Shown: piece by piece, positions 1 to 57,264 of the stretch
Layout of the letters: each line of letters begins with the position of its first letter
Numbering within the stretch: position 1 is the stretch's first letter
NCBI GenBank assembly: GCA_949290085.1
Contig: CASEQH010000002.1
Span: forward strand, 1 to 57,264
Direction: 5' to 3'
Length of the DNA stretch: 57,264 nt
From: an uncultured Bacillota bacterium
GTDB lineage: Bacteria > Bacillota_I > Bacilli_A > Erysipelotrichales > Erysipelotrichaceae
The notes under the pieces: model-generated
Told to the model about the DNA's origin: nothing
The model's input: only the letters and a program-made list of their open reading frames with translations
Database searches by the model: none
Made by a program: the position numbers and the translations under genes

Positions 1-1214
1 TTAGGATATTCCTTTATAAAAGCATTTAAGCACTTAAAAGGATCTTCTTTAATATCTGAAAGATTGTAATCAGTAAAGTATGAAAATTCTTTTAAATGAG
101 GAGTTAGGATAGTAGTATTATTTCTATTTAATAACAGTCTACAATATTTTAGATTATATAAAGCATCTGCATCGATGATGACTGGCTTAGCACTTTTTAA
201 AACTACTTCTAAAAGTTTTTCGCTTACTTCATTTCTGCCCATGCCATTACCGATAGCGATGATATCAAACTTAGCTATTTCTTTTTCTAATAAGCTAATA
301 GCTTCATCACTAAAATAACCATCGCTACTTGGGGCTAGAATATACATAGCTTCACTTATGCGCTTAGCTATTTCATCAATTTCCCTAGGAATAAAAAGCG
401 TAATTGTACCTATGCCACTATGGATTGATGCCATGGCCGCTAAGCTTATAGCTCCTGTCATTTGAAGGCTACCACCGATAATTAAAGCCTTTTTATAAGT
501 GCCTTTATTAGCTTCTTCATCCCTTGAAGGAAGGTAGTTAGAAGCTAAAGCCCTATCTATCAGTATAGCTTTATCATTAATCTCTTCTTTAATACTCAAA
601 GGGAAATTAATATCAGCCAAAAGATATTGATGATATGCTTGTCTACTTGGATATTTAAATAGCGATAGTGGATATGAATCAATAAAGATAGTGAGATTAT
701 TATGAATATATTTTTCAGGCAATATATTAGAAGTAGCACTTATACCACTTGGTATATCTATACCTACGACATAGGCATTTAGATTATTAATATAATCGAT
801 GAGCTCATAATAATTACTTCTTATTTCTCCCTTTATACCATTACCAAACAAAGCATCAATGATTAAATCATCTTTATGAATATCTAATAGAGCTATTTCT
901 TTTACAGCTAATTTTTCTAACATTTCATATTCTACTTGCCCATCTTTAGATAGATGCTTTGTAGCGATATGAATGGTGACATCATAATCTTTAATCTTTA
1001 ATATTCTCGCCAGAGCCAAACCATCAGCTCCATTGTTGCCAGGCCCAATAATTATTACTATTCTTTGATTAAGTGATAATTTATCGTGGATATTATGAAA
1101 AATAGAAAGAGCGGCATTTTCAATGCTTACAAGTGAAGGTATATGAAAATCTTCATTCACTCTTCTATCAATGATGGCTTTAGTCTCACTATCAAATATA
1201 TATTCTTTTCCCAT
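1..1214 (-). CDS. nnr: Bifunctional NAD(P)H-hydrate epimerase / ADP-dependent dehydratase, partial
   Basis: Repairs NAD(P)HX, the hydrated damaged form of NAD(P)H, in the cytoplasm. The gene starts at the ATG complementary to 1212-1214 and runs off the left edge after about 404 codons; the family usually has 490-510 residues, so roughly the last 90-100 are missing. The N-terminal YjeF epimerase domain shows the glycine-rich GPGNNGADGLALAR motif near residue 57. The C-terminal ribokinase-like dehydratase domain shows KALIIGGS, GAISLAAMAS and the IAIGNGMG segment. No good ribosome binding site precedes the ATG. Family assignment is firm; the missing end is only a window effect. Confidence 0.93.
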   Translation of the reverse strand, partial: MGKEYIFDSETKAIIDRRVNEDFHIPSLVSIENAALSIFHNIHDKLSLNQRIVIIIGPGNNGADGLALARILKIKDYDVTIHIATKHLSKDGQVEYEMLEKLAVKEIALLDIHKDDLIIDALFGNGIKGEIRSNYYELIDYINNLNAYVVGIDIPSGISATSNILPEKYIHNNLTIFIDSYPLSLFKYPSRQAYHQYLLADINFPLSIKEEINDKAILIDRALASNYLPSRDEEANKGTYKKALIIGGSLQMTGAISLAAMASIHSGIGTITLFIPREIDEIAKRISEAMYILAPSSDGYFSDEAISLLEKEIAKFDIIAIGNGMGRNEVSEKLLEVVLKSAKPVIIDADALYNLKYCRLLLNRNNTTILTPHLKEFSYFTDYNLSDIKEDPFKCLNAFIKEYP

Positions 1215-1485
1215 AATTTAATGTTACTTCAAGAAGGGATAATTTGCGAATATTAAATTTCGTCTTTATTCTTTTACATATTCTGAATTATTATTAAGAG
1301 CTTATGTCATTTTAACAAGTTCATCTTCGTAATTATGGTATCATTTTCATCAATAATCTCTAATACTCCTAAAACGCTGACAACGTAGGTAGTTTTTGCC
1401 ATGGTAAGGTGAAGGGCATAATTATATATTAAATATTCGTGCAAATATCATACAATATAGGCGCGAATAGAAAGGGACTAATAGT

Positions 1486-1767
1486 ATGAATAGAAATAGC
1501 ACAAATATCAGCATTCGTATGGATGCAGATTTAAAGGCACAAGCTGATTCTTTGTTTGCAGAACTCGGCATGAATTTATCCACGGCATTTAACATCTTTG
1601 TACGCTAATCGCTTCGTGAGGGCGGAATTCCATTTAAAGTGAAACTGGAACAGCCCAACAAAGAAACTATTGCTGCTATGTTGGAAGCAGAGAGGATTGC
1701 AAAAGATCCATCTGTAAAGGGCTATAATGATCTTGATGAGTTGTTTGCAGATTTGAAAAATGACTAA
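1486..1767 (+). pseudogene. dinJ: RelB/DinJ-family antitoxin, nonsense-mutated
   Basis: Translation from the ATG at 1486 gives a ribbon-helix-helix antitoxin start (ISIRMDADLKAQAD, then LSTAFNIFVR). An in-frame TAA at 1606-1608 stands where the family normally has Gln (FVRQ...). After it the same frame continues with SLREGGIPFKV and a typical DinJ tail to the TAA at 1765-1767. A single C-to-T change explains the stop. The first 40 codons still encode the DNA-binding arm, so a short peptide could be made, but the toxin-neutralising C-terminus would be lost. It overlaps the start of the decayed toxin gene by 8 bases, the usual DinJ-YafQ arrangement. Confidence 0.85.
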
Positions 1768-2028
1768 ATACTATCAAATACACAGCTAGCTTTAAGAATA
1801 GCTACAAGCGAGCAATCAATCGAATTGTTGGAGCAGATTGTATCACTTTTAGCGATTGGTGAACCATTACCAGAGAAAAACCGTGATCATGATTTATCTG
1901 GCGAATGGGTTGGTCATCGGGAATGTTACATTCTTCCGGACTAGTTACTCATTTACCGTGTAGAGGATGATGTGTTGGTTCTGGCACTTAACGACACTGG
2001 TTCACATAGCGATTTATTTGACAACTAA
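1760..2028 (+). pseudogene. yafQ: YafQ-family mRNA interferase toxin, decayed
   Basis: Begins MTKYYQIH at the ATG 1760-1762 and then meets stops and a frame change near 1787-1792. The continuation in shifted frames reads FKNSYKRA, then LEQIVSLLAIGEPLPEKNRD, HDLSGEWVGHREC and LLIYRVEDDVLVL, which is the YafQ/RelE-like toxin core. A further in-frame TAG at 1942-1944 replaces the Trp expected in the segment between ILPD and LLIYR. At least two independent lesions make this a dead ribosome-dependent ribonuclease. Both partners of the system are broken, so neither the toxin nor an intact antitoxin should be active. Confidence 0.82.
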
Positions 2029-2189
2029 ACCATTTGCTGCCGTATGGGGAAACCTGTGCGGCATTTTTTGCAAAATGATGCCTTCAAATTTAAACATAAT
2101 AATTTTATCTGCTTGTATATTTATGTTTTTTTGAGATAAAAGTGCATGTATAACTACATAATTTAAACTTTTGTGCTAATATACTTGGT

Positions 2190-3038
2190 ATGTTACATAT
2201 TTTAATGCATTCTTTAAATGATACTATACCTATGCTTCCATTTTTATTTATTACATATCTATTAATGGAACTCATAGAACATAAGAAACCCGATTTATTT
2301 AAGAATATCTTAAATAAATCTAAGGCCCTTGGACCTTTTATCGGTGCACTTTTAGGAGTGATACCGCAATGTGGTTTCTCTTTGATTGCCAGCGGCTTAT
2401 ATTTAAACCAGAATATTACCTTAGGTACACTTATAGCTGTCTTTTTATCGACCAGTGATGAAGCTTTACCTATGCTTATCTCTAGTCCGGAAAATGCCGA
2501 AATAATCTTGCCGCTAATCTTAATTAAAATTATCTGGGCAATGATTGTGGGATACCTTATCGACTATCTAGTAAGCAAGAAATTCTTAAAGAATTATCAT
2601 AGTATTCATAATATTCATGATGAATGTGATGAAGAACATCATCATAGCATCATTTACTTAGCTTTTATTCATACTATCAAAGTATTTGCTATTATATTTG
2701 TCATCAATTTCCTTTTGACTTTCGTCATGGAAAGTTTTGGTGAAGATAATATTCGCATTCTCTTTGAAAACTTTAAAATTCTGCAATTACCTATTGCCAC
2801 CCTTGTCGGACTTATACCAAATTGTGCAGCCAGTGTTTTATTGACTAGCTTATACATTGATAATTTCTTGAGTTTTGGCGCTCTAGTATCTGGGCTCATG
2901 AGTAGTGTAGGTCTTGGTTTATTATTCTTATTTCAGACTTACGACAATAGGCGAGATATTATTAGAATCCTATTGATATTAGTCATTGCTTCATTCAGTA
3001 TTGGCTTTATGATTGATCTTGTTGGTTTTAATATATAA
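2190..3038 (+). CDS. Putative 10-TM heavy-metal / manganese exporter (ArsP_2-like)
   Basis: A very hydrophobic 282-residue membrane protein. Two internal halves carry matching motifs: GVIPQCGFSLIASGLY near residue 57 with TSDEALPML after it, and GLIPNCAASVLLTSLY near residue 206. This duplicated GxxPxC pattern is typical of the putative metal-efflux permease family (PF11449 type). The central loop near residues 137-152 is rich in His, Asp and Glu (HDECDEEHHH) and may bind metal. No clear ribosome binding site precedes the ATG, but TAATAT/TATACT lies a few bases upstream, so a leaderless start is possible. The transported metal cannot be read from sequence. Confidence 0.72.
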   Translation: MLHILMHSLNDTIPMLPFLFITYLLMELIEHKKPDLFKNILNKSKALGPFIGALLGVIPQCGFSLIASGLYLNQNITLGTLIAVFLSTSDEALPMLISSPENAEIILPLILIKIIWAMIVGYLIDYLVSKKFLKNYHSIHNIHDECDEEHHHSIIYLAFIHTIKVFAIIFVINFLLTFVMESFGEDNIRILFENFKILQLPIATLVGLIPNCAASVLLTSLYIDNFLSFGALVSGLMSSVGLGLLFLFQTYDNRRDIIRILLILVIASFSIGFMIDLVGFNI

Positions 3039-3083
3039 GCTCATTTTTGGATGGACATAATTTGATAGATATTTGATGTTTCA

Positions 3084-3125
3084 TATAAATGTGCATATAT
3101 TATTTATAATATATGCACATTTATA
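3084..3125. repeat. Perfect 18-bp inverted repeat, probable AbiEi operator
   Basis: The arm 3084-3101 (TATAAATGTGCATATATT) is matched exactly by its reverse complement at 3108-3125 across a 6-base spacer. A third partial copy, AAATGTGCTTATATA, lies at about 3142-3156 between the -35 and -10 boxes of the downstream promoter. AbiEi-type antitoxins repress their own operon by binding inverted repeats upstream, so this is the likely operator. With no gene ending nearby it does not look like a terminator. Confidence 0.7.
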
Positions 3126-3136
3126 TAATCATATAC

Positions 3137-3165
3137 TTGAAAAATGTGCTTATATAAAATATGAT
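3137..3165 (+). promoter_or_regulatory. Promoter of the abiE operon
   Basis: TTGAAA at 3137-3142 and TATGAT at 3160-3165 are separated by 17 bases, a good vegetative-sigma promoter. It is followed by the AAAGGATGG ribosome binding site before the ATG at 3191. The spacer contains a half-site of the upstream inverted repeat, consistent with repression by AbiEi. Confidence 0.65.
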
Positions 3166-3190
3166 ATAAGTACAAAAGGATGGTGATTAT

Positions 3191-3775
3191 ATGAATAAAG
3201 TAGGAGAAATATTGAAATCTTATGCGGCGATAACACCAGAAATCGCTAAAGAATATGGAATATCAAAGTTCCAATTTTATAAATACCTAAGAGAAAATAA
3301 TTACGATAGAGTTTCACAAGGGATATATGTCAAAGAAGACGAGTGGTTAGATGAACTAGATATTATCCATAAAAGATGTCCAAAGGCTGTATTTTCTCAT
3401 GATGAGGCACTTTATTATCATAATCTTACAGATAGGACTCCTATAAAACATACACTAACCATTTATAGTGGCTATAACGCTCATAGAATCATAAAAGATT
3501 TTGATTGCAAAGTCTATACCATAAAGAAAGAGCTTTTAGAACTAGGCAAAATCATCGTGAAGGATAACTATGGCAACTATGTGCCCATGTATGATTTAGA
3601 AAGAACTATTTGTGATTTAGTTCGAAATCGTAATACCATGGATGTGCAGAGCTTTAATCAAGCACTAAAAACATATGTTATAAGAAAAGATAAAGATTTA
3701 AATTTACTTATGAAATATGCCAAGCTTTTTAGGGTGCAAAATATCATCAGGGGATACTTGGAGGTACTTTTATAA
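3191..3775 (+). CDS. abiEi: Type IV toxin-antitoxin system antitoxin, AbiEi
   Basis: Antitoxin and autorepressor partner of the AbiEii toxin. The 194-residue product starts with a winged-helix region (residues 1-50: ILKSYAAITPEIAKEYGIS, then GIYVKEDEW) followed by the AbiEi core (FSHDEALYYHNLTDRTP and YDLERTICDLVRNRN). It has a good ribosome binding site. Its TAA overlaps the toxin ATG by one base (TAATG), so the pair is translationally coupled. The operator and promoter upstream fit negative autoregulation. The system gives phage resistance by abortive infection in other bacteria; activity here is inferred. Confidence 0.88.
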   Translation: MNKVGEILKSYAAITPEIAKEYGISKFQFYKYLRENNYDRVSQGIYVKEDEWLDELDIIHKRCPKAVFSHDEALYYHNLTDRTPIKHTLTIYSGYNAHRIIKDFDCKVYTIKKELLELGKIIVKDNYGNYVPMYDLERTICDLVRNRNTMDVQSFNQALKTYVIRKDKDLNLLMKYAKLFRVQNIIRGYLEVLL

Positions 3776-4626
3776 TGAAATTATCACCAGAACAAATAAA
3801 AGGTAGAATTAAAAATCTAGCCAATAATATGAGTGCTGATCCAAGAATACTTATGACAGCTTATATGATGGAGCGTTTTTTAGAACGTTTAGCGAGTTCT
3901 AAATATAAGGATAACTTTGTCATTAAAGGTGGCATTTTAGTGACTTCTATGGTAGGTGTATCCCTCAGAAGCACCATGGATATTGATGCAAGCATTACTG
4001 GTTATAATCTATCTAAAAATGAAGTGCAGAGAGTTATCACCGATATTATGGCTATTGATATGAATGATGATGTCACTTTTGAAGTTAATGGCATCAGCGA
4101 AATTATGAGCACTATGGAATATCCAGGCATTAGAGTATCCATGATTGCTCATATGGGAAAACTGGTAACACCTATTAAAATAGATATTTCTACAGGTGAC
4201 ATAGTCACGCCAAGAGCTATAGAATATCAATACAAATTGCTTCTTGAAGATAGAACGATTAACTTGTTGTCATATAATTTGGAAACCATATTCGCCGAAA
4301 AGATGCAAACCATACTTTCAAGAGGAATCCTCAATACAAGAATGAGAGATTTCTATGATGTATATATGCTGCTATCACTATATAAGGAGAAGATTGTTTC
4401 TGATACTCTTGAAGAGGCCTTTGATTCAACTTGCAAGAAGAGAAACACGATTGTTTTAAAAGCACAAGGCGAAAACATTATTTATAACTTGGCAACTTCA
4501 GAAGAATTAAGAAACTTATGGAAGTCATATCAAAAGAAATATAGCTATGCTAGAGAAATTAGTTATGATGATGCAATCTTGGCAGTCAGAGAAATATTTA
4601 AGCATTGTCAGTCATCTTCAAATTGA
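3775..4626 (+). CDS. abiEii: Type IV toxin-antitoxin system toxin, AbiEii nucleotidyltransferase
   Basis: A 283-residue DNA polymerase beta-fold nucleotidyltransferase. The signature VIKGGILVTSMVG near residue 47 is followed by RSTMDIDASI with the two catalytic Asp residues, then a third acidic strand (IKIDISTGD) and the AbiEii helical part (LSYNLETIFAEKMQTIL, RMRDFYDVYML). All key residues look intact, so the toxin is probably active, in contrast to the ruined DinJ/YafQ pair nearby. The last 19 bases overlap the end of the convergent yolD-like gene. Confidence 0.88.
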   Translation: MKLSPEQIKGRIKNLANNMSADPRILMTAYMMERFLERLASSKYKDNFVIKGGILVTSMVGVSLRSTMDIDASITGYNLSKNEVQRVITDIMAIDMNDDVTFEVNGISEIMSTMEYPGIRVSMIAHMGKLVTPIKIDISTGDIVTPRAIEYQYKLLLEDRTINLLSYNLETIFAEKMQTILSRGILNTRMRDFYDVYMLLSLYKEKIVSDTLEEAFDSTCKKRNTIVLKAQGENIIYNLATSEELRNLWKSYQKKYSYAREISYDDAILAVREIFKHCQSSSN

Positions 4627-4922
4627 ATATCTAGGATGTTATTAAAAGATATCTTTTCTTTGACTATTTGAATAATTTTGGTATCAAAGTTTAATTTAGC
4701 TATGCGTCCTGTCTTTTTGAGATAGTCACCATTTTGATAGTAGATGATACTTACCATCATGCCGACTTTTAATTGCCTAGATTTTAGATTTAATTCCTGT
4801 AGGTCTTCCTCAGATAGAATTATCTTATCTACTTTGACTTTTTCTTTACTCTTTAATACTTCTTTAAAGCCAACCAAGGCATCGAAGGCTTGAAATATCT
4901 GGGGATGAGAGTTATTGTTCAT
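4608..4922 (-). CDS. YolD-like protein
   Basis: A 104-residue YolD-like protein. The central strand region (KVGMMVSIIYYQNGDYLKKTGRI) and the short C-terminal part (KISFNNILDIQFED) match this family, which usually sits beside UvrX/DinB-like polymerases in Firmicutes and is thought to act with them. Its ATG (4920-4922) overlaps the end of the polymerase gene by four bases, so the two are co-translated. Its 3' end overlaps abiEii on the other strand. Confidence 0.8.
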   Translation of the reverse strand: MNNNSHPQIFQAFDALVGFKEVLKSKEKVKVDKIILSEEDLQELNLKSRQLKVGMMVSIIYYQNGDYLKKTGRIAKLNFDTKIIQIVKEKISFNNILDIQFEDD

Positions 4923-6193
4923 GCTTTGTGACCTCCTATAGTAGTATTGCGATAGCGTTGTGTTGATTTATCAAGATAGTTCATGCCCTTTAAAAGGGCA
5001 TTTTTACCATAACGTTTATGAATATTATTGATGGTATCTTGTAGCCTATGTTCCTTATCTAGCTCATCGATGTCAGTAAATAGATCATATTCACTATAGG
5101 TTTCATCTTTTAAATCCATAAAGCTGATACCTATTTGTCTGATGGGATAATTCTTATCGACTATCTTAATATATAATTCTTTAAATTCATTCATCAAAAG
5201 CTTACATGAATTAGTAGTATTGGCTATTTTGATGGTGCTATGACTAGGTTTTCTGACATCTTTAGAATAGCCGATTAAAAGACTGATGCGGCTACATACT
5301 AGATGCTTATCGACAAGTTTTAAGACATTGATGTCAACCATTTCTTTAAGAATTAAAAAGGCATCCTTGTAATTGTAATCTTCAAAGAGTATTTGACTGT
5401 TAGAGATAGAATTAGCCTTTGGTTTATAATTTTTGATATCGCCGATAGTGGTATTGTCGATACCTTTAGAATGTTCAATCATGATACGGGCATTGATGCC
5501 AAATTCTTTATATAGTATCTTTTCGTCATAGACGCTCAAGGCATATAAGTCATAGATGCCAAGTTTATTTAAGCGTCTATTTAAACCCTTACCTATCATC
5601 CAGATATCTGTCAAAGGCTTATGATGCCACATCTTTTGTCTAAAGATATCTTCATCGAGAAAGCCCATATTATCCTTAGTATGCTTAGCTATGACATCCA
5701 TGGCTACCTTAGCTAAAAAAAGATTAGTGCCAATGCCTACTGTAGCTGTCAAACCAGTATTTTTATAGATATCAGCCAGTATCTTATTAGCTAATTCTTT
5801 AGGTTTTAGCTTATAGAGATTGAGATAGGGAGTGATATCTAAAAAGGCTTCATCGATTGAATAGATATAGATGTCTTCACTGGCTATATATTTTAAAAAG
5901 ATACTGTATACTTTAGCTGAATATTCCATATATAAAGCCATGCGAGGTGGCGCAATAATATATTCGATACTGGCAGGTATTTCATATATGCGACCTCTAC
6001 TTTTAACCCCTAATTTCTTGATGGCTGGAGTTGCAGCTAGAGTTATGGCACCTCCACCACGACTGTGATCAGCCACTACTAAATTTATTTCAAAGGGGTC
6101 TAAACCTCTTTCGACGCATTCGACTGAGGCATAAAAAGATTTGAGGTCGATACAGAGATATATTCTTTTTTCCATACTTAAATGGTAGCCCAT
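4919..6193 (-). CDS. Y-family DNA polymerase, UvrX/UmuC-like
   Basis: An error-prone translesion polymerase of 424 residues. The palm motif CIDLKSFYASVECVERGLDP lies near residue 14, the second catalytic motif IYSIDEAFLDITPY near residue 116, and the helix-hairpin-helix part follows (IWMIGKGLNRRLNKLGIYD), then the little-finger domain. The family normally begins MxKRxxLCIDLKSFYAS, so the internal ATG at 6175 (Met7) may be the real start; neither ATG has a clear ribosome binding site. It is paired with YolD and is divergent from a LexA-like repressor, which suggests DNA-damage control. Confidence 0.88.
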   Translation of the reverse strand: MGYHLSMEKRIYLCIDLKSFYASVECVERGLDPFEINLVVADHSRGGGAITLAATPAIKKLGVKSRGRIYEIPASIEYIIAPPRMALYMEYSAKVYSIFLKYIASEDIYIYSIDEAFLDITPYLNLYKLKPKELANKILADIYKNTGLTATVGIGTNLFLAKVAMDVIAKHTKDNMGFLDEDIFRQKMWHHKPLTDIWMIGKGLNRRLNKLGIYDLYALSVYDEKILYKEFGINARIMIEHSKGIDNTTIGDIKNYKPKANSISNSQILFEDYNYKDAFLILKEMVDINVLKLVDKHLVCSRISLLIGYSKDVRKPSHSTIKIANTTNSCKLLMNEFKELYIKIVDKNYPIRQIGISFMDLKDETYSEYDLFTDIDELDKEHRLQDTINNIHKRYGKNALLKGMNYLDKSTQRYRNTTIGGHKA

Positions 6194-6225
6194 TTTATAA
6201 AATATTAAAGATAGATTTGGGAATT

Positions 6226-6271
6226 TTATTAGATGTGATAATATTTATTTGCAAAAGTATGGTGAATTTGC
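6226..6271 (-). promoter_or_regulatory. Candidate promoter and repeat between the polymerase and the repressor
   Basis: On the minus strand TTGCAA (6249-6254) and TAATAA (6226-6231) stand 17 bases apart, a plausible promoter for the polymerase. The -35 is overlapped by one of two ATTTGC direct repeats at 6247-6252 and 6266-6271, 19 bases apart, which could bind the divergent LexA-like repressor. The classical Gram-positive SOS box (GAAC-N4-GTTC) is not present. Confidence 0.35.
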
Positions 6272-6295
6272 TAATTTAGTGATGAGGGTAAATAG

Positions 6296-6886
6296 ATGTT
6301 ATTAAGAGAATTATTGATTAAATATGAAATAGCTAATAATAAAAGTCATATCGATGTAGCTAATGAGATAGGAGTTTCCTTATCTACTTACTATCGTTGG
6401 ATTAATGGTGAAAGCACCATGCTTAAAAAGGGGACCATTGCTAAACTTTCTAAGGTATTAGAATGTGATATTCAAAAAGTTTTAGACGAAGAAGAAAACT
6501 TTAAACCTTTAGTCGGTAGTGCTAAAGCTGGTTATGATATGTTTTTAGATGAAAATATCGATTCTTATATCGAAGTCAGTAGGAAGGATGGCCGTAATGG
6601 TGATTACTTCTTGAGAGTCAAAGGCGATTCGATGGAAGGTTCGCATATCTATGATGGAGATTTAATTTATGTCAAAAAGACAGATAGCGTCAAATCAGGA
6701 CAGATAGCCATCGTCATGATAGGGGATGAAGTAACCATTAAAAAAGTCATTTATAAAAATGACTTAATGATACTAGAGGCTAGCAATCCTCGCTATGAAG
6801 CGCGCTATTTTAGTGCAGGCGAGATTGAAGAATTGCCAGTTAGGATAATTGGCATAGTATTATTTGTGCGGACTGACTTTGTATAG
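6296..6886 (+). CDS. LexA/CI-like repressor, HTH plus S24 peptidase
   Basis: A self-cleaving transcriptional repressor of 196 residues. An XRE-type helix-turn-helix covers residues 14-60 (HIDVANEIGVSLSTYYRWING). The S24 domain follows, with the Ala-Gly cleavage pair at 78-79 (SAKAGYD), the nucleophile Ser112 in VKGDSMEG and the general base Lys149 in DEVTIKKV. It resembles phage CI and plasmid repressors more than chromosomal LexA, because the HTH is of XRE type. GAGGG upstream serves as the ribosome binding site. It is divergent from the polymerase and probably controls it. Its last 82 bases overlap the convergent ArdC-like gene. Confidence 0.85.
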   Translation: MLLRELLIKYEIANNKSHIDVANEIGVSLSTYYRWINGESTMLKKGTIAKLSKVLECDIQKVLDEEENFKPLVGSAKAGYDMFLDENIDSYIEVSRKDGRNGDYFLRVKGDSMEGSHIYDGDLIYVKKTDSVKSGQIAIVMIGDEVTIKKVIYKNDLMILEASNPRYEARYFSAGEIEELPVRIIGIVLFVRTDFV

Positions 6887-7692
6887 ATTTCTATCTTCAA
6901 TTCTTCAATGGTCTTATGAGCTATATCTTTGATATCAATCAATATCTCTTTTAAGACACCAATATTTTTAGCGTAGGTAGCAATATAAGGGAAACTATAA
7001 TCACTAGTATCGAGATTGAAATAGTGGCAGATGACAAAGGCTAGAGCCTCTGCTTCAATCTCTTTTTTACTGACATCACCACTTTCATCTCTATGTAAGA
7101 TACTGTGGGCAAATTCATGACACATCGTCTTAGCCTTTTGATTCATATCTAATTCATCATTTATGACAATGACTTCTTCTTGAGTATTAAAATAACCTCT
7201 AGCGCCATTACTTAAGAAGAAATCTTCTTCCTTCTTTTTAAAGATAATTGGTATTTCACTGATGGAAGAAATGGCATCGATGATGGTCTTGGCTTCTTTA
7301 CTGTCGCCTTTTAATTCCTTGACAATTTTAGGTATCTCGTCACCGGTAGTTTGGGAGATATCAAAGACATTTACAATCTTAAAATAAGTCAAGATATATT
7401 CTTCGTCATCTTCACCCTTCTTTTTTATTTGATAGGGAGCTAGTATCTTAATGGCTTTAGCACCTTTAATGACTTGACGGTTAAACTTATCTTTCCAAGC
7501 TCTATATCCGGCAACACAGGTAGCACTAGGAAATTGATTCAGAATTAAGATGGTATTGTGGAAGGAATATTGATGAAACTTAGAGACAAAACATAGATAA
7601 TCTTTAAAAGCTTTAGAGTTATTTACTTCTCTAACACCCTTTTCGATAGCTTCAAAAGCACTTTTTTCTAGATTTAAACCGATATTAATCAC
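6805..7692 (-). CDS. ArdC-like ssDNA-binding domain plus zinc metallopeptidase
   Basis: A 295-residue protein. The N-terminal half (FHQYSFHNTILILNQFPSAT, VAGYRAWKDKFNRQVIKGAK) is the ArdC/DUF1738-type ssDNA-binding domain found in antirestriction proteins of plasmids and conjugative elements. The C-terminal half has the metal site CHEFAHSILH near residue 195 with downstream acidic ligands (EIEAEALAFVICHYF), as in ImmA-type peptidases. GAGGTG precedes the ATG. The last 27 codons overlap the repressor gene antisense. Such peptidases can cleave repressors or protect incoming DNA; which applies here is not known. Confidence 0.75.
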   Translation of the reverse strand: MINIGLNLEKSAFEAIEKGVREVNNSKAFKDYLCFVSKFHQYSFHNTILILNQFPSATCVAGYRAWKDKFNRQVIKGAKAIKILAPYQIKKKGEDDEEYILTYFKIVNVFDISQTTGDEIPKIVKELKGDSKEAKTIIDAISSISEIPIIFKKKEEDFFLSNGARGYFNTQEEVIVINDELDMNQKAKTMCHEFAHSILHRDESGDVSKKEIEAEALAFVICHYFNLDTSDYSFPYIATYAKNIGVLKEILIDIKDIAHKTIEELKIEIYTKSVRTNNTMPIILTGNSSISPALK

Positions 7693-7778
7693 CTCGATTA
7701 TTTTATTTACATAAGTTCTTCTTTTTCCTAAAACAAACTTACTATCGTATATAATAAAAGTGATAAAGGGAGGAAAGT

Positions 7779-8849
7779 ATGAGCGAGGAATTAATGTGGG
7801 CTCTGGTTAAAAAAGAGGGAAAAAAGGGCTTGGCTTTGATGAAGAAGCCTATACCTGAGGTAGCTTATAATGAAGTGAAGATCAAGATTCATAAGACGGC
7901 TATCTGTGGTACTGATGTACATATCTATGAGTGGAATGATTGGGCTAAACATACGATAAGCCTAGGCCAGATTGCTGGACATGAATATGTGGGCGAGATA
8001 GTGGAAGTAGGTGCAGCTGTAAAGAAGTTTAAAGTTGGCGATATAGTTACAGGGGAAGGGCATATCGTCTGTGGCAAGTGTCGCAATTGTCTTGAGGGAC
8101 ATAAAGAAAATTGTAAGGATGCTAAGGGTGTCGGCGTCAATCGCGATGGTGCATTTGCGGAATATCTAGTCATTCCTGAAGATAATGTCTGGAAGACAAG
8201 AGAAGATATACCTGAAGAGATATATGCCATCTTTGATCCGTTAGGTAATGCTTGTCATACAGCACTTAGCTATGATTTATTGGGCGAAGATGTCCTAATT
8301 ACCGGAGCTGGTCCTATCGGTATCATGGCAGCAGCTATATGTAAGTATGCTGGGGCAAGAAATGTGGTAATCACGGACTTTAATGAATATCGTTTAAAAC
8401 TAGCTAGTGAGTTAGGCGCCACAAGAACTATCAATCTAAAGAATGAAAAGATTAAAGATGTCATGGAAGAATTACATATGAGCGAAGGCTTTGATGTCGG
8501 CTTAGAGATGTCGGGAGCTCAAAGTGCTTTTAGTGAGATGGTTGAGATGATGAGACATGGTGGTAAGATTGCCTTACTAGGATTGCAAAACCCTGATGCG
8601 AAAATCAATTGGGAGACGGTCATTTGGAATGGTTTAAATATTAGAGGCATCTATGGTCGCAAGGTTTGGGATACTTGGTATAAGATGACCAGTATGATAG
8701 AAGGTGGTCTAGATATATCGCCTGTCATCACTCATCGCTTGAATATCAAAGATTATAAAGAGGGCTTTGAAGCGATGATTAGTGGCCAATCTGGTAAAGT
8801 TATCTTATCTTGGGATCACTTAGAATCCTTATATGAACAGGAGCAATAA
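7779..8849 (+). CDS. tdh: L-threonine 3-dehydrogenase
   Basis: A zinc medium-chain dehydrogenase of 356 residues that oxidises L-threonine to 2-amino-3-ketobutyrate with NAD+. Catalytic zinc ligands are Cys43 in [12 protein letters not shown] and His68-Glu69 in AGHEYVGEI. The structural-zinc cysteines are at about 98, 101, 104 and 112. The Rossmann motif is [21 protein letters not shown] lies 5 bases before the ATG. Only two bases separate it from kbl, which uses its product, so the pair makes glycine and acetyl-CoA from threonine. Confidence 0.96.
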
Positions 8850-8851
8850 CT

Positions 8852-10042
8852 ATGAATAGAAATGAAATCTTAAAGATGTATGCCGATGAAGTAGAAGGCA
8901 TTAAAAAAGCTGGCCTATTTAAAGATGAAGCACCTATAGTATCTTCACAAGGAGCTAGAGTAAAACTCGCTGATGGTCGTGAAGTCATCAATATGTGCGC
9001 CAATAACTATTTGGGTCTGGCTAATAATCAAAGACTTATCGATGCAGCCAAGAGAACTTATGATAATAGAGGTTATGGCGTAGCATCGGTACGTTTTATC
9101 TGTGGCACTCAAGACATTCATAAAAAGTTAGAAGCAAAGATATCAGACTTTTTAAAGATGGATGATACTATTTTATACTCATCATGTTTCGACGCTAATG
9201 GGGGCTTATTTGAGACGATTTTGGGGCCTGAAGATGCTGTGATATCTGATGAATTAAACCATGCCTCTATCATCGATGGCATTAGGCTATGCAAGGCTAA
9301 ACGCTTTCGTTATAAGAATAATGATATGGAAGACTTAGAAGCTAAATTAATAGAAGCTAAGGACGCGAGAATTAAACTCATCGCTACTGATGGCGTCTTT
9401 TCTATGGATGGCATCATCGCCAATCTAAAATCTATTTGTGATTTAGCTGATAAATATGATGCCCTAGTTATGGTTGATGATAGTCATGCGACTGGTTTCA
9501 TTGGCGAACATGGTCGTGGTACAGTTGAATATTGTGGCGTTGAAGGTAGAATAGATATCATCACTGGCACTCTTGGTAAGGCGCTAGGTGGGGCATCTGG
9601 CGGTTATACTGCAGCTCGCAAGGAGATTGTCGACTTACTTCGCCAAAGGTCTAGACCATATCTATTCTCTAACTCAGTAGCTCCAGCCATTGTCGGTGCG
9701 AGTATGGAATTATTCGACATGCTTAAGGAGAGTGGCGAATTAAGAGAACATCTGATGTCTTTGACAGCTTACTATCGTCAAAAACTAGAAGAGAATGGTT
9801 TTGATATTATCAAGGGCACTCATCCATGTGTACCAGTCATGTTGTATGATGAAGTATTAGTTGGCGACTTTGCTAAGCGCATGGTTGAAAAGGGTGTCTA
9901 TGTGGTGGCTTTCTCGTATCCTGTAGTACCAAAGGGCAAGGCTCGTATCAGAACTCAGGTATCAGCTGCCCATACCAAAGAAGATATCGACTATGTGGTT
10001 GATTGCTTTGTCAAAGTAAGAGAAGAACTCAAAATAAAATAA
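8852..10042 (+). CDS. kbl: Glycine C-acetyltransferase (2-amino-3-ketobutyrate CoA ligase)
   Basis: A PLP enzyme of the alpha-oxoamine synthase family, 396 residues, that splits 2-amino-3-ketobutyrate with CoA into glycine and acetyl-CoA. Visible features are [13 protein letters not shown] near the N-terminus, the Asp-His of [17 protein letters not shown] and the PLP-lysine motif [15 protein letters not shown]. The length is normal. It is the second gene of the tdh-kbl operon and is followed by a good terminator. Confidence 0.96.
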
Positions 10043-10097
10043 TCATTCATATCAAATAGTTTTTGTTCAAAGACTATTAAATTTATGATGTCCATAT

Positions 10098-10153
10098 GTA
10101 GATAAGTTAATCCTTTAAATCTAAATATGCGTATTGACTTATCTACTTTTTTT
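10098..10153 (+). terminator. Terminator of tdh-kbl
   Basis: A 10-bp perfect stem (GTAGATAAGT at 10098-10107 with ACTTATCTAC at 10137-10146) is followed directly by seven T. The loop is long (29 bases). Confidence 0.65.
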
Positions 10154-10165
10154 GTAATCAAAATA

Positions 10166-10193
10166 AAATCGCCTCCCAAGTGGGAGGTGATTT
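10166..10193 (-). terminator. Terminator of the minus-strand hydroxyacid dehydrogenase
   Basis: The stem AAATCGCCTCCCA / TGGGAGGTGATTT (one G-U pair) lies just past the stop of the minus-strand gene. It reads into a T-rich tract (GATTTTATTTTG) on the minus strand. Confidence 0.75.
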
Positions 10194-10195
10194 AA

Positions 10196-11152
10196 CTAAT
10201 ATTTACTTACGACGTTGATAGCTTGACCTTTGATATATGATTGGATATTATCGGCTAGGATTTTAACTAGGCGAAGTCTAGCTTCATAACCCTTCCAACC
10301 GATATGAGGAGTGAGAATGACATTAGTCATCTCATATAATGGATTATCATCTTTTGGTGGTTCAATCTCTTGAACATCTAGGGCTGCTCCGGCGATGATG
10401 CCTTCATTTAGGGCTTTGATGAGAGCTTGTTCATCGATTAGTGGGCCTCTAGCCGTATTGATGATATAAGCTGTCTTTTTCATCTTGCGTAGTTTTTCTT
10501 CATCGATGATATGGAAGGTCTCTTCCTTTAATGGACAATGTAAAGATAAGAAGTCAGCTTCTTTTAAGACGGTATCTAAGTCAACAAATCTGATGCCATC
10601 TTGGTCCTCTCTTTTAGTTCTAGTATAGACTAAGACATTCATATTGAAGGCACGAGCTAGTTTTGCGACGGCACTACCGATATTGCCATAACCGACAAGT
10701 CCTAGAGTCTTACCCTGAACTTCAACGTGAGGAACCATTAAGTGGTCAGTGAAGTTACTGTGGTCATGCATGCTTAGCATATGCATTTGTTTACGCATAC
10801 TTGAAGCCATATTTAGAAGTAACATCATGGTCGTTTGAGCGACACATTCAGTTGAGTAAGCAGGGATATTGCATACGGTAATTCCTCTTTCCTCACAAGC
10901 TTTTACATCAATGTTGTTGTAGCCTGTGCCAGCTTCACAAAGCAAGTGAACAGAACTAGGAAATCTTTCGATGATTTCTCTTGGTAAGGGATATTCTTTG
11001 ACGATGACTATACCTGCTCCATCAATATTTTTAAGCATTTCTTCATGGTCTAAGTAAGGGAAAACTTCTAAGTCTTCGCCAATGATACTATAGTCGATAG
11101 CACCATCGTAATTAGTCTTTTCTCCTTGAATGATAACAATTTTAGTATTCAT
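10196..11152 (-). CDS. D-isomer-specific 2-hydroxyacid dehydrogenase, NAD-binding
   Basis: A cytoplasmic NAD(H)-dependent reductase or dehydrogenase of 318 residues. The nucleotide-binding motif is GLVGYGNIGSAVAKLARAF. The catalytic Arg is in INTARGPLIDEQAL, the Glu follows in the next segment, and the His is in TPHIGWKGYEARL. It belongs to the phosphoglycerate / glycerate / hydroxypyruvate reductase group, but the substrate cannot be named. A paralogue lies divergently 74 bases away. A GAAAGGA ribosome binding site precedes the ATG. Confidence 0.9.
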   Translation of the reverse strand: MNTKIVIIQGEKTNYDGAIDYSIIGEDLEVFPYLDHEEMLKNIDGAGIVIVKEYPLPREIIERFPSSVHLLCEAGTGYNNIDVKACEERGITVCNIPAYSTECVAQTTMMLLLNMASSMRKQMHMLSMHDHSNFTDHLMVPHVEVQGKTLGLVGYGNIGSAVAKLARAFNMNVLVYTRTKREDQDGIRFVDLDTVLKEADFLSLHCPLKEETFHIIDEEKLRKMKKTAYIINTARGPLIDEQALIKALNEGIIAGAALDVQEIEPPKDDNPLYEMTNVILTPHIGWKGYEARLRLVKILADNIQSYIKGQAINVVSKY

Positions 11153-11226
11153 AAATAGTCCTTTCTCAATTATTTTTATTCTATCAAATTTTTAATGGTA
11201 TGATTATGATAAAGGAGATTTAGAGT

Positions 11227-12171
11227 ATGAAAATTGTATTACTTGAAGGTTTGGGTGTAAGTGATGAAATCATTGAAAATGAAGCTTCTAAATTAGAAAA
11301 AATGGGTCATACACTTACTGTTTATCCTAAGGACATTGACGTAAATGTGCAAAAGGAACGTCTAAAGGATGCTGATGTAGCTATCTTGGCTAATATGCCA
11401 TTAGCTATTGACGCTGTCAAAGAAGCAAAAGATTTAAAATTTATCGATGTGGCTTTTACTGGGGTTGACCACATTCCGATGAATGTTGCAAGAGAAAAGG
11501 GAATCGTAGTAAGTAACGCCAGCGGTTATGCCACTGAAGCAGTAGCTGAATTATGTATAGCTACAGCTATTGTGATGCTTAGAAATGTCAAGAAAGTTCA
11601 AGATAGATGCCGTGAAGGTAGAACTAAAGATGGGCTTATCGGTAGCTTATTAGCTGGTAAGACTATCGGTATTGTGGGTGCTGGTGCCATCGGTAAAAGA
11701 GTTGCTCACTATGCTAAAGCGTTCGGTTGTCACACTTTAGCATACTCTCGCAGTAAAGTGACAGATCCGGTATTTGATGAAGAAGTTTCTCTAGATGAGC
11801 TCATGGAAAGAAGTGATATCGTATCATTACATTGCCCACTTACTGATGATACTAAGGGTATGATAGATGCATCTAAGATTGCCCTAATGAAAAAGACCGC
11901 CATCTTAATCAATACAGCTAGAGGTGCTGTCGTTGATTCAGAAGCTTTAGCTGCAGCCTTAAATGAAGAAAAGATTGCAGGGGCAATAATTGATGTCTTC
12001 GAGAAAGAACCTCCATTAGATATAGACCATCCATTACTTCACAGCAAAAATACCATCGTAACACCACATATCGCTTTTGCATCTAAGGAATCATTAGAAT
12101 TAAGAGCTGAGATTGTCTTTAATAATCTTTATGCATGGTTAGATGGTGAACCAACAAATATCGTTAAATAA
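11227..12171 (+). CDS. D-isomer-specific 2-hydroxyacid dehydrogenase, NAD-binding (paralogue)
   Basis: A 314-residue paralogue of the divergent gene before it. Motifs are GIVGAGAIGKRVAHYAKAF for NAD, the catalytic Arg in INTARGAVVDSEALAAAL, Glu in DVFEKEPPLD and His in TPHIAFASKESL. The two products are clearly different in sequence, so this is not a recent duplication; they may act on related 2-hydroxy or 2-oxo acids. A good ribosome binding site (AAAGGAG) precedes the ATG. Confidence 0.9.
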   Translation: MKIVLLEGLGVSDEIIENEASKLEKMGHTLTVYPKDIDVNVQKERLKDADVAILANMPLAIDAVKEAKDLKFIDVAFTGVDHIPMNVAREKGIVVSNASGYATEAVAELCIATAIVMLRNVKKVQDRCREGRTKDGLIGSLLAGKTIGIVGAGAIGKRVAHYAKAFGCHTLAYSRSKVTDPVFDEEVSLDELMERSDIVSLHCPLTDDTKGMIDASKIALMKKTAILINTARGAVVDSEALAAALNEEKIAGAIIDVFEKEPPLDIDHPLLHSKNTIVTPHIAFASKESLELRAEIVFNNLYAWLDGEPTNIVK

Positions 12172-12176
12172 ATAAG

Positions 12177-12203
12177 TTAAGCAGGCTATAACAGCCTGCT
12201 TAA
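12177..12203. terminator. Hairpin between convergent genes
   Basis: A perfect 11-bp stem, TTAAGCAGGCT (12177-12187) with AGCCTGCTTAA (12193-12203), with a 5-base loop sits between two convergent genes. The T-tracts are weak on both sides, but the position fits a shared bidirectional terminator. Confidence 0.65.
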
Positions 12204-12220
12204 TCATTGTAAATATTATT

Positions 12221-12412
12221 TTATTCGCCCTTGTAGAATACGGTATAAATACTTGCAACAATACAGAAGATGCCGATAAAATAAGTGCCTATCTTCCATG
12301 TTCCATCAAGATAGTTCATAAATTCTGGCGGAAAATAAGAGAAGACTAGGGTTAGACAACCTGCTAAAGCGAATGCTAAAGAAATAATTACTCTTGTCTT
12401 ATTAAATTTCAT
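12221..12412 (-). CDS. Small two-TM membrane protein of unknown function
   Basis: A 63-residue protein with two hydrophobic segments (about residues 8-27 and 40-59) and a short Pro/Glu loop between. It starts one base after the stop of the upstream membrane-protein gene, so the two form an operon. I do not recognise a family. Confidence 0.6.
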   Translation of the reverse strand: MKFNKTRVIISLAFALAGCLTLVFSYFPPEFMNYLDGTWKIGTYFIGIFCIVASIYTVFYKGE

Positions 12413-12413
12413 T

Positions 12414-12941
12414 TTATTTCTCCTTCTTGACTAAGATGATGATATGGACAACCATAAAGCCTACAGCGACTAAACTTAAACCAATGCTCAATACTAAGAT
12501 GAAGATGTCATAGCCATTAACTAAGAGGTTGGCGATGATGGCTACTAAGAGAAATAAGGAAACAAAGACGATAGATAAAGCTCTTTTCTTTGTCATCTCT
12601 TTGATATTGCGATCGATGTAATTTTCGCGATATGGTCTTTTAAAATTAGGAATGATAGATAGGGTACTCAAAAATCTTTTGTGAAAGACGAAGGTATAAG
12701 CTATATATGTCGAAAGACCAATGAGGGTACCAGCAAGATAGTTATTGTCTAAAAATAGAGCACTTAAATATCCTACTAGAACCGAGATAACTAGACGAAT
12801 AGAGTAGTTAGTATAGCTATTATACTTGCTCTCGGGTATAATATAGCCATTTTTACTTATCCAGTCATAATAGACCGTACGTCCCTTTTTATCTTGATAG
12901 ATATTAAATCCTTTAAGTTCTGCTTTTTCTTTACTGTCCAT
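12414..12941 (-). CDS. Four-TM membrane protein of unknown function
   Basis: A longer frame could start at 12989, but the ATG at 12939-12941 has AGAGGA seven bases upstream and gives a soluble N-terminal start (MDSKEKAELKGF), so I chose it (175 residues). After about 50 residues come two hydrophobic segments (RLVISVLVGYLSALFLDN and LAGTLIGLSTYIAYTFVF), a basic stretch, then two more near the C-terminus. A TATATT-like box falls inside the upstream extension. It probably works with the small membrane protein downstream. No family recognised. Confidence 0.6.
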   Translation of the reverse strand: MDSKEKAELKGFNIYQDKKGRTVYYDWISKNGYIIPESKYNSYTNYSIRLVISVLVGYLSALFLDNNYLAGTLIGLSTYIAYTFVFHKRFLSTLSIIPNFKRPYRENYIDRNIKEMTKKRALSIVFVSLFLLVAIIANLLVNGYDIFILVLSIGLSLVAVGFMVVHIIILVKKEK

Positions 12942-13061
12942 AGATAATCCTCTTTTACTTCTTCTAATATAATAAACAAAAATGGACAAAATTTCTATAT
13001 TCTACAAATAAAGCTCAGTTTATAAGCAAAGCAATAAAAGAAAGTTGAGGTATTAATAACG

Positions 13062-13484
13062 ATGAATCAAGTAGAAATGGCTTTACAATTAGCTGCAAAG
13101 GCTCACAAAGGACAATATGATAAGGCTGGGAAAGATTATATCGAACATCCTAAAGCAGTTGCTGCGATGCTAGAAAGCCAGGAAGAAAAGACAGTTGCTT
13201 ATTTACATGATGTAATAGAAGATACTTATGTCACTTTAGAAGATTTAAAAAAGATGGGCTTTAGCGATAAAGTTATAAGCGCTATTGATGCTATCACCAA
13301 AAGAGATAATGAAGACTATGAAGAATATATCAAACGGATGAGTGCTAATGATTTAGCTAAGAAAGTAAAATTGTGCGATATGTATCATAATTCTGATATC
13401 ACAAGATATGATAATCCTAGTTTAGAAGAAGGAAAATGTTGCGCAAAATATCTTAAAAAGATAGAAGAATTATCAAAGATGTAA
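13062..13484 (+). CDS. HD-domain phosphohydrolase, small (p)ppGpp-hydrolase-like
   Basis: A single-domain HD protein of 140 residues. The metal-binding pattern is AAKAHKGQYDKAGKDYIEHP, then AYLHDVIEDT (the HD pair) and a later Asp in KVKLCDMYHN. This matches the small alarmone hydrolase / MESH1-like group of RelA/SpoT-type HD domains, without synthetase, TGS or ACT domains. It may remove (p)ppGpp or another nucleotide. The ribosome binding site is weak (GAGG, 12-13 bases upstream). Confidence 0.75.
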   Translation: MNQVEMALQLAAKAHKGQYDKAGKDYIEHPKAVAAMLESQEEKTVAYLHDVIEDTYVTLEDLKKMGFSDKVISAIDAITKRDNEDYEEYIKRMSANDLAKKVKLCDMYHNSDITRYDNPSLEEGKCCAKYLKKIEELSKM

Positions 13485-13615
13485 TTGAGATTATTTGAAT
13501 TTAAACTGATACAAATTGAACATTTTTTCTTTATAAATGGGCATATTTTGATGATTTATAAGTCAAATATAAAAACCGATTAAAAATTCTTTAAATTTAG
13601 ATTAAATAAATTAAT

Positions 13616-13641
13616 AAAAGCCTTTATCTAAGGGCTTTTTT
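13616..13641 (+). terminator. Rho-independent terminator after the HD gene
   Basis: The stem AAAAGCCTTT / AAGGGCTTTT (one G-U pair) with an ATCT loop ends in six T. It separates the HD gene from the strong promoter downstream. Confidence 0.75.
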
Positions 13642-13684
13642 GATGACTCTAGTAAAAAATATCAAAAAAATGACAATGCTTACA

Positions 13685-13713
13685 TTGACATAAAAATCAC
13701 AAAATACTAAAAT
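13685..13713 (+). promoter_or_regulatory. Strong promoter of the isochorismatase-type gene
   Basis: A consensus TTGACA (13685-13690) and TAAAAT (13708-13713) are separated by 17 bases. The transcript would start about 20-30 bases before the coding region. Confidence 0.75.
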
Positions 13714-13742
13714 GAAATCATAGAAAGGTGGATTTAAAATCT

Positions 13743-14441
13743 ATGGCAAGAAATGCTTTTATCATCATCGACATGCAAAAGGACTTCAATGTACCTGGTG
13801 CTCCATTCCGCGTTGACTGTGGACTAGAAGCTCTTCCTTACATTGAAGAAGCTTTAAAAGCTACTCGTGAATCAAACGTACCTGTTTTCCATGTCTTCCG
13901 TTATTACCGCGCAAACGGTGTTGATTGCGAAATCACTCGTTATGACGCATTCAAGAGCAAAGGATTCCACGGCTGCACAGTTGCTGAAGACGGCGCTCAA
14001 ATTATGGAATCAATTAAACCAATCGCTGGAGAATACCAAATCGTTAAACAACGTTGGTCTGCATTCTTCAACACTGAATTAGACATGATTCTTCGTCGTT
14101 TAGGTGTTAAACAAGTTATCTTAGCAGGTGTTCAAACTCCTAACTGCATTCGTGGTACAGTTTGGGATGCTAACTCATTAGATTACGAAGTTATCGTATT
14201 AACTGATGCAACTAATGCTAAGACTCCTGAAGTACACCAAGCTAACTTATTCGATATGGCTAACATCGGTATCAAATTAATGACTACTGCTGAATACGTA
14301 GAAATCTTAAAGAAAGATCCTGATGGACCAGAAGCTACATTCCAAGAAAGAATTCGTAGCGAAATCGAATCAGCTAAGAACTTACCTGAACCATATGATA
14401 TGTATGACTACACATCTAAATATGGTGAATACTGGAAATAA
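13743..14441 (+). CDS. Isochorismatase-family cysteine hydrolase
   Basis: A cytoplasmic amidase-type hydrolase of 232 residues from the ATG at 13743, chosen over an in-frame GTG at 13728 that falls inside the AAAGGTGG ribosome binding site. The catalytic Asp is in FIIIDMQKDF, and the nucleophilic Cys is in GVQTPNCIRGTVWDA, preceded by the Lys-containing region QIVKQRWSAF. The substrate could be nicotinamide, a carbamoyl compound or another amide. Codon use is unlike its neighbours (many GGT, GTT, AAC, TAC), as in highly expressed genes. The consensus promoter and strong terminator fit abundant, monocistronic expression. Confidence 0.87.
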   Translation: MARNAFIIIDMQKDFNVPGAPFRVDCGLEALPYIEEALKATRESNVPVFHVFRYYRANGVDCEITRYDAFKSKGFHGCTVAEDGAQIMESIKPIAGEYQIVKQRWSAFFNTELDMILRRLGVKQVILAGVQTPNCIRGTVWDANSLDYEVIVLTDATNAKTPEVHQANLFDMANIGIKLMTTAEYVEILKKDPDGPEATFQERIRSEIESAKNLPEPYDMYDYTSKYGEYWK

Positions 14442-14470
14442 TTAGGTACTGATTTAATTTAAAAGCATTT

Positions 14471-14497
14471 AGGTCGTCTCAATGAGACGACCTTTTT
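14471..14497 (+). terminator. Strong terminator after the isochorismatase-type gene
   Basis: A 10-bp perfect GC-rich stem, AGGTCGTCTC / GAGACGACCT, with a 3-base loop is followed by TTTTT. Confidence 0.9.
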
Positions 14498-14582
14498 CTG
14501 TCTGGAGAGCCCTATTATATATAGGAAAGAATTTTCAGAAAGAATTTTCGCTAAATTGTGGGAAAATATTGTGTAAAATCTA

Positions 14583-14611
14583 TGGACAAATACTTAGCAA
14601 GCTACTATAAT
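14583..14611 (+). promoter_or_regulatory. Promoter of the atp operon
   Basis: TGGACA (14583-14588) and a consensus TATAAT (14606-14611) with a 17-base spacer stand just before the first atp gene. Confidence 0.75.
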
Positions 14612-14633
14612 TGCATGTAAGTGGGAAGGAGAA

Positions 14634-14957
14634 ATGATGCTTAAAAGTAATATTGCTCTGATTGTGATTACACTGATTGCTGCAATTATTGATTGGCGCG
14701 TTGCTATCGGTATCATTTTGGGCTACCTCTTCTCGCTAGTTCATTCGTGGGTACTAAAGCTCCGTTTTGGCAGTTTGAACCCGACGAGAGTAAAACTGGG
14801 GGCATATCTTGGCATAATATTCGGTCTTATCGTATTAGCCATCCCTATGCTCATAGCGATGCTCTTACCGCAATTTGTGCATTTCTTTGGAGTATTTATC
14901 GGTTTGATTTACCCTAAATACGCAATGTATGTGCAAGCTATTAGAAATAAAGGATAA
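14634..14957 (+). CDS. atpI: ATP synthase subunit I-like membrane protein
   Basis: A 107-residue hydrophobic protein with about four membrane segments, first in the ATP synthase operon, where AtpI (assembly of the c-ring, possibly Mg2+ uptake) is expected. Sequence identity to AtpI is not obvious, and position is the main evidence. AAGGAG lies 6-7 bases upstream of tandem ATG codons (14634 or 14637). It is five bases from atpB. Confidence 0.72.
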   Translation: MMLKSNIALIVITLIAAIIDWRVAIGIILGYLFSLVHSWVLKLRFGSLNPTRVKLGAYLGIIFGLIVLAIPMLIAMLLPQFVHFFGVFIGLIYPKYAMYVQAIRNKG

Positions 14958-14962
14958 AAAAT

Positions 14963-15691
14963 ATGACGATTACTATTCAGACTCAAGTACCCGTAATGTT
15001 GGGAATAACGGTAGTAATCATCCTCGGTACTTTATTTGTTGGAAAGAAATTGAATGAATTTGATCCATACGATGAACCAAAAGGGGTTGTACTAGTAGCC
15101 TTGTCAATCTATGAGATTCTATCTGGATTTGTTGAAGATATCGTATCATACAAATATGTCAATACATTAGGGCCATATATTTGTACGATAGCTATCTACA
15201 TCTTAATTTCTAACTATATCGGTTTACTTGGATTCTCAGCTCCAACTGCAAACTTCAGTGTTACTTTAACTCTGGCGCTTGTAACTTGGATAATAATCCA
15301 GGCTGCTGATATTAAGTATTCGGGTGTTGGGGGATACATCAAAGCATTCTTTGAGCCAATCTTCCCATTTGTTATTCCAAACATATTTGGTACACTTGCA
15401 CCACTCATCTCCATGTCTCTACGTTTGTTCGGTAACCTAATGTCCGGAACAATCATCATGAGCTTGGTCTACACATTCACAGGTTTTGTATCAAGTCTCA
15501 TCTTCGGATGGATACCAGCTATCGGTCAATTCGATTTTGTAGCATTGGTACTTGCACCGCCTCTCCACGCGTTCTTTGATTTATTCTCGGGTGGAATCCA
15601 AATGTTCATATTTATTATGCTGACTATGGTCTTTGTGGGTAGTAAGATACCTGACGAAGAAAAAGTTAAGACTATCAAAGGAGGAAATTAG
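14963..15691 (+). CDS. atpB: F-type ATP synthase subunit a
   Basis: The stator channel subunit of Fo, 242 residues, with five or six membrane helices. The essential Arg is in ISMSLRLFGNLMSG, and the last helices carry PPLHAFFDLFSGGIQMFIF. It works against the c-ring to couple ion flow to rotation. The order a-c-b-delta-alpha-gamma-beta-epsilon follows without gaps. Confidence 0.96.
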   Translation: MTITIQTQVPVMLGITVVIILGTLFVGKKLNEFDPYDEPKGVVLVALSIYEILSGFVEDIVSYKYVNTLGPYICTIAIYILISNYIGLLGFSAPTANFSVTLTLALVTWIIIQAADIKYSGVGGYIKAFFEPIFPFVIPNIFGTLAPLISMSLRLFGNLMSGTIIMSLVYTFTGFVSSLIFGWIPAIGQFDFVALVLAPPLHAFFDLFSGGIQMFIFIMLTMVFVGSKIPDEEKVKTIKGGN

Positions 15692-15692
15692 A

Positions 15693-15932
15693 ATGGAAAG
15701 TTTAGGATTAGTCGCAATCGGCGCTGCAATCGCAGTATTAACAGGTACTTTAACAGCTATCGGACAGGGTTATGCTGCATCTCAAGCTGTTAACTCAGTA
15801 GCTAAAAACCCTGAGGCAGAAGGTAAAATCAGAACTATGCTTATCTTAGGTTGTGGTCTTGCTGAAACATGTGCCATCTACGGTATGCTAGTATCATTCT
15901 TAATCATCTTCGTTCTAGGCGGAAAAATTTAA
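15693..15932 (+). CDS. atpE: F-type ATP synthase subunit c
   Basis: The rotor-ring proteolipid, 79 residues, two helices. I start it at ATG 15693, behind AGGAGG, rather than at an upstream in-frame codon inside atpB. The polar loop has the expected AKNPEAEGKIRT segment. The ion-binding Glu58 is in GLAETCAIYG. Helix 1 carries Gln25 (AIGQGYAAS), Thr59 follows the Glu and Tyr63 is five residues on, a pattern close to the Na+-binding site of Na+-type c-rings. Confidence 0.96.
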   Translation: MESLGLVAIGAAIAVLTGTLTAIGQGYAASQAVNSVAKNPEAEGKIRTMLILGCGLAETCAIYGMLVSFLIIFVLGGKI

Positions 15933-15951
15933 GGCGTGGTAGGGAAAAGTT

Positions 15952-16464
15952 ATGTTAAACTTTGATGTTCAAGGAGCACTATTCCCTAATCCATTTACAA
16001 TGTTTATTCAACTCTGTGTCACTTTTGTTTTATTCTATTTTGTTGTTAAGTTCTTGTGGAAGCCTGCACAAAACATTATGGCTAAGAGAAGTGCTAAGAT
16101 GCAAGCTTCTTTAGATGATGCTGATAAAGCAAGAGAGGAAGCTTTACAACAACTTACTGAAGCAAAAGCTGAGCTATCTAAAGCCTACGAATCTTCATCT
16201 GAAATAGTTAATGGAGCTAAGCAGGAAGCTACTCAATTAAAAGAACAAATTCTTGCCGAAGCTAAACGTGAATCACAGGCTCGTCGTGAAGAGGTTGAAA
16301 GACTTATCGACTTACATAAAAGAGAAGTTGAAAGCCAATTGCATGATGAGATTGTCAACGTAGCTATGGCAGCAACTGCTAAGTTGTTAAATGAGAAGGC
16401 AACTTCTAAAGATGACAACGAAGCAATTGAAAAATTTGTTGGCGAACTTGAGAAAAAATCATGA
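15952..16464 (+). CDS. atpF: F-type ATP synthase subunit b
   Basis: The peripheral stalk, 170 residues. One N-terminal membrane helix (about residues 15-37, MFIQLCVTFVLFYFVVKFLW) is followed by a long charged coiled coil. It overlaps atpH by four bases (ATGA), so translation is coupled. Confidence 0.95.
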   Translation: MLNFDVQGALFPNPFTMFIQLCVTFVLFYFVVKFLWKPAQNIMAKRSAKMQASLDDADKAREEALQQLTEAKAELSKAYESSSEIVNGAKQEATQLKEQILAEAKRESQARREEVERLIDLHKREVESQLHDEIVNVAMAATAKLLNEKATSKDDNEAIEKFVGELEKKS

Positions 16465-17009
16465 ATCAAGTAGCAAAGACATATGCTGAAGCAATGTTTG
16501 CATTAGCTTTAGATGTTGATTCAGTAGATAAATATAAACAAGATGTTAAATTAGTTGAAGCATCTTTTGATGAAGTTGAAGGCATCAATAAATTTCTTGC
16601 CTCAGTAAAAGTCGCAAAAGCTGACAAGAAAGAAGTTTTTAATTCAAGTTTTAAAGGAAAGGTTGCTGATGAAGTAATCTATTTCCTTGACGTTTTAGTT
16701 GATCGTGGAAGAATAGCTTTATACAAAGATATTTTTCATGAATTCTATCACTTGTGCAATGAACAATTAGGCATTAAAGAGGGTGTCGTTGAGACTGCCC
16801 GTCCACTAGCTAAAGACAAGATTGTCGAACTAGAAAAGGCTTTAAGCAAGGACGGAGTGAAAGTTGAATTAAAAGCCAAGTTAAATACGACATTGATATC
16901 AGGATTTAGAGTCATCTTTGATGATAAGATCATTGATACTAGTATGAAGAAGAAAATTAACCAAATGAACGAAATGTTATTAAGAAAGGATGTGAGCCTA
17001 TGGAACTAA
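16461..17009 (+). CDS. atpH: F-type ATP synthase subunit delta
   Basis: Joins the b stalk to the top of the alpha3-beta3 head. The 182-residue product has the usual N-terminal six-helix part ([15 protein letters not shown]) and the conserved C-terminal segment ([20 protein letters not shown]). It overlaps atpA by ten bases. Confidence 0.95.
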
Positions 17010-18520
17010 AGCCAGGTGAAATAAGCGCCTTAATTAAGGAACAAATTCGTCACTATGAAGATAAGCTTGTTTCTGACGATGTTGGTACAGTAGTTAAAGT
17101 CGGTGACGGTATCGCTACTGTTCAAGGGCTTGAAAAAGCAATGTCATCAGAATTATTACTATTCCCAGGCGATGTCTATGGTATGGTATTAAACCTTGAA
17201 GAAGACAGTATCGGAGCTGTATTAATGGGTTCAGATACTAATGTCAAAGAAGGCGATGAAGTTAGAAGAACTGGCCGTATCATAGAAGTACCTGTAGGCG
17301 ATTGCATGATTGGTAGAGTTGTAAATGCTTTAGGTCAGGCAATCGATGGTGGTGAACCTATTAAGGCTGATAAATATCGTCCAGTTGAAAGAGTTGCTCC
17401 AGGTGTTATGACTAGAAAGTCAGTACATCAACCATTAATGACTGGTTTAAAGGCAATCGACTCAATGATTCCAATCGGAAAAGGACAAAGAGAATTGATT
17501 ATCGGTGATAGACAAACTGGTAAAACAGCTATCGCTATCGATACAATCCTCAATCAGAAAAATAAAAATGTGCTATGTATCTATGTAGCAATTGGACAGA
17601 AAGCAAGTACAGTAGCTCAAATCGTTGAAAAATTAAGAGTTAACGGAGCAATGGAGTATACTACTATCGTTGCAGCAACTGCTTCTGAACTTTCTCCATT
17701 ACAATATATCGCACCATATGCAGGATGTGCTATCGGTGAAGAATGGATGGAAAACGGTAAAGACGTATTAATTGTTTACGATGATTTGTCTAAGCACGCT
17801 GTTGCTTACCGTACAATGTCTCTACTTCTTAGAAGACCACCAGGAAGAGTAGCTTACCCAGGTGATGTATTCTACTTACATTCAAGATTATTAGAGAGAG
17901 CTGCTAAGCTTAATGATGAATTAGGTGGAGGTTCATTAACTGCTTTACCTATCATAGAAACTCAAGCTGGTGATATCTCTGCATATATCCCTACTAACGT
18001 AATTTCAATTACTGATGGACAAATCTTCTTACAGACAGAATTGTTCAACAGTGGTATTCGTCCAGCTATTGATACTGGTCTATCAGTATCCAGAGTTGGT
18101 AGTGCCGCTCAAACTAAAGCGATGAAATCAGTTGCTGGTTCATTGAAGTTAGAGCTTGCACAATACAATGAAATGTTATCATTCGCTCAATTTGGTAGCG
18201 ATCTAGACGCTGCAACAAAAGCGACTATTGAACACGGACAACGTTTAACTGAACTATTGAAACAGGCTCAATATTCACCACTTACTATGTCTGAACAAGT
18301 TCTTTCACTATTTGCGGCAAAATATGGTTTCTTAAAGACTATTGAAACAGAAAAAGTACGTGATTTCGAAAGATTCATGCACACATATTTCAAGAACAAT
18401 CATTCAGCTATTATTTCTGAACTTGAAGAAAAAGGCATCATTTCTGATGAATTAAAAGAAAAGATGATGACTGCGATGAGTGATTGCTTAAATGAATATA
18501 AAGCAGTTTACGGAGCGTAA
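17000..18520 (+). CDS. atpA: F-type ATP synthase subunit alpha
   Basis: The regulatory nucleotide-binding head subunit, 506 residues. Walker A is [13 protein letters not shown], preceded by the [19 protein letters not shown] segment, and the arginine-finger region is in [19 protein letters not shown]. The length is normal. AAAGGATGTGAG, within the atpH end, is the ribosome binding site. Confidence 0.97.
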
Positions 18521-18522
18521 TT

Positions 18523-19362
18523 ATGGCTCGAAATAAAGCTGCTTTGAAATCGCGCATCAAATCAGTTTCTGCAACAAAGAAAATCACAGGCGCAATGGAG
18601 TTGATAGCTAACGCTAAACTTCAAAAAGAAAGGAATATGCTACTTAAGAATAAGGAATATTCTAATGCGCTTCAGGATATGATGAGCGAGATTATTTCTG
18701 CTCATGAGAATATTAAGAATACCTATTTAGAAGAGAAAACTTCTCCTGTGAAGATTTACTTTGTTTTTTGTAGCGATTTAGGTTTATGTGGAGCTTACAA
18801 TGCTAATGTAGCTAAATTAGTAAGCAATACTGTTAAAGAAGACGACTTATTATACGTTATTGGTAAACAGGAATATAGTTGGTTTGTCAGAAATAACTTT
18901 CATGTCGTAAATGAGATGATTGGAACTGACGAAATAAAATACGATGGTTTAAAACGACTGGTTGAGGAAGCGATGAAAAAATTCGTAAATAACGAAGCTT
19001 CATCTATTAATGTAATTTACACAAAGTTCATCAACAATATCTCTTTTGAACCATATGTAGATCAGATTTTACCAATTAACCGTGATGAGAAAAAGAACGA
19101 AACTTATCGTGAGATAATTTTCGATCCAAAACCAGGACCAATTCTGGACTCTTTGATTCCAATGTCCGTTATTAACTCTATCTACTTCCGTTGGTTGCAA
19201 TCTAAGACTTCTGAACAAGGTTCTAGAAGATTCGCCATGGAAAATGCGACTGATAACGCTAATGAAATCGTTGATAAGCTTGTTCTTCAATATAACCAGG
19301 CTCGACAAGCAGCCATCACTCAAGAAATTACAGAAATCATCTCAGGTGCAGATGCATTGTAG
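18523..19362 (+). CDS. atpG: F-type ATP synthase subunit gamma
   Basis: The central rotor shaft, 279 residues. N-terminal ALKSRIKSVSATKKITGAM and C-terminal MENATDNANEIVDKL with the RQAAITQEITEIISGADAL end are the two conserved coiled-coil helices. It lies two bases after atpA. Confidence 0.96.
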   Translation: MARNKAALKSRIKSVSATKKITGAMELIANAKLQKERNMLLKNKEYSNALQDMMSEIISAHENIKNTYLEEKTSPVKIYFVFCSDLGLCGAYNANVAKLVSNTVKEDDLLYVIGKQEYSWFVRNNFHVVNEMIGTDEIKYDGLKRLVEEAMKKFVNNEASSINVIYTKFINNISFEPYVDQILPINRDEKKNETYREIIFDPKPGPILDSLIPMSVINSIYFRWLQSKTSEQGSRRFAMENATDNANEIVDKLVLQYNQARQAAITQEITEIISGADAL

Positions 19363-21166
<1,804 letters not shown>

Positions 21167-21203
21167 TTTCAATACAATTTTGAGAAATATAATCTCTTAA
21201 TAG

Positions 21204-21231
21204 AAAAGTCGTCTATTATAGACGGCTTTTT
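21204..21231 (+). terminator. Terminator of the atp operon
   Basis: The stem AAAAGTCGTCTAT / ATAGACGGCTTTT (one U-G pair) ends in a run of T. Confidence 0.85.
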
Positions 21232-21249
21232 ATATTGACTGAGTTGCGT

Positions 21250-21282
21250 TTGAAATATATATATATGTGTGTGTGTGATACT
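21250..21282 (+). promoter_or_regulatory. Possible promoter with dinucleotide-repeat spacer
   Basis: TTGAAA (21250-21255) and GATACT (21277-21282) are 21 bases apart. The spacer is made of an AT run (six units from 21255) and a GT run (five units, 21267-21276). The spacing is too long for a good promoter unless two dinucleotide units are lost. It lies about 75 bases before the lipoprotein gene. Confidence 0.35.
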
Positions 21283-21356
21283 ATATATTTAGAAGAAGAG
21301 CTTACAAACTACATAATTTAACAATTAAAGAATAATAATTAAAAGAGGAGTGTAGT

Positions 21357-22013
21357 ATGCTTAAACATCTAAGGATTTTTATACCAATATTTCTCATTTT
21401 TTTATCAGCTTGCACAAGTAAGATACAAGAGCCTTTAAGCACAGAAAATGTAAAAGAAGTATCATCAATAATAGAAAGTGAAGAGCGAGCCGGCATAGGT
21501 GCTAATGAATTAAAGAAAATATCAATAGAAGAAGTCAAATCTAGTGATTATAATTCTATCTATTATAGATCTGGCAAAGAGATAGATTATGAAGATATCA
21601 AATTAGAAGAGCCGATAGTATTTATTTTAGAAGATAAGAGTCTTAAAAATATTGAAGTATCGGAAGTATTATTAGAGCCAATGAAAATTAGCGCTGACTT
21701 TGTTGGTGAAGTGACACTCCGAAATATTTGCAGTCAGATTTACCTTGATCAAATCGATGCTGATATCAAAGAAATAGTATCAAAGATTATTCCTGTTAAT
21801 ACTGAAATGTTGATTAGACAAGAAGTAGAGGAAATTACTATAAATGAAAATTGGATTGGTGGGCTTTACTTCTATCCAATTTGTTATGAACTTAAGTATA
21901 AAGATGAAACATATCGCATCCTAAAACATACTGATAGAATTTCCGATGAAGCAACAAAATATCTTAGTTGTGATGGGATACTTGAATTAAGGCTCCGTGA
22001 AGTTACTAAATGA
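21357..22013 (+). CDS. Lipoprotein of unknown function
   Basis: A 218-residue secreted lipoprotein. A signal peptide (residues 1-18) ends in the lipobox LSAC, with the lipid-modified Cys at about 19. The mature part is acidic and soluble and has three Cys. I recognise no domain. AGAGGAG precedes the ATG. It may be expressed from the repeat-containing promoter region upstream, and it is followed by two decayed genes. Confidence 0.72.
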   Translation: MLKHLRIFIPIFLIFLSACTSKIQEPLSTENVKEVSSIIESEERAGIGANELKKISIEEVKSSDYNSIYYRSGKEIDYEDIKLEEPIVFILEDKSLKNIEVSEVLLEPMKISADFVGEVTLRNICSQIYLDQIDADIKEIVSKIIPVNTEMLIRQEVEEITINENWIGGLYFYPICYELKYKDETYRILKHTDRISDEATKYLSCDGILELRLREVTK

Positions 22014-22083
22014 CAAAATAATTTGCAAATGGGATATGTGATATTTTTTTATCCATATCCTTTTTTGTTAAAATGGTAAGGAA

Positions 22084-22509
22084 ATGATTAGGAAGTTATT
22101 AGAAAGTGATATTGATAAAGTGATGAACATATAGCTAAACTCCAATCTTGACGCCCATCCTTTTATTGATAAGAATTACTGACTTAGTAATCTTGAGATG
22201 GTAAAAGATATGATTATTCAAGCTGAAGTATATGTTTATGATGATGGAGACATTAAAGCTTTCATTGGTTTAGATGATAAATATATAGCAGGTATCTTTG
22301 TTGATAAGAATAATCGATCAATAGGTATAGGTAAAAAACTATTAGATTATGTCAAAGAATCTAAAGACTCACTACGATTGAATGTCTATCAAAAGAATGA
22401 AATAGCTATATGTTTATATCAAAAAGAGGGTTTTAAGATTATTGAAGAAACAATAGATAGTGATAATAATGAATTAGAATATCTGATGGAATGGCATAAT
22501 TCAAAATAA
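22084..22509 (+). pseudogene. GNAT-family N-acetyltransferase, nonsense-mutated
   Basis: Read from the ATG at 22084 the frame gives a GNAT protein start (MIRKLLESDIDKVMNI). A TAG (22132-22134) and then a TGA (22180-22182) each replace a Trp. After that the frame is open and shows the acetyl-CoA binding part (IAGIFVDKNNRSIGIGKKLL) and CLYQKEGFKI to the stop at 22509. Both stops are single G-to-A changes from TGG. The ATG at 22198 could restart translation, but that product would lack the first strand and helices. Confidence 0.8.
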
Positions 22510-23053
22510 CATGTCAGAAAAAACTTGTTTTGGCACAATAAGAGTACATAAGTGTACGAATTGATACTGGAGAAGTTGGAGAAGCTATTAGTATATTCCA
22601 TCAACTCCCTTTTGTATTTAAACTCAATTGAAGTTAGGAACTTGAATCTTGAATTAGAAAAGGGACTTGCATATATAAAACTGGAAGAATTAAAGATGCT
22701 AAAGATGTTAAAGATGTTTTTGATGATTTATATAGAGAATACGATTTAAATGGATGATGAGTGATAGTTAATCGCTTTTTATATACTTCGATATTAAGAA
22801 AAAAAGTAAAATAAATAGCACCGTCCTCTTGTTATCGCAGTGTGGACTTTGTTTAACTTTATAGGGTGCCGTAAGCACCTATTTATGGGCGTTTCTTGAA
22901 TTTTATGATTTTATCCTAACTCGTCAGAAATCATCATTTTATAAAAAGTTGGCATCAAAATTGGTGTCAAACCTAAGAAAAATGACAATTTCAAGAGTGG
23001 AAATTCTTGCAAACTATTGATTTTACAGGAGTTGCAAAAAAAAATAAAAAAAA
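22510..23053 (+). other. Decayed coding remnant and non-coding stretch
   Basis: 22510-22757 looks like old coding sequence broken by frameshifts. One frame reads CFGTIRVHK, another RIDTGEVGEAISIFHQLPF (from 22557), and a third GRIKDAKDVKDVFDDLYRE, ending near 22757. I cannot name the parent gene. 22760-23053 has no gene. It holds a small hairpin (GGGTGC-CGTAA-GCACCT at 22864-22880) and AT-rich DNA. Confidence 0.4.
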
Positions 23054-23080
23054 TTAGCACTCTATACTTGACAGTGCTAA
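23054..23080. promoter_or_regulatory. CIRCE element (HrcA operator)
   Basis: TTAGCACTC (23054-23062), nine bases, then CAGTGCTAA (23072-23080). The consensus CIRCE is TTAGCACTC-N9-GAGTGCTAA, so only one base differs. It overlaps the -35 box of the downstream promoter, the usual way HrcA represses heat-shock genes. Confidence 0.93.
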
Positions 23081-23095
23081 ATAAAGTGTTAGAAT
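23068..23095 (+). promoter_or_regulatory. Heat-shock gene promoter
   Basis: TTGACA (23068-23073) lies inside the CIRCE element, and TAGAAT (23090-23095) follows 16 bases later. Transcription should begin near 23102, leaving a 5' leader of about 60 bases. Confidence 0.75.
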
Positions 23096-23165
23096 AAAGA
23101 TGTGCTTAAGGAAAACCACTGGGATATATATCGTATATCTAATATGTTCTAAGGAGGCGATGTTT

Positions 23166-23579
23166 ATGCGTTATATTCCTCAATATTATAATCTGTTCGA
23201 TGATGTATTTGATGCTTTTGATTCAAACTTTAATTCTTCTAAGTCTTTGATGAGAACAGATATTAGTGAAAAAGATGGTAACTACTTACTAGAAATTGAA
23301 TTACCAGGTTATCAAAAAGAAGATGTTAAAGTAGAATTAAAGAATGGTTATCTTTCAATTGATGCAAAACGTAATTCTTCAAATGATGAAAAAGATGATA
23401 AGGGTCGTATTATTCGACAAGAAAGATATGCTGGTAGCATTCACAGAAGCTTCTATGTAGGTGATGATATCCGTGTCGAAGATGTTAAAGCTAAGTTCGA
23501 CAACGGTATCCTACAATTGACAGTTCCTAGTGAAAGACCAAAAGAAATTGAAAATTCACATCATGTCGCAATTGAATAA
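23166..23579 (+). CDS. Small heat-shock protein, Hsp20 / alpha-crystallin family
   Basis: An ATP-independent holdase chaperone of 137 residues. I start at ATG 23166 because AAGGAGG (23151-23157) lies eight bases before it; upstream in-frame starts would fall in the leader. The alpha-crystallin domain runs from MRTDISEKDGNYLLEIELPG to FDNGILQLTVPSERP, with the VELKNGYLSI and GSIHRSFYVG strands. The A-x-x-x-NGILxL motif is present. Control by HrcA through the CIRCE element is strongly suggested. Confidence 0.94.
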   Translation: MRYIPQYYNLFDDVFDAFDSNFNSSKSLMRTDISEKDGNYLLEIELPGYQKEDVKVELKNGYLSIDAKRNSSNDEKDDKGRIIRQERYAGSIHRSFYVGDDIRVEDVKAKFDNGILQLTVPSERPKEIENSHHVAIE

Positions 23580-23607
23580 GTCAGTGATAAACTGGCTTAT
23601 TTTTTTG
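23578..23607 (+). terminator. Terminator of the Hsp20 gene
   Basis: The stem AAGTCAGT / ACTGGCTT (one U-G pair), which includes the last two bases of the stop codon, is followed by ATTTTTTT. Confidence 0.8.
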
Positions 23608-23628
23608 TCTATAAGTTAAAATAGAAAT

Positions 23629-24804
23629 ATGAATAATTTGATATATGATATCGCCAAAAAGATTGCTGAAGCTAAGGGAAGAGCTTTTTTAGTCGGTGGT
23701 TCTGTAAGAGATGAATTATTAAATAAAGATATTGTCGATTATGATATCGAGGTTTTTAATTTAAAAGAAGAAGAATTAGAGGAGATACTAAGCAGTTTTG
23801 GAACTATCTTAAAGATAGGCAAGAGTTTTGCAATATATAGTTTAGCTCATCATAATATCGATATAGCTTTGCCACGCAAAGAAAAGAAAATAGGAAGTAG
23901 TCATAGAGATTTTTTGATTGAAGCTGATCCCTACCTAAGTTATAAAGAGGCTTCTGTGCGGCGAGATTTTACAATGAATGCCCTGATGAAAGATATCTTA
24001 AGTGGTGAGATATTAGATTATCATGGTGGTATACAAGATATTAAAAATAAAATAATTAGACATATCGATGATAAAAGATTTATCGAAGACCCTTTAAGAG
24101 TACTAAGAGCGTGTCGCTTTAAGTCTACTCTTGGTTTTGAGATTAATGATGAGACCTTAAAATTATGTAGCGAAATAGATATAAAAGGTTTAAGCAAAGA
24201 AAGAGTAAAGGAAGAACTTGATAAGGCTTTAGCTAGTGATAATGCTTATGATTTTTTTAAAAGCTTAAAAATGATGAACCAAAATGAATATTTCTTTAAA
24301 AACTTAGTTATAGATGAAAGGCTTAAAAATCATTTAGATAGAGCTAGGGATTATAGGGACAAAGTTTATAATTATCTATACTTCAGTTATTCTCTTTTAT
24401 GTATAGATATTGAAGATATTAATGGCTTTATTAAAACTTTGACCAATGAAAGACAGCTAATAAATTATATCAATAGGCAAATATCTATAATTAAATACTT
24501 TGATGATTTAAATGATATTAAAGAGTTGATACTCATGATTGATGAATTTAAACATAGTGAAGATAGCCTAAGTTTATTAAAGGTTGTATATCCTGATAAA
24601 TATGAACTAATTGAAGAAATCAAAATAAAATATAAGTCATTTAAAGATAAAAAAAGACTTAGAGGCGATGACTTGCTAAGAATGGGTTATGAAGCAAAGA
24701 AACTTAAGGAATTAATCAAAGAGAGTAATTATCTGCTCATCGATAATGAATATGATGAAGTGAAAAGGATAATGGAGGCAAGATGCATAAAACCGAAAAT
24801 GTAA
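23629..24804 (+). CDS. cca: CCA tRNA nucleotidyltransferase / poly(A) polymerase family
   Basis: A class II nucleotidyltransferase of 391 residues that builds or repairs the tRNA CCA end. Motif A is FLVGGSVRDELL with the catalytic acids in VDYDIEVF. Further motifs are RRDFTMNAL, EDPLRVLRACRF (motif D region) and FEINDETLKLC. The C-terminal part is short and lacks a recognisable HD domain. There is no ribosome binding site; TAAAAT (23617-23622) ends six bases before the ATG, so the mRNA may be leaderless. It overlaps the Nudix gene by 22 bases. Confidence 0.88.
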   Translation: MNNLIYDIAKKIAEAKGRAFLVGGSVRDELLNKDIVDYDIEVFNLKEEELEEILSSFGTILKIGKSFAIYSLAHHNIDIALPRKEKKIGSSHRDFLIEADPYLSYKEASVRRDFTMNALMKDILSGEILDYHGGIQDIKNKIIRHIDDKRFIEDPLRVLRACRFKSTLGFEINDETLKLCSEIDIKGLSKERVKEELDKALASDNAYDFFKSLKMMNQNEYFFKNLVIDERLKNHLDRARDYRDKVYNYLYFSYSLLCIDIEDINGFIKTLTNERQLINYINRQISIIKYFDDLNDIKELILMIDEFKHSEDSLSLLKVVYPDKYELIEEIKIKYKSFKDKKRLRGDDLLRMGYEAKKLKELIKESNYLLIDNEYDEVKRIMEARCIKPKM

Positions 24805-25235
24805 AACTTACAAACATGTGCTTAATATATGATGAAGACAAAATCCTGGTTCAAAAAAGAATAAAGAATGATTGGCCAGGATTGACTCTGCCTGGAGGCC
24901 ATGTCGAAAAGGGTGAATCATTATATGATGCAATTATTAGAGAGGTTAAGGAAGAGACAGGATTAGATATTAAAAAACCTATTCTTTGTGGTATTGAAGA
25001 ATTTAAAACTGATAAAGAGGATAGATACTTTATTTTCTTTTATCGTTGTAATTGCTTTGAAGGAAGTATTAAGAGTTCGAAGGAAGGCGAAGTATTTTGG
25101 ATTGAGCGAGGTGATTTAGATAAATATGAATTATCGCTTGATCTAGATGACATTATTAAAGTAATAGAGAGTGATGAGTTATCTGAGCTTTTATATAAGA
25201 ATATTAATGGTGAATGGATAAAGATATTGTATTGA
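24783..25235 (+). CDS. Nudix hydrolase
   Basis: A 150-residue Nudix-box enzyme. The motif GGHVEKGESLYDAIIREV continues with KEETGLD, a full match to GX5EX7REUXEEXGU. This group includes MutT-like 8-oxo-dGTP and other nucleotide pyrophosphatases (the GLTLPGGHVE context is common in YtkD/MutT-like proteins); the substrate is uncertain. GGAGG within the cca 3' end serves as the ribosome binding site. Confidence 0.88.
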   Translation: MHKTENVKLTNMCLIYDEDKILVQKRIKNDWPGLTLPGGHVEKGESLYDAIIREVKEETGLDIKKPILCGIEEFKTDKEDRYFIFFYRCNCFEGSIKSSKEGEVFWIERGDLDKYELSLDLDDIIKVIESDELSELLYKNINGEWIKILY

Positions 25236-25260
25236 GAATTAAAAACTAATTAATTAAAAT
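25232..25260 (+). promoter_or_regulatory. Promoter giving a probable leaderless mRNA for the RluA-type gene
   Basis: TTGAGA (25232-25237), a 17-base spacer, then TAAAAT (25255-25260). The ATG begins at 25267, six bases after the -10, which is where transcription would start. There is no ribosome binding site. Confidence 0.65.
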
Positions 25261-25266
25261 AAATAT

Positions 25267-26175
25267 ATGGAATATTATATTGAAAATAACGACTTAAAGA
25301 TTAAAATATCCTCGCTAGTAGTTAGTACAGTGCAGGATTTTTTTGATGCCTATATCCCCTCTAAGAAGATGCAACATCTTCTTATTCAAAATAAGTGGAT
25401 AAGCATAGACTATGAAAATGTTAAAAGAGAGACAGCTATTCAGGGTAAGTATTTAATCATCAACATCTATCCTTATGAGCATCACTACTATCATAGCAGT
25501 CATAAAAAATTAGATATCGTCTATGAAGATGAGCTATTTCTCATTGTCAATAAGCCTAGCGGTATCATCGTGCACAGTGATGGACAAGGTGATGATAATT
25601 TAAGCTCTATCGTAGCGACTTATTATCATGACAACAATCAATTATTTTATGAAGCTAATCCTATCCATCGCTTAGATAAGAATACTAGTGGCTTAGTCAT
25701 GTATTCTAAAAGTATTGTCTTTCAAGCCTTACTGGACCAGATGTTAGAGAAAAAGATGATTAGAAGGACATATCTAGCTTATGTCTTTGGCAAGATTAAT
25801 AAAAATACAAGTTTTGAAATAGATAAGGCCATCGGTAAGGACAGGCATAACGCAAATAAGATGGTCATTAATCCTAAAGGACAAAAGGCCATTACGAAAG
25901 TAAATAGCTTGGGTTTTAGTGATAGGGGTTATTCAATTTTAAATTGTCGTCTTTTGACAGGTAGAACACATCAAATCAGAGTTCATTTATCATCCGAAGG
26001 GTATCCTATCTTAAATGATGATCTCTATGGAAGGACTTCATCGCTAATGAAAGATATGGGTCTATTAGCTTATAAATTAGCTTTCTTTCATCCTTTAAAA
26101 GAAGAGATGACAGAGGTGGAACTAGAATTAAAAGGTGACTTTAAACGTCTCTATGAGGAAGTTGTAGATGATTAA
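25267..26175 (+). CDS. RluA-family 23S/tRNA pseudouridine synthase
   Basis: Modifies uridines in rRNA or tRNA; 302 residues. A short S4-like N-terminal region is followed by the catalytic domain with NKPSGIIVHSDG and the catalytic Asp in NPIHRLDKNTSGLVMYSKS. The GRTHQIRVHLSSEGYPILND motif is also present. The precise target (RluC/RluD/YlyB-like) cannot be fixed. It overlaps ybaK by eight bases. Confidence 0.92.
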   Translation: MEYYIENNDLKIKISSLVVSTVQDFFDAYIPSKKMQHLLIQNKWISIDYENVKRETAIQGKYLIINIYPYEHHYYHSSHKKLDIVYEDELFLIVNKPSGIIVHSDGQGDDNLSSIVATYYHDNNQLFYEANPIHRLDKNTSGLVMYSKSIVFQALLDQMLEKKMIRRTYLAYVFGKINKNTSFEIDKAIGKDRHNANKMVINPKGQKAITKVNSLGFSDRGYSILNCRLLTGRTHQIRVHLSSEGYPILNDDLYGRTSSLMKDMGLLAYKLAFFHPLKEEMTEVELELKGDFKRLYEEVVDD

Positions 26176-26644
26176 GACTAATGTGATGAGGCTATTAGAC
26201 AAGGCACATATTGAATATCAAGCCTTCACTTATGAACTGGCTATGGATGACTTTGATGGTATTAAGGTGGCTGAATTATTAAATTTAGACCCAAATAAAT
26301 GTTTTAAGACTTTATCCTTAAAGGCTGATAAGGATTTATATATCTTATGTATTCCAGTCAATAAGAAGATAGATCTAAAAAAGAGTGCTGCCAATATTGG
26401 TGTTAAACATCTGGAGATGATACATGTGAAAGACTTGCTTAAAGAAGTAGGTTATCAAAGGGGTGAGACATCACCGATAGGTATCACTAAAAGGCATAAG
26501 GTTTACTTTGATTCATCGATATTAAATTATGAAGAAGTTGAGATATCAGGTGGCAAGAAAGGTGTATCTATCATGTTAAAAAGAGATGATTTAATTACAT
26601 ATACAAAAGCGGAAATTAAAGATTTGTGCAGGGAGGAAGAATGA
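26168..26644 (+). CDS. ybaK: Cys-tRNA(Pro)/Cys-tRNA(Cys) deacylase YbaK
   Basis: A trans-editing factor of 158 residues that hydrolyses Cys-tRNA(Pro). The YbaK/EbsC fold is recognised by VAELLNLDPNKCFKTLSLKA, the NKKIDLKKSAANIG segment with its conserved Lys and VGYQRGETSPIG near the end. It overlaps the HAD gene by an ATGA. Confidence 0.92.
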   Translation: MIKTNVMRLLDKAHIEYQAFTYELAMDDFDGIKVAELLNLDPNKCFKTLSLKADKDLYILCIPVNKKIDLKKSAANIGVKHLEMIHVKDLLKEVGYQRGETSPIGITKRHKVYFDSSILNYEEVEISGGKKGVSIMLKRDDLITYTKAEIKDLCREEE

Positions 26645-27351
26645 AGAAAGCTATATTATTTGATTTAGATGGTACTTTATTACCGATGCCAAGCCAAGAG
26701 GAATTTGTGAAAATTTACTTTGGCGAGTTAGTTAAGAAGAGAAATTATGATCCTAAAAGGCTGATTGATACAGTATGGAAGGGCACTAAGGCCATGGTTT
26801 TAAATGATGGTTCTAAAACCAACGAAGAGGTATTCTGGGAAGTCTTCACCAACGATTTAAAAGATTTAATTGACGATTTTGATGATTTAAAAGAAGCTTA
26901 TAATGACTTCTATGTTAATGAATTCAATAAGGCGAAAGTCGCTACATATGCTAATGAAAATGCGAAGAAATTGATTGAACATCTAAAGACTAAGGGTATT
27001 GAGATTATCTTAGCTACTAATCCTATCTTTCCTCTATGTGCTGTTGGCACAAGACTCGCTTGGATTGATTTAAGTTTAGAAGACTTTGACTTTGTAACTA
27101 CATATGAGAATATGTCTGCTTGTAAGCCTAATCCACGCTATTATCAAGATATCTTAAAGAGAAGTGGTTTAAAGGAAGATGAAGTTATCATGGTAGGTAA
27201 TGATGTAAATGAAGATATTGTGCCTACTGCTAAAATAGGCATTGAGTCATTGCTTATTACCGATACTAAAATTGGTGATATCGACAGCGTTGATGTACCT
27301 AAGATGACTTTTGCAGAGCTAGTTGATGAGATTGACAAATATATTGATTAA
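26641..27351 (+). CDS. HAD-superfamily hydrolase
   Basis: A phosphatase-like protein of 236 residues from the ATG at 26641 (GGGAGG upstream), which overlaps the ybaK stop. Motif I is ILFDLDGTLLP with the nucleophile Asp, motif II is IILATNP, and motif IV is VIMVGNDVNEDI. A helical cap (residues 20-90) makes it a type I HAD. The substrate is unknown. Confidence 0.88.
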   Translation: MKKAILFDLDGTLLPMPSQEEFVKIYFGELVKKRNYDPKRLIDTVWKGTKAMVLNDGSKTNEEVFWEVFTNDLKDLIDDFDDLKEAYNDFYVNEFNKAKVATYANENAKKLIEHLKTKGIEIILATNPIFPLCAVGTRLAWIDLSLEDFDFVTTYENMSACKPNPRYYQDILKRSGLKEDEVIMVGNDVNEDIVPTAKIGIESLLITDTKIGDIDSVDVPKMTFAELVDEIDKYID

Positions 27352-27363
27352 GAGGTAAATATT

Positions 27364-28473
27364 ATGGTTATTGGTATACCAAAAGAGATAAAAAATAATG
27401 AAAATAGAGTGGCTTTAACACCAGCCGGTGCCTATGCCTTAAAAAAGGCAGGACATGAAGTATTAATTGAAAAAGGTGCAGGACTAGGTAGTGGCTTTGA
27501 AGATTATGATTATCAAAAGACCGGTGCTGTCATTCTTGATAAAGAAGATATATTTCAAAATGCTGATTTGATTGTCAAGGTTAAGGAATATCTTCCTTCA
27601 GAATATAAATATCTAAGAAAGAATCAAATGGTCTTTACTTATCTGCATATCGCAGCTGATAAGGATTTTACCGACGCCTTATTAAAATCTAAAACGACAG
27701 CCATTGCCTATGAGACAATAACTGATGAAGAAGGTTTATTACCACTACTTACGCCGATGTCTGAAGTGGCTGGCCGGATGGCAATACAGGTTGGAGCCCA
27801 CTTTCTAGAAAGACATAATGGTGGCTCAGGTATCCTTTTAGGTGGTGTTCCTGGAGTAGCTAAGGCTAATGTTATGATTTTAGGTGGGGGAGTTGTCGGC
27901 TTAGAGGCGGCAAGAATGGCTCTGGGTTTAGGAGCTAATGTGAAGATATTTGAACTTAATCCAAAGCGTATGCAAGAGATAGATAGAATGTTTAATGGTC
28001 AAATAGCGACTATCTATTCTAGTGAATATAATATTAAGGAACATATTAAAGATGCTGACCTTGTGATTGGTGCTGTCCTTGTGCATGGTGCTAAGGCTCC
28101 TAAAGTTGTGAGCGAAGAGATGGTTCAGACAATGAAAAAGGGTAGCGTGATAGTCGATGTGGCTATTGACCAAGGTGGTTGTATAGAGACATGCGACCAT
28201 ACTACTTCCCATGATGAGCCAGTATTTGAAAAATATGGTGTCTTACATTATTCGGTTCCTAATATGCCAGGGGCAGTACCGCATACTAGTACGATGGCTC
28301 TATCTAATGCGACTTTGCCATATATCTTAAGACTAGCTAATAAGGGTATTAGAGCTTTAAAGGAAGACAAGGGTTTCATGAATGGTTTAAATACCTATGA
28401 TGGCCATGTCACCTATGAAGCAGTAGCTAGAGCTTTTAACTACGAATATATCGATCCTGAGACTTTACTATGA
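27364..28473 (+). CDS. ald: Alanine dehydrogenase
   Basis: NAD-dependent interconversion of L-alanine with pyruvate and ammonia; 369 residues, normal length. N-terminal MVIGIPKEIKNNENRVALTP, the catalytic Lys in LIVKVKEYLP and His in FTYLHIAADKD, the nucleotide motif MILGGGVVGLEAARMALGLG, and NMPGAVPHTSTMAL near the end are all diagnostic. It overlaps the next gene by four bases. Confidence 0.97.
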   Translation: MVIGIPKEIKNNENRVALTPAGAYALKKAGHEVLIEKGAGLGSGFEDYDYQKTGAVILDKEDIFQNADLIVKVKEYLPSEYKYLRKNQMVFTYLHIAADKDFTDALLKSKTTAIAYETITDEEGLLPLLTPMSEVAGRMAIQVGAHFLERHNGGSGILLGGVPGVAKANVMILGGGVVGLEAARMALGLGANVKIFELNPKRMQEIDRMFNGQIATIYSSEYNIKEHIKDADLVIGAVLVHGAKAPKVVSEEMVQTMKKGSVIVDVAIDQGGCIETCDHTTSHDEPVFEKYGVLHYSVPNMPGAVPHTSTMALSNATLPYILRLANKGIRALKEDKGFMNGLNTYDGHVTYEAVARAFNYEYIDPETLL

Positions 28474-29273
28474 AGAAATTAGTACTATGTGATATGGATG
28501 GGACGCTTCTAGATTCTAAGCGTCAATTACCAAAAGAATTAGATGCAGTCATTAAAGCTTTAAAAGAAAAAAATGTAAGTTTTGGCATAGCTAGCGGTCG
28601 CCAATTCTATCGTCTTCGTAAACAATTTCAAGACTATGACGATATGCTCATCATCGCTGAAAATGGAGCTAGTGTCTACTGCGGCGATAAGAATCTCTTC
28701 TCTTATGGTTTAAATGAGGATTATGTCTTAAAAGTAAGCGTGAAATTGTTGCCTCGTTTTGACTATGGCATTGTTTATGCTGGCTTAAAGGGTTCTTATG
28801 TCCATAAAAAGATTAATGAGATAGCTTATGACAATACCAAGATGTATTGTGAGAACGTCTTTTTCTTTGATGATATAAAAGATGTCATAAAAGAAGATAA
28901 GATAATCAAAATTGCCTGCTTTATTGAAGAGGGTAATGCTGACGAACTTATCGATGAATTTAAAGAATTTGAAAAAGATGCTAAGGTCGCTGTCTCTGCT
29001 AAGCAATGGATAGATATCAATGCCTTAGGCGTCTCTAAGGGCCTAGCTTTAAAAAGGATTAAAGAATTATATTCTTTGAAAGATGAGGATTGTTATGCCT
29101 TTGGTGACTATGATAATGATATCGAATTATTAAAAGAAGCTTATCATAGCTATGCCATGGCTAATGCCAAAGACAATATCAAAAAAGTGGCGAGATATAC
29201 TTGCCCTTCTAATGATGATAATGGGGTTATTAAGACTTTAGTTTCAGAATTTAAATTAGAAATAAAAGATTGA
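28470..29273 (+). CDS. Cof-type HAD phosphatase
   Basis: A sugar-phosphate or nucleotide phosphatase of the Cof (IIB cap) group, 267 residues. Motif I is LCDMDGTLLDSKRQLP, motif II is FGIASGRQF, and the C-terminal motifs are VSKGLALKRI and CYAFGDYDNDIELL. The substrate is unknown. Its terminator lies inside the convergent transporter gene, whose 3' end it overlaps by 23 bases. Confidence 0.92.
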   Translation: MKKLVLCDMDGTLLDSKRQLPKELDAVIKALKEKNVSFGIASGRQFYRLRKQFQDYDDMLIIAENGASVYCGDKNLFSYGLNEDYVLKVSVKLLPRFDYGIVYAGLKGSYVHKKINEIAYDNTKMYCENVFFFDDIKDVIKEDKIIKIACFIEEGNADELIDEFKEFEKDAKVAVSAKQWIDINALGVSKGLALKRIKELYSLKDEDCYAFGDYDNDIELLKEAYHSYAMANAKDNIKKVARYTCPSNDDNGVIKTLVSEFKLEIKD

Positions 29274-29805
29274 TAATCATATAGCTCAAACCACAAAGGC
29301 CCATGATAAGTATTGGGCTTTTTTTATACTTTCTAAGAGCGATAAAAGATAAGATGAATAAAGTGAAGTAGATAAGTGACTTAATGATATCTTCATTTAT
29401 GATACTGGTTTGAAATAAGGATATGCATACACCTAAGATTAAGGCGACGACAGCTGGTCTTAAGGCTAAGAGTATATTCTGGACAAAGGGCATCTTGCGA
29501 TAGCGATAATAGATAAAGGAGATGAGGCTCAACAATATAAGTGATGGGACGATGACGGCGATAGTGGCTACTATGGCACCAGAAATACCAGCTATCTTAA
29601 CGCCGACAAAGGTTGCACCATTGATGGCGATAGAGCTCGGTGTCATCTCGGATATGGTGACAAGATTATTAAATTCGGTTAAGCTTAGCCAATTGTGACT
29701 GATAAGAGTCTCACTTTGAATTAAAGGCATGGCAGCATAACCGCCGCCGATAGAAAATAAGCCTATCTTTAAAAAGGCAATGAATAATTCAATCAAGACT
29801 GTCAT
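29251..29805 (-). CDS. Chromate-transporter (CHR) family protein, C-terminal half
   Basis: One half of a split CHR transporter, 184 residues with about five membrane segments. FLKIGLFSIGGGYAAMPLI and ISEMTPSSIAINGATFVGV correspond to the two CHR motifs; the usual Pro-Gly-Pro here reads Pro-Ser-Ser. Its start overlaps the stop of the N-terminal half by four bases, so the two are made together. Chromate is the named substrate in characterised members, but many such short pairs have no proven role. Confidence 0.85.
   Translation of the reverse strand: MTVLIELFIAFLKIGLFSIGGGYAAMPLIQSETLISHNWLSLTEFNNLVTISEMTPSSIAINGATFVGVKIAGISGAIVATIAVIVPSLILLSLISFIYYRYRKMPFVQNILLALRPAVVALILGVCISLFQTSIINEDIIKSLIYFTLFILSFIALRKYKKSPILIMGLCGLSYMIINLLFLI
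29296..29325 (+). terminator. Terminator of ald-cof, embedded in a convergent gene
   Basis: The stem AAGGCCCA / TGGGCTT with a 10-base loop is followed by seven T (29319-29325). It lies within codons of the minus-strand CHR gene that ends at 29251. Confidence 0.8.
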
Positions 29806-30365
29806 AGATATCTAGCTCCCACTATTTTATAGATACTATAGATGACGCCCATCACTAGGGATACTAAAATGATGATGACAACATTTATCTTAAAGACGAT
29901 ATTCATGATTAAAGCCATGATTAAGATGAGATAAAAGAAGATATTTTTAGTTTCTATGACTTTCATTCCTAAGTCAAAGACTGTATCGAAGATGATGGCA
30001 GTAACAGCTATCTGTATACCTTCTAAAAGAAGTGATACATAGAGATTATCACTGAATAGAGCGTAGAAGACATAGATTATAAGCATGATTAAAAATGGCG
30101 GCAAGATAGTGCCGATGACAGATACTAAGACACCTAAAGGGCCAGCGACATGAAAGCCAACTAGGATGGCACAATTGACGGCGATAGAGCCAGGACAAGA
30201 TTGAGCTATGGCCACAAGGTCTAGCATCTCATCATCGTCTATCCACTTTAATTCTTGAACAAACTTCTTGCGCATAAATGTCGTAATGACAAAACCACCA
30301 CCGAAGGTAAAGGCAGATATGTAAAGATTAGCCAAGAGTAATTCCTTTAATCGTTTTATTTGCAT
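29802..30365 (-). CDS. Chromate-transporter (CHR) family protein, N-terminal half
   Basis: A 187-residue partner of the gene just downstream. Motifs are FTFGGGFVITTFMRKKFV and VAIAQSCPGSIAVNCAILV, followed by hydrophobic helices. It is divergent from rnmV with a 22-base gap, so the two promoters must overlap. A second, different CHR pair is at 45872-46986. Confidence 0.87.
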   Translation of the reverse strand: MQIKRLKELLLANLYISAFTFGGGFVITTFMRKKFVQELKWIDDDEMLDLVAIAQSCPGSIAVNCAILVGFHVAGPLGVLVSVIGTILPPFLIMLIIYVFYALFSDNLYVSLLLEGIQIAVTAIIFDTVFDLGMKVIETKNIFFYLILIMALIMNIVFKINVVIIILVSLVMGVIYSIYKIVGARYL

Positions 30366-30387
30366 ATAGAATTATTTTATAATAATA

Positions 30388-30954
30388 ATGATGAAAAGAA
30401 TTAATGAAGTTATAGTGGTCGAAGGAAAAAATGACACAAAGAAATTAAAAAGCTATTTTGATGTCGAGACGATAGAGACTAATGGTAGTCATTTATCAAG
30501 GGAAACGATAGAATTTATTAAAAGAATTAATGCGACAAGAGGGGTCATTCTCTTTCTTGATCCTGATAGTCCTGGTGAAAAGATAAGAAATAAAATTAAT
30601 AGTGAGATTGCCGGCTTAAAAAATGCTTTTTTATTAAAAGAGGACGCAAGAACTGCCAAGAAGGTCGGCATTGAACACGCCTCCAAAGAAGTATTAGAAG
30701 CTGCTTTAAATAATCTGGTGACTTATGATGAAAGTAAAAATGCTTTGACATTACAAGATTATTATGGCCTAGGACTAAATGGGCAAAAAGATAGCGAGAT
30801 TAAGCGTGCCTATCTAGCTAAGAGATTACATATTGGCAAGTGCAATGCCAAGACCATGTATAAAAGATTGAATATGATTATGATGGATAAAGAAAAAATA
30901 AATGAATTATTAAAGGAAATGGAAGATGGAAAAGGCGATATCGACAATATCTAG
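30388..30954 (+). CDS. rnmV: Ribonuclease M5
   Basis: Matures 5S rRNA; 188 residues. The TOPRIM domain shows VIVVEGKNDTKKL with the catalytic Glu and LFLDPDSPGEKIR with the DxDxxG acids, then a C-terminal helical part (YYGLGLNGQKDSEIKRAYL). The start is ATG 30388 or 30391. There is no ribosome binding site, but TATAAT (30378-30383) lies just upstream. It overlaps rsmA by 29 bases. Confidence 0.94.
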   Translation: MMKRINEVIVVEGKNDTKKLKSYFDVETIETNGSHLSRETIEFIKRINATRGVILFLDPDSPGEKIRNKINSEIAGLKNAFLLKEDARTAKKVGIEHASKEVLEAALNNLVTYDESKNALTLQDYYGLGLNGQKDSEIKRAYLAKRLHIGKCNAKTMYKRLNMIMMDKEKINELLKEMEDGKGDIDNI

Positions 30955-31759
30955 GACACTAGAAATATTAGACAAATACGACTTAAGACCCCAAAAGAAG
31001 TATGGGCAAAACTTTTTGGTGGATCCCAATATCGTCGAAAAGATAGCTTCACTAAGTGCGGATAAAGACCATATCAGTTTAGAGATAGGGCCAGGTATCG
31101 GCTCGTTGACTGAGATGCTGGCGAAATATTCTAAAAAAGTCATCGCCTTTGAAATAGATGATAGATTGATACCGGTCTTAAAGGATGATTTAGCTCATTT
31201 AGACAATGTGGAAATCATTAACCAAGACTTCTTAAATGTTGATTTAAATACTCTTAGTTTTAAAGATGAGATTATTAATGTAGCAGCTAATTTGCCTTAT
31301 TATGTGACGACGCCCATCTTATTTAAACTATTTGAAAGTGACTTAAAGATTGCCAAGATTAGTGTCATGGTTCAAAAAGAAGTGGCCGATCGCTTCAAGG
31401 CTAAAGTGAATGATGAAGACTACAATGCCCTAAGTGTCATCGTCAATTACTTATATGATGTACATGTATTAACTCAAGTTCCTGCATCTGTCTTTTATCC
31501 TCGCCCTCGCGTCGATAGTACAGTTATCACCTTTGTGCCCAAGGTTGAAAGAGATAAGGAATTTGAAAAGAAATTTTTTAAATTAGTTAAGTTATCTTTT
31601 ACCCAAAGAAGAAAGACTCTATATAATAATTTGCGAACAGAATATTCTTCTGAGCTAGTGGAAGATATGCTTAAACAATTAGATATGAAGACTAGTATCA
31701 GAGCTCAAGAGCTCAGTTTAGATGATTTCATGAAGATATATGAGGTGTTAAATGCGTGA
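30926..31759 (+). CDS. rsmA: 16S rRNA (adenine(1518)-N(6)/adenine(1519)-N(6))-dimethyltransferase
   Basis: KsgA-type methyltransferase of 277 residues. Motifs are KKYGQNFLVDPNIVEKI, the SAM-binding LEIGPGIGSLTEML, the catalytic NLPYYVTTPILFKL and FYPRPRVDSTVI. The rnmV-rsmA-ispE order is usual in Firmicutes. It overlaps ispE by eight bases. Confidence 0.97.
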   Translation: MEKAISTISRTLEILDKYDLRPQKKYGQNFLVDPNIVEKIASLSADKDHISLEIGPGIGSLTEMLAKYSKKVIAFEIDDRLIPVLKDDLAHLDNVEIINQDFLNVDLNTLSFKDEIINVAANLPYYVTTPILFKLFESDLKIAKISVMVQKEVADRFKAKVNDEDYNALSVIVNYLYDVHVLTQVPASVFYPRPRVDSTVITFVPKVERDKEFEKKFFKLVKLSFTQRRKTLYNNLRTEYSSELVEDMLKQLDMKTSIRAQELSLDDFMKIYEVLNA

Positions 31760-32591
31760 GAGAGCCTATGCCAAGATAAATCTTTGTCTGAATGTAAAAA
31801 AACGAAGAGATGATGGCTATCATGAATTAGAAATGATAATGCTTCCTGTATCATATTATGACGAGATAGAACTCAGGAAAGCTAAAGAGATGAAGTATAG
31901 TTCTAATCGGGCATATTTGCGTTTTGATGATAAAAATACTATCGTCAAAGCTGTCGAATACATGAAGAATAAATATGCCATCAAAGATAATTTTTCTATC
32001 CATATCAATAAATTCATTCCTACAAGAGCTGGTTTAGCTGGAGGCTCTAGTGATGGAGCTTGCATCATTAGAATGTTGGATGAAATGTATAAATTAAATA
32101 TGTCTTACGAGGAAAAGAAAGAAGCCAGTCTAGCCATTGGAGCCGATGTCTTTTTTTGTCTCATGAATAAGCCAGCTCTAGTTAAAGGAATAGGCGAAGA
32201 ACTAGAATTCTTCCATGTGGATAACTTCTTTAATATCTTATTAGTTAAACCAAAAGAGGGTGTATCGACTAAGGAAGCCTTTAAGAAATTAAATCTTGAA
32301 ATTTGTGACCATCCTGATGCTTATGCCTTAAAAAAAGCCCTCATTGAGAAAGATTATCCTAAGGTTTTAATGAATATGCAAAACAGTCTGGAGTCGTCAT
32401 CATTTGAAATCTGTCCAAGCATCTTAAAGTTAAAGACGAAGTTAGAAGGCTATGGCTTTGACCATGTGTTAATGTCCGGTAGTGGTTCAACCTTAATTGC
32501 TATATCTAAAGATGTTAAGCTAGTCAATAGGGTGATGAAACAAATGCGGAATAGCCACTACTTTGCGGCCAAGGTTAAAATACTGAGTTAA
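31752..32591 (+). CDS. ispE: 4-diphosphocytidyl-2-C-methyl-D-erythritol kinase
   Basis: A GHMP kinase of the MEP isoprenoid pathway, 279 residues. Motifs are AYAKINLCLNVKKRRDDGYH, the ATP-loop PTRAGLAGGSSDGACI and HVLMSGSGSTLIAI. Its presence suggests isoprenoids are made through the non-mevalonate route. Confidence 0.96.
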   Translation: MRERAYAKINLCLNVKKRRDDGYHELEMIMLPVSYYDEIELRKAKEMKYSSNRAYLRFDDKNTIVKAVEYMKNKYAIKDNFSIHINKFIPTRAGLAGGSSDGACIIRMLDEMYKLNMSYEEKKEASLAIGADVFFCLMNKPALVKGIGEELEFFHVDNFFNILLVKPKEGVSTKEAFKKLNLEICDHPDAYALKKALIEKDYPKVLMNMQNSLESSSFEICPSILKLKTKLEGYGFDHVLMSGSGSTLIAISKDVKLVNRVMKQMRNSHYFAAKVKILS

Positions 32592-32632
32592 GTATGTTAA
32601 ATTCGTGTTAGAATTAAAGCGTGGAGGAGACA

Positions 32633-33751
32633 ATGAATACAGGCATCATATTTGTCGATAAGCAGTTTCAAAAGAATCTAGCTCATCAGAGAATTTTAGA
32701 TAAGAATCTGATTGATTATACCATTGACCATTTAAAAAAGGCAGGTAGTGATAAGATTATCATCATCAGTCAGAATGAGTATCAACATGCCGATGCAAAA
32801 TGGCTCAATAATGTAAAAGAACTCTACTCAGAAATAAGTGACAGTTATGGAAAACTGATTATTACTGGTGTCAACTATCTCAATATCGATACAGATATTT
32901 ATTCTTCTTTATATCGAAGTGTATCTAAGGCTTGTGTTGTAGTGAATGATGGTAAGGCCTTAAATATCTTCGCCTTAGATAGTGAGTTATTAAAAGATTA
33001 CGAAGGCCTAGAATATGAGTCTTTCAATATTTCTAAAGATGACCTCTTAGAAGTGAATGATGTTGAAGATGTAATTGTCGCTAGTGAAAAGATGCGTCAA
33101 GATATCAATATGTTTCATCTACGAAATGGAGTTAGCTTTATTGATATTAATAATACTTATATTGGTGAAGATGTAAAAATATCTAAGGGTGTTATTATTT
33201 ATCCTGATACTTATTTAGAAGGAAATAGCCAAATTGGCGAAAATACTATCATCACTGCTGGCAGTCATCTCATCAATGCGATTGTAGGCAAGAATTGTAA
33301 GATATTATCTAGTCGTATCAGCGATTCTATCTTGCATGATAATATCTCTCTTGGACCATATTCACATATCCGCATGGGTGCTGAAGTGATGGATAATTGC
33401 CGCATTGGTAACTTTGTTGAATTTAAAAAGACGACTTTTGGTCGTTTGTCACGCTCTGCCCATCTCACTTACTTGGGTGATTGTGAAGTAGGCGAAGATG
33501 TCAATATAGGTTGTGGTGTCATTACAGCTAATTATGATGGCGCTCATAAGTTTAAGACGACGATTAAGGATAGAGCCTTTATCGGTAGTAATTCTAATCT
33601 TATTGCCCCAGTGACTGTTGGAGAATGTGCACTTGTGGCAGCTGGTTCGACAATTACTAAGGATGTCGAAGATGGAGCGATGGCCATTGCCAGACAAAGA
33701 CAGGAAATCAAGCCAGAATTTGGTTTCAAATATATAAATAAGGAGAAATAA
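32633..33751 (+). CDS. GlmU-like protein: acetyltransferase half intact, uridylyltransferase half degenerate
   Basis: A 372-residue protein from ATG 32633 (GGAGGA upstream); normal GlmU has about 455. The C-terminal left-handed beta-helix has the glucosamine-1-phosphate acetyltransferase sites in order: Arg of SHIRMGAEV, the EFKKTTFG Lys, the His and Tyr of SAHLTYLGD, and VNIGCGVITANYDGAHKFKT. The N-terminal part should be an NTP-transferase fold starting AxxLAAGxGTRMxS, but it begins GIIFVDKQFQKN and has no glycine loop, no Arg and no metal-binding Asp signature. I infer that it can acetylate but not uridylylate. Confidence 0.85.
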   Translation: MNTGIIFVDKQFQKNLAHQRILDKNLIDYTIDHLKKAGSDKIIIISQNEYQHADAKWLNNVKELYSEISDSYGKLIITGVNYLNIDTDIYSSLYRSVSKACVVVNDGKALNIFALDSELLKDYEGLEYESFNISKDDLLEVNDVEDVIVASEKMRQDINMFHLRNGVSFIDINNTYIGEDVKISKGVIIYPDTYLEGNSQIGENTIITAGSHLINAIVGKNCKILSSRISDSILHDNISLGPYSHIRMGAEVMDNCRIGNFVEFKKTTFGRLSRSAHLTYLGDCEVGEDVNIGCGVITANYDGAHKFKTTIKDRAFIGSNSNLIAPVTVGECALVAAGSTITKDVEDGAMAIARQRQEIKPEFGFKYINKEK

Positions 33752-33752
33752 A

Positions 33753-34730
33753 ATGAAAGAAACTATTGTATTTGCATTGACAGCTAATGTTGGACTGGTC
33801 AATGAGATCTGTGATTATCTAAATGTAGAACCTGGCAAGATATCGGTTAAACATTTCGCTGATGGTGAAATACTAGTTGAACCTGAGCAGACTGTCAGAG
33901 GTAGAACAGTATATGTCGTTCAGAGTACTTGTAATCCTGTAACTGAACGTTTGATGGAACTATTAGTCAGTATTGACGCTTTAAAGAGAGCTAGTGCTGC
34001 TGAGATTAACTGTATCATTCCATATTATGGCTATGCGCGTCAAGACCGCAAAGCTTGCCCAAGACAACCAATTACCGCAAAACTTGTAGCTAATCTATTA
34101 GAGGCAGCTGGTGCTAACCGTGTTATTACTATCGACTTACATGCGACGCAAATTCAAGGTTTCTTCAATATTCCAACTGATGACTTAACAGCTATTCCAA
34201 TGATAGCTCAATACTTCCGCAATAAGAATATCCCAACTGAAGACTTAGTTGTCGTATCGCCTGATCATGGTGGTACTACTAGAGCTAGAAGAATGGCTGA
34301 GCTTTTAGGCGCACCACTTGCGATCATTGACAAGCGTCGCCCTAGACCAAATGTTTGTGAAGCTAATAATGTCATCGGTGATGTAGCTGATAAAAACTGT
34401 ATCGTTGTCGATGACATCTGTGATACTGGTGGATCTTTAGTAGCTGGTTGTGAACTATTAAAAGAGAAGGGTGCTAAAGATATCTATGCCGCTATAACTC
34501 ATGGTGTTTTTTCAGGAAATGCGGCTGAACGCATAGAAAATTCACCAATCAAGGAAATGGTTGTCACAAATACTATTCCACTATCTGAAGAATTTAAAGC
34601 TAAGACTAATAAGGTAACTAGTCTATCAATAGCTTGGATGTTATCAAAGATTATTGAAGCTATTTCTAATCATGATTCAGTTAGTGCTGTATATTCAGTA
34701 TTTGAAGATAGAACGAGTGAGAAAAGATAA
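33753..34730 (+). CDS. prs: Ribose-phosphate pyrophosphokinase (PRPP synthetase)
   Basis: Makes PRPP from ribose 5-phosphate and ATP; 325 residues, class I. Key segments are KHFADGEILVEPEQTVRG, CIIPYYGYARQDRK, the metal-binding TIDLHATQIQGFF, and the PRPP loop CIVVDDICDTGGSL. It follows the GlmU-like gene by one base, the usual glmU-prs order. Confidence 0.97.
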   Translation: MKETIVFALTANVGLVNEICDYLNVEPGKISVKHFADGEILVEPEQTVRGRTVYVVQSTCNPVTERLMELLVSIDALKRASAAEINCIIPYYGYARQDRKACPRQPITAKLVANLLEAAGANRVITIDLHATQIQGFFNIPTDDLTAIPMIAQYFRNKNIPTEDLVVVSPDHGGTTRARRMAELLGAPLAIIDKRRPRPNVCEANNVIGDVADKNCIVVDDICDTGGSLVAGCELLKEKGAKDIYAAITHGVFSGNAAERIENSPIKEMVVTNTIPLSEEFKAKTNKVTSLSIAWMLSKIIEAISNHDSVSAVYSVFEDRTSEKR

Positions 34731-34747
34731 CTTAAGGTTATCTTTTT
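34722..34747 (+). terminator. Terminator of the glmU-like/prs operon
   Basis: A 10-bp perfect stem AAAAGATAAC / GTTATCTTTT with a 5-base loop and a T run. It includes the prs stop codon. Confidence 0.8.
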
Positions 34748-34792
34748 AAATTACTAACGATAATCTAACTTGTCTTGGCATACAATATAGCT

Positions 34793-35473
34793 ATGAGAAT
34801 ACTGATAGTCGAAGATGAGCGAGATTTAAATTATATTTTAAATAAGGGATTACGCAAGAGTGGTTATGCCGTTGATAGTGCATATGATGGCCAAGAAGCT
34901 CTTGATTTATATCATGCCAATCAGTATGACTTAATCATTCTCGATTTAAATTTGCCTAAAATTGATGGATTAGAAGTTTTAAAAGAGATACGTAAGAATG
35001 ATTTGAATACGAAAGTTATGATACTCAGTGCTCAATCGGCGATTGAGGAAAGAGTAAAAGGTTTGGATATGGGAGCCAATGATTATCTTATTAAACCATT
35101 TGACTTTCGAGAATTGGATGCTCGTATCAGAACATTGTTGCGTATCGATTTTAAATTGAATCCCAATATCTTAATTGTCAAAGATTTAACTCTCGATACT
35201 AATAGCGCCACTGTGCGTATCAAGAATAACGATGTGGAATTGACTCGTAAAGAATATGCCATTTTACATTACCTGATGATAAATAAGGGGCGGTTAATAT
35301 CTAATGAAGAGATTTTTGAACATGTATGGAATAATGAGGCTGATGAGTTCTCAAATGCACTCAAGTTTCATATGCACAGTCTTAAGAAGAAACTCGCTAA
35401 GTATAGCGATGAAGAATATATAGAAAATAAAAGGGGCTTAGGCTATAAGGTGATTGTCGATGAAAAAGATTAG
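34793..35473 (+). CDS. OmpR-family response regulator
   Basis: A 226-residue two-component regulator from ATG 34793. The receiver has the acid pair in ILIVEDERDLN, the phospho-acceptor Asp51 in LIILDLNLPKIDG and the Lys in NDYLIKPFDFREL. The C-terminal winged helix has ELTRKEYAILHYL and ENKRGLGYKV. There is no ribosome binding site. TACAAT (34781-34786) ends six bases before the ATG, so it may be leaderless. The kinase gene overlaps its end. Confidence 0.94.
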   Translation: MRILIVEDERDLNYILNKGLRKSGYAVDSAYDGQEALDLYHANQYDLIILDLNLPKIDGLEVLKEIRKNDLNTKVMILSAQSAIEERVKGLDMGANDYLIKPFDFRELDARIRTLLRIDFKLNPNILIVKDLTLDTNSATVRIKNNDVELTRKEYAILHYLMINKGRLISNEEIFEHVWNNEADEFSNALKFHMHSLKKKLAKYSDEEYIENKRGLGYKVIVDEKD

Positions 35474-36632
35474 TATTAGGCTTAGGATCAGCATTTTGAC
35501 AGGTATAGTCATCATGGTCGTATCACTTATAAGTTCTATCTATGCCTTAGGAAATTATAAAAGCTCAACTGAATCTATCAGGGACATGATAGCATATGAA
35601 CCAAGTGTCACTGAAAATAGAGTGCTAGAAGATAGTATAGAAGCCTATATCTCAGGGGCGATGGCTGATGTTGATGATAGTATTAGATTGTATAATTATA
35701 AACTCAATGAGACTATGAGTGATTCTGATTATCAATTCTTTAGGTCCCAAGTTTTCTTTGGTTTACTGATGTCAGGTATTGGCATGGTCATCGCCTACTT
35801 TGTGAGCAAGAGGATATTATATCCTATCACTAGGTTGGCTGAGGATGTCGAGAATATTAAAGATGTCGATGATGTAAAACCATTAGTTATCTATAATGAA
35901 AAAGATGAAATAGGTAAGTTGACTAAGAGTTTTAATGAATTAATGAAAAGAACTAATGACTATACAGCTAAGCAGAAACTATTTGCATCTAATGTCGCTC
36001 ATGAGTTAAAGACGCCACTATCGATAATGAAGGGCTCTTTACAACTCATTGACGAGAATTCTGATATTTCAGAATATAAGGAAGTATATAAGATGCAAGA
36101 TAAGAATATTGATAGATTGAATAATATCATCAATAACTTACTAGTTGTAAAAGAAAATAATATCATCTTAAAGAGAGTTAGAATCGATGAGGTGGTTAGA
36201 AGTGTCATCGCCGATCAAGATAAATTGATTAAAGAGAAAAATATTGAAGTGCATCTATCTTTAAATAGAGTTACCTTAGAGACTAATGAGGATTTGATGT
36301 ACAGATTGATATCTAATTTAGTATCTAATGCGACTAAGTATAATAAACAAGATGGTGATATCTTTATCGAACTAGATGAAGAAAAATTAATTGTGCGTGA
36401 TAGTGGTATAGGTATGGAAGAGAAATATCTTGAAGATATCTTTGAGCCACTATTCTGTATCGATAAGTCACGCAGTAAAGATTTAGGTGGTTCAGGCCTA
36501 GGATTATCGATTGTTAAAGATATTTGTAATAGTTTGGGATATGATATAGATGTACATAGTAAACTATCGTATGGTAGCGAATTTATTATCAGTTTTCATA
36601 AAGATAAAAAAAGGCTAGAAAGAAGAGGTTAA
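35460..36632 (+). CDS. Membrane sensor histidine kinase
   Basis: A 390-residue kinase from ATG 35460 (AAGGTG upstream), overlapping the regulator gene by 14 bases. It has two membrane helices (about 9-31 and 98-115) with a short extracellular loop, a HAMP region, the phospho-acceptor His181 in NVAHELKTPLSIMKGS, and the ATPase lobes LISNLVSNATKYN, DSGIGMEEKYL and GGSGLGLSIVKDI. The small sensor loop suggests it senses through another membrane protein, perhaps the PASTA protein encoded next. Confidence 0.93.
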   Translation: MKKISIRLRISILTGIVIMVVSLISSIYALGNYKSSTESIRDMIAYEPSVTENRVLEDSIEAYISGAMADVDDSIRLYNYKLNETMSDSDYQFFRSQVFFGLLMSGIGMVIAYFVSKRILYPITRLAEDVENIKDVDDVKPLVIYNEKDEIGKLTKSFNELMKRTNDYTAKQKLFASNVAHELKTPLSIMKGSLQLIDENSDISEYKEVYKMQDKNIDRLNNIINNLLVVKENNIILKRVRIDEVVRSVIADQDKLIKEKNIEVHLSLNRVTLETNEDLMYRLISNLVSNATKYNKQDGDIFIELDEEKLIVRDSGIGMEEKYLEDIFEPLFCIDKSRSKDLGGSGLGLSIVKDICNSLGYDIDVHSKLSYGSEFIISFHKDKKRLERRG

Positions 36633-36635
36633 GAT

Positions 36636-38177
36636 ATGAGTGAAAAGGATTTTTTGAACCAGTTTTCTAATGAGAATAAAAAACCGGACAGCTTTAAAGA
36701 AGAGGAAAGAATACCTATTCAAAAGGAAAGAAAACCAATTAAGCCATGGATGATTATCATTCCTGTTGTCGCTTTATTTGTAATAGGTATTATTGTATGG
36801 TTCTTATTCTTTAGACCTAATATTGAGATGCCAGACTTCCTTGGCAAGACTAAGGACGATGTAGCTCAATGGGTGACTCAACAGAATATTACTAAGACAG
36901 GTATAGTCTTTAATGAAGAATATTCTCTTGAATATGATGATGGACAGATTATGGAACAATCAGTCAATGCGGGTACCATGGTCAGAAATGATGTCAAAAT
37001 TACATTTAGATTATCGCTTGGTCCAGACCCAGATGAAGAGATAACCTTCCCTGATGTCATGAGCATGACACAAGATGAATTAAATGATTGGAAGGAAGAG
37101 AATAAATTATTAAATACAAGAATAACTACAAGTTTCAGTAGTGATGTGGAAGAAGGTAAACCAATTAGCTTTAGCTTCAGAGGTTGCGACGCTGATACAT
37201 TCACTCGTGGCTGTACTTTAAATATCTCAGTTTCCAAAGGTCCTGCACCTGCTGGAACTGTACAGATTACAGATTTTAAAAACAGTGCTCTCGCTTCAGT
37301 CGAATCTTGGGCTCAAACTAATAAAATTACTTTAGATATCAAATATGCTTTTAATGAGACTATTGCCGCCGGTTCAGTTATTTCAACATCGCCAGAATCT
37401 GGCAAGACGATTAAGGAAGGCGAGAAATTAACTGTTATCGTATCGCAAGGCAAGGGCGTGGAAGTTCCTGATTTCGCTAAGATGGCAAATAAAGAGATTG
37501 ATAAATGGCTAGAAGATAACGCAAGCTATGTCAATGTGACAAAGAAATATTTTAATAAGACGGGTTATGTAGTATCACAAAGTGTCAAGACAGGCGGCAT
37601 GATAGGTACGGAAGATAAATTAGATATCACTTTAAATCTAGGAAAATCTTTCTATCTTGAAGACTTAGGCTTGAGTGAGAGTCAGATTATCGGCATGCAA
37701 TATGATAAATTAGTTGATTGGACTAATAATAATCGCTACTTAGGTATCGATGCCTATGCTGGTCAATGGGGCGAGAATACTTCTGTATATTCTGAAAGCC
37801 ATGGTAAAGGACAAATTGTTTCAGTTGAATGCAGCGGCTATTCTGATGGCAAGATATATGATTGTAGTGGAAGATTACCTCTTGATGTACGCTTTAGTGT
37901 TGTCGTATCTAAGGGTTTAGTTAAAGAAATAGATATTTCTGGAGCTGTCAATAAGGATGATACATATAATGTTCCTAAGCTTACATCTATCTTGTCGGAA
38001 GCAGGTATCACTTTCCAAAATAATACCAGTGGTCTAGTTTGCGAATTATATTTAAACGGAACAAAGGTTTTAAATAGTCAAAGCACTATCCGTGTAATAT
38101 TAGAAGAAGATACTGTTGTACTTAGAGATTCTAGCGTTGCCATCGATGATCCATCGACTGTGAGCGCAACTGAATAA
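36636..38177 (+). CDS. Membrane-anchored PASTA-repeat protein without a kinase domain
   Basis: A 513-residue protein with a charged cytoplasmic N-terminus (1-36), one membrane helix (38-59) and a long extracellular part. About five PASTA-like repeats follow. Each has a conserved Trp in its helix (VAQWVTQQN, LNDWKEENK, VESWAQTNK, IDKWLEDNA, LVDWTNNNR), and the first four end in a strand like KITFRLSLG or LTVIVSQGK. PASTA repeats in kinases and penicillin-binding proteins bind peptidoglycan fragments or beta-lactams. The kinase domain is absent. Its place just after the histidine kinase suggests cell-wall sensing. Confidence 0.85.
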   Translation: MSEKDFLNQFSNENKKPDSFKEEERIPIQKERKPIKPWMIIIPVVALFVIGIIVWFLFFRPNIEMPDFLGKTKDDVAQWVTQQNITKTGIVFNEEYSLEYDDGQIMEQSVNAGTMVRNDVKITFRLSLGPDPDEEITFPDVMSMTQDELNDWKEENKLLNTRITTSFSSDVEEGKPISFSFRGCDADTFTRGCTLNISVSKGPAPAGTVQITDFKNSALASVESWAQTNKITLDIKYAFNETIAAGSVISTSPESGKTIKEGEKLTVIVSQGKGVEVPDFAKMANKEIDKWLEDNASYVNVTKKYFNKTGYVVSQSVKTGGMIGTEDKLDITLNLGKSFYLEDLGLSESQIIGMQYDKLVDWTNNNRYLGIDAYAGQWGENTSVYSESHGKGQIVSVECSGYSDGKIYDCSGRLPLDVRFSVVVSKGLVKEIDISGAVNKDDTYNVPKLTSILSEAGITFQNNTSGLVCELYLNGTKVLNSQSTIRVILEEDTVVLRDSSVAIDDPSTVSATE

Positions 38178-38194
38178 ATGAAAGGAAAAAGATT

Positions 38195-39820
38195 ATGAAT
38201 TTCTTTAATCGAGCAATTAAAAATGTGACACGAAAATGGTCAAAGTCAGTCTTATTACTGATTACATTTTTGGTCATCGGCAATTTTGTCATCGTCGGTT
38301 TAGGTATATCACAAGCGGCTAATGACGCTAAAACTATCACCAGACAGAAGATGAGAGCTGTAGTCACCATGTCGATAGACTATGATGCAGTAAATGAATA
38401 TGTGAATAATTTGACTGATCAAGACGAGATAGACGAATTCTATAGTCACTATCCTAATGTGACAGTAGAAGATGTTCGATCTATCTTACAAGATTCAAGA
38501 GTTAAGACAGCAAATGCAACGCAATTCCAGACTGTTTATCAAGTGCCAAATTCAACAGTTGACTTTATTCATTTGAACAATTCAGCAGAAAACAATGGCG
38601 GAGGCCAAAGTTGTTATGTTGATGCTAATGGTCAAGAAATATGCACTGAGTATCAGCAGCCGGTATTCGGTATCAAGACAAACTACTTCCCTAGCATGAT
38701 TGAGATTGAAGATAATGAATTTCAAATTGTTGAAGGACGTTTCTATAGTCAAGAGGATATAGATAATTACAATAATGTCGTAGTAGTGTCTGAGGCTTTT
38801 GCAGAATTAAATAATCTTTCAGTTGGTGATCACTTTGAAATTACGATGTATGACAGTGCTTCTTTAAACAATGGTTATTTGAGCCAATATAATATTACCG
38901 AGGAAGAGACGAGATTAGATTTGGAAGTTATTGGTATCTATAGTCATAACCGTCAAATTACACCTGATTCAGAAAGATTCGATTATACCTTCCCATATGA
39001 GAACTATGACAATGTTTTCTTGATGCCAATGACTTCGTTAATTGCTTATCAAGTACCTATTTCACAAAAGATATTTGATCATGATGCAGAGCTATATCCA
39101 GATCAAGAATACTATCAAAATCCAAACAATCGACCAAGTATGGATAATTTGAGCCAATATGGTTTAAGCGAGGTAACTTTACTATTGAATGATCCATTAG
39201 AGGTAGATCAATTTATCGAAGATTATAACGGCAATTTGCGCCAGTTTATTAAACTTGATGCCAATAATGAAGAATTTGAAAGATTATCTAGACCACTAGA
39301 TACATTGAGTTTATATGCAAATTTCATCGTATGGTTAGTTGTTATCAATGCGATTATCATTATCACGCTAGTTACAGCTTTAACTTTAAAGACTAGAGAA
39401 TATGAAATTGGCGTACTGCTTTCTGTCGGTGCCAGCAAGCTCAAAATTGTAGCTCAATTTTTCGTAGAATTAGCGATAATCGCTATTATTGGTTTCACTC
39501 TATCCATTGTTACTGGCAGCATGATTGCTAATCAAGTAGGTCAGTCCGTCCTGAATTATCAAATTGAAAGCAGTGGGGTCAATGAAAATAATGGTAATGA
39601 TATTTGGGTTGATAATGGCATGGAAAGTGTCTGGGATACTGACTATACGACGGATGTAACTCTAGAAGATTTCGTCGCCGAATATAATGTCAGCATCTCT
39701 CCAGTGATTATTGCTGAGATATATGTTGTCGGCTTAGGAATTGTGTTAGTATCTATTCTGATTCCGTCTCTTATGATAATGCGTTACAATCCTAAACGCA
39801 TCTTGATGAACCAGAATTAG
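38195..39820 (+). CDS. ABC transporter permease, FtsX/MacB type
   Basis: A 541-residue permease. One N-terminal helix (KSVLLLITFLVIGNFVIVGL) precedes a large extracellular domain of about 340 residues (acidic, with a Cys pair near CYVDANGQEICTEY). The FtsX core then follows with three helices (NFIVWLVVINAIIIITLVTA, KIVAQFFVELAIIAIIGFTL and IIAEIYVVGLGIVLVSILIP). The ATPase is encoded 12 bases downstream. Such permeases are usually mechanotransmission or lipoprotein/peptide exporters, not channels. Confidence 0.88.
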   Translation: MNFFNRAIKNVTRKWSKSVLLLITFLVIGNFVIVGLGISQAANDAKTITRQKMRAVVTMSIDYDAVNEYVNNLTDQDEIDEFYSHYPNVTVEDVRSILQDSRVKTANATQFQTVYQVPNSTVDFIHLNNSAENNGGGQSCYVDANGQEICTEYQQPVFGIKTNYFPSMIEIEDNEFQIVEGRFYSQEDIDNYNNVVVVSEAFAELNNLSVGDHFEITMYDSASLNNGYLSQYNITEEETRLDLEVIGIYSHNRQITPDSERFDYTFPYENYDNVFLMPMTSLIAYQVPISQKIFDHDAELYPDQEYYQNPNNRPSMDNLSQYGLSEVTLLLNDPLEVDQFIEDYNGNLRQFIKLDANNEEFERLSRPLDTLSLYANFIVWLVVINAIIIITLVTALTLKTREYEIGVLLSVGASKLKIVAQFFVELAIIAIIGFTLSIVTGSMIANQVGQSVLNYQIESSGVNENNGNDIWVDNGMESVWDTDYTTDVTLEDFVAEYNVSISPVIIAEIYVVGLGIVLVSILIPSLMIMRYNPKRILMNQN

Positions 39821-39832
39821 AAAGGGATTAAT

Positions 39833-40507
39833 ATGTCAGAGATATTAAGATTAGAAAATATTAACTATTCATATATTGATGGTGGCTATGAAAGACAGAT
39901 ATTAAAGAATTTGAGTTATACCTTTGATAGCGGCAAGTTTTATACTATTTTAGGACCTTCAGGTTCTGATAAAACTACTCTGCTTTCGATTATTGCAGGA
40001 TTAGATAATCCTAAGAGTGGTGAATTATATTTTGAAGGAGAGAATATCAAAAAGATAGGTCTTCATCAATATCGCCGCAACAAGATTGCTATCGTCTTCC
40101 AACAATATAACTTGATTGGTTATTTGACGGCTCTAGAAAATGTCGAATTAGCGATGGCTGAAACGGATAATAAACTTCCTAATGATAAAAAAGCAGTAGC
40201 CTATAATCTCTTAGAAAAATTTGGCATTGTAAAGACTAAGGCAAATCGTCTGGTTGGCCAATTATCCGGTGGTGAACAGCAACGTGTCGCTATCGCTAGA
40301 TCTCTTGCCAGCAATGTCAATCTCATCTTTGCTGATGAACCTACTGGTAACTTGGATACAGCTACCGAGAAAGAGATAATCGGTGTCTTTAAAGAACTAG
40401 CTCATGACTTCAATAAGACAGTAATTGTCGTCACGCACTCTGATGCGGTAAGCCAGATGAGTGACCAACGTTTGATGTTGCAAGATGGAGTGTTAAAGAA
40501 TTTGTGA
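39833..40507 (+). CDS. ABC transporter ATP-binding protein with a non-consensus Walker A
   Basis: A LolD/MacB-like ATPase of 224 residues. The Walker A reads LGPSGSDKTTLL, so the Gly before the Lys is Asp (codon GAT where GGT is expected). The rest looks intact: Q-loop AIVFQQYNL, signature QLSGGEQQRVAIARSLA, Walker B NLIFADEPTGNLD and the switch His in IVVTHSD. Mutation of this Gly usually hinders phosphate binding, so ATPase activity is doubtful. It ends in a terminator. Confidence 0.9.
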   Translation: MSEILRLENINYSYIDGGYERQILKNLSYTFDSGKFYTILGPSGSDKTTLLSIIAGLDNPKSGELYFEGENIKKIGLHQYRRNKIAIVFQQYNLIGYLTALENVELAMAETDNKLPNDKKAVAYNLLEKFGIVKTKANRLVGQLSGGEQQRVAIARSLASNVNLIFADEPTGNLDTATEKEIIGVFKELAHDFNKTVIVVTHSDAVSQMSDQRLMLQDGVLKNL

Positions 40508-40523
40508 TGATCACAAATTCTTT
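40495..40523 (+). terminator. Terminator of the TCS-PASTA-ABC operon
   Basis: A long perfect inverted repeat AAAGAATTTGTGAT / ATCACAAATTCTTT spans the stop codon and is followed by the T-rich CTTTTATTT. Confidence 0.75.
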
Positions 40524-40534
40524 CTTTTATTTCT

Positions 40535-42649
40535 ATGAAAAAGATTATTATAAGTCTTTTATGCATCATGCTTACAGGTTGCAGTATCTATGATAGTCAA
40601 ATAGCTGGTTCGATTAATGAAATAGATAATATAGGTAATATAGAAGAGGAAGTAGAAGAGAGAGAAAATATTGCCTATGATAGTCCTATTGAGCAAGTAA
40701 GTACTTGGCTTATCGAAAATGGCAGCCTAGTTAGTGATTTAAGTAATAAGAATATAACGATGAATGCTAATGAATATGATGTCATCTTATATAAAGATAA
40801 TTTTTATCTAGTATCAGGTAATAATTATGAAATTAACTTTGATATCTATGCTGATAGAGAATTAAATGTGATACTCAGAGTAGATGATGGGGATGGCCAT
40901 AGTCTCTTAGAAGAATATTTTACGATTAATAGTGAAAGCCAAAATCTTTCCTTTAACTTTACAATGGAATATGTGGATACTTGGTTAGGAAATATCGAAT
41001 TTATTATCACTAATAGTAATGGTGGTAATGTGCATATTGATAACTTTAGGTTAATACCTGAAGAAGATGTGATTAGTGGCATAGCTATCAACCAACTGGG
41101 CTATCTTAGCAACTATCATAAAAGAGTAGCTTTCTCTTATAATCAAGGAGATTATTTCAATGTTTATAGAGAGAATGGGGAATATGTAGCTACTTATCCC
41201 ATTGGTAATGGTTATGACGATGATGAAAGTGGTGAATATAATTTCCAGGGCGATATCAGTGACTTAGAAGCTGGTACTTATTACATCATGACGGAGATAG
41301 GCACTAAATCTGAGTCTATTTATATTGGCGATAATATATATGATGGTGTCTTAGCTGACAGTTTAAAATTTATCTTCTTACAACGTTGTGGTATGGCAAT
41401 AGATGAAGAATATTCGACTGTCTTTGCCCATGACAAATGTCATGATGAAGATGCCTTAGTCTATGGCTTTGATAATTATTTAGATGTGACAGGTGGTTGG
41501 CATGATGCAGGTGATTATGGTCGTTATGTACAAACTAATGCGAAAGTGATAGCGGATTTATTATTTGCCTATTATTTAAATCCTGAGGTCTTTAATGATG
41601 ATTTAGGCATCACAGAAAGTGGCAATAATATTCCAGATATACTTGATGAAGCTAGGTATGGCTTAGATTGGCTTATGAAACTACAAAAGGATGATGGCAG
41701 CGTCTATAATAAAGTGACGACGCAAAATTTTGCCGATACTATCATGCCTGATGAAGATGATGAATTATTATATGTCTTACCTGCTTGGTCTTTGACTACT
41801 GCCTCATTTGCGGGAGTGATGGCTATGGCTTCTATCGTCTATGAAGATATCGATAGTGCTTTCGCCAATGAATGCAAAGAAAGAGCCTTACAAGCAGGTT
41901 CATATCTAAAGTGGCAAAAAGACTTAGTTGTCATCAATAATCCTAGTGACTTTCATACTGGTCAGTACTTGGATGGCGATGAAAGTGATGAACGTTTATT
42001 TGCCTATATAAGCTTATATCTAATCTCGGAAGATGAAGAATATCTAAATCTAGCTAAAGAGTTATATTATAATATCCCTTTTATTGAACCCTTAGAAGTA
42101 GCTAATATGAGCTTATATTCTATCATTTTGATATTAGAAAATGATATTGATGAAGAGCTAAAAAAAGATACTTTAGAAAATTTAGAAACCGCTGCTATGC
42201 AATCGGCAAATGAGAGTATAACTAAGACTTATCACTATCCATATGGCATCTATCCATGGGGCTCTAATGCCTATGTAGCTTTAGATATATCCTTATTGAT
42301 GATAGCTTATCGCTATATAGGCCATGATATCTATAAAGAGGCAGCTATCGATGAACTAGCTTATATCTTTGGTTTAAATGCTATGGATATGAGCTTTGTG
42401 ACAGGTTATGGTACTAACTACCCTCATAATATTCATCACCGCATAACGATGTATAAAGATGAAGAGATAAGCGGTGCTCTAGTGGGTGGTGTTGACCAAT
42501 GGTTTTCTGAAGGTAACTTAGCTGCTTATATCAGTGAAGAGACAGCTAATGCCAAACGCTATGTCGATGCCGAAGATAGCTATTCGACTAATGAGGTAGC
42601 TACTTACTATAATTCTTCACTAGTCCTTGCTTTGAGCTTCTTTGATTGA
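40535..42649 (+). CDS. Glycoside hydrolase family 9 lipoprotein
   Basis: A 704-residue surface lipoprotein. A signal peptide ends in the lipobox LTGC, with Cys at 16. An N-terminal carbohydrate-binding-like domain (about 50-175) and an Ig-like CelD_N domain (about 180-265, IAINQLGYLSNYHKRVAF) precede the catalytic (alpha/alpha)6 domain. The catalytic base motif GGWHDAGDYGRY is near residue 320, SFVTGYGTNYPHNIHHR follows, and the acid Glu is in DSYSTNEVATYYNS near 686. It could act on cellulose, beta-glucan or chito-oligomers. No ribosome binding site is seen. It lies just after the TCS operon's terminator. Confidence 0.88.
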   Translation: MKKIIISLLCIMLTGCSIYDSQIAGSINEIDNIGNIEEEVEERENIAYDSPIEQVSTWLIENGSLVSDLSNKNITMNANEYDVILYKDNFYLVSGNNYEINFDIYADRELNVILRVDDGDGHSLLEEYFTINSESQNLSFNFTMEYVDTWLGNIEFIITNSNGGNVHIDNFRLIPEEDVISGIAINQLGYLSNYHKRVAFSYNQGDYFNVYRENGEYVATYPIGNGYDDDESGEYNFQGDISDLEAGTYYIMTEIGTKSESIYIGDNIYDGVLADSLKFIFLQRCGMAIDEEYSTVFAHDKCHDEDALVYGFDNYLDVTGGWHDAGDYGRYVQTNAKVIADLLFAYYLNPEVFNDDLGITESGNNIPDILDEARYGLDWLMKLQKDDGSVYNKVTTQNFADTIMPDEDDELLYVLPAWSLTTASFAGVMAMASIVYEDIDSAFANECKERALQAGSYLKWQKDLVVINNPSDFHTGQYLDGDESDERLFAYISLYLISEDEEYLNLAKELYYNIPFIEPLEVANMSLYSIILILENDIDEELKKDTLENLETAAMQSANESITKTYHYPYGIYPWGSNAYVALDISLLMIAYRYIGHDIYKEAAIDELAYIFGLNAMDMSFVTGYGTNYPHNIHHRITMYKDEEISGALVGGVDQWFSEGNLAAYISEETANAKRYVDAEDSYSTNEVATYYNSSLVLALSFFD

Positions 42650-42657
42650 GGAAGAAT

Positions 42658-42686
42658 TTGACTAAATAAAAAGAACATATTACAAT
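42658..42686 (+). promoter_or_regulatory. Promoter of secG-rnr-smpB
   Basis: TTGACT (42658-42663) and TACAAT (42681-42686) are separated by 17 bases, about 30 bases upstream of secG. Confidence 0.7.
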
Positions 42687-42716
42687 ATTAAAGCGTATCA
42701 TTAAGAGGTATCAATT

Positions 42717-42935
42717 ATGGAAATCGTATTATTAGTATTAGCTATTTTATTAATATTATTATCACTACTTCAAAGTGGTAAATCTGATGGTTTGAGTGCT
42801 TTTACTGGTTCTGGTGATTTAGGTCTATTCCAAAATATCAAAGAGAGAGGGCCAGAAAAGTTAATCTCTAACTTGACCATGGTTGTCGGTATCGCCTTTT
42901 TCGTTCTAGCGATCGTCATCAGAATGTTTGACTAA
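42717..42935 (+). CDS. secG: Preprotein translocase subunit SecG
   Basis: A small membrane part of the SecYEG channel, 72 residues with two helices (1-17 and about 50-70) and a polar loop with LLQSGKSDGLSAFTGS. secG-rnr-smpB is the common Firmicutes order. Confidence 0.92.
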   Translation: MEIVLLVLAILLILLSLLQSGKSDGLSAFTGSGDLGLFQNIKERGPEKLISNLTMVVGIAFFVLAIVIRMFD

Positions 42936-42958
42936 GGAGTAGTAAATACTCCTTTTTT
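42934..42958 (+). terminator. Terminator-like hairpin between secG and rnr
   Basis: The stem AAGGAGTA / TACTCCTT with a 5-base loop ends in six T, only 13 bases before the rnr ATG. It probably lowers rnr expression relative to secG. Confidence 0.75.
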
Positions 42959-42970
42959 ATTGAGGAAAAT

Positions 42971-45037
42971 ATGAATAGAATTATAGAATTATTAAATAGT
43001 TATAATCATGCGTTATCTTTAGATGAACTAAAGGATTTTTTAGCTATTTCTAGTAGCACTGACTTCAAGCAACTCATCAAAGATATCAATCATTTGATTG
43101 ATAGCCATATCATCTTTGAATATGATGGCAAGTATGATTTGACTGAAAGAGAAAATCGTTATATTGGTGAAGTTATTCTTAAGCGTAATGGTAAGAGCTA
43201 TATTTATGAAAATGATTTAGCTTATGAAGTTATCAATAAGTTTAACTTGCCGCTTTTAAATCATGATGAAGTAGTTTATGAGAAAAAGAATATGAAGGCC
43301 TATGTCTTAAATATTCTTAAACATAAATTGGTCTATGTGGTAGGTCTTATTCGCATCAGAAATAATAAAATCTATTTTTATCCTGATGAGGATAATTTTC
43401 CTAAGGGCTATAAGATAGTCAATAGTCATGAGTATAAATTGAGGGATAAATTAAAAGTCAGAGTTTATATTTCTGATTATGAAAAGAAAGAATTGCGCAT
43501 TGAACGCATCATCGGTCATCTATATGATACAGATGTACAAGAGGCATCTTTGTTATATAGCTATGATATTCCGATGGAATTTTCAAGGACGGCTTTAAAT
43601 GAAGCAGAATCTTTAGAAAAGACTATCAATATTAGTGATTATCCTAGTCGTCATGATCTTAGTGAAGAGATGGTTATAACTATTGATGGTGATGATGCCA
43701 AGGACTTTGATGATGCCATCAGCGTATCAAAAAAAGATGACAAGTACTTATTAAAGGTCCATATTGCCGATGTGAGTCATTATGTGACCATAAATTCAGC
43801 TCTAGATAAAGAAGCATATAAAAGAGGTACTTCTATCTATTATCCTGATCATGTGATACCGATGTTGCCCTTTGCGTTAAGTAATGGTCTATGTTCATTA
43901 AGACCAAATGAAAAACGTTTAGCGATGACGGTTGAAATGGAAATGGACAATAGGGGCGAAGTCTTACAATATGATATCTATGAATCGATTGTTGAATCTA
44001 AACATCGAATGACTTATGCCAAAGTTAATAAGATACTTGCAGGTGATGAAGGGCTCATAGCTGAATATAGTGATATCTATGAAATGTTGAAAGAAGCTTA
44101 TGAATTATCAAATATCTTGAGCAATAAGCGTAAAGAAAAGGGTGGCATAGAATTTGATAGTGATGAGTGTAGCTTTAAGATAGTTAATAATGAAGTTGTT
44201 GATGTCTATATTAGAGAAAGAGGTAAAAGCGAGAGAATCATTGAAGATTTTATGATTGAAGCTAATGTATGTGTAGCTAGTCATATGCATTATTTAGAAT
44301 ATCCAATGATATATCGCAATCATGACAATCCTAAAGAAGATAGACTAGATCAATTTATTAGCTTTGTCGAAAATCTATCTTATCATTTCAAGGGCAATAA
44401 AAAAGCTATAAGAGCCAAGCAATTAGCTGATTGCCTCGAACATTTTAAAGATACAATCTACTACCCTATGGTTTCTAATTATTGTCTAAGATCGATGGCT
44501 AAAGCTAAATATGATAATATCGCAAATGGTCATTATGGTTTAGGACTAGATTATTATTGTCATTTTACTTCACCAATTAGACGTTATCCAGATTTAGTAG
44601 TTCATCGCATGCTCAAAGAATATGTCATCAATCATGATAAAATAGGAAGTGAAGAAAAAGATAGTGAGAAGAATGCCTCTATTGCTCAAAAGTGCAATGA
44701 TAGAGAAAGAACAGCTGTCGAATTAGAAAGAGATTTACAAGACTTCTATAAGTGCAAGTATATGCAAAGACATGTCGGTGAGATATATGAAGCTGTCATA
44801 TCATCGATTACTAATTTTGGATTTTATGTTAAACTAGAAAATACAGTAGAAGGTCTCGTTCACATTAAGACATTAGACGGGTTTTATGAGCTAGATGAAG
44901 ATGGTTCTTTAAGAAGCGATACTAAGGCTTATGCGATAGGAGATATTGTTAAAGTTAAGTGTAAAGAAGTTGATATGCGAAGAAATAATATCGATTTCAT
45001 TTTATATCAACCTCGTAAGAGACAGAAATGGATATAA
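42971..45037 (+). CDS. rnr: Ribonuclease R
   Basis: A processive 3'-5' exoribonuclease of 688 residues. An N-terminal helix-turn-helix-like part (about 1-65), cold-shock domains, the RNB catalytic core (TIDGDDAKDFDDAISV with the metal-binding Asp cluster and HIADVSHYV), the FTSPIRRYPDLVVHRML motif and a C-terminal S1 domain (YEAVISSITNFGFYVKLE) are visible. It acts with SmpB/tmRNA in trans-translation. Confidence 0.97.
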   Translation: MNRIIELLNSYNHALSLDELKDFLAISSSTDFKQLIKDINHLIDSHIIFEYDGKYDLTERENRYIGEVILKRNGKSYIYENDLAYEVINKFNLPLLNHDEVVYEKKNMKAYVLNILKHKLVYVVGLIRIRNNKIYFYPDEDNFPKGYKIVNSHEYKLRDKLKVRVYISDYEKKELRIERIIGHLYDTDVQEASLLYSYDIPMEFSRTALNEAESLEKTINISDYPSRHDLSEEMVITIDGDDAKDFDDAISVSKKDDKYLLKVHIADVSHYVTINSALDKEAYKRGTSIYYPDHVIPMLPFALSNGLCSLRPNEKRLAMTVEMEMDNRGEVLQYDIYESIVESKHRMTYAKVNKILAGDEGLIAEYSDIYEMLKEAYELSNILSNKRKEKGGIEFDSDECSFKIVNNEVVDVYIRERGKSERIIEDFMIEANVCVASHMHYLEYPMIYRNHDNPKEDRLDQFISFVENLSYHFKGNKKAIRAKQLADCLEHFKDTIYYPMVSNYCLRSMAKAKYDNIANGHYGLGLDYYCHFTSPIRRYPDLVVHRMLKEYVINHDKIGSEEKDSEKNASIAQKCNDRERTAVELERDLQDFYKCKYMQRHVGEIYEAVISSITNFGFYVKLENTVEGLVHIKTLDGFYELDEDGSLRSDTKAYAIGDIVKVKCKEVDMRRNNIDFILYQPRKRQKWI

Positions 45038-45040
45038 ATT

Positions 45041-45490
45041 ATGGATGGAATTAAAGATGTAGCAGTAAATAAAAAAGCTTATCATGATTATTTCATTGAA
45101 GAAAAATTAGAGGCTGGTTTAGTTTTACTAGGAACGGAGATTAAATCAGTTCGTAAGGGTAAGGTACAACTCAAAGAAGCTTATATCTCTTTTATCAATG
45201 GAGAAGCCTATATCAAAGGTATGAATATATCTGCTTATGACCATGGCAATAGAAATAATCATGATGAGAAAAGAGATCGCAAGTTATTATTAAATAAAAG
45301 AGAGATAGTCAAGTGGAGTTCTAAAGTAAAGACTCAAGGTTTTACTGTAATTCCCTTAAAGATTTATCTCAAAAATGGACTGGCTAAATGTGAAATAGCT
45401 TTAGCTAAGGGTAAATCTCTATATGATAAAAGAGAAGATGCCAAGGTTAAAACAATGAAGATGGAAGCTTTAAAAGCTATTAGAAGATAA
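45041..45490 (+). CDS. smpB: SsrA-binding protein SmpB
   Basis: The tmRNA partner in ribosome rescue, 149 residues. Motifs are NKKAYHDYFIEEKLEAGLVL, GTEIKSVRKGKVQLKEAYIS and the C-terminal KGKSLYDKREDAK. It is three bases after rnr. Confidence 0.97.
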   Translation: MDGIKDVAVNKKAYHDYFIEEKLEAGLVLLGTEIKSVRKGKVQLKEAYISFINGEAYIKGMNISAYDHGNRNNHDEKRDRKLLLNKREIVKWSSKVKTQGFTVIPLKIYLKNGLAKCEIALAKGKSLYDKREDAKVKTMKMEALKAIRR

Positions 45491-45502
45491 GAAGGAGGCA
45501 CT

Positions 45503-45856
45503 ATGTTTTTTGAATTCGGAATGTTTTATAGCATGGTCTCAATCATATTCTCATTAATTTTTGTAATGATCTTTGTGATTGTTATCAAGAGAATTATTCA
45601 ATGGAATAAAGATAATCATGCACCTAGATTAAAAGTATTTGCGACTGTTGTAAGTAAACGTCAAAATATCTCAAGAAATGGCAATCATCGCTATACACAT
45701 TATTATGTTACTTTTGAACTCAGTGAAGGTGACAGAATAGAATTTGACATCGATGGTATTGACTATGGCCAATTAGTAGAGGGAGATTGTGGAACACTTA
45801 CTTATCAAGGTTCTAGATTTTTAGGTTTTGATCGTGAATTTAATGAGAGATATTAA
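45503..45856 (+). CDS. DUF2500-like membrane-anchored protein
   Basis: A 117-residue protein with one N-terminal helix (about 8-30) followed by a small beta domain (LKVFATVVSKRQNIS, HYYVTFELSEGDRIEFDI, DCGTLTYQGSRFLGFDR). The pattern fits the DUF2500 family of unknown function. GAAGGAGG precedes the ATG. Confidence 0.7.
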   Translation: MFFEFGMFYSMVSIIFSLIFVMIFVIVIKRIIQWNKDNHAPRLKVFATVVSKRQNISRNGNHRYTHYYVTFELSEGDRIEFDIDGIDYGQLVEGDCGTLTYQGSRFLGFDREFNERY

Positions 45857-45871
45857 TTAATAGAGGTTTTC

Positions 45872-46432
45872 TTGAAGGGGATAAGATTATACGTTTGGCT
45901 TATGGGCACTAATATGTTCATAAGTGCTTTTACATTTGGGGGAGGATATATTGTCGTGCCTATGGTACGACAATTTTTCGTAGCTAAAAAGAAACTATTT
46001 AGTGAAGAAGAGCTCATTGATATGGCAGCAGTAGCTCAATCAACACCCGGTGCAATAGCTATTAACTTAGCGGCTTTGGCTGCTTATAGAGTAGCTGGTA
46101 AGGTTGGTGCCATCATCAGTGTCGTTTCAGCCATAATGCCACCACTAATCATCTTATCTATCATCTCTGCCTTTTATAATATCTTTATCACTAATCCTAT
46201 AATAGTAGCGATACTAAAAGGCATGGAAGCAGGTGTAGCAGCCTTAATGGTCGATTTAATTATTGATATGTGTGCAGTGATATTAAAAAAGAAGTCCTTA
46301 CTATTATCACTCATGATACCGGTATCCTTTATTTGTAACTACATCTTAAATATCAATGTCGTTTTGATACTCGTATGTTCAAGCTTAATTTGCATCATCC
46401 ATGTTCTATATAAAAGAGGTATGGCACAATGA
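45872..46432 (+). CDS. Chromate-transporter (CHR) family protein, N-terminal half
   Basis: A 186-residue membrane protein, the second CHR pair in the window. It appears to start with TTG 45872, five bases after AGAGGT; the next ATG (45902) would remove the start of helix 1 that its paralogue keeps. Motifs are FTFGGGYIVVPMVRQFFV and VAQSTPGAIAINLAALAAYR. It overlaps its partner by four bases. Confidence 0.86.
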   Translation: MKGIRLYVWLMGTNMFISAFTFGGGYIVVPMVRQFFVAKKKLFSEEELIDMAAVAQSTPGAIAINLAALAAYRVAGKVGAIISVVSAIMPPLIILSIISAFYNIFITNPIIVAILKGMEAGVAALMVDLIIDMCAVILKKKSLLLSLMIPVSFICNYILNINVVLILVCSSLICIIHVLYKRGMAQ

Positions 46433-46986
46433 CTGTCATCTGGATATTATTTTTAGTTTTCTTAAAGATAGGTCTTTTTAGCATTGGTGGAGGCTATGCC
46501 ATCATCCCGATGATACAAGAAGAAGTGGTGGAGAAATTCGCTTGGATTTCTGAAAAGACCTTTACAGATATCATCACTATCTCGCAAATGACGCCAGGAC
46601 CCTTAGCCGTCAATACATCAACATTTGTAGGATTACAAGTTGGCGGAATATTAGGAGCTATTGCTGCTACTGTCGGTTGTATATTATGCGGTGTCATCAT
46701 TTCTATCGCCTTATATAAGTTCTTTCAAACTTATCAAAATTCTGAATATGTCCTAGAAGTATTAAATGGTCTAAAGTCTGCCTCCCTTGGCTTAATCATC
46801 TCGGCTGCAGCTACCATTATTCTTCTAGCCTTTTATGGTACCAGCGAGGTAAGCAATTATCTATCTTTTAATTACATAGCATTAATAATCTTTGCACTAT
46901 CATTTATCATTGTTAGAAAGTGGAAAGTCAATCCCATCTCAATCATTATCTTAAGCGGCATTTTAGGCTTTGTCTTTTATTCCTAA
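46429..46986 (+). CDS. Chromate-transporter (CHR) family protein, C-terminal half
   Basis: A 185-residue partner of the gene before it, with FLKIGLFSIGGGYAIIPMI and the standard MTPGPLAVNTSTFVG motif. Unlike the pair at 29251-30365, its Pro-Gly-Pro signature is complete. The pair together would make one ten-helix transporter. Confidence 0.87.
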   Translation: MTVIWILFLVFLKIGLFSIGGGYAIIPMIQEEVVEKFAWISEKTFTDIITISQMTPGPLAVNTSTFVGLQVGGILGAIAATVGCILCGVIISIALYKFFQTYQNSEYVLEVLNGLKSASLGLIISAAATIILLAFYGTSEVSNYLSFNYIALIIFALSFIIVRKWKVNPISIIILSGILGFVFYS

Positions 46987-46990
46987 AATA

Positions 46991-47018
46991 TTCACCATGC
47001 ATAAATAACTGTGATAAT
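46991..47018 (+). promoter_or_regulatory. Possible promoter of tRNA-Leu
   Basis: TTCACC (46991-46996) and GATAAT (47013-47018) with a 16-base spacer lie about 18 bases before the tRNA. Confidence 0.4.
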
Positions 47019-47036
47019 ATTATTATGTTACAAAAA

Positions 47037-47123
47037 GCGCGAGTGGTGAAATTGGTAGACTCGCTAGATTCAGGTTCTAGTGCTGTAAAAGGCGTGCGGG
47101 TTCAAGTCCCGCCTCGCGCACCA
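47037..47123 (+). tRNA. tRNA-Leu (anticodon CAG), CCA encoded
   Basis: The 7-bp acceptor stem GCGCGAG (47037-47043) pairs with CTCGCGC (47113-47119), followed by discriminator A and encoded CCA. The anticodon stem is CTAGA/TCTAG around the loop TTCAGGT, giving anticodon CAG. A variable arm (GCTGTAAAAGGCGTG region) and the T-arm CGGGTTCAAGTCCCG complete a class II tRNA, as expected for leucine. Confidence 0.95.
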
Positions 47124-47135
47124 TATATTGAAATT

Positions 47136-47157
47136 AAGGTCTCTAGTGAGACCTTTT
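47136..47157 (+). terminator. Terminator of the tRNA
   Basis: An 8-bp perfect stem AAGGTCTC / GAGACCTT with loop TAGT, followed by TT and AT-rich DNA. Confidence 0.75.
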
Positions 47158-47189
47158 AATAAAGATGGGTATAGATTAATAATTCTTAA

Positions 47190-48053
47190 TTATTTGGAAA
47201 TTTTAGAAGGTTGATAAGCCATAGTCAAAAAAGCTATAAAAATCATAATCATGCCTATGATGCTTGGCATTGTCAGGTTTGCTTGAAATAATATGACATC
47301 CCAGATATTTGATAAGGCTGGTTCGAGAATACTCAAAAATGCCGCTTTTGTTGCTCCTAGCTTGCGTATGCCTAGGGTCATGAATATTGTTCCTAAAAGG
47401 TCGGTAATGATACCACCGGCTATCATGCATAGATATACTTGAGGTATTCTAACTATGATAAGTTGTTCACTGAATAACGCAATTACAATTGCGGTTAAAA
47501 CTCCAAATAAAGAATTGTAGAAAAAGAGTTTAAAAGGTCCTATTTGAGTCATCGCACTATGAGCCTGTCCAAAAACATAGATAGCAAATGTAAAGGCTGA
47601 AGCCAGTGCTAGAATAGTTCCAAAGAAGTTCATGCTTCCACCTGTATTAGACAGTATTAAGCCCATTACCATTAATGCTGATGCCAGGCATACACTAGTA
47701 CTAACTTTTTCCCGATATAATATAATACCGGCAATAGTAACAATTATAGGATATGCATAGTGACAAAGCGATGTTGATCCCACTGACATCTCCGTAACTG
47801 CCAAAGATATTAGCCAGATGGTTATCGAAGTTCCCATGCTTCCATAAAAAAGTGAAGCTTTTAACTGTTTAGATGTCATTTTAAAATTTTCTTTTTTTAA
47901 GGCCAAGAATATTCCCATTGCAATGCAGGCGCTGCTTAAGCGAATTATAGTGAGCATCAGACTGTTAATACTATAATCAGATACTAGTGCAGTCCAAACC
48001 CCAGTAAATGAAAAGCATATGCCAGATAGAATCATCAATAATACACCCATCAT
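47190..48053 (-). CDS. EamA/DMT-family transporter
   Basis: A ten-helix drug/metabolite exporter of 287 residues, with two EamA repeats (residues 1-135 and 145-280). Segments such as MILSGICFSFTGVWTALVS, HYAYPIIVTIAGIILYREK and LGATKAAFLSILEPALSN are typical. It lies ten bases downstream of a broken paralogue, whose stop codon runs straight into the GGGAGG ribosome binding site. Substrate unknown, possibly an amino acid or small metabolite. Confidence 0.9.
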   Translation of the reverse strand: MMGVLLMILSGICFSFTGVWTALVSDYSINSLMLTIIRLSSACIAMGIFLALKKENFKMTSKQLKASLFYGSMGTSITIWLISLAVTEMSVGSTSLCHYAYPIIVTIAGIILYREKVSTSVCLASALMVMGLILSNTGGSMNFFGTILALASAFTFAIYVFGQAHSAMTQIGPFKLFFYNSLFGVLTAIVIALFSEQLIIVRIPQVYLCMIAGGIITDLLGTIFMTLGIRKLGATKAAFLSILEPALSNIWDVILFQANLTMPSIIGMIMIFIAFLTMAYQPSKISK

Positions 48054-48062
48054 ACATCCTCC

Positions 48063-48883
48063 CTAGATAATTTTTCTTGGCTGGTCAAAGACCATAGTTA
48101 TAAAACAAGCGAAAATAAGAGCTATATCTAGCAGACTTGTCAGATTGAATTTTGTACCAAAAAAATAAGATATCCCAAACGAAAGATAAACCTGGCTCTA
48201 GTACGCTCAAGAAAGCGGCTTTACTGGCTCCTACCTTGCGAACGCCCATAAACATAAAAACATGAGTTCTAATATCGGTTACAAACATAAATTTCCCAGT
48301 TACTGTCGCAATGACGATAGCTGCTATAAATCCAAAGAGGGAATTATAGAAAAATAGCTTTAGAGGTTCAACTTCAATCATCAGGCTATGTTCTTGACCG
48401 AAGACATAAAGACCGAAAGTTATTGCTGATCCCAAACCTAGAAAGATACCGTATAAAGTCATTGCCCCACCGCTATTGCATAGGAATAATCCGCTGAGCA
48501 TAAATAATGAGGCGAGTATTTTTAACCTTCCGAACCTTTCTTTATACAGTACTAGCGATGCTAATGAAACAAGTATTGGATAGGCATAATTGCACATGGT
48601 CGCAAATCCTAAAGACATCCGCTGTACCGCCATTGACATAAGACATATAGTTAATGCCGTGCCAGAAATTCCAAATACAATACAAGCGCCAGTTTGTTTT
48701 TTTAGTTAGAGACATATCCGGTTTCTTAAATAACAATATAGTGCCTGAAACTAAAACGGAATAGGTGAGACGAATTACTGTAAGCATAATATCACTAACT
48801 GATGAATTGCCTACAAAAGCAGTCCAGGTTCCTTTGAATGAATAACATATTCCAGAGATAATCATAAACAAAATGCCCAAAAT
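48063..48883 (-). pseudogene. EamA/DMT-family transporter paralogue, frameshifted
   Basis: Close homologue of the intact gene downstream, in several frames. The first part (MIISGICYSFKGTW to DMSLTKK) is cut by an extra A in an A-run at about 48700-48706. The next frame resumes QTGACIVFGISGTA and then CNYAYPILVSLASLVLYKE. Near KFMFVTDIRTHVFMF about 20 residues found in the paralogue are missing. A last frameshift near 48160 hides the end, which should read FGTKFNLTSLLDIALIFACF and stop at 48063. At least three lesions make a sequencing error an unlikely sole cause. Confidence 0.85.
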
Positions 48884-48902
48884 AATACCCCCAAACGGAT
48901 AG

Positions 48903-48931
48903 TTGCACTTCGTTTTATATTGTTTTAAAAT
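48903..48931 (+). promoter_or_regulatory. Promoter giving a probable leaderless mRNA for the TetR gene
   Basis: TTGCAC (48903-48908), a 17-base spacer, then TAAAAT (48926-48931). The ATG at 48938 begins exactly six bases after the -10. There is no ribosome binding site. Confidence 0.65.
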
Positions 48932-48937
48932 GATGAT

Positions 48938-49561
48938 ATGAAAGCGGATACAAACAAACTCTTGACCATTGATCATTTTAAACTGGCACTTTTTGATTTA
49001 TTGTCTAAAGAAGACATCGATAATATTGGAATCAATGACTTATGTCGCAGAGCCGGTTACTCTAAGCAGACATTTTACCGATACTTTGAGAATAAAACCG
49101 ATTTTATTAATCAATTAATTTCTGATGAGATAGTTCTTTATCAGGAAATTATTGAGCAAACGGTCAAGTCTTTTGGTGGAAGTATTAGAACTGATGAAGA
49201 TATTAAGAAAATCAGAATGGCAACCTTTAATCACATATATAAAAGACGCATTTATTATAAGAATTTATTTAAGTATGCCTGCTTTAGAGATTTCAGAATT
49301 GCTTTGGTAGAATTTTTAAAACAGAATGATAAGTTGCCAATATTTACATTTGCAAATAATGCAGTGAGCAATATCGATTACTTGAACTATGTCTGTTCTT
49401 ATTTTCATTATGGAACCATTGATTTTTGGGTAAATGAAAATTTCGCTCACTCGGTTGAAGAGATTGTCGATATTTTTTACCAGACTTTAAAAGGCATTGG
49501 CTTTGTTTCTTTAAATGCCTTGGGTATAAATTATGATAATATCCATAAAAACAGATGCTAG
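48938..49561 (+). CDS. TetR/AcrR-family transcriptional regulator
   Basis: A 207-residue regulator. The N-terminal helix-turn-helix reads IDNIGINDLCRRAGYSKQTF followed by YRYFENKTDFINQL. The C-terminal ligand domain resembles the TetR_C (DhaS-like) type (YKNLFKYACFRDF, DFWVNENFAHSVEEIVDIF). It is divergent from the EamA genes, which it probably controls. Likely translated from a leaderless mRNA. Confidence 0.9.
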   Translation: MKADTNKLLTIDHFKLALFDLLSKEDIDNIGINDLCRRAGYSKQTFYRYFENKTDFINQLISDEIVLYQEIIEQTVKSFGGSIRTDEDIKKIRMATFNHIYKRRIYYKNLFKYACFRDFRIALVEFLKQNDKLPIFTFANNAVSNIDYLNYVCSYFHYGTIDFWVNENFAHSVEEIVDIFYQTLKGIGFVSLNALGINYDNIHKNRC

Positions 49562-49572
49562 TATCTGTTTTT
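49547..49572. terminator. Shared bidirectional terminator between tetR and the APC permease
   Basis: A 10-bp perfect stem AAAAACAGAT / ATCTGTTTTT with a 6-base loop. Read either way it ends in a T-run, and it lies at the meeting point of two convergent genes. Confidence 0.8.
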
Positions 49573-50992
49573 ATATTTCATGAACTGAATTAGGGACAAC
49601 CCTTTTTTTGTTTTGCCAAAACTTAAAGCCGTAGAATAGCATGCCTAAAACAATCCAAGCCATCGATGACCAAAAGCCGATGTCGCCCATATATCCAGGA
49701 AAAATTGGAACAATGCAATTCAAAACCATGAATCCGCAAAATAAAGTTGAAATGATTGCGATGCCTATTCCACCTTTAAGTTTATAAGGCCTCTCCATGT
49801 CAGGTTCCTTGATTCGCAATTTGATAAAACAAAGACAAGCTATCATCCATCCTACAGCAAAACCGAAAGAACCTATAGTTGATAAGACATCGACAACACC
49901 CATGCCTAGGAATGGACCAATAAGCATAATTACGGCACAAAAAACATTAGCGACATATGGCGTATCTTTTTTGTCAACCTTGGCAAATACGCTTGGAATA
50001 AGATTGTTACGCCCTAAACTCATCATTAAACGCGAGCTAGCGACATAAAATGAATTCCATGTAGTAAATAGGCCTGCAGCTGCACCAATAATAGTAATCC
50101 AGTACATTACTGTTCCAAAAAAGCCAGGATATAATTCAATCATCAAATTAGATAATACTGGAATATCTAATGAAATCAAGGAAAGCCAAGGATACGAACC
50201 AGCAGAGCTTAATATTATTAATAGATAGAAAACACCAGCTGCTACAACTGTTGATGCGACGATTTTCCCCATTTTATGTTTATCTACGCCTTTTGCATCT
50301 TCGATAGATTGTGGTATCGTATCAAAACCAGAAAAATACATTGGTGTTAAAGCACAAACGCATATAATGCCCGTTATAATACTGTTGTGTGGCTTGTCTT
50401 CCATTATTTCATAAACCGGAAGCAAGTTGGAGGAGTCGAATTTTATTGCGGTAACAACGATGCAAATAAAAGCAGAGACAATTAAAACAATTGTAAGGAT
50501 ATTTTGGAAACTAGATATGGCTTTAGTTCCACTCCTGTTTATTAACACAATTCCGATGCCGATGATTAGGCTGACTATGACAGGATATAAGCGGATATCG
50601 TAGCCTGCAAAATTATATAGTATCGGTCCGCTATTTAATCCAGGAATGATGTGAGCCAATATTTCTGTTATGGATACAGTCTCAAAAGGTAGTATTCCTG
50701 CATAAGCCAACAGTAAAAACCAGCCAACAACAAATGAAACTGTGTCGCCAAAAGCTCTTTTGCCATAGGCGACAGCTCCACCAGCAATCGGCATGGCTGA
50801 AGCCAGTTCGGCAAAGATTAAACCTACAAAGATAAAGATAACCATAGAAATAGCAAAGCCTAACGATGACATTATCGGACCTCCACCGGCAATGATTAGA
50901 CGGTGCAGAGTAATTGACCAACCGACGCCAATGATGGCCCCAAATCCTAAAGTAAATAAATCAAAGATGCCAAAACCTTTCTTTTTTTTCAT
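49571..50992 (-). CDS. APC-family amino acid permease
   Basis: A twelve-helix cytoplasmic-membrane importer of 473 residues. The N-terminal FTLGFGAIIGVGWSITLHRL carries the substrate-binding glycines of helix 1, with FAELASAMPIAGGAVAYGKR after it and MSRPF-like MERPYKLKGGIGI near the end. GGGAGGTG precedes the ATG. Substrate not predictable. It lies downstream of the anion symporter and gamma-glutamyltransferase on the same strand but after a terminator. Confidence 0.9.
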   Translation of the reverse strand: MKKKKGFGIFDLFTLGFGAIIGVGWSITLHRLIIAGGGPIMSSLGFAISMVIFIFVGLIFAELASAMPIAGGAVAYGKRAFGDTVSFVVGWFLLLAYAGILPFETVSITEILAHIIPGLNSGPILYNFAGYDIRLYPVIVSLIIGIGIVLINRSGTKAISSFQNILTIVLIVSAFICIVVTAIKFDSSNLLPVYEIMEDKPHNSIITGIICVCALTPMYFSGFDTIPQSIEDAKGVDKHKMGKIVASTVVAAGVFYLLIILSSAGSYPWLSLISLDIPVLSNLMIELYPGFFGTVMYWITIIGAAAGLFTTWNSFYVASSRLMMSLGRNNLIPSVFAKVDKKDTPYVANVFCAVIMLIGPFLGMGVVDVLSTIGSFGFAVGWMIACLCFIKLRIKEPDMERPYKLKGGIGIAIISTLFCGFMVLNCIVPIFPGYMGDIGFWSSMAWIVLGMLFYGFKFWQNKKRVVPNSVHEI

Positions 50993-51026
50993 ATTTTCAC
51001 CTCCCTTGGTGTGCTAAAAAGGTCTA

Positions 51027-51060
51027 ACAAAAACACAGGCAAAAAACCATGTGTTTTTGT
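51027..51060 (-). terminator. Terminator of the DASS symporter gene
   Basis: On the minus strand ACAAAAACACATGG and GCCTGTGTTTTTGT form an imperfect stem ending in a T-rich run, about 40 bases after the stop. Confidence 0.65.
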
Positions 51061-51100
51061 GTATGATAAATGATTTTCAAAGATTTAAAGTATTAGTAAT

Positions 51101-52513
51101 TTAGCACATTCCAAGCATAGACCAGAACGGTACTGAAGCTAAGAACGCCACAAGATTGATTATCATAAAGGCGATATCAGCCTTGAGAAAATACTTTTCA
51201 TCAATATTCTCTTCTCCACCACAGGCCCCATAACAAATAAGGATGTTGGAATGCGTATATAATGGATAGAAAATAACTGATGATCCATAAATTACAACGC
51301 AAGCTATCCAAGGGTCCATGCCTAAGCTAACAGCTAGTGGATAAATGATAGCGACCATTAAAGTATTTGTTGCGGTTTGAGCAACGAATAGACGCACAAC
51401 ATAAGTAAGAATACAAATAACAGCAACAAATAGATATGGATTTGTTAAAGTAGCTGCAATTGGCTCAAGGACTGAACCTAACCAAACATCAATGCCGACA
51501 GTTGAGAAGACATTAGAGAATCCAAGAGTTGAACCGATAAATACTACTAATGGCCACAGGCTACTAGAGACAAATTCTTCTTTGCCGATTACTTTAGTAA
51601 AAGTTAAAACTGTCATACCCAAAATGCATACTACTACGGCACCTATGCCAGTTGTGCTTTCTAAGATAAACATGATTAGACAGCATGCCATGACAACGGC
51701 AGTGATAATTTCATTGCGACTTAATTTTCCAATGGCCTTGAATTGTTCGGCAATATATTCTTTTGAAAGCTCTTTTATATTTGGCTCCTTATATGTATAT
51801 TTAGTAAAAAGATACATTCCGACAATAACAATAATAGCCCATGGTAAACTACGAATAAGCCAAGTAATCCATGTATAAGTCGCTTGAGTATCAGCTGGCA
51901 AAAGACCTAAGACCATATATCCTTGGAAAGATGCATTGACATAAACATTACCGGTAATGTTAAAACCAATCCATAATGCCATAAGTAGTCCGAAGCGGCC
52001 TGCACCTCTTTTAGCTAGACCCAATTCATCGGAAATGCCTAATACCAAGGCTCCCATGATAGCACATTTTGCCGAAGTCGAAGGAATCAGTGGTGCGATG
52101 ATGATACCCATTATGACAATTGAGAGCAATTGTCCAGCATATGTCGGTTTAAAGAATTTTAAAGAATAAAGCGATAGACGTTTTAATAGTCCGCTCTTTT
52201 TAACAGCTGCTCCCAAGCCCATAGTAGCAACTATAAGCCAGAAAGTAGACCCTGCAAAACCAGAAAATGCAGTATTAAAACTAACAGCTCCGCTGACAAA
52301 CCATAAAGCACCCATGGCCATGGTTACCATGTATTCGCCAACCAAGCCGAGCATTAAATTGATAATACCCCATACAAATATTCCGAGTACAATCAAACCT
52401 TCTTTAGTCAATAATCCGCTTGGTTCAATAAATAAAGCGATATAAAGACCCAAGACTATCGAAATGACTTCTATGACATATTTTACTGTCATATTATTTT
52501 TTTTAGCTGTCAT
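51101..52513 (-). CDS. DASS/SLC13-family sodium:anion symporter
   Basis: A 470-residue membrane protein of the divalent anion:Na+ symporter family (CitT/SdcS-like). The two substrate/sodium motifs are APLIPSTSAKCAIMGALVLG and FVAQTATNTLMVAIIYPLAV. It has about 11-12 membrane segments. It probably imports a di- or tricarboxylate, but tartrate, sulfate or similar anions are possible. It lies after the gamma-glutamyltransferase on the same strand. Confidence 0.88.
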   Translation of the reverse strand: MTAKKNNMTVKYVIEVISIVLGLYIALFIEPSGLLTKEGLIVLGIFVWGIINLMLGLVGEYMVTMAMGALWFVSGAVSFNTAFSGFAGSTFWLIVATMGLGAAVKKSGLLKRLSLYSLKFFKPTYAGQLLSIVIMGIIIAPLIPSTSAKCAIMGALVLGISDELGLAKRGAGRFGLLMALWIGFNITGNVYVNASFQGYMVLGLLPADTQATYTWITWLIRSLPWAIIVIVGMYLFTKYTYKEPNIKELSKEYIAEQFKAIGKLSRNEIITAVVMACCLIMFILESTTGIGAVVVCILGMTVLTFTKVIGKEEFVSSSLWPLVVFIGSTLGFSNVFSTVGIDVWLGSVLEPIAATLTNPYLFVAVICILTYVVRLFVAQTATNTLMVAIIYPLAVSLGMDPWIACVVIYGSSVIFYPLYTHSNILICYGACGGEENIDEKYFLKADIAFMIINLVAFLASVPFWSMLGMC

Positions 52514-52534
52514 ATTTATACCTTCCTAATAAGC

Positions 52535-52558
52535 AAATAGGGCACAGCGGCCCTATTT
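52535..52558 (-). terminator. Hairpin after the gamma-glutamyltransferase gene
   Basis: A 9-bp perfect stem AAATAGGGC / GCCCTATTT with a 6-base loop lies 13 bases past the GGT stop and before the symporter start. It probably ends or weakens GGT transcription. Confidence 0.65.
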
Positions 52559-52570
52559 TTAATGATTAAA

Positions 52571-54217
52571 TTATAGGCCGATAATACATCCATCGCCACG
52601 CGGATCAGTGCCGCCGACTAAGGTATTTTCATCGGTTAACAGAATAATTTGGCCTCGGCCAAATGGACGATCACAATAAGCTCCTGTATAGGCATCTTGT
52701 AAAGTTAATTGGTGTCCCATGAAAGCAAGTGCTTCTACTGTAGCTGGGTTGAAATGTGATTCCATGTCAAATTTCTTACCAGCACTCCAACAGAAACGTG
52801 GAGCATCAAGGGCATCTTGTGGATTCATATGGAAATCAATCATATTCATAGCTACTTGCATATGGCCTTGCGGTTGCATAAATCCACCCATTACACCAAA
52901 CGGACCGACTGGTTTTCCGTCTTTCATCAAGAATGCTGGTATTATTGTCTGATATGGACGTTTGTGTGGTCCTGCATTGTTTATATGGCCATCTTCGATA
53001 GTAAAAGTTGCACCTCTTGATTGCATTACCAGTCCATATCCAGGGATAGTACACATTGAACCGAATGGGCCAAAACATGATTGAATCATTGAAATCATAT
53101 TTCCTTTTGTATCAGCAGCACAGAAATAGCAAGTATCACATTCATCTGGATTACCAGCTTTAAAATCTTGAGCGATTGTTTCGTCGATGAGAGAACGACG
53201 ATGATTCATATATTTTTCTGATAATAATTTTTCGCAAATGCCTTTTGGCATATAGCCTGGATCGCCGACATATTTCTTAGCATCAGCAAATGCTAACTTA
53301 ATTGCTTCCATTTGTAAATGCTTAGTTCTTGGATCACTGAATGACGTTGGATCAAAATGATATTTATCAAGGATACCCAACGCAATTAGTGCTGTGATAC
53401 CTTGACCATTAGGTGGCAATTCACATATTTCATAGCCATGATATTTTACTCTTAATGGTTCATGCATCACTGGTTCGAATCCCACAAAATCTTCCATTTC
53501 CCATAAGCCGCCGTTTTTGTGTGATTCCGCAACAATCGCTTGAGCTAATTTTCCACCCTTGTATAAAGTGTCTCCATTTGTTTCTACAATCTCTCTTAAC
53601 AGGCGTGCCATATTTGGGTGTTTAACAAGTTGTCCTGGTTCTGGTGTTTTACCGCCTGGGAAGAATTCGTCATCAAAAGTCTTTAGCTGATCTTCTGTCA
53701 AACGATTTTTCATAGAATCACGGCGCCATTTGAAGGAACCTTGAACATAAGGAGTGATTGGATGTCCTTCTTCAGCTGCCTGTATAGCTGGTTCAGCGAC
53801 TTCTGCTAAAGACATGGTTCCAAATTCTTTTAACAGTTTAATCCATCCAGCAAAACATCCTGGGACAGTAGTTGAATCCCATCCGCCAGCAGGAATCTTG
53901 CCCTCATAACCTTTGGATTTAATATATTCTTCTGTTAATTTGTAAGGTGACCAGCCTGAAGAAGACATGCCATGCAATTTGTCTTTAGCCCAAACAATGG
54001 CAAAATTATCACTGCCAAATGTTGTGGCTGCTGGCTCAACTATAGGCAAAATCATTGCCATGGCAACACAGGCATCGATTGCATTGCCGCCTTTTTCTAA
54101 CATCCTTAAGCCAGCTTCAGAAGCTAGTGGGTGAGATGAAGCAACCATGCCATGTTTGGCATAGACACTTCTTCTACGAGAATTAAAATGATAGGAATAC
54201 GGATCGAACTTTAACAT
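52571..54217 (-). CDS. Gamma-glutamyltransferase family protein (YwrD-like)
   Basis: An Ntn-hydrolase of 548 residues from the ATG at 54215-54217, chosen because GAGGTG lies seven bases upstream; an earlier in-frame start has none. There is no signal peptide, so it is cytoplasmic. N-terminal MVASSHPLASEAGLRMLEKG and GNAIDACVAMA are typical. The processing Thr is in CDTCYFCAADTKGNMIS, and the small subunit then has MGGFMQPQGHMQVAMNMIDF and GRGQIILL. It likely hydrolyses gamma-glutamyl compounds. A cre-like site precedes the gene. Confidence 0.9.
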   Translation of the reverse strand: MLKFDPYSYHFNSRRRSVYAKHGMVASSHPLASEAGLRMLEKGGNAIDACVAMAMILPIVEPAATTFGSDNFAIVWAKDKLHGMSSSGWSPYKLTEEYIKSKGYEGKIPAGGWDSTTVPGCFAGWIKLLKEFGTMSLAEVAEPAIQAAEEGHPITPYVQGSFKWRRDSMKNRLTEDQLKTFDDEFFPGGKTPEPGQLVKHPNMARLLREIVETNGDTLYKGGKLAQAIVAESHKNGGLWEMEDFVGFEPVMHEPLRVKYHGYEICELPPNGQGITALIALGILDKYHFDPTSFSDPRTKHLQMEAIKLAFADAKKYVGDPGYMPKGICEKLLSEKYMNHRRSLIDETIAQDFKAGNPDECDTCYFCAADTKGNMISMIQSCFGPFGSMCTIPGYGLVMQSRGATFTIEDGHINNAGPHKRPYQTIIPAFLMKDGKPVGPFGVMGGFMQPQGHMQVAMNMIDFHMNPQDALDAPRFCWSAGKKFDMESHFNPATVEALAFMGHQLTLQDAYTGAYCDRPFGRGQIILLTDENTLVGGTDPRGDGCIIGL

Positions 54218-54262
54218 AAAATCACCTCTTTCGTCTGTATAATTCATATTCCAGAACGCGGT

Positions 54263-54276
54263 TGTTACCGCTTTCA
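54263..54276. promoter_or_regulatory. Candidate cre site (CcpA operator)
   Basis: TGTTACCGCTTTCA matches the classical Bacillus consensus TGWNANCGNTNWCA at every defined position. It lies 46-59 bases before the gamma-glutamyltransferase start, where CcpA could block transcription when sugars are plentiful. Confidence 0.55.
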
Positions 54277-54398
54277 ATTTACAATTCTATATTAGAATAA
54301 TATGCTAAAAAAATAATTGACTTTTTCAGTAAAAAAGTTCCATTTTTAAAAGTTTTTATTGCAGGTATCAGTTTTACTATAAGGCTAATGTAGGAATA

Positions 54399-54488
54399 AT
54401 GTATTCAGCTAGTTTAAGCCTCATTCTAATTGCGATAGTGATGATAACATCATTATTAATTCTAGTTGTCAATAGTCATATCGTCTAA
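54399..54488 (+). CDS. Possible small membrane ORF or permease-end remnant
   Basis: ATG to TAA encodes 29 residues, with a single hydrophobic helix (LSLILIAIVMITSLLILVV). Upstream in the same frame the reading continues (YQFYYKANVGIM...) without a start, and the whole resembles the last helix of sugar-type ABC permeases. It could be a decayed permease end or chance. There is no ribosome binding site. Confidence 0.2.
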   Translation: MYSASLSLILIAIVMITSLLILVVNSHIV

Positions 54489-54981
54489 TTACTGAGTATG
54501 GTTGACGTTCAATCCATCGTACGTTTTAGAATAGCTATTGATATTTATAATTATCAATTATTCGATAAATCATATATTTAGTTATCCATACCGATGATAC
54601 AAACATAGAAAAAAGAGATATAACTATTTATTAAGAATCATACTAAATTCAAATATTGAAAGAAAAGATAAAACACCCCCTAAAACAAGCCATATCTACC
54701 TTGAAGAGATATTCACTGATTTAGAGGGATTATTGAAATATGAGTGAAGTCTAGAGATATCACCCTGAAAGAAATCTAAAAGATGAATTCTTAATTAATA
54801 AAACTAATTACATATTTATATGTGATTAAATCATACATTCCTTGACACTTAATAATAGAAAAAAGTGAAGAAAATCCCTTATTTAAAGGATAATTCTTAA
54901 CTTTTATTATGTATTGATATGTAGTACATATTGATATATTTATCTACTATACAAAGATTTAACAATCATTTAATATTGATT

Positions 54982-55010
54982 TTTACTTGATATGTTAAAG
55001 TGAATAATAA
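54982..55010 (+). promoter_or_regulatory. Candidate promoter of sigI-rsgI
   Basis: TTTACT (54982-54987), 17 bases, then TAATAA (55005-55010), about 57 bases before the sigI start. Confidence 0.35.
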
Positions 55011-55066
55011 ACTACCCTGAAAATAAATAATTTATTACGTATTCTATGTAATGAAGGAGATGAGTG

Positions 55067-55798
55067 ATGAACCAAGAAGCACAGTTGCTAATATCTGTAT
55101 ATAAGGCTAAGAAGAATATGGATGTTGCAGACGAGTTGATTAGAGATTATATGCCATTCATCAAATCTGAAACATCAAAGATATTGGGGCGATACTTAAA
55201 TGATAGTGATGATGAATTATCTATTGCTATGATAGCTTTTCATGAAGCTATCTTGGCTTATGATAGGAATAAGGGATCATTCTTACGCTATGTTTCTCTT
55301 GTGATGTCATCAAGGATTAAAGACTATCATCGCAAAGAATATCGTCATAGTACTGTTATTTCTTATGATGAGGCTATAGATGATGATGGGAATACTATCT
55401 TAGATACAATAGGAAAAGAAGATGAGCATAATATTACAAGAGAAGCTACAAGAGAAGAAATAGAAGAATTATCAAGGGTATTAAAAGAATATAATTTATC
55501 TTTTCTCGATATAGCTGATAATTGTCCTAAACAAGAAAGGACTTTAAATGCCTGTGCTAGTGTTATCAACTATTGTGATAATAAACCAGAGCTTTTAAAC
55601 AAGCTTATAGAGGCTAAAAGATTACCGATAAGTGAAATACTTAAGGGCGTAAAGGTTGATAGAAAAACTCTAGAGCGACATCGTAAATATTTGATGGCAA
55701 TGCTTATCATTAGGACTAATGGTTTTGAAATCATTCGTGGTCATCTCCATCGCTTTTTAAAGATAAGGGGGCAAGCATATGAAGTATATAGTAATTGA
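55067..55798 (+). CDS. sigI: RNA polymerase sigma-I factor
   Basis: An alternative sigma factor of 243 residues from ATG 55067 (AAGGAGA six bases upstream). Region 2 is seen as IRDYMPFIKSETSKIL, DELSIAMIAFHEAILAYDR and NKGSFLRYVSLVMSSRIKDY. The SigI-specific C-terminal part has VDRKTLERHRKYLMAMLII followed by EIIRGHLHRFLK. In other Firmicutes SigI responds to heat or extracellular polysaccharides. The anti-sigma gene overlaps its end by 20 bases. Confidence 0.93.
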   Translation: MNQEAQLLISVYKAKKNMDVADELIRDYMPFIKSETSKILGRYLNDSDDELSIAMIAFHEAILAYDRNKGSFLRYVSLVMSSRIKDYHRKEYRHSTVISYDEAIDDDGNTILDTIGKEDEHNITREATREEIEELSRVLKEYNLSFLDIADNCPKQERTLNACASVINYCDNKPELLNKLIEAKRLPISEILKGVKVDRKTLERHRKYLMAMLIIRTNGFEIIRGHLHRFLKIRGQAYEVYSN

Positions 55799-56519
55799 TG
55801 TTAAGAAAAGCTATGCGATTGTCTTAAAAGATGATGGGAAATTTATTAAATGTGCCAATATGCATTATGAAGTAGGACAAGAAGTTGATGAAATATATGA
55901 ATTAAAGGAAGAGAAAAAAGAAAGATATGTTTTTAGTTTCACTAAACCTTTTATTGCCCTTGCAAGTCTATGCTTAATCATGGTGCTTGGCATAAGGCTC
56001 ATGATGCCTTCTAGCCCATATGCAAAAGTTATACTATCTATTAATCCTGATGTATTAATTAGCTTAAATGAAAATAATATTGTCACCGATATTAAGGGAC
56101 AAAACGAAGATGGCGAAAAATTAATAACAGATTATGACTATGAGGGCAAGGATATAGAAGTAGTGAGTAATGAATTAGTTGATAGAGCCATTGAACAAGA
56201 CTATCTACATGAAGGAGATATTATTAATATCTATCTAGATAGTGAGGATGAAGATTGGTTATCTACATTCAATAGAGAAATCGGTACTTCTATTAAAACT
56301 CATCTAGATTCTAGAATATCTGTGACAATCATCATTAATTATGATGATAATATCGATTATTATTCGAGTATTGTTCAAAGTGAAATACCGATAAAAGAAA
56401 ATCAAGGAAGCAATAATGCTCCAAGTAATAATAATACTAACTATGAACCAGTTGATGATGGCATGAGTGATTATGAAAATAATAGCGATTATGAAGAAGA
56501 TAATTCTGATTATGAATAA
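55779..56519 (+). CDS. rsgI: Anti-sigma-I factor RsgI-like membrane protein
   Basis: A 246-residue membrane protein. The N-terminal cytoplasmic RsgI_N domain (1-50) opens MKYIVIDVKKSYAIVLKDDG, and one helix spans about 55-77. The extracellular domain starts YAKVILSINPDVLISLNENN; it contains the Asn89-Pro90 pair at the place where RsgI proteins self-cleave. The C-terminal tail is a low-complexity Asn/Asp/Tyr/Glu stretch with no recognisable carbohydrate-binding module. It should hold SigI inactive until its ectodomain is lost or pulled. Confidence 0.9.
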   Translation: MKYIVIDVKKSYAIVLKDDGKFIKCANMHYEVGQEVDEIYELKEEKKERYVFSFTKPFIALASLCLIMVLGIRLMMPSSPYAKVILSINPDVLISLNENNIVTDIKGQNEDGEKLITDYDYEGKDIEVVSNELVDRAIEQDYLHEGDIINIYLDSEDEDWLSTFNREIGTSIKTHLDSRISVTIIINYDDNIDYYSSIVQSEIPIKENQGSNNAPSNNNTNYEPVDDGMSDYENNSDYEEDNSDYE

Positions 56520-56585
56520 ATTACCCCGTTTTTAGAAAAAGTCTTACGTAATCTATTAGTGTAAATAAAAAGAAGGAGATTAAAC

Positions 56586-57264
56586 ATGAAACAATTGAAA
56601 AAATTATTTACGATTTCTTTAAGTATTCTATTAAGTCTAGCTATTTTATCAGGTTGTACTAACGAGACACAAACAGTGGAAACAAGCAGTACAAATGGAG
56701 TGATGGTATTAAAAGTTAATCCAGAGATTGAAATCAACTATGATGAAAATGGTAATGTGACATGGCTCAGTGCTAAGAATAAAGAAGCAGCCGATATCAT
56801 TGCAAACTATAGTGATTATGAAGGTAAAGCTTGTAAAGATGTAGTCAGTGAATTAGTTAAAAAGATAGGCGACGCAGGATATTTTGTAGAAGATGTTGAT
56901 GGCAATATGCGCCAGATAACTATTGAAGTTGAAAAAGGTTCATATATGCCTAGCGATACTTTCTTAGATGAAGTGATGGCAGAAGTAAAGACTAATGTAG
57001 AGACAAATAATTGGAAGGCACCTATCGATTTAGTTGGCGAAAGTGATTACGGTTATACAGACTATGTCGATACAGATTATGGCATTAATAATGATGGCTA
57101 TACTGATTATAATGATACTGATTATGGTCCTAACAATGACGGAGTGACTGACTATAATGACACAGACTATGGTCCTAATAACGATGGTGTGACAGATTAT
57201 AATGATACTGACTACGGACCAAACAACGATGGTGTAACTGACTATAACGATACCGATTATGGTC
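56586..57264 (+). CDS. Lipoprotein with an RsgI-like ectodomain and Asp/Asn/Tyr repeats, partial
   Basis: 226 codons are visible; the gene runs off the right edge. The signal peptide ends in LSGC with Cys24. Residues 38-150 align with the RsgI ectodomain encoded just upstream: VLKVNPEIEINYDENGNVT matches VILSINPDVLISLNENNIVT, and YSDYEGKACKDVVSELV matches YDYEGKDIEVVSNELV. The Asn-Pro pair is kept at 45-46. From residue 164 a 15-residue repeat (DYGPNNDGVTDYNDT type) begins, acidic enough to bind Ca2+. AAGGAG precedes the ATG. It is the third gene of the sigI operon. Confidence 0.85.
   Translation, partial: MKQLKKLFTISLSILLSLAILSGCTNETQTVETSSTNGVMVLKVNPEIEINYDENGNVTWLSAKNKEAADIIANYSDYEGKACKDVVSELVKKIGDAGYFVEDVDGNMRQITIEVEKGSYMPSDTFLDEVMAEVKTNVETNNWKAPIDLVGESDYGYTDYVDTDYGINNDGYTDYNDTDYGPNNDGVTDYNDTDYGPNNDGVTDYNDTDYGPNNDGVTDYNDTDYG
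57075..57264 (+). repeat. 45-bp in-frame tandem repeats
   Basis: Units at 57075-57119, 57120-57164, 57165-57209 and 57210-57254, plus ten bases of the next, up to the window edge. The first unit differs in protein (ile and tyr replace pro and val). Units 2, 3 and 4 encode the same 15 residues, but neighbouring units differ in 9 of 15 codons. Confidence 0.95.

Follow-up and report, generated by a model that had tools for sequence, protein, structure and literature searches.

The window that we analysed, a stretch of 57,264 nucleotides from an uncultured Erysipelotrichaceae bacterium, ends with three genes on the forward strand. The first one, sigI (55067..55798, +), codes for a sigma-I factor of 243 amino acids; an in-frame GTG lies just 5' of its ATG, at 55064. 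The Sigma70_r2 domain of this protein scores above the Pfam cut-off, and NCBIfam SigI models cover nearly its full length (best E value 6.7e-55), the two best ones with 186 and 181 bits, which is below their curated cut-offs of 306 and 185. Two traits of SigI are also present: an overlapping rsgI gene downstream and a putative autoregulatory sigma-I-type promoter, the latter recognised by sequence only.

The rsgI gene (55779..56519, +) codes for an anti-sigma-I factor of 246 amino acids, identified from Pfam, an AlphaFold model and a fold match. The protein consists of a cytoplasmic RsgI_N domain (33.7 bits, cut-off 25), one membrane helix, an RsgI_M ectodomain (56019..56345, +; 66.1 bits, cut-off 25.3) with an Asn-Pro pair at 56043-56048, and a short acidic [ST]xY tail (56370..56516, +) of low pLDDT, predicted to be disordered, in which NTNYE, MSDYE, NSDYE and NSDYE occur. 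RsgI_N, a membrane helix and RsgI_M with Asn-Pro are the features of the RsgI family, and residues 1-47 match the N-terminal domain of RsgI1 (6ivs) with a Z score of 6.1. Pfam gives no match to a carbohydrate-binding module in RsgI, as the first-pass annotation had supposed.

The third gene, lip (56586..57264, +), codes for a lipoprotein with an RsgI_M ectodomain and a repeat tail. It is truncated by the end of the contig at 57264, within an array of 45-bp repeats. The product has a signal peptide and a lipobox, LSGC, at residues 21-24 (56646-56657), whose Cys24 is conserved at 90% or more in alignment A1. RsgI_M (PF23750) is detected with 53.5 bits and an E value of 4.7e-14; there is no Pfam match to RsgI_N, and the protein starts instead with the lipoprotein signal. 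Judged by its domains, lip shares only RsgI_M with RsgI; devoid of RsgI_N, it does not qualify as an anti-sigma factor. Direct alignment of lip with RsgI gives 29% identity and an E value of 6e-12, part of which comes from the low-complexity tail. These two proteins have the only RsgI_M copies in the 1.12-Mb, 93%-complete genome. The locus is a SigI–RsgI system with an addition that is absent from the papers we searched.

The first-pass annotation had proposed, from the letters of the DNA, that rsgI and the next gene share their ectodomain, including an Asn-Pro pair (residues 89-90 of RsgI, 45-46 of lip) and a DYEGK block; the Pfam matches and the direct alignment bear this out, both positions are correct, and each protein has the DYEGK block. 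The structures agree. The AlphaFold models of the two ectodomains (that of lip is encoded by 56697..57035, +) have pLDDT values above 90 and match the ectodomain of RsgI from B. subtilis (8t9n) with Z scores of 14.3 for lip and 17.1 for RsgI, and the periplasmic domains of RsgI proteins from C. thermocellum with Z scores of 8-13; the next unrelated entries are at about 5. The two ectodomains are therefore predicted to have a common fold, that of solved RsgI proteins. In the model of lip, N45-P46 (56718-56723) sits between strand 1 (E38-43) and strand 2 (E47-52), which, together with the RsgI_M fold, characterises an autoproteolytic domain of the RsgI type. RsgI proteins are reported to self-cleave at Asn-Pro between strands 1 and 2 (PMC12203970 for the pathway), and the first residue of chain 8hep_B, from a solved RsgI1 structure, is the proline that aligns with Pro46 of lip and Pro90 of RsgI. 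Asn-Pro is invariant in 79/79 lipoproteins and 72/72 readable RsgI proteins, in counts where the site itself anchored the alignment, so that proteins devoid of Asn-Pro would be set aside, and from which one RsgI was set aside as a frame miscall. We infer that both RsgI and lip self-cleave at this locus.

The ectodomain of lip is followed by the 45-bp (15-aa) repeat array (57069..57264, +; consensus DYGPNNDGVTDYNDT), whose pLDDT of about 40 predicts disorder. The tails of both lip and RsgI are acidic and predicted to be disordered, with a net charge of approximately -0.25 per residue, and a serine or threonine stands at position -2 of tyrosine in 90% of the cases in lip and 89% in RsgI (statistics over 73 RsgI proteins). 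The 15-aa unit DYGPNNDGVTDYNDT is found in 78/79 lipoproteins and in 18/73 RsgI proteins. At locus L052, the array is part of RsgI itself, and a lip gene was not seen between rsgI and VTC. The repeat unit is under purifying selection: of the codon differences between adjacent copies, 407 are synonymous and 201 are not, hence 67% synonymous versus 19% expected, as counted at the six positions that the search pattern does not fix, and this rules out a neutral expansion of the array. A calcium-binding repeat of the TSP3 or dockerin type was considered and rejected, for Pfam detects none in lip and the array is disordered in the model.

Elsewhere in this genome, the array was found at one place, contig C22, which begins inside a near-identical lip (136 of 140 bases are identical before the array). 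The likely end of lip, based on this overlap and on the conserved gene order, is the stop codon at position 3724 of C22 (minus strand; locus L126), where the gene terminates in ...NDSGYDSSSDYGNSNYGSDYN. It is followed on the same strand by genes coding for a VTC protein (PF09359), a DUF4956 protein (PF16316) and a CotH kinase (PF08757). Because of the sequence overlap in lip and the conserved gene order, the two contigs are probably joined through lip; the minor mismatches between them hint at strain variation in the assembly. The CotH protein scores 187 bits (cut-off 23.8), and its NLD and PWD aspartates align with those of 5jd9 and correspond by their spacing to D228 and D251 of the B. subtilis protein, which are required for activity (PMC7821199). 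CotH is an atypical kinase, related to the kinases of the secretory pathway, that polyphosphorylates the repeat tails of CotB and CotG (PMC7821199). The characterised substrates of CotH are rich in Ser, Lys and Arg, and the tails of lip and RsgI are acidic, which counts against an action of CotH on them.

Sigma-I-type promoters are predicted upstream of sigI-rsgI (55014..55041, +; ACCCTGAAAATAAATAATTTATTACGTA) and upstream of lip (56523..56550, +; ACCCCGTTTTTAGAAAAAGTCTTACGTA). The pattern ACCCY-N18-ACGTA occurs at two places in the genome, before sigI and before lip. It is important to note that about two matches are expected by chance (an estimate from base composition), so that the evidence lies in the positions of the two matches and not in their number. 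Four looser matches in the genome are inside genes or not before a gene. Among relatives, the motif precedes sigI in 39/69 cases (2.2 expected from shuffled sequences) and lip in 62/77 cases (4.6 expected); 30/69 and 15/77, respectively, do not have the motif as written. Upstream of rsgI it is at background (1/69 versus 4.0 expected).

The form ACCC[CT]-N19-CGTA is found 114 times in 66 kb upstream of sigI and lip versus nine times in 1.59 Mb of other sequence from the loci, an approximately 300-fold enrichment; seven of these nine are cassette promoters as well, which lie out of place owing to a miscalled start, a longer upstream region or an intervening transposase gene. The spacing from ACCCC to CGTA is only 19 (95 matches) or 20 (12 matches), among all values from 12 to 27. 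With the strict form ACCCCGNTTT-N14-CGTA, 9 of 16 complete genomes of relatives give 12 matches in all, 11 directly before sigI or lip and one with a transposase gene between it and lip; the motif in reverse, used as a control, matches once in the 16 genomes. The motif fits the published sigma-I elements, namely the -10 element CGWA (PMC10575876), the Bacillales promoter ACCCCC--AA-N15-CGAA and the sigma-I3 elements CCCYYAAA/CGWA (PMC4711584). Both elements would then be active promoters and, on this evidence, SigI would control the sigI-rsgI unit, the lip-VTC-DUF4956-CotH unit and perhaps hardly any other gene, going by the strict motif.

This gene order, sigI-rsgI-lip-VTC-DUF4956-CotH, is conserved across gut Bacillota. 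A scan of genome contigs seeded with lip gave 80 relatives, from Lachnospiraceae, Oscillospirales and Erysipelotrichales, many of them from chicken gut; the linkage of lip to the other genes is unbiased in this sample, which contains lip loci only. Where the contig leaves room, SigI is encoded upstream in 68/70 loci, and CotH, VTC and DUF4956 downstream in 67/67, 61/67 and 61/67 loci, respectively. The first-pass annotation would have given up its proposal had the two ectodomains not shared a fold, or had lip been found mostly away from sigI and rsgI in relatives, and neither is the case. That these are mere neighbours, two adjacent genes with an old domain in common, we regard as practically negligible: the synteny counts refute it, and the conservation of promoters and gene order argues against it, as does the recurrence of the pair in an independent sample from the whole phylum, described below.

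The arrangement varies in some loci. In several Lachnospiraceae, rsgI-sigI is divergent from lip; three loci have CotH between rsgI and lip, and six have kept CotH and have neither VTC nor DUF4956. Loci L032 and L036 contain lip–CotH pairs with no sigI in the approximately 0.6 kb (L032) or 5.9 kb (L036) of upstream sequence. The flanks of the cassette, in the 12-kb loci, contain no recurrent gene family beyond the six. A location of the cassette on plasmids is unsupported, since a search of the PLSDB plasmids with a Traorella relative of lip gave no homologous match, only one unrelated low-complexity hit.

The independent sample comes from a search for PF23750 in 392 genomes of the same phylum, 64 of which encode RsgI_M. 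All 20 fetched regions with two neighbouring copies of RsgI_M encode one lipoprotein and one transmembrane protein. Nine are SigI cassettes. In the 11 others, RsgI_N is absent from the transmembrane partner, and the sigma gene next to the pair codes for an ECF-type factor, as judged from Sigma70_r2 and Sigma70_r4_2 in the five that were tested and from a profile built on such proteins, which matches all eleven. No CotH was detected beside the lipid-anchored RsgI_M in loci L101-L105 and L108-L111; the link to an anti-sigma gene is therefore independent of the kinase. In a tree of RsgI_M, the lipoproteins of the SigI cassettes form one clade (100/100), those of the ECF type require at least four label changes, and at L108, L109 and L111 the lipoprotein falls together with the transmembrane protein of its own locus. 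As it is built on few columns and its branches are long, the tree gives only an approximate count of origins; it does not support the descent of every lipid-anchored copy from one event, and these copies appear to have arisen more than once.

The same sample connects the tail to the downstream genes. Among RsgI_M loci, [ST]xY tails are present in 11/11 of those with the VTC/DUF4956/CotH genes versus 0/49 of those where these genes were undetected; the 11 positive loci are nine of the SigI type and two of the ECF type, and the contig of one of them (L094) stops with VTC as the sole visible member of the three. In the ECF loci L106 and L107, the tail is found in the lipoprotein only. Conversely, L195, L206 and L208 have CotH-VTC-DUF4956 sets with neither RsgI_M nor [ST]xY tails, which shows that CotH can have other substrates and rules out the strong form of the idea, according to which the tail is always the substrate of CotH. 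The divergent CotH proteins of these tail-less sets were missed by a model seeded with the cassette and were detected by Pfam.

We propose that the locus is a self-contained cassette for surface homeostasis under the control of SigI, whose effector would share a break-away domain and a tail with the sensor, a reading to which we give about as much credence as doubt. RsgI would keep SigI at the membrane; pulling apart its ectodomain, nicked at Asn-Pro, would lead to intramembrane proteolysis and free SigI. For RsgI6 of C. thermocellum, the known sequence of events is autocleavage at Asn-Pro, separation of strand 1, cleavage by RseP, degradation by ClpXP and release of SigI (PMC12203970). Freed SigI would transcribe the sigI-rsgI operon as well as the lip unit and, according to the strict motif, few other genes. 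The main product would be lip, which is anchored by a lipid and combines an ectodomain of the same break-away type with a long repeat tail, acidic and rich in tyrosine. CotH, as an extracytoplasmic kinase, would probably modify the [ST]xY tail of lip, and also that of RsgI when there is one, and VTC-DUF4956 may support this modification. Newly made lip would then compete for whatever loads RsgI, and the response would shut off. We propose this negative feedback because the ectodomain of lip recurs in RsgI, often together with the tail motif; the two proteins are probably in competition for a common load or modification, and lip is most likely an effector made under SigI and a substrate of CotH. 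The sequences support the architecture, the fold, the gene order, the conservation of Asn-Pro, the promoters, the tail motif and its linkage to CotH among RsgI_M loci; the action of CotH on the tails and the negative feedback are suppositions that we add.

The first-pass annotation had considered that lip, encoded beside an RsgI devoid of carbohydrate-binding module, could be the sensing arm of the system, a decoy or a co-receptor. The shared fold, the shared Asn-Pro and the functional link that it assumed are supported; lip as a simple co-cistron or sensing arm is not, for it has its own sigma-I-type promoter. Judging from this sigma-I-type promoter and from its position at the head of the lip-VTC-DUF4956-CotH set, lip is mainly an output of SigI and not only a sensing arm; it may also act as a decoy or in feedback. 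A co-receptor, whose long tail would bind a signal and pass it to RsgI through contact of the ectodomains, increasing the output of SigI, seems to us rather improbable. A promoter that depends on SigI would leave lip scarce before induction, which is awkward for a primary sensor, even if the tail of RsgI is short here and that of lip longer, the homologous ectodomains are encoded together, and the RsgI of L052, with no lip seen before VTC, bears the array itself; a disordered region of the B. subtilis RsgI is also postulated to sense the cell wall (PMC10128001).

The own promoter of lip and its place at the head of a unit with VTC, DUF4956 and CotH could also mean that lip is an effector and nothing else, a surface protein induced by SigI in which RsgI_M serves as a break-away tether (a polymer anchor or a wall spacer, for instance), with no effect on signalling by RsgI. 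VTC-DUF4956 accompanies elsewhere surface proteins of the exopolysaccharide type or the carbohydrate-binding Cthe_2159 (PMC7112168), and the lip–CotH pairs of L032 and L036 have no sigI in the 0.6 and 5.9 kb of sequence upstream. We nevertheless consider this alternative unlikely, if a serious one: lipid-anchored RsgI_M proteins, which are polyphyletic, also adjoin a transmembrane anti-sigma gene in the ECF operons, and the tail motif, sometimes the same 15-aa unit, is common to RsgI and lip. Returning to competition between lip and RsgI, we tentatively suggest, with more doubt than conviction, a broader form of it: the regulon would be nearly limited to the cassette itself, RsgI and the mass-produced lip, in competition, would share a self-nicking domain and a kinase-modifiable tail motif and so gauge the amount of modified surface lipoprotein in place, and this doubling would have several evolutionary origins, some in SigI systems and others in ECF systems.

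SigI–RsgI systems are known for the sensing of carbohydrates or of the cell wall, with external targets, and here such a system appears to be tied to one cassette, found across many gut Bacillota, whose genes code for a lipid-anchored counterpart of the sensor and for a predicted surface kinase. It would make a small, testable system for the reporting of load by a self-cleaving ectodomain, and provides a candidate regulator and a candidate substrate for the uncharacterised CotH-VTC-DUF4956 machinery. The copying of a sensor domain into a lipoprotein beside an anti-sigma gene would be a recurrent evolutionary pattern, not described in the papers searched, in which we found no description of a lipoprotein partner with RsgI_M either.

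The cassette has in common with the SigI–RsgI systems of Acetivibrio (Clostridium) thermocellum and B. subtilis the same sigma family, RsgI_N, a single membrane helix, RsgI_M with Asn-Pro, an apparently autoregulated sigI promoter and the CGWA -10 element (PMC10575876, PMC4711584, PMC12203970); in B. subtilis, defects of the cell wall trigger the response (PMC11081497). Unlike these systems, the cassette includes an additional RsgI_M protein, anchored by a lipid and preceded by a separate sigma-I-type promoter; it has no match to a carbohydrate-binding module, its tails are acidic with [ST]xY motifs, and its predicted targets are the cassette itself, including VTC, DUF4956 and CotH. The nearest published locus is NELoc-2 of C. 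perfringens, for which SigI, an anti-sigma domain protein, VTC and CotH are listed (PMC2879425, PMC11677781). The earlier statement that no system with this layout is described must be qualified in that respect, and holds as far as the second RsgI_M lipoprotein is concerned, which is absent from those gene lists (the comparison was made from the publications). NELoc-2 also differs in that HEAT-repeat and glycosyltransferase genes follow and a resolvase is inserted. The nearest enzyme set is that of the accessory genes of Gram-positive Pel clusters, where the same three families, CotH, polyphosphate polymerase and DUF4956, are adjacent (PMC7112168); that set is tied to genes of exopolysaccharide synthesis. 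In the flanks of the cassettes described here, within the 12-kb loci, no gene family beyond the six is recurrent. Last, the CotB-CotH-CotG module of the spore coat (PMC7821199) resembles the cassette in having a CotH-family kinase beside long tandem-repeat tails that contain Ser and Thr. Judged by its neighbours, however, the cassette does not belong to a spore coat: the partners are anchored to the membrane or to a lipid and are preceded by a SigI-type promoter, and the tails are acidic and rich in Tyr instead of Ser, Lys and Arg.

The ectodomains of the lipoproteins encoded by lip contain a second cysteine, within a GK-x-C motif (residue 83 of the window lip), which is largely conserved in the alignment of the lip proteins: 75% of them have a cysteine at this position. 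RsgI does not have this second cysteine.

At the end of the window (position 57264), the lip sequence overlaps with that of contig C22 of the same genome (L126). The overlapping sequences are near-identical, not identical, and their repeat units differ, which suggests that the number of repeats varies by strain within the assembled genome.

In L052 (1-1002), the cassette takes a fused or reduced form: the TDYNDTDYGPNNDGV array is carried by RsgI itself, and VTC-DUF4956-CotH directly follows the RsgI gene, with no lipoprotein gene in between. In Traorella massiliensis (L006, 4256-5992), a transposase gene, IS110-like as judged by eye, lies between two sigma-I-type promoters and lip, and probably cuts the latter off from its promoter.

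What looks like a separate recurrent family consists of ECF-sigma operons (L101-L111; for example L106, 241-3091, and L108, 2491-5749) which encode a transmembrane RsgI_M anti-sigma factor devoid of RsgI_N and a lipid-anchored RsgI_M copy; some also encode PepSY domains. In L106 and L107, the ECF-type sigma/anti-sigma/lipoprotein set is followed by VTC-DUF4956-CotH (3135-5911 and 5240-8001, respectively), and an SNYDD-rich tail is present on the lipoprotein and absent from the anti-sigma factor.

Last, there are also VTC-DUF4956 pairs without RsgI_M (L174, L175, L183, L190, L193 and L196). Since the gene 3' of these pairs often codes for a secreted protein or lipoprotein of roughly 450-620 amino acids (a Cthe_2159 carbohydrate-binding protein in L175, L183 and L196), a surface protein seems to be the general partner of VTC-DUF4956.
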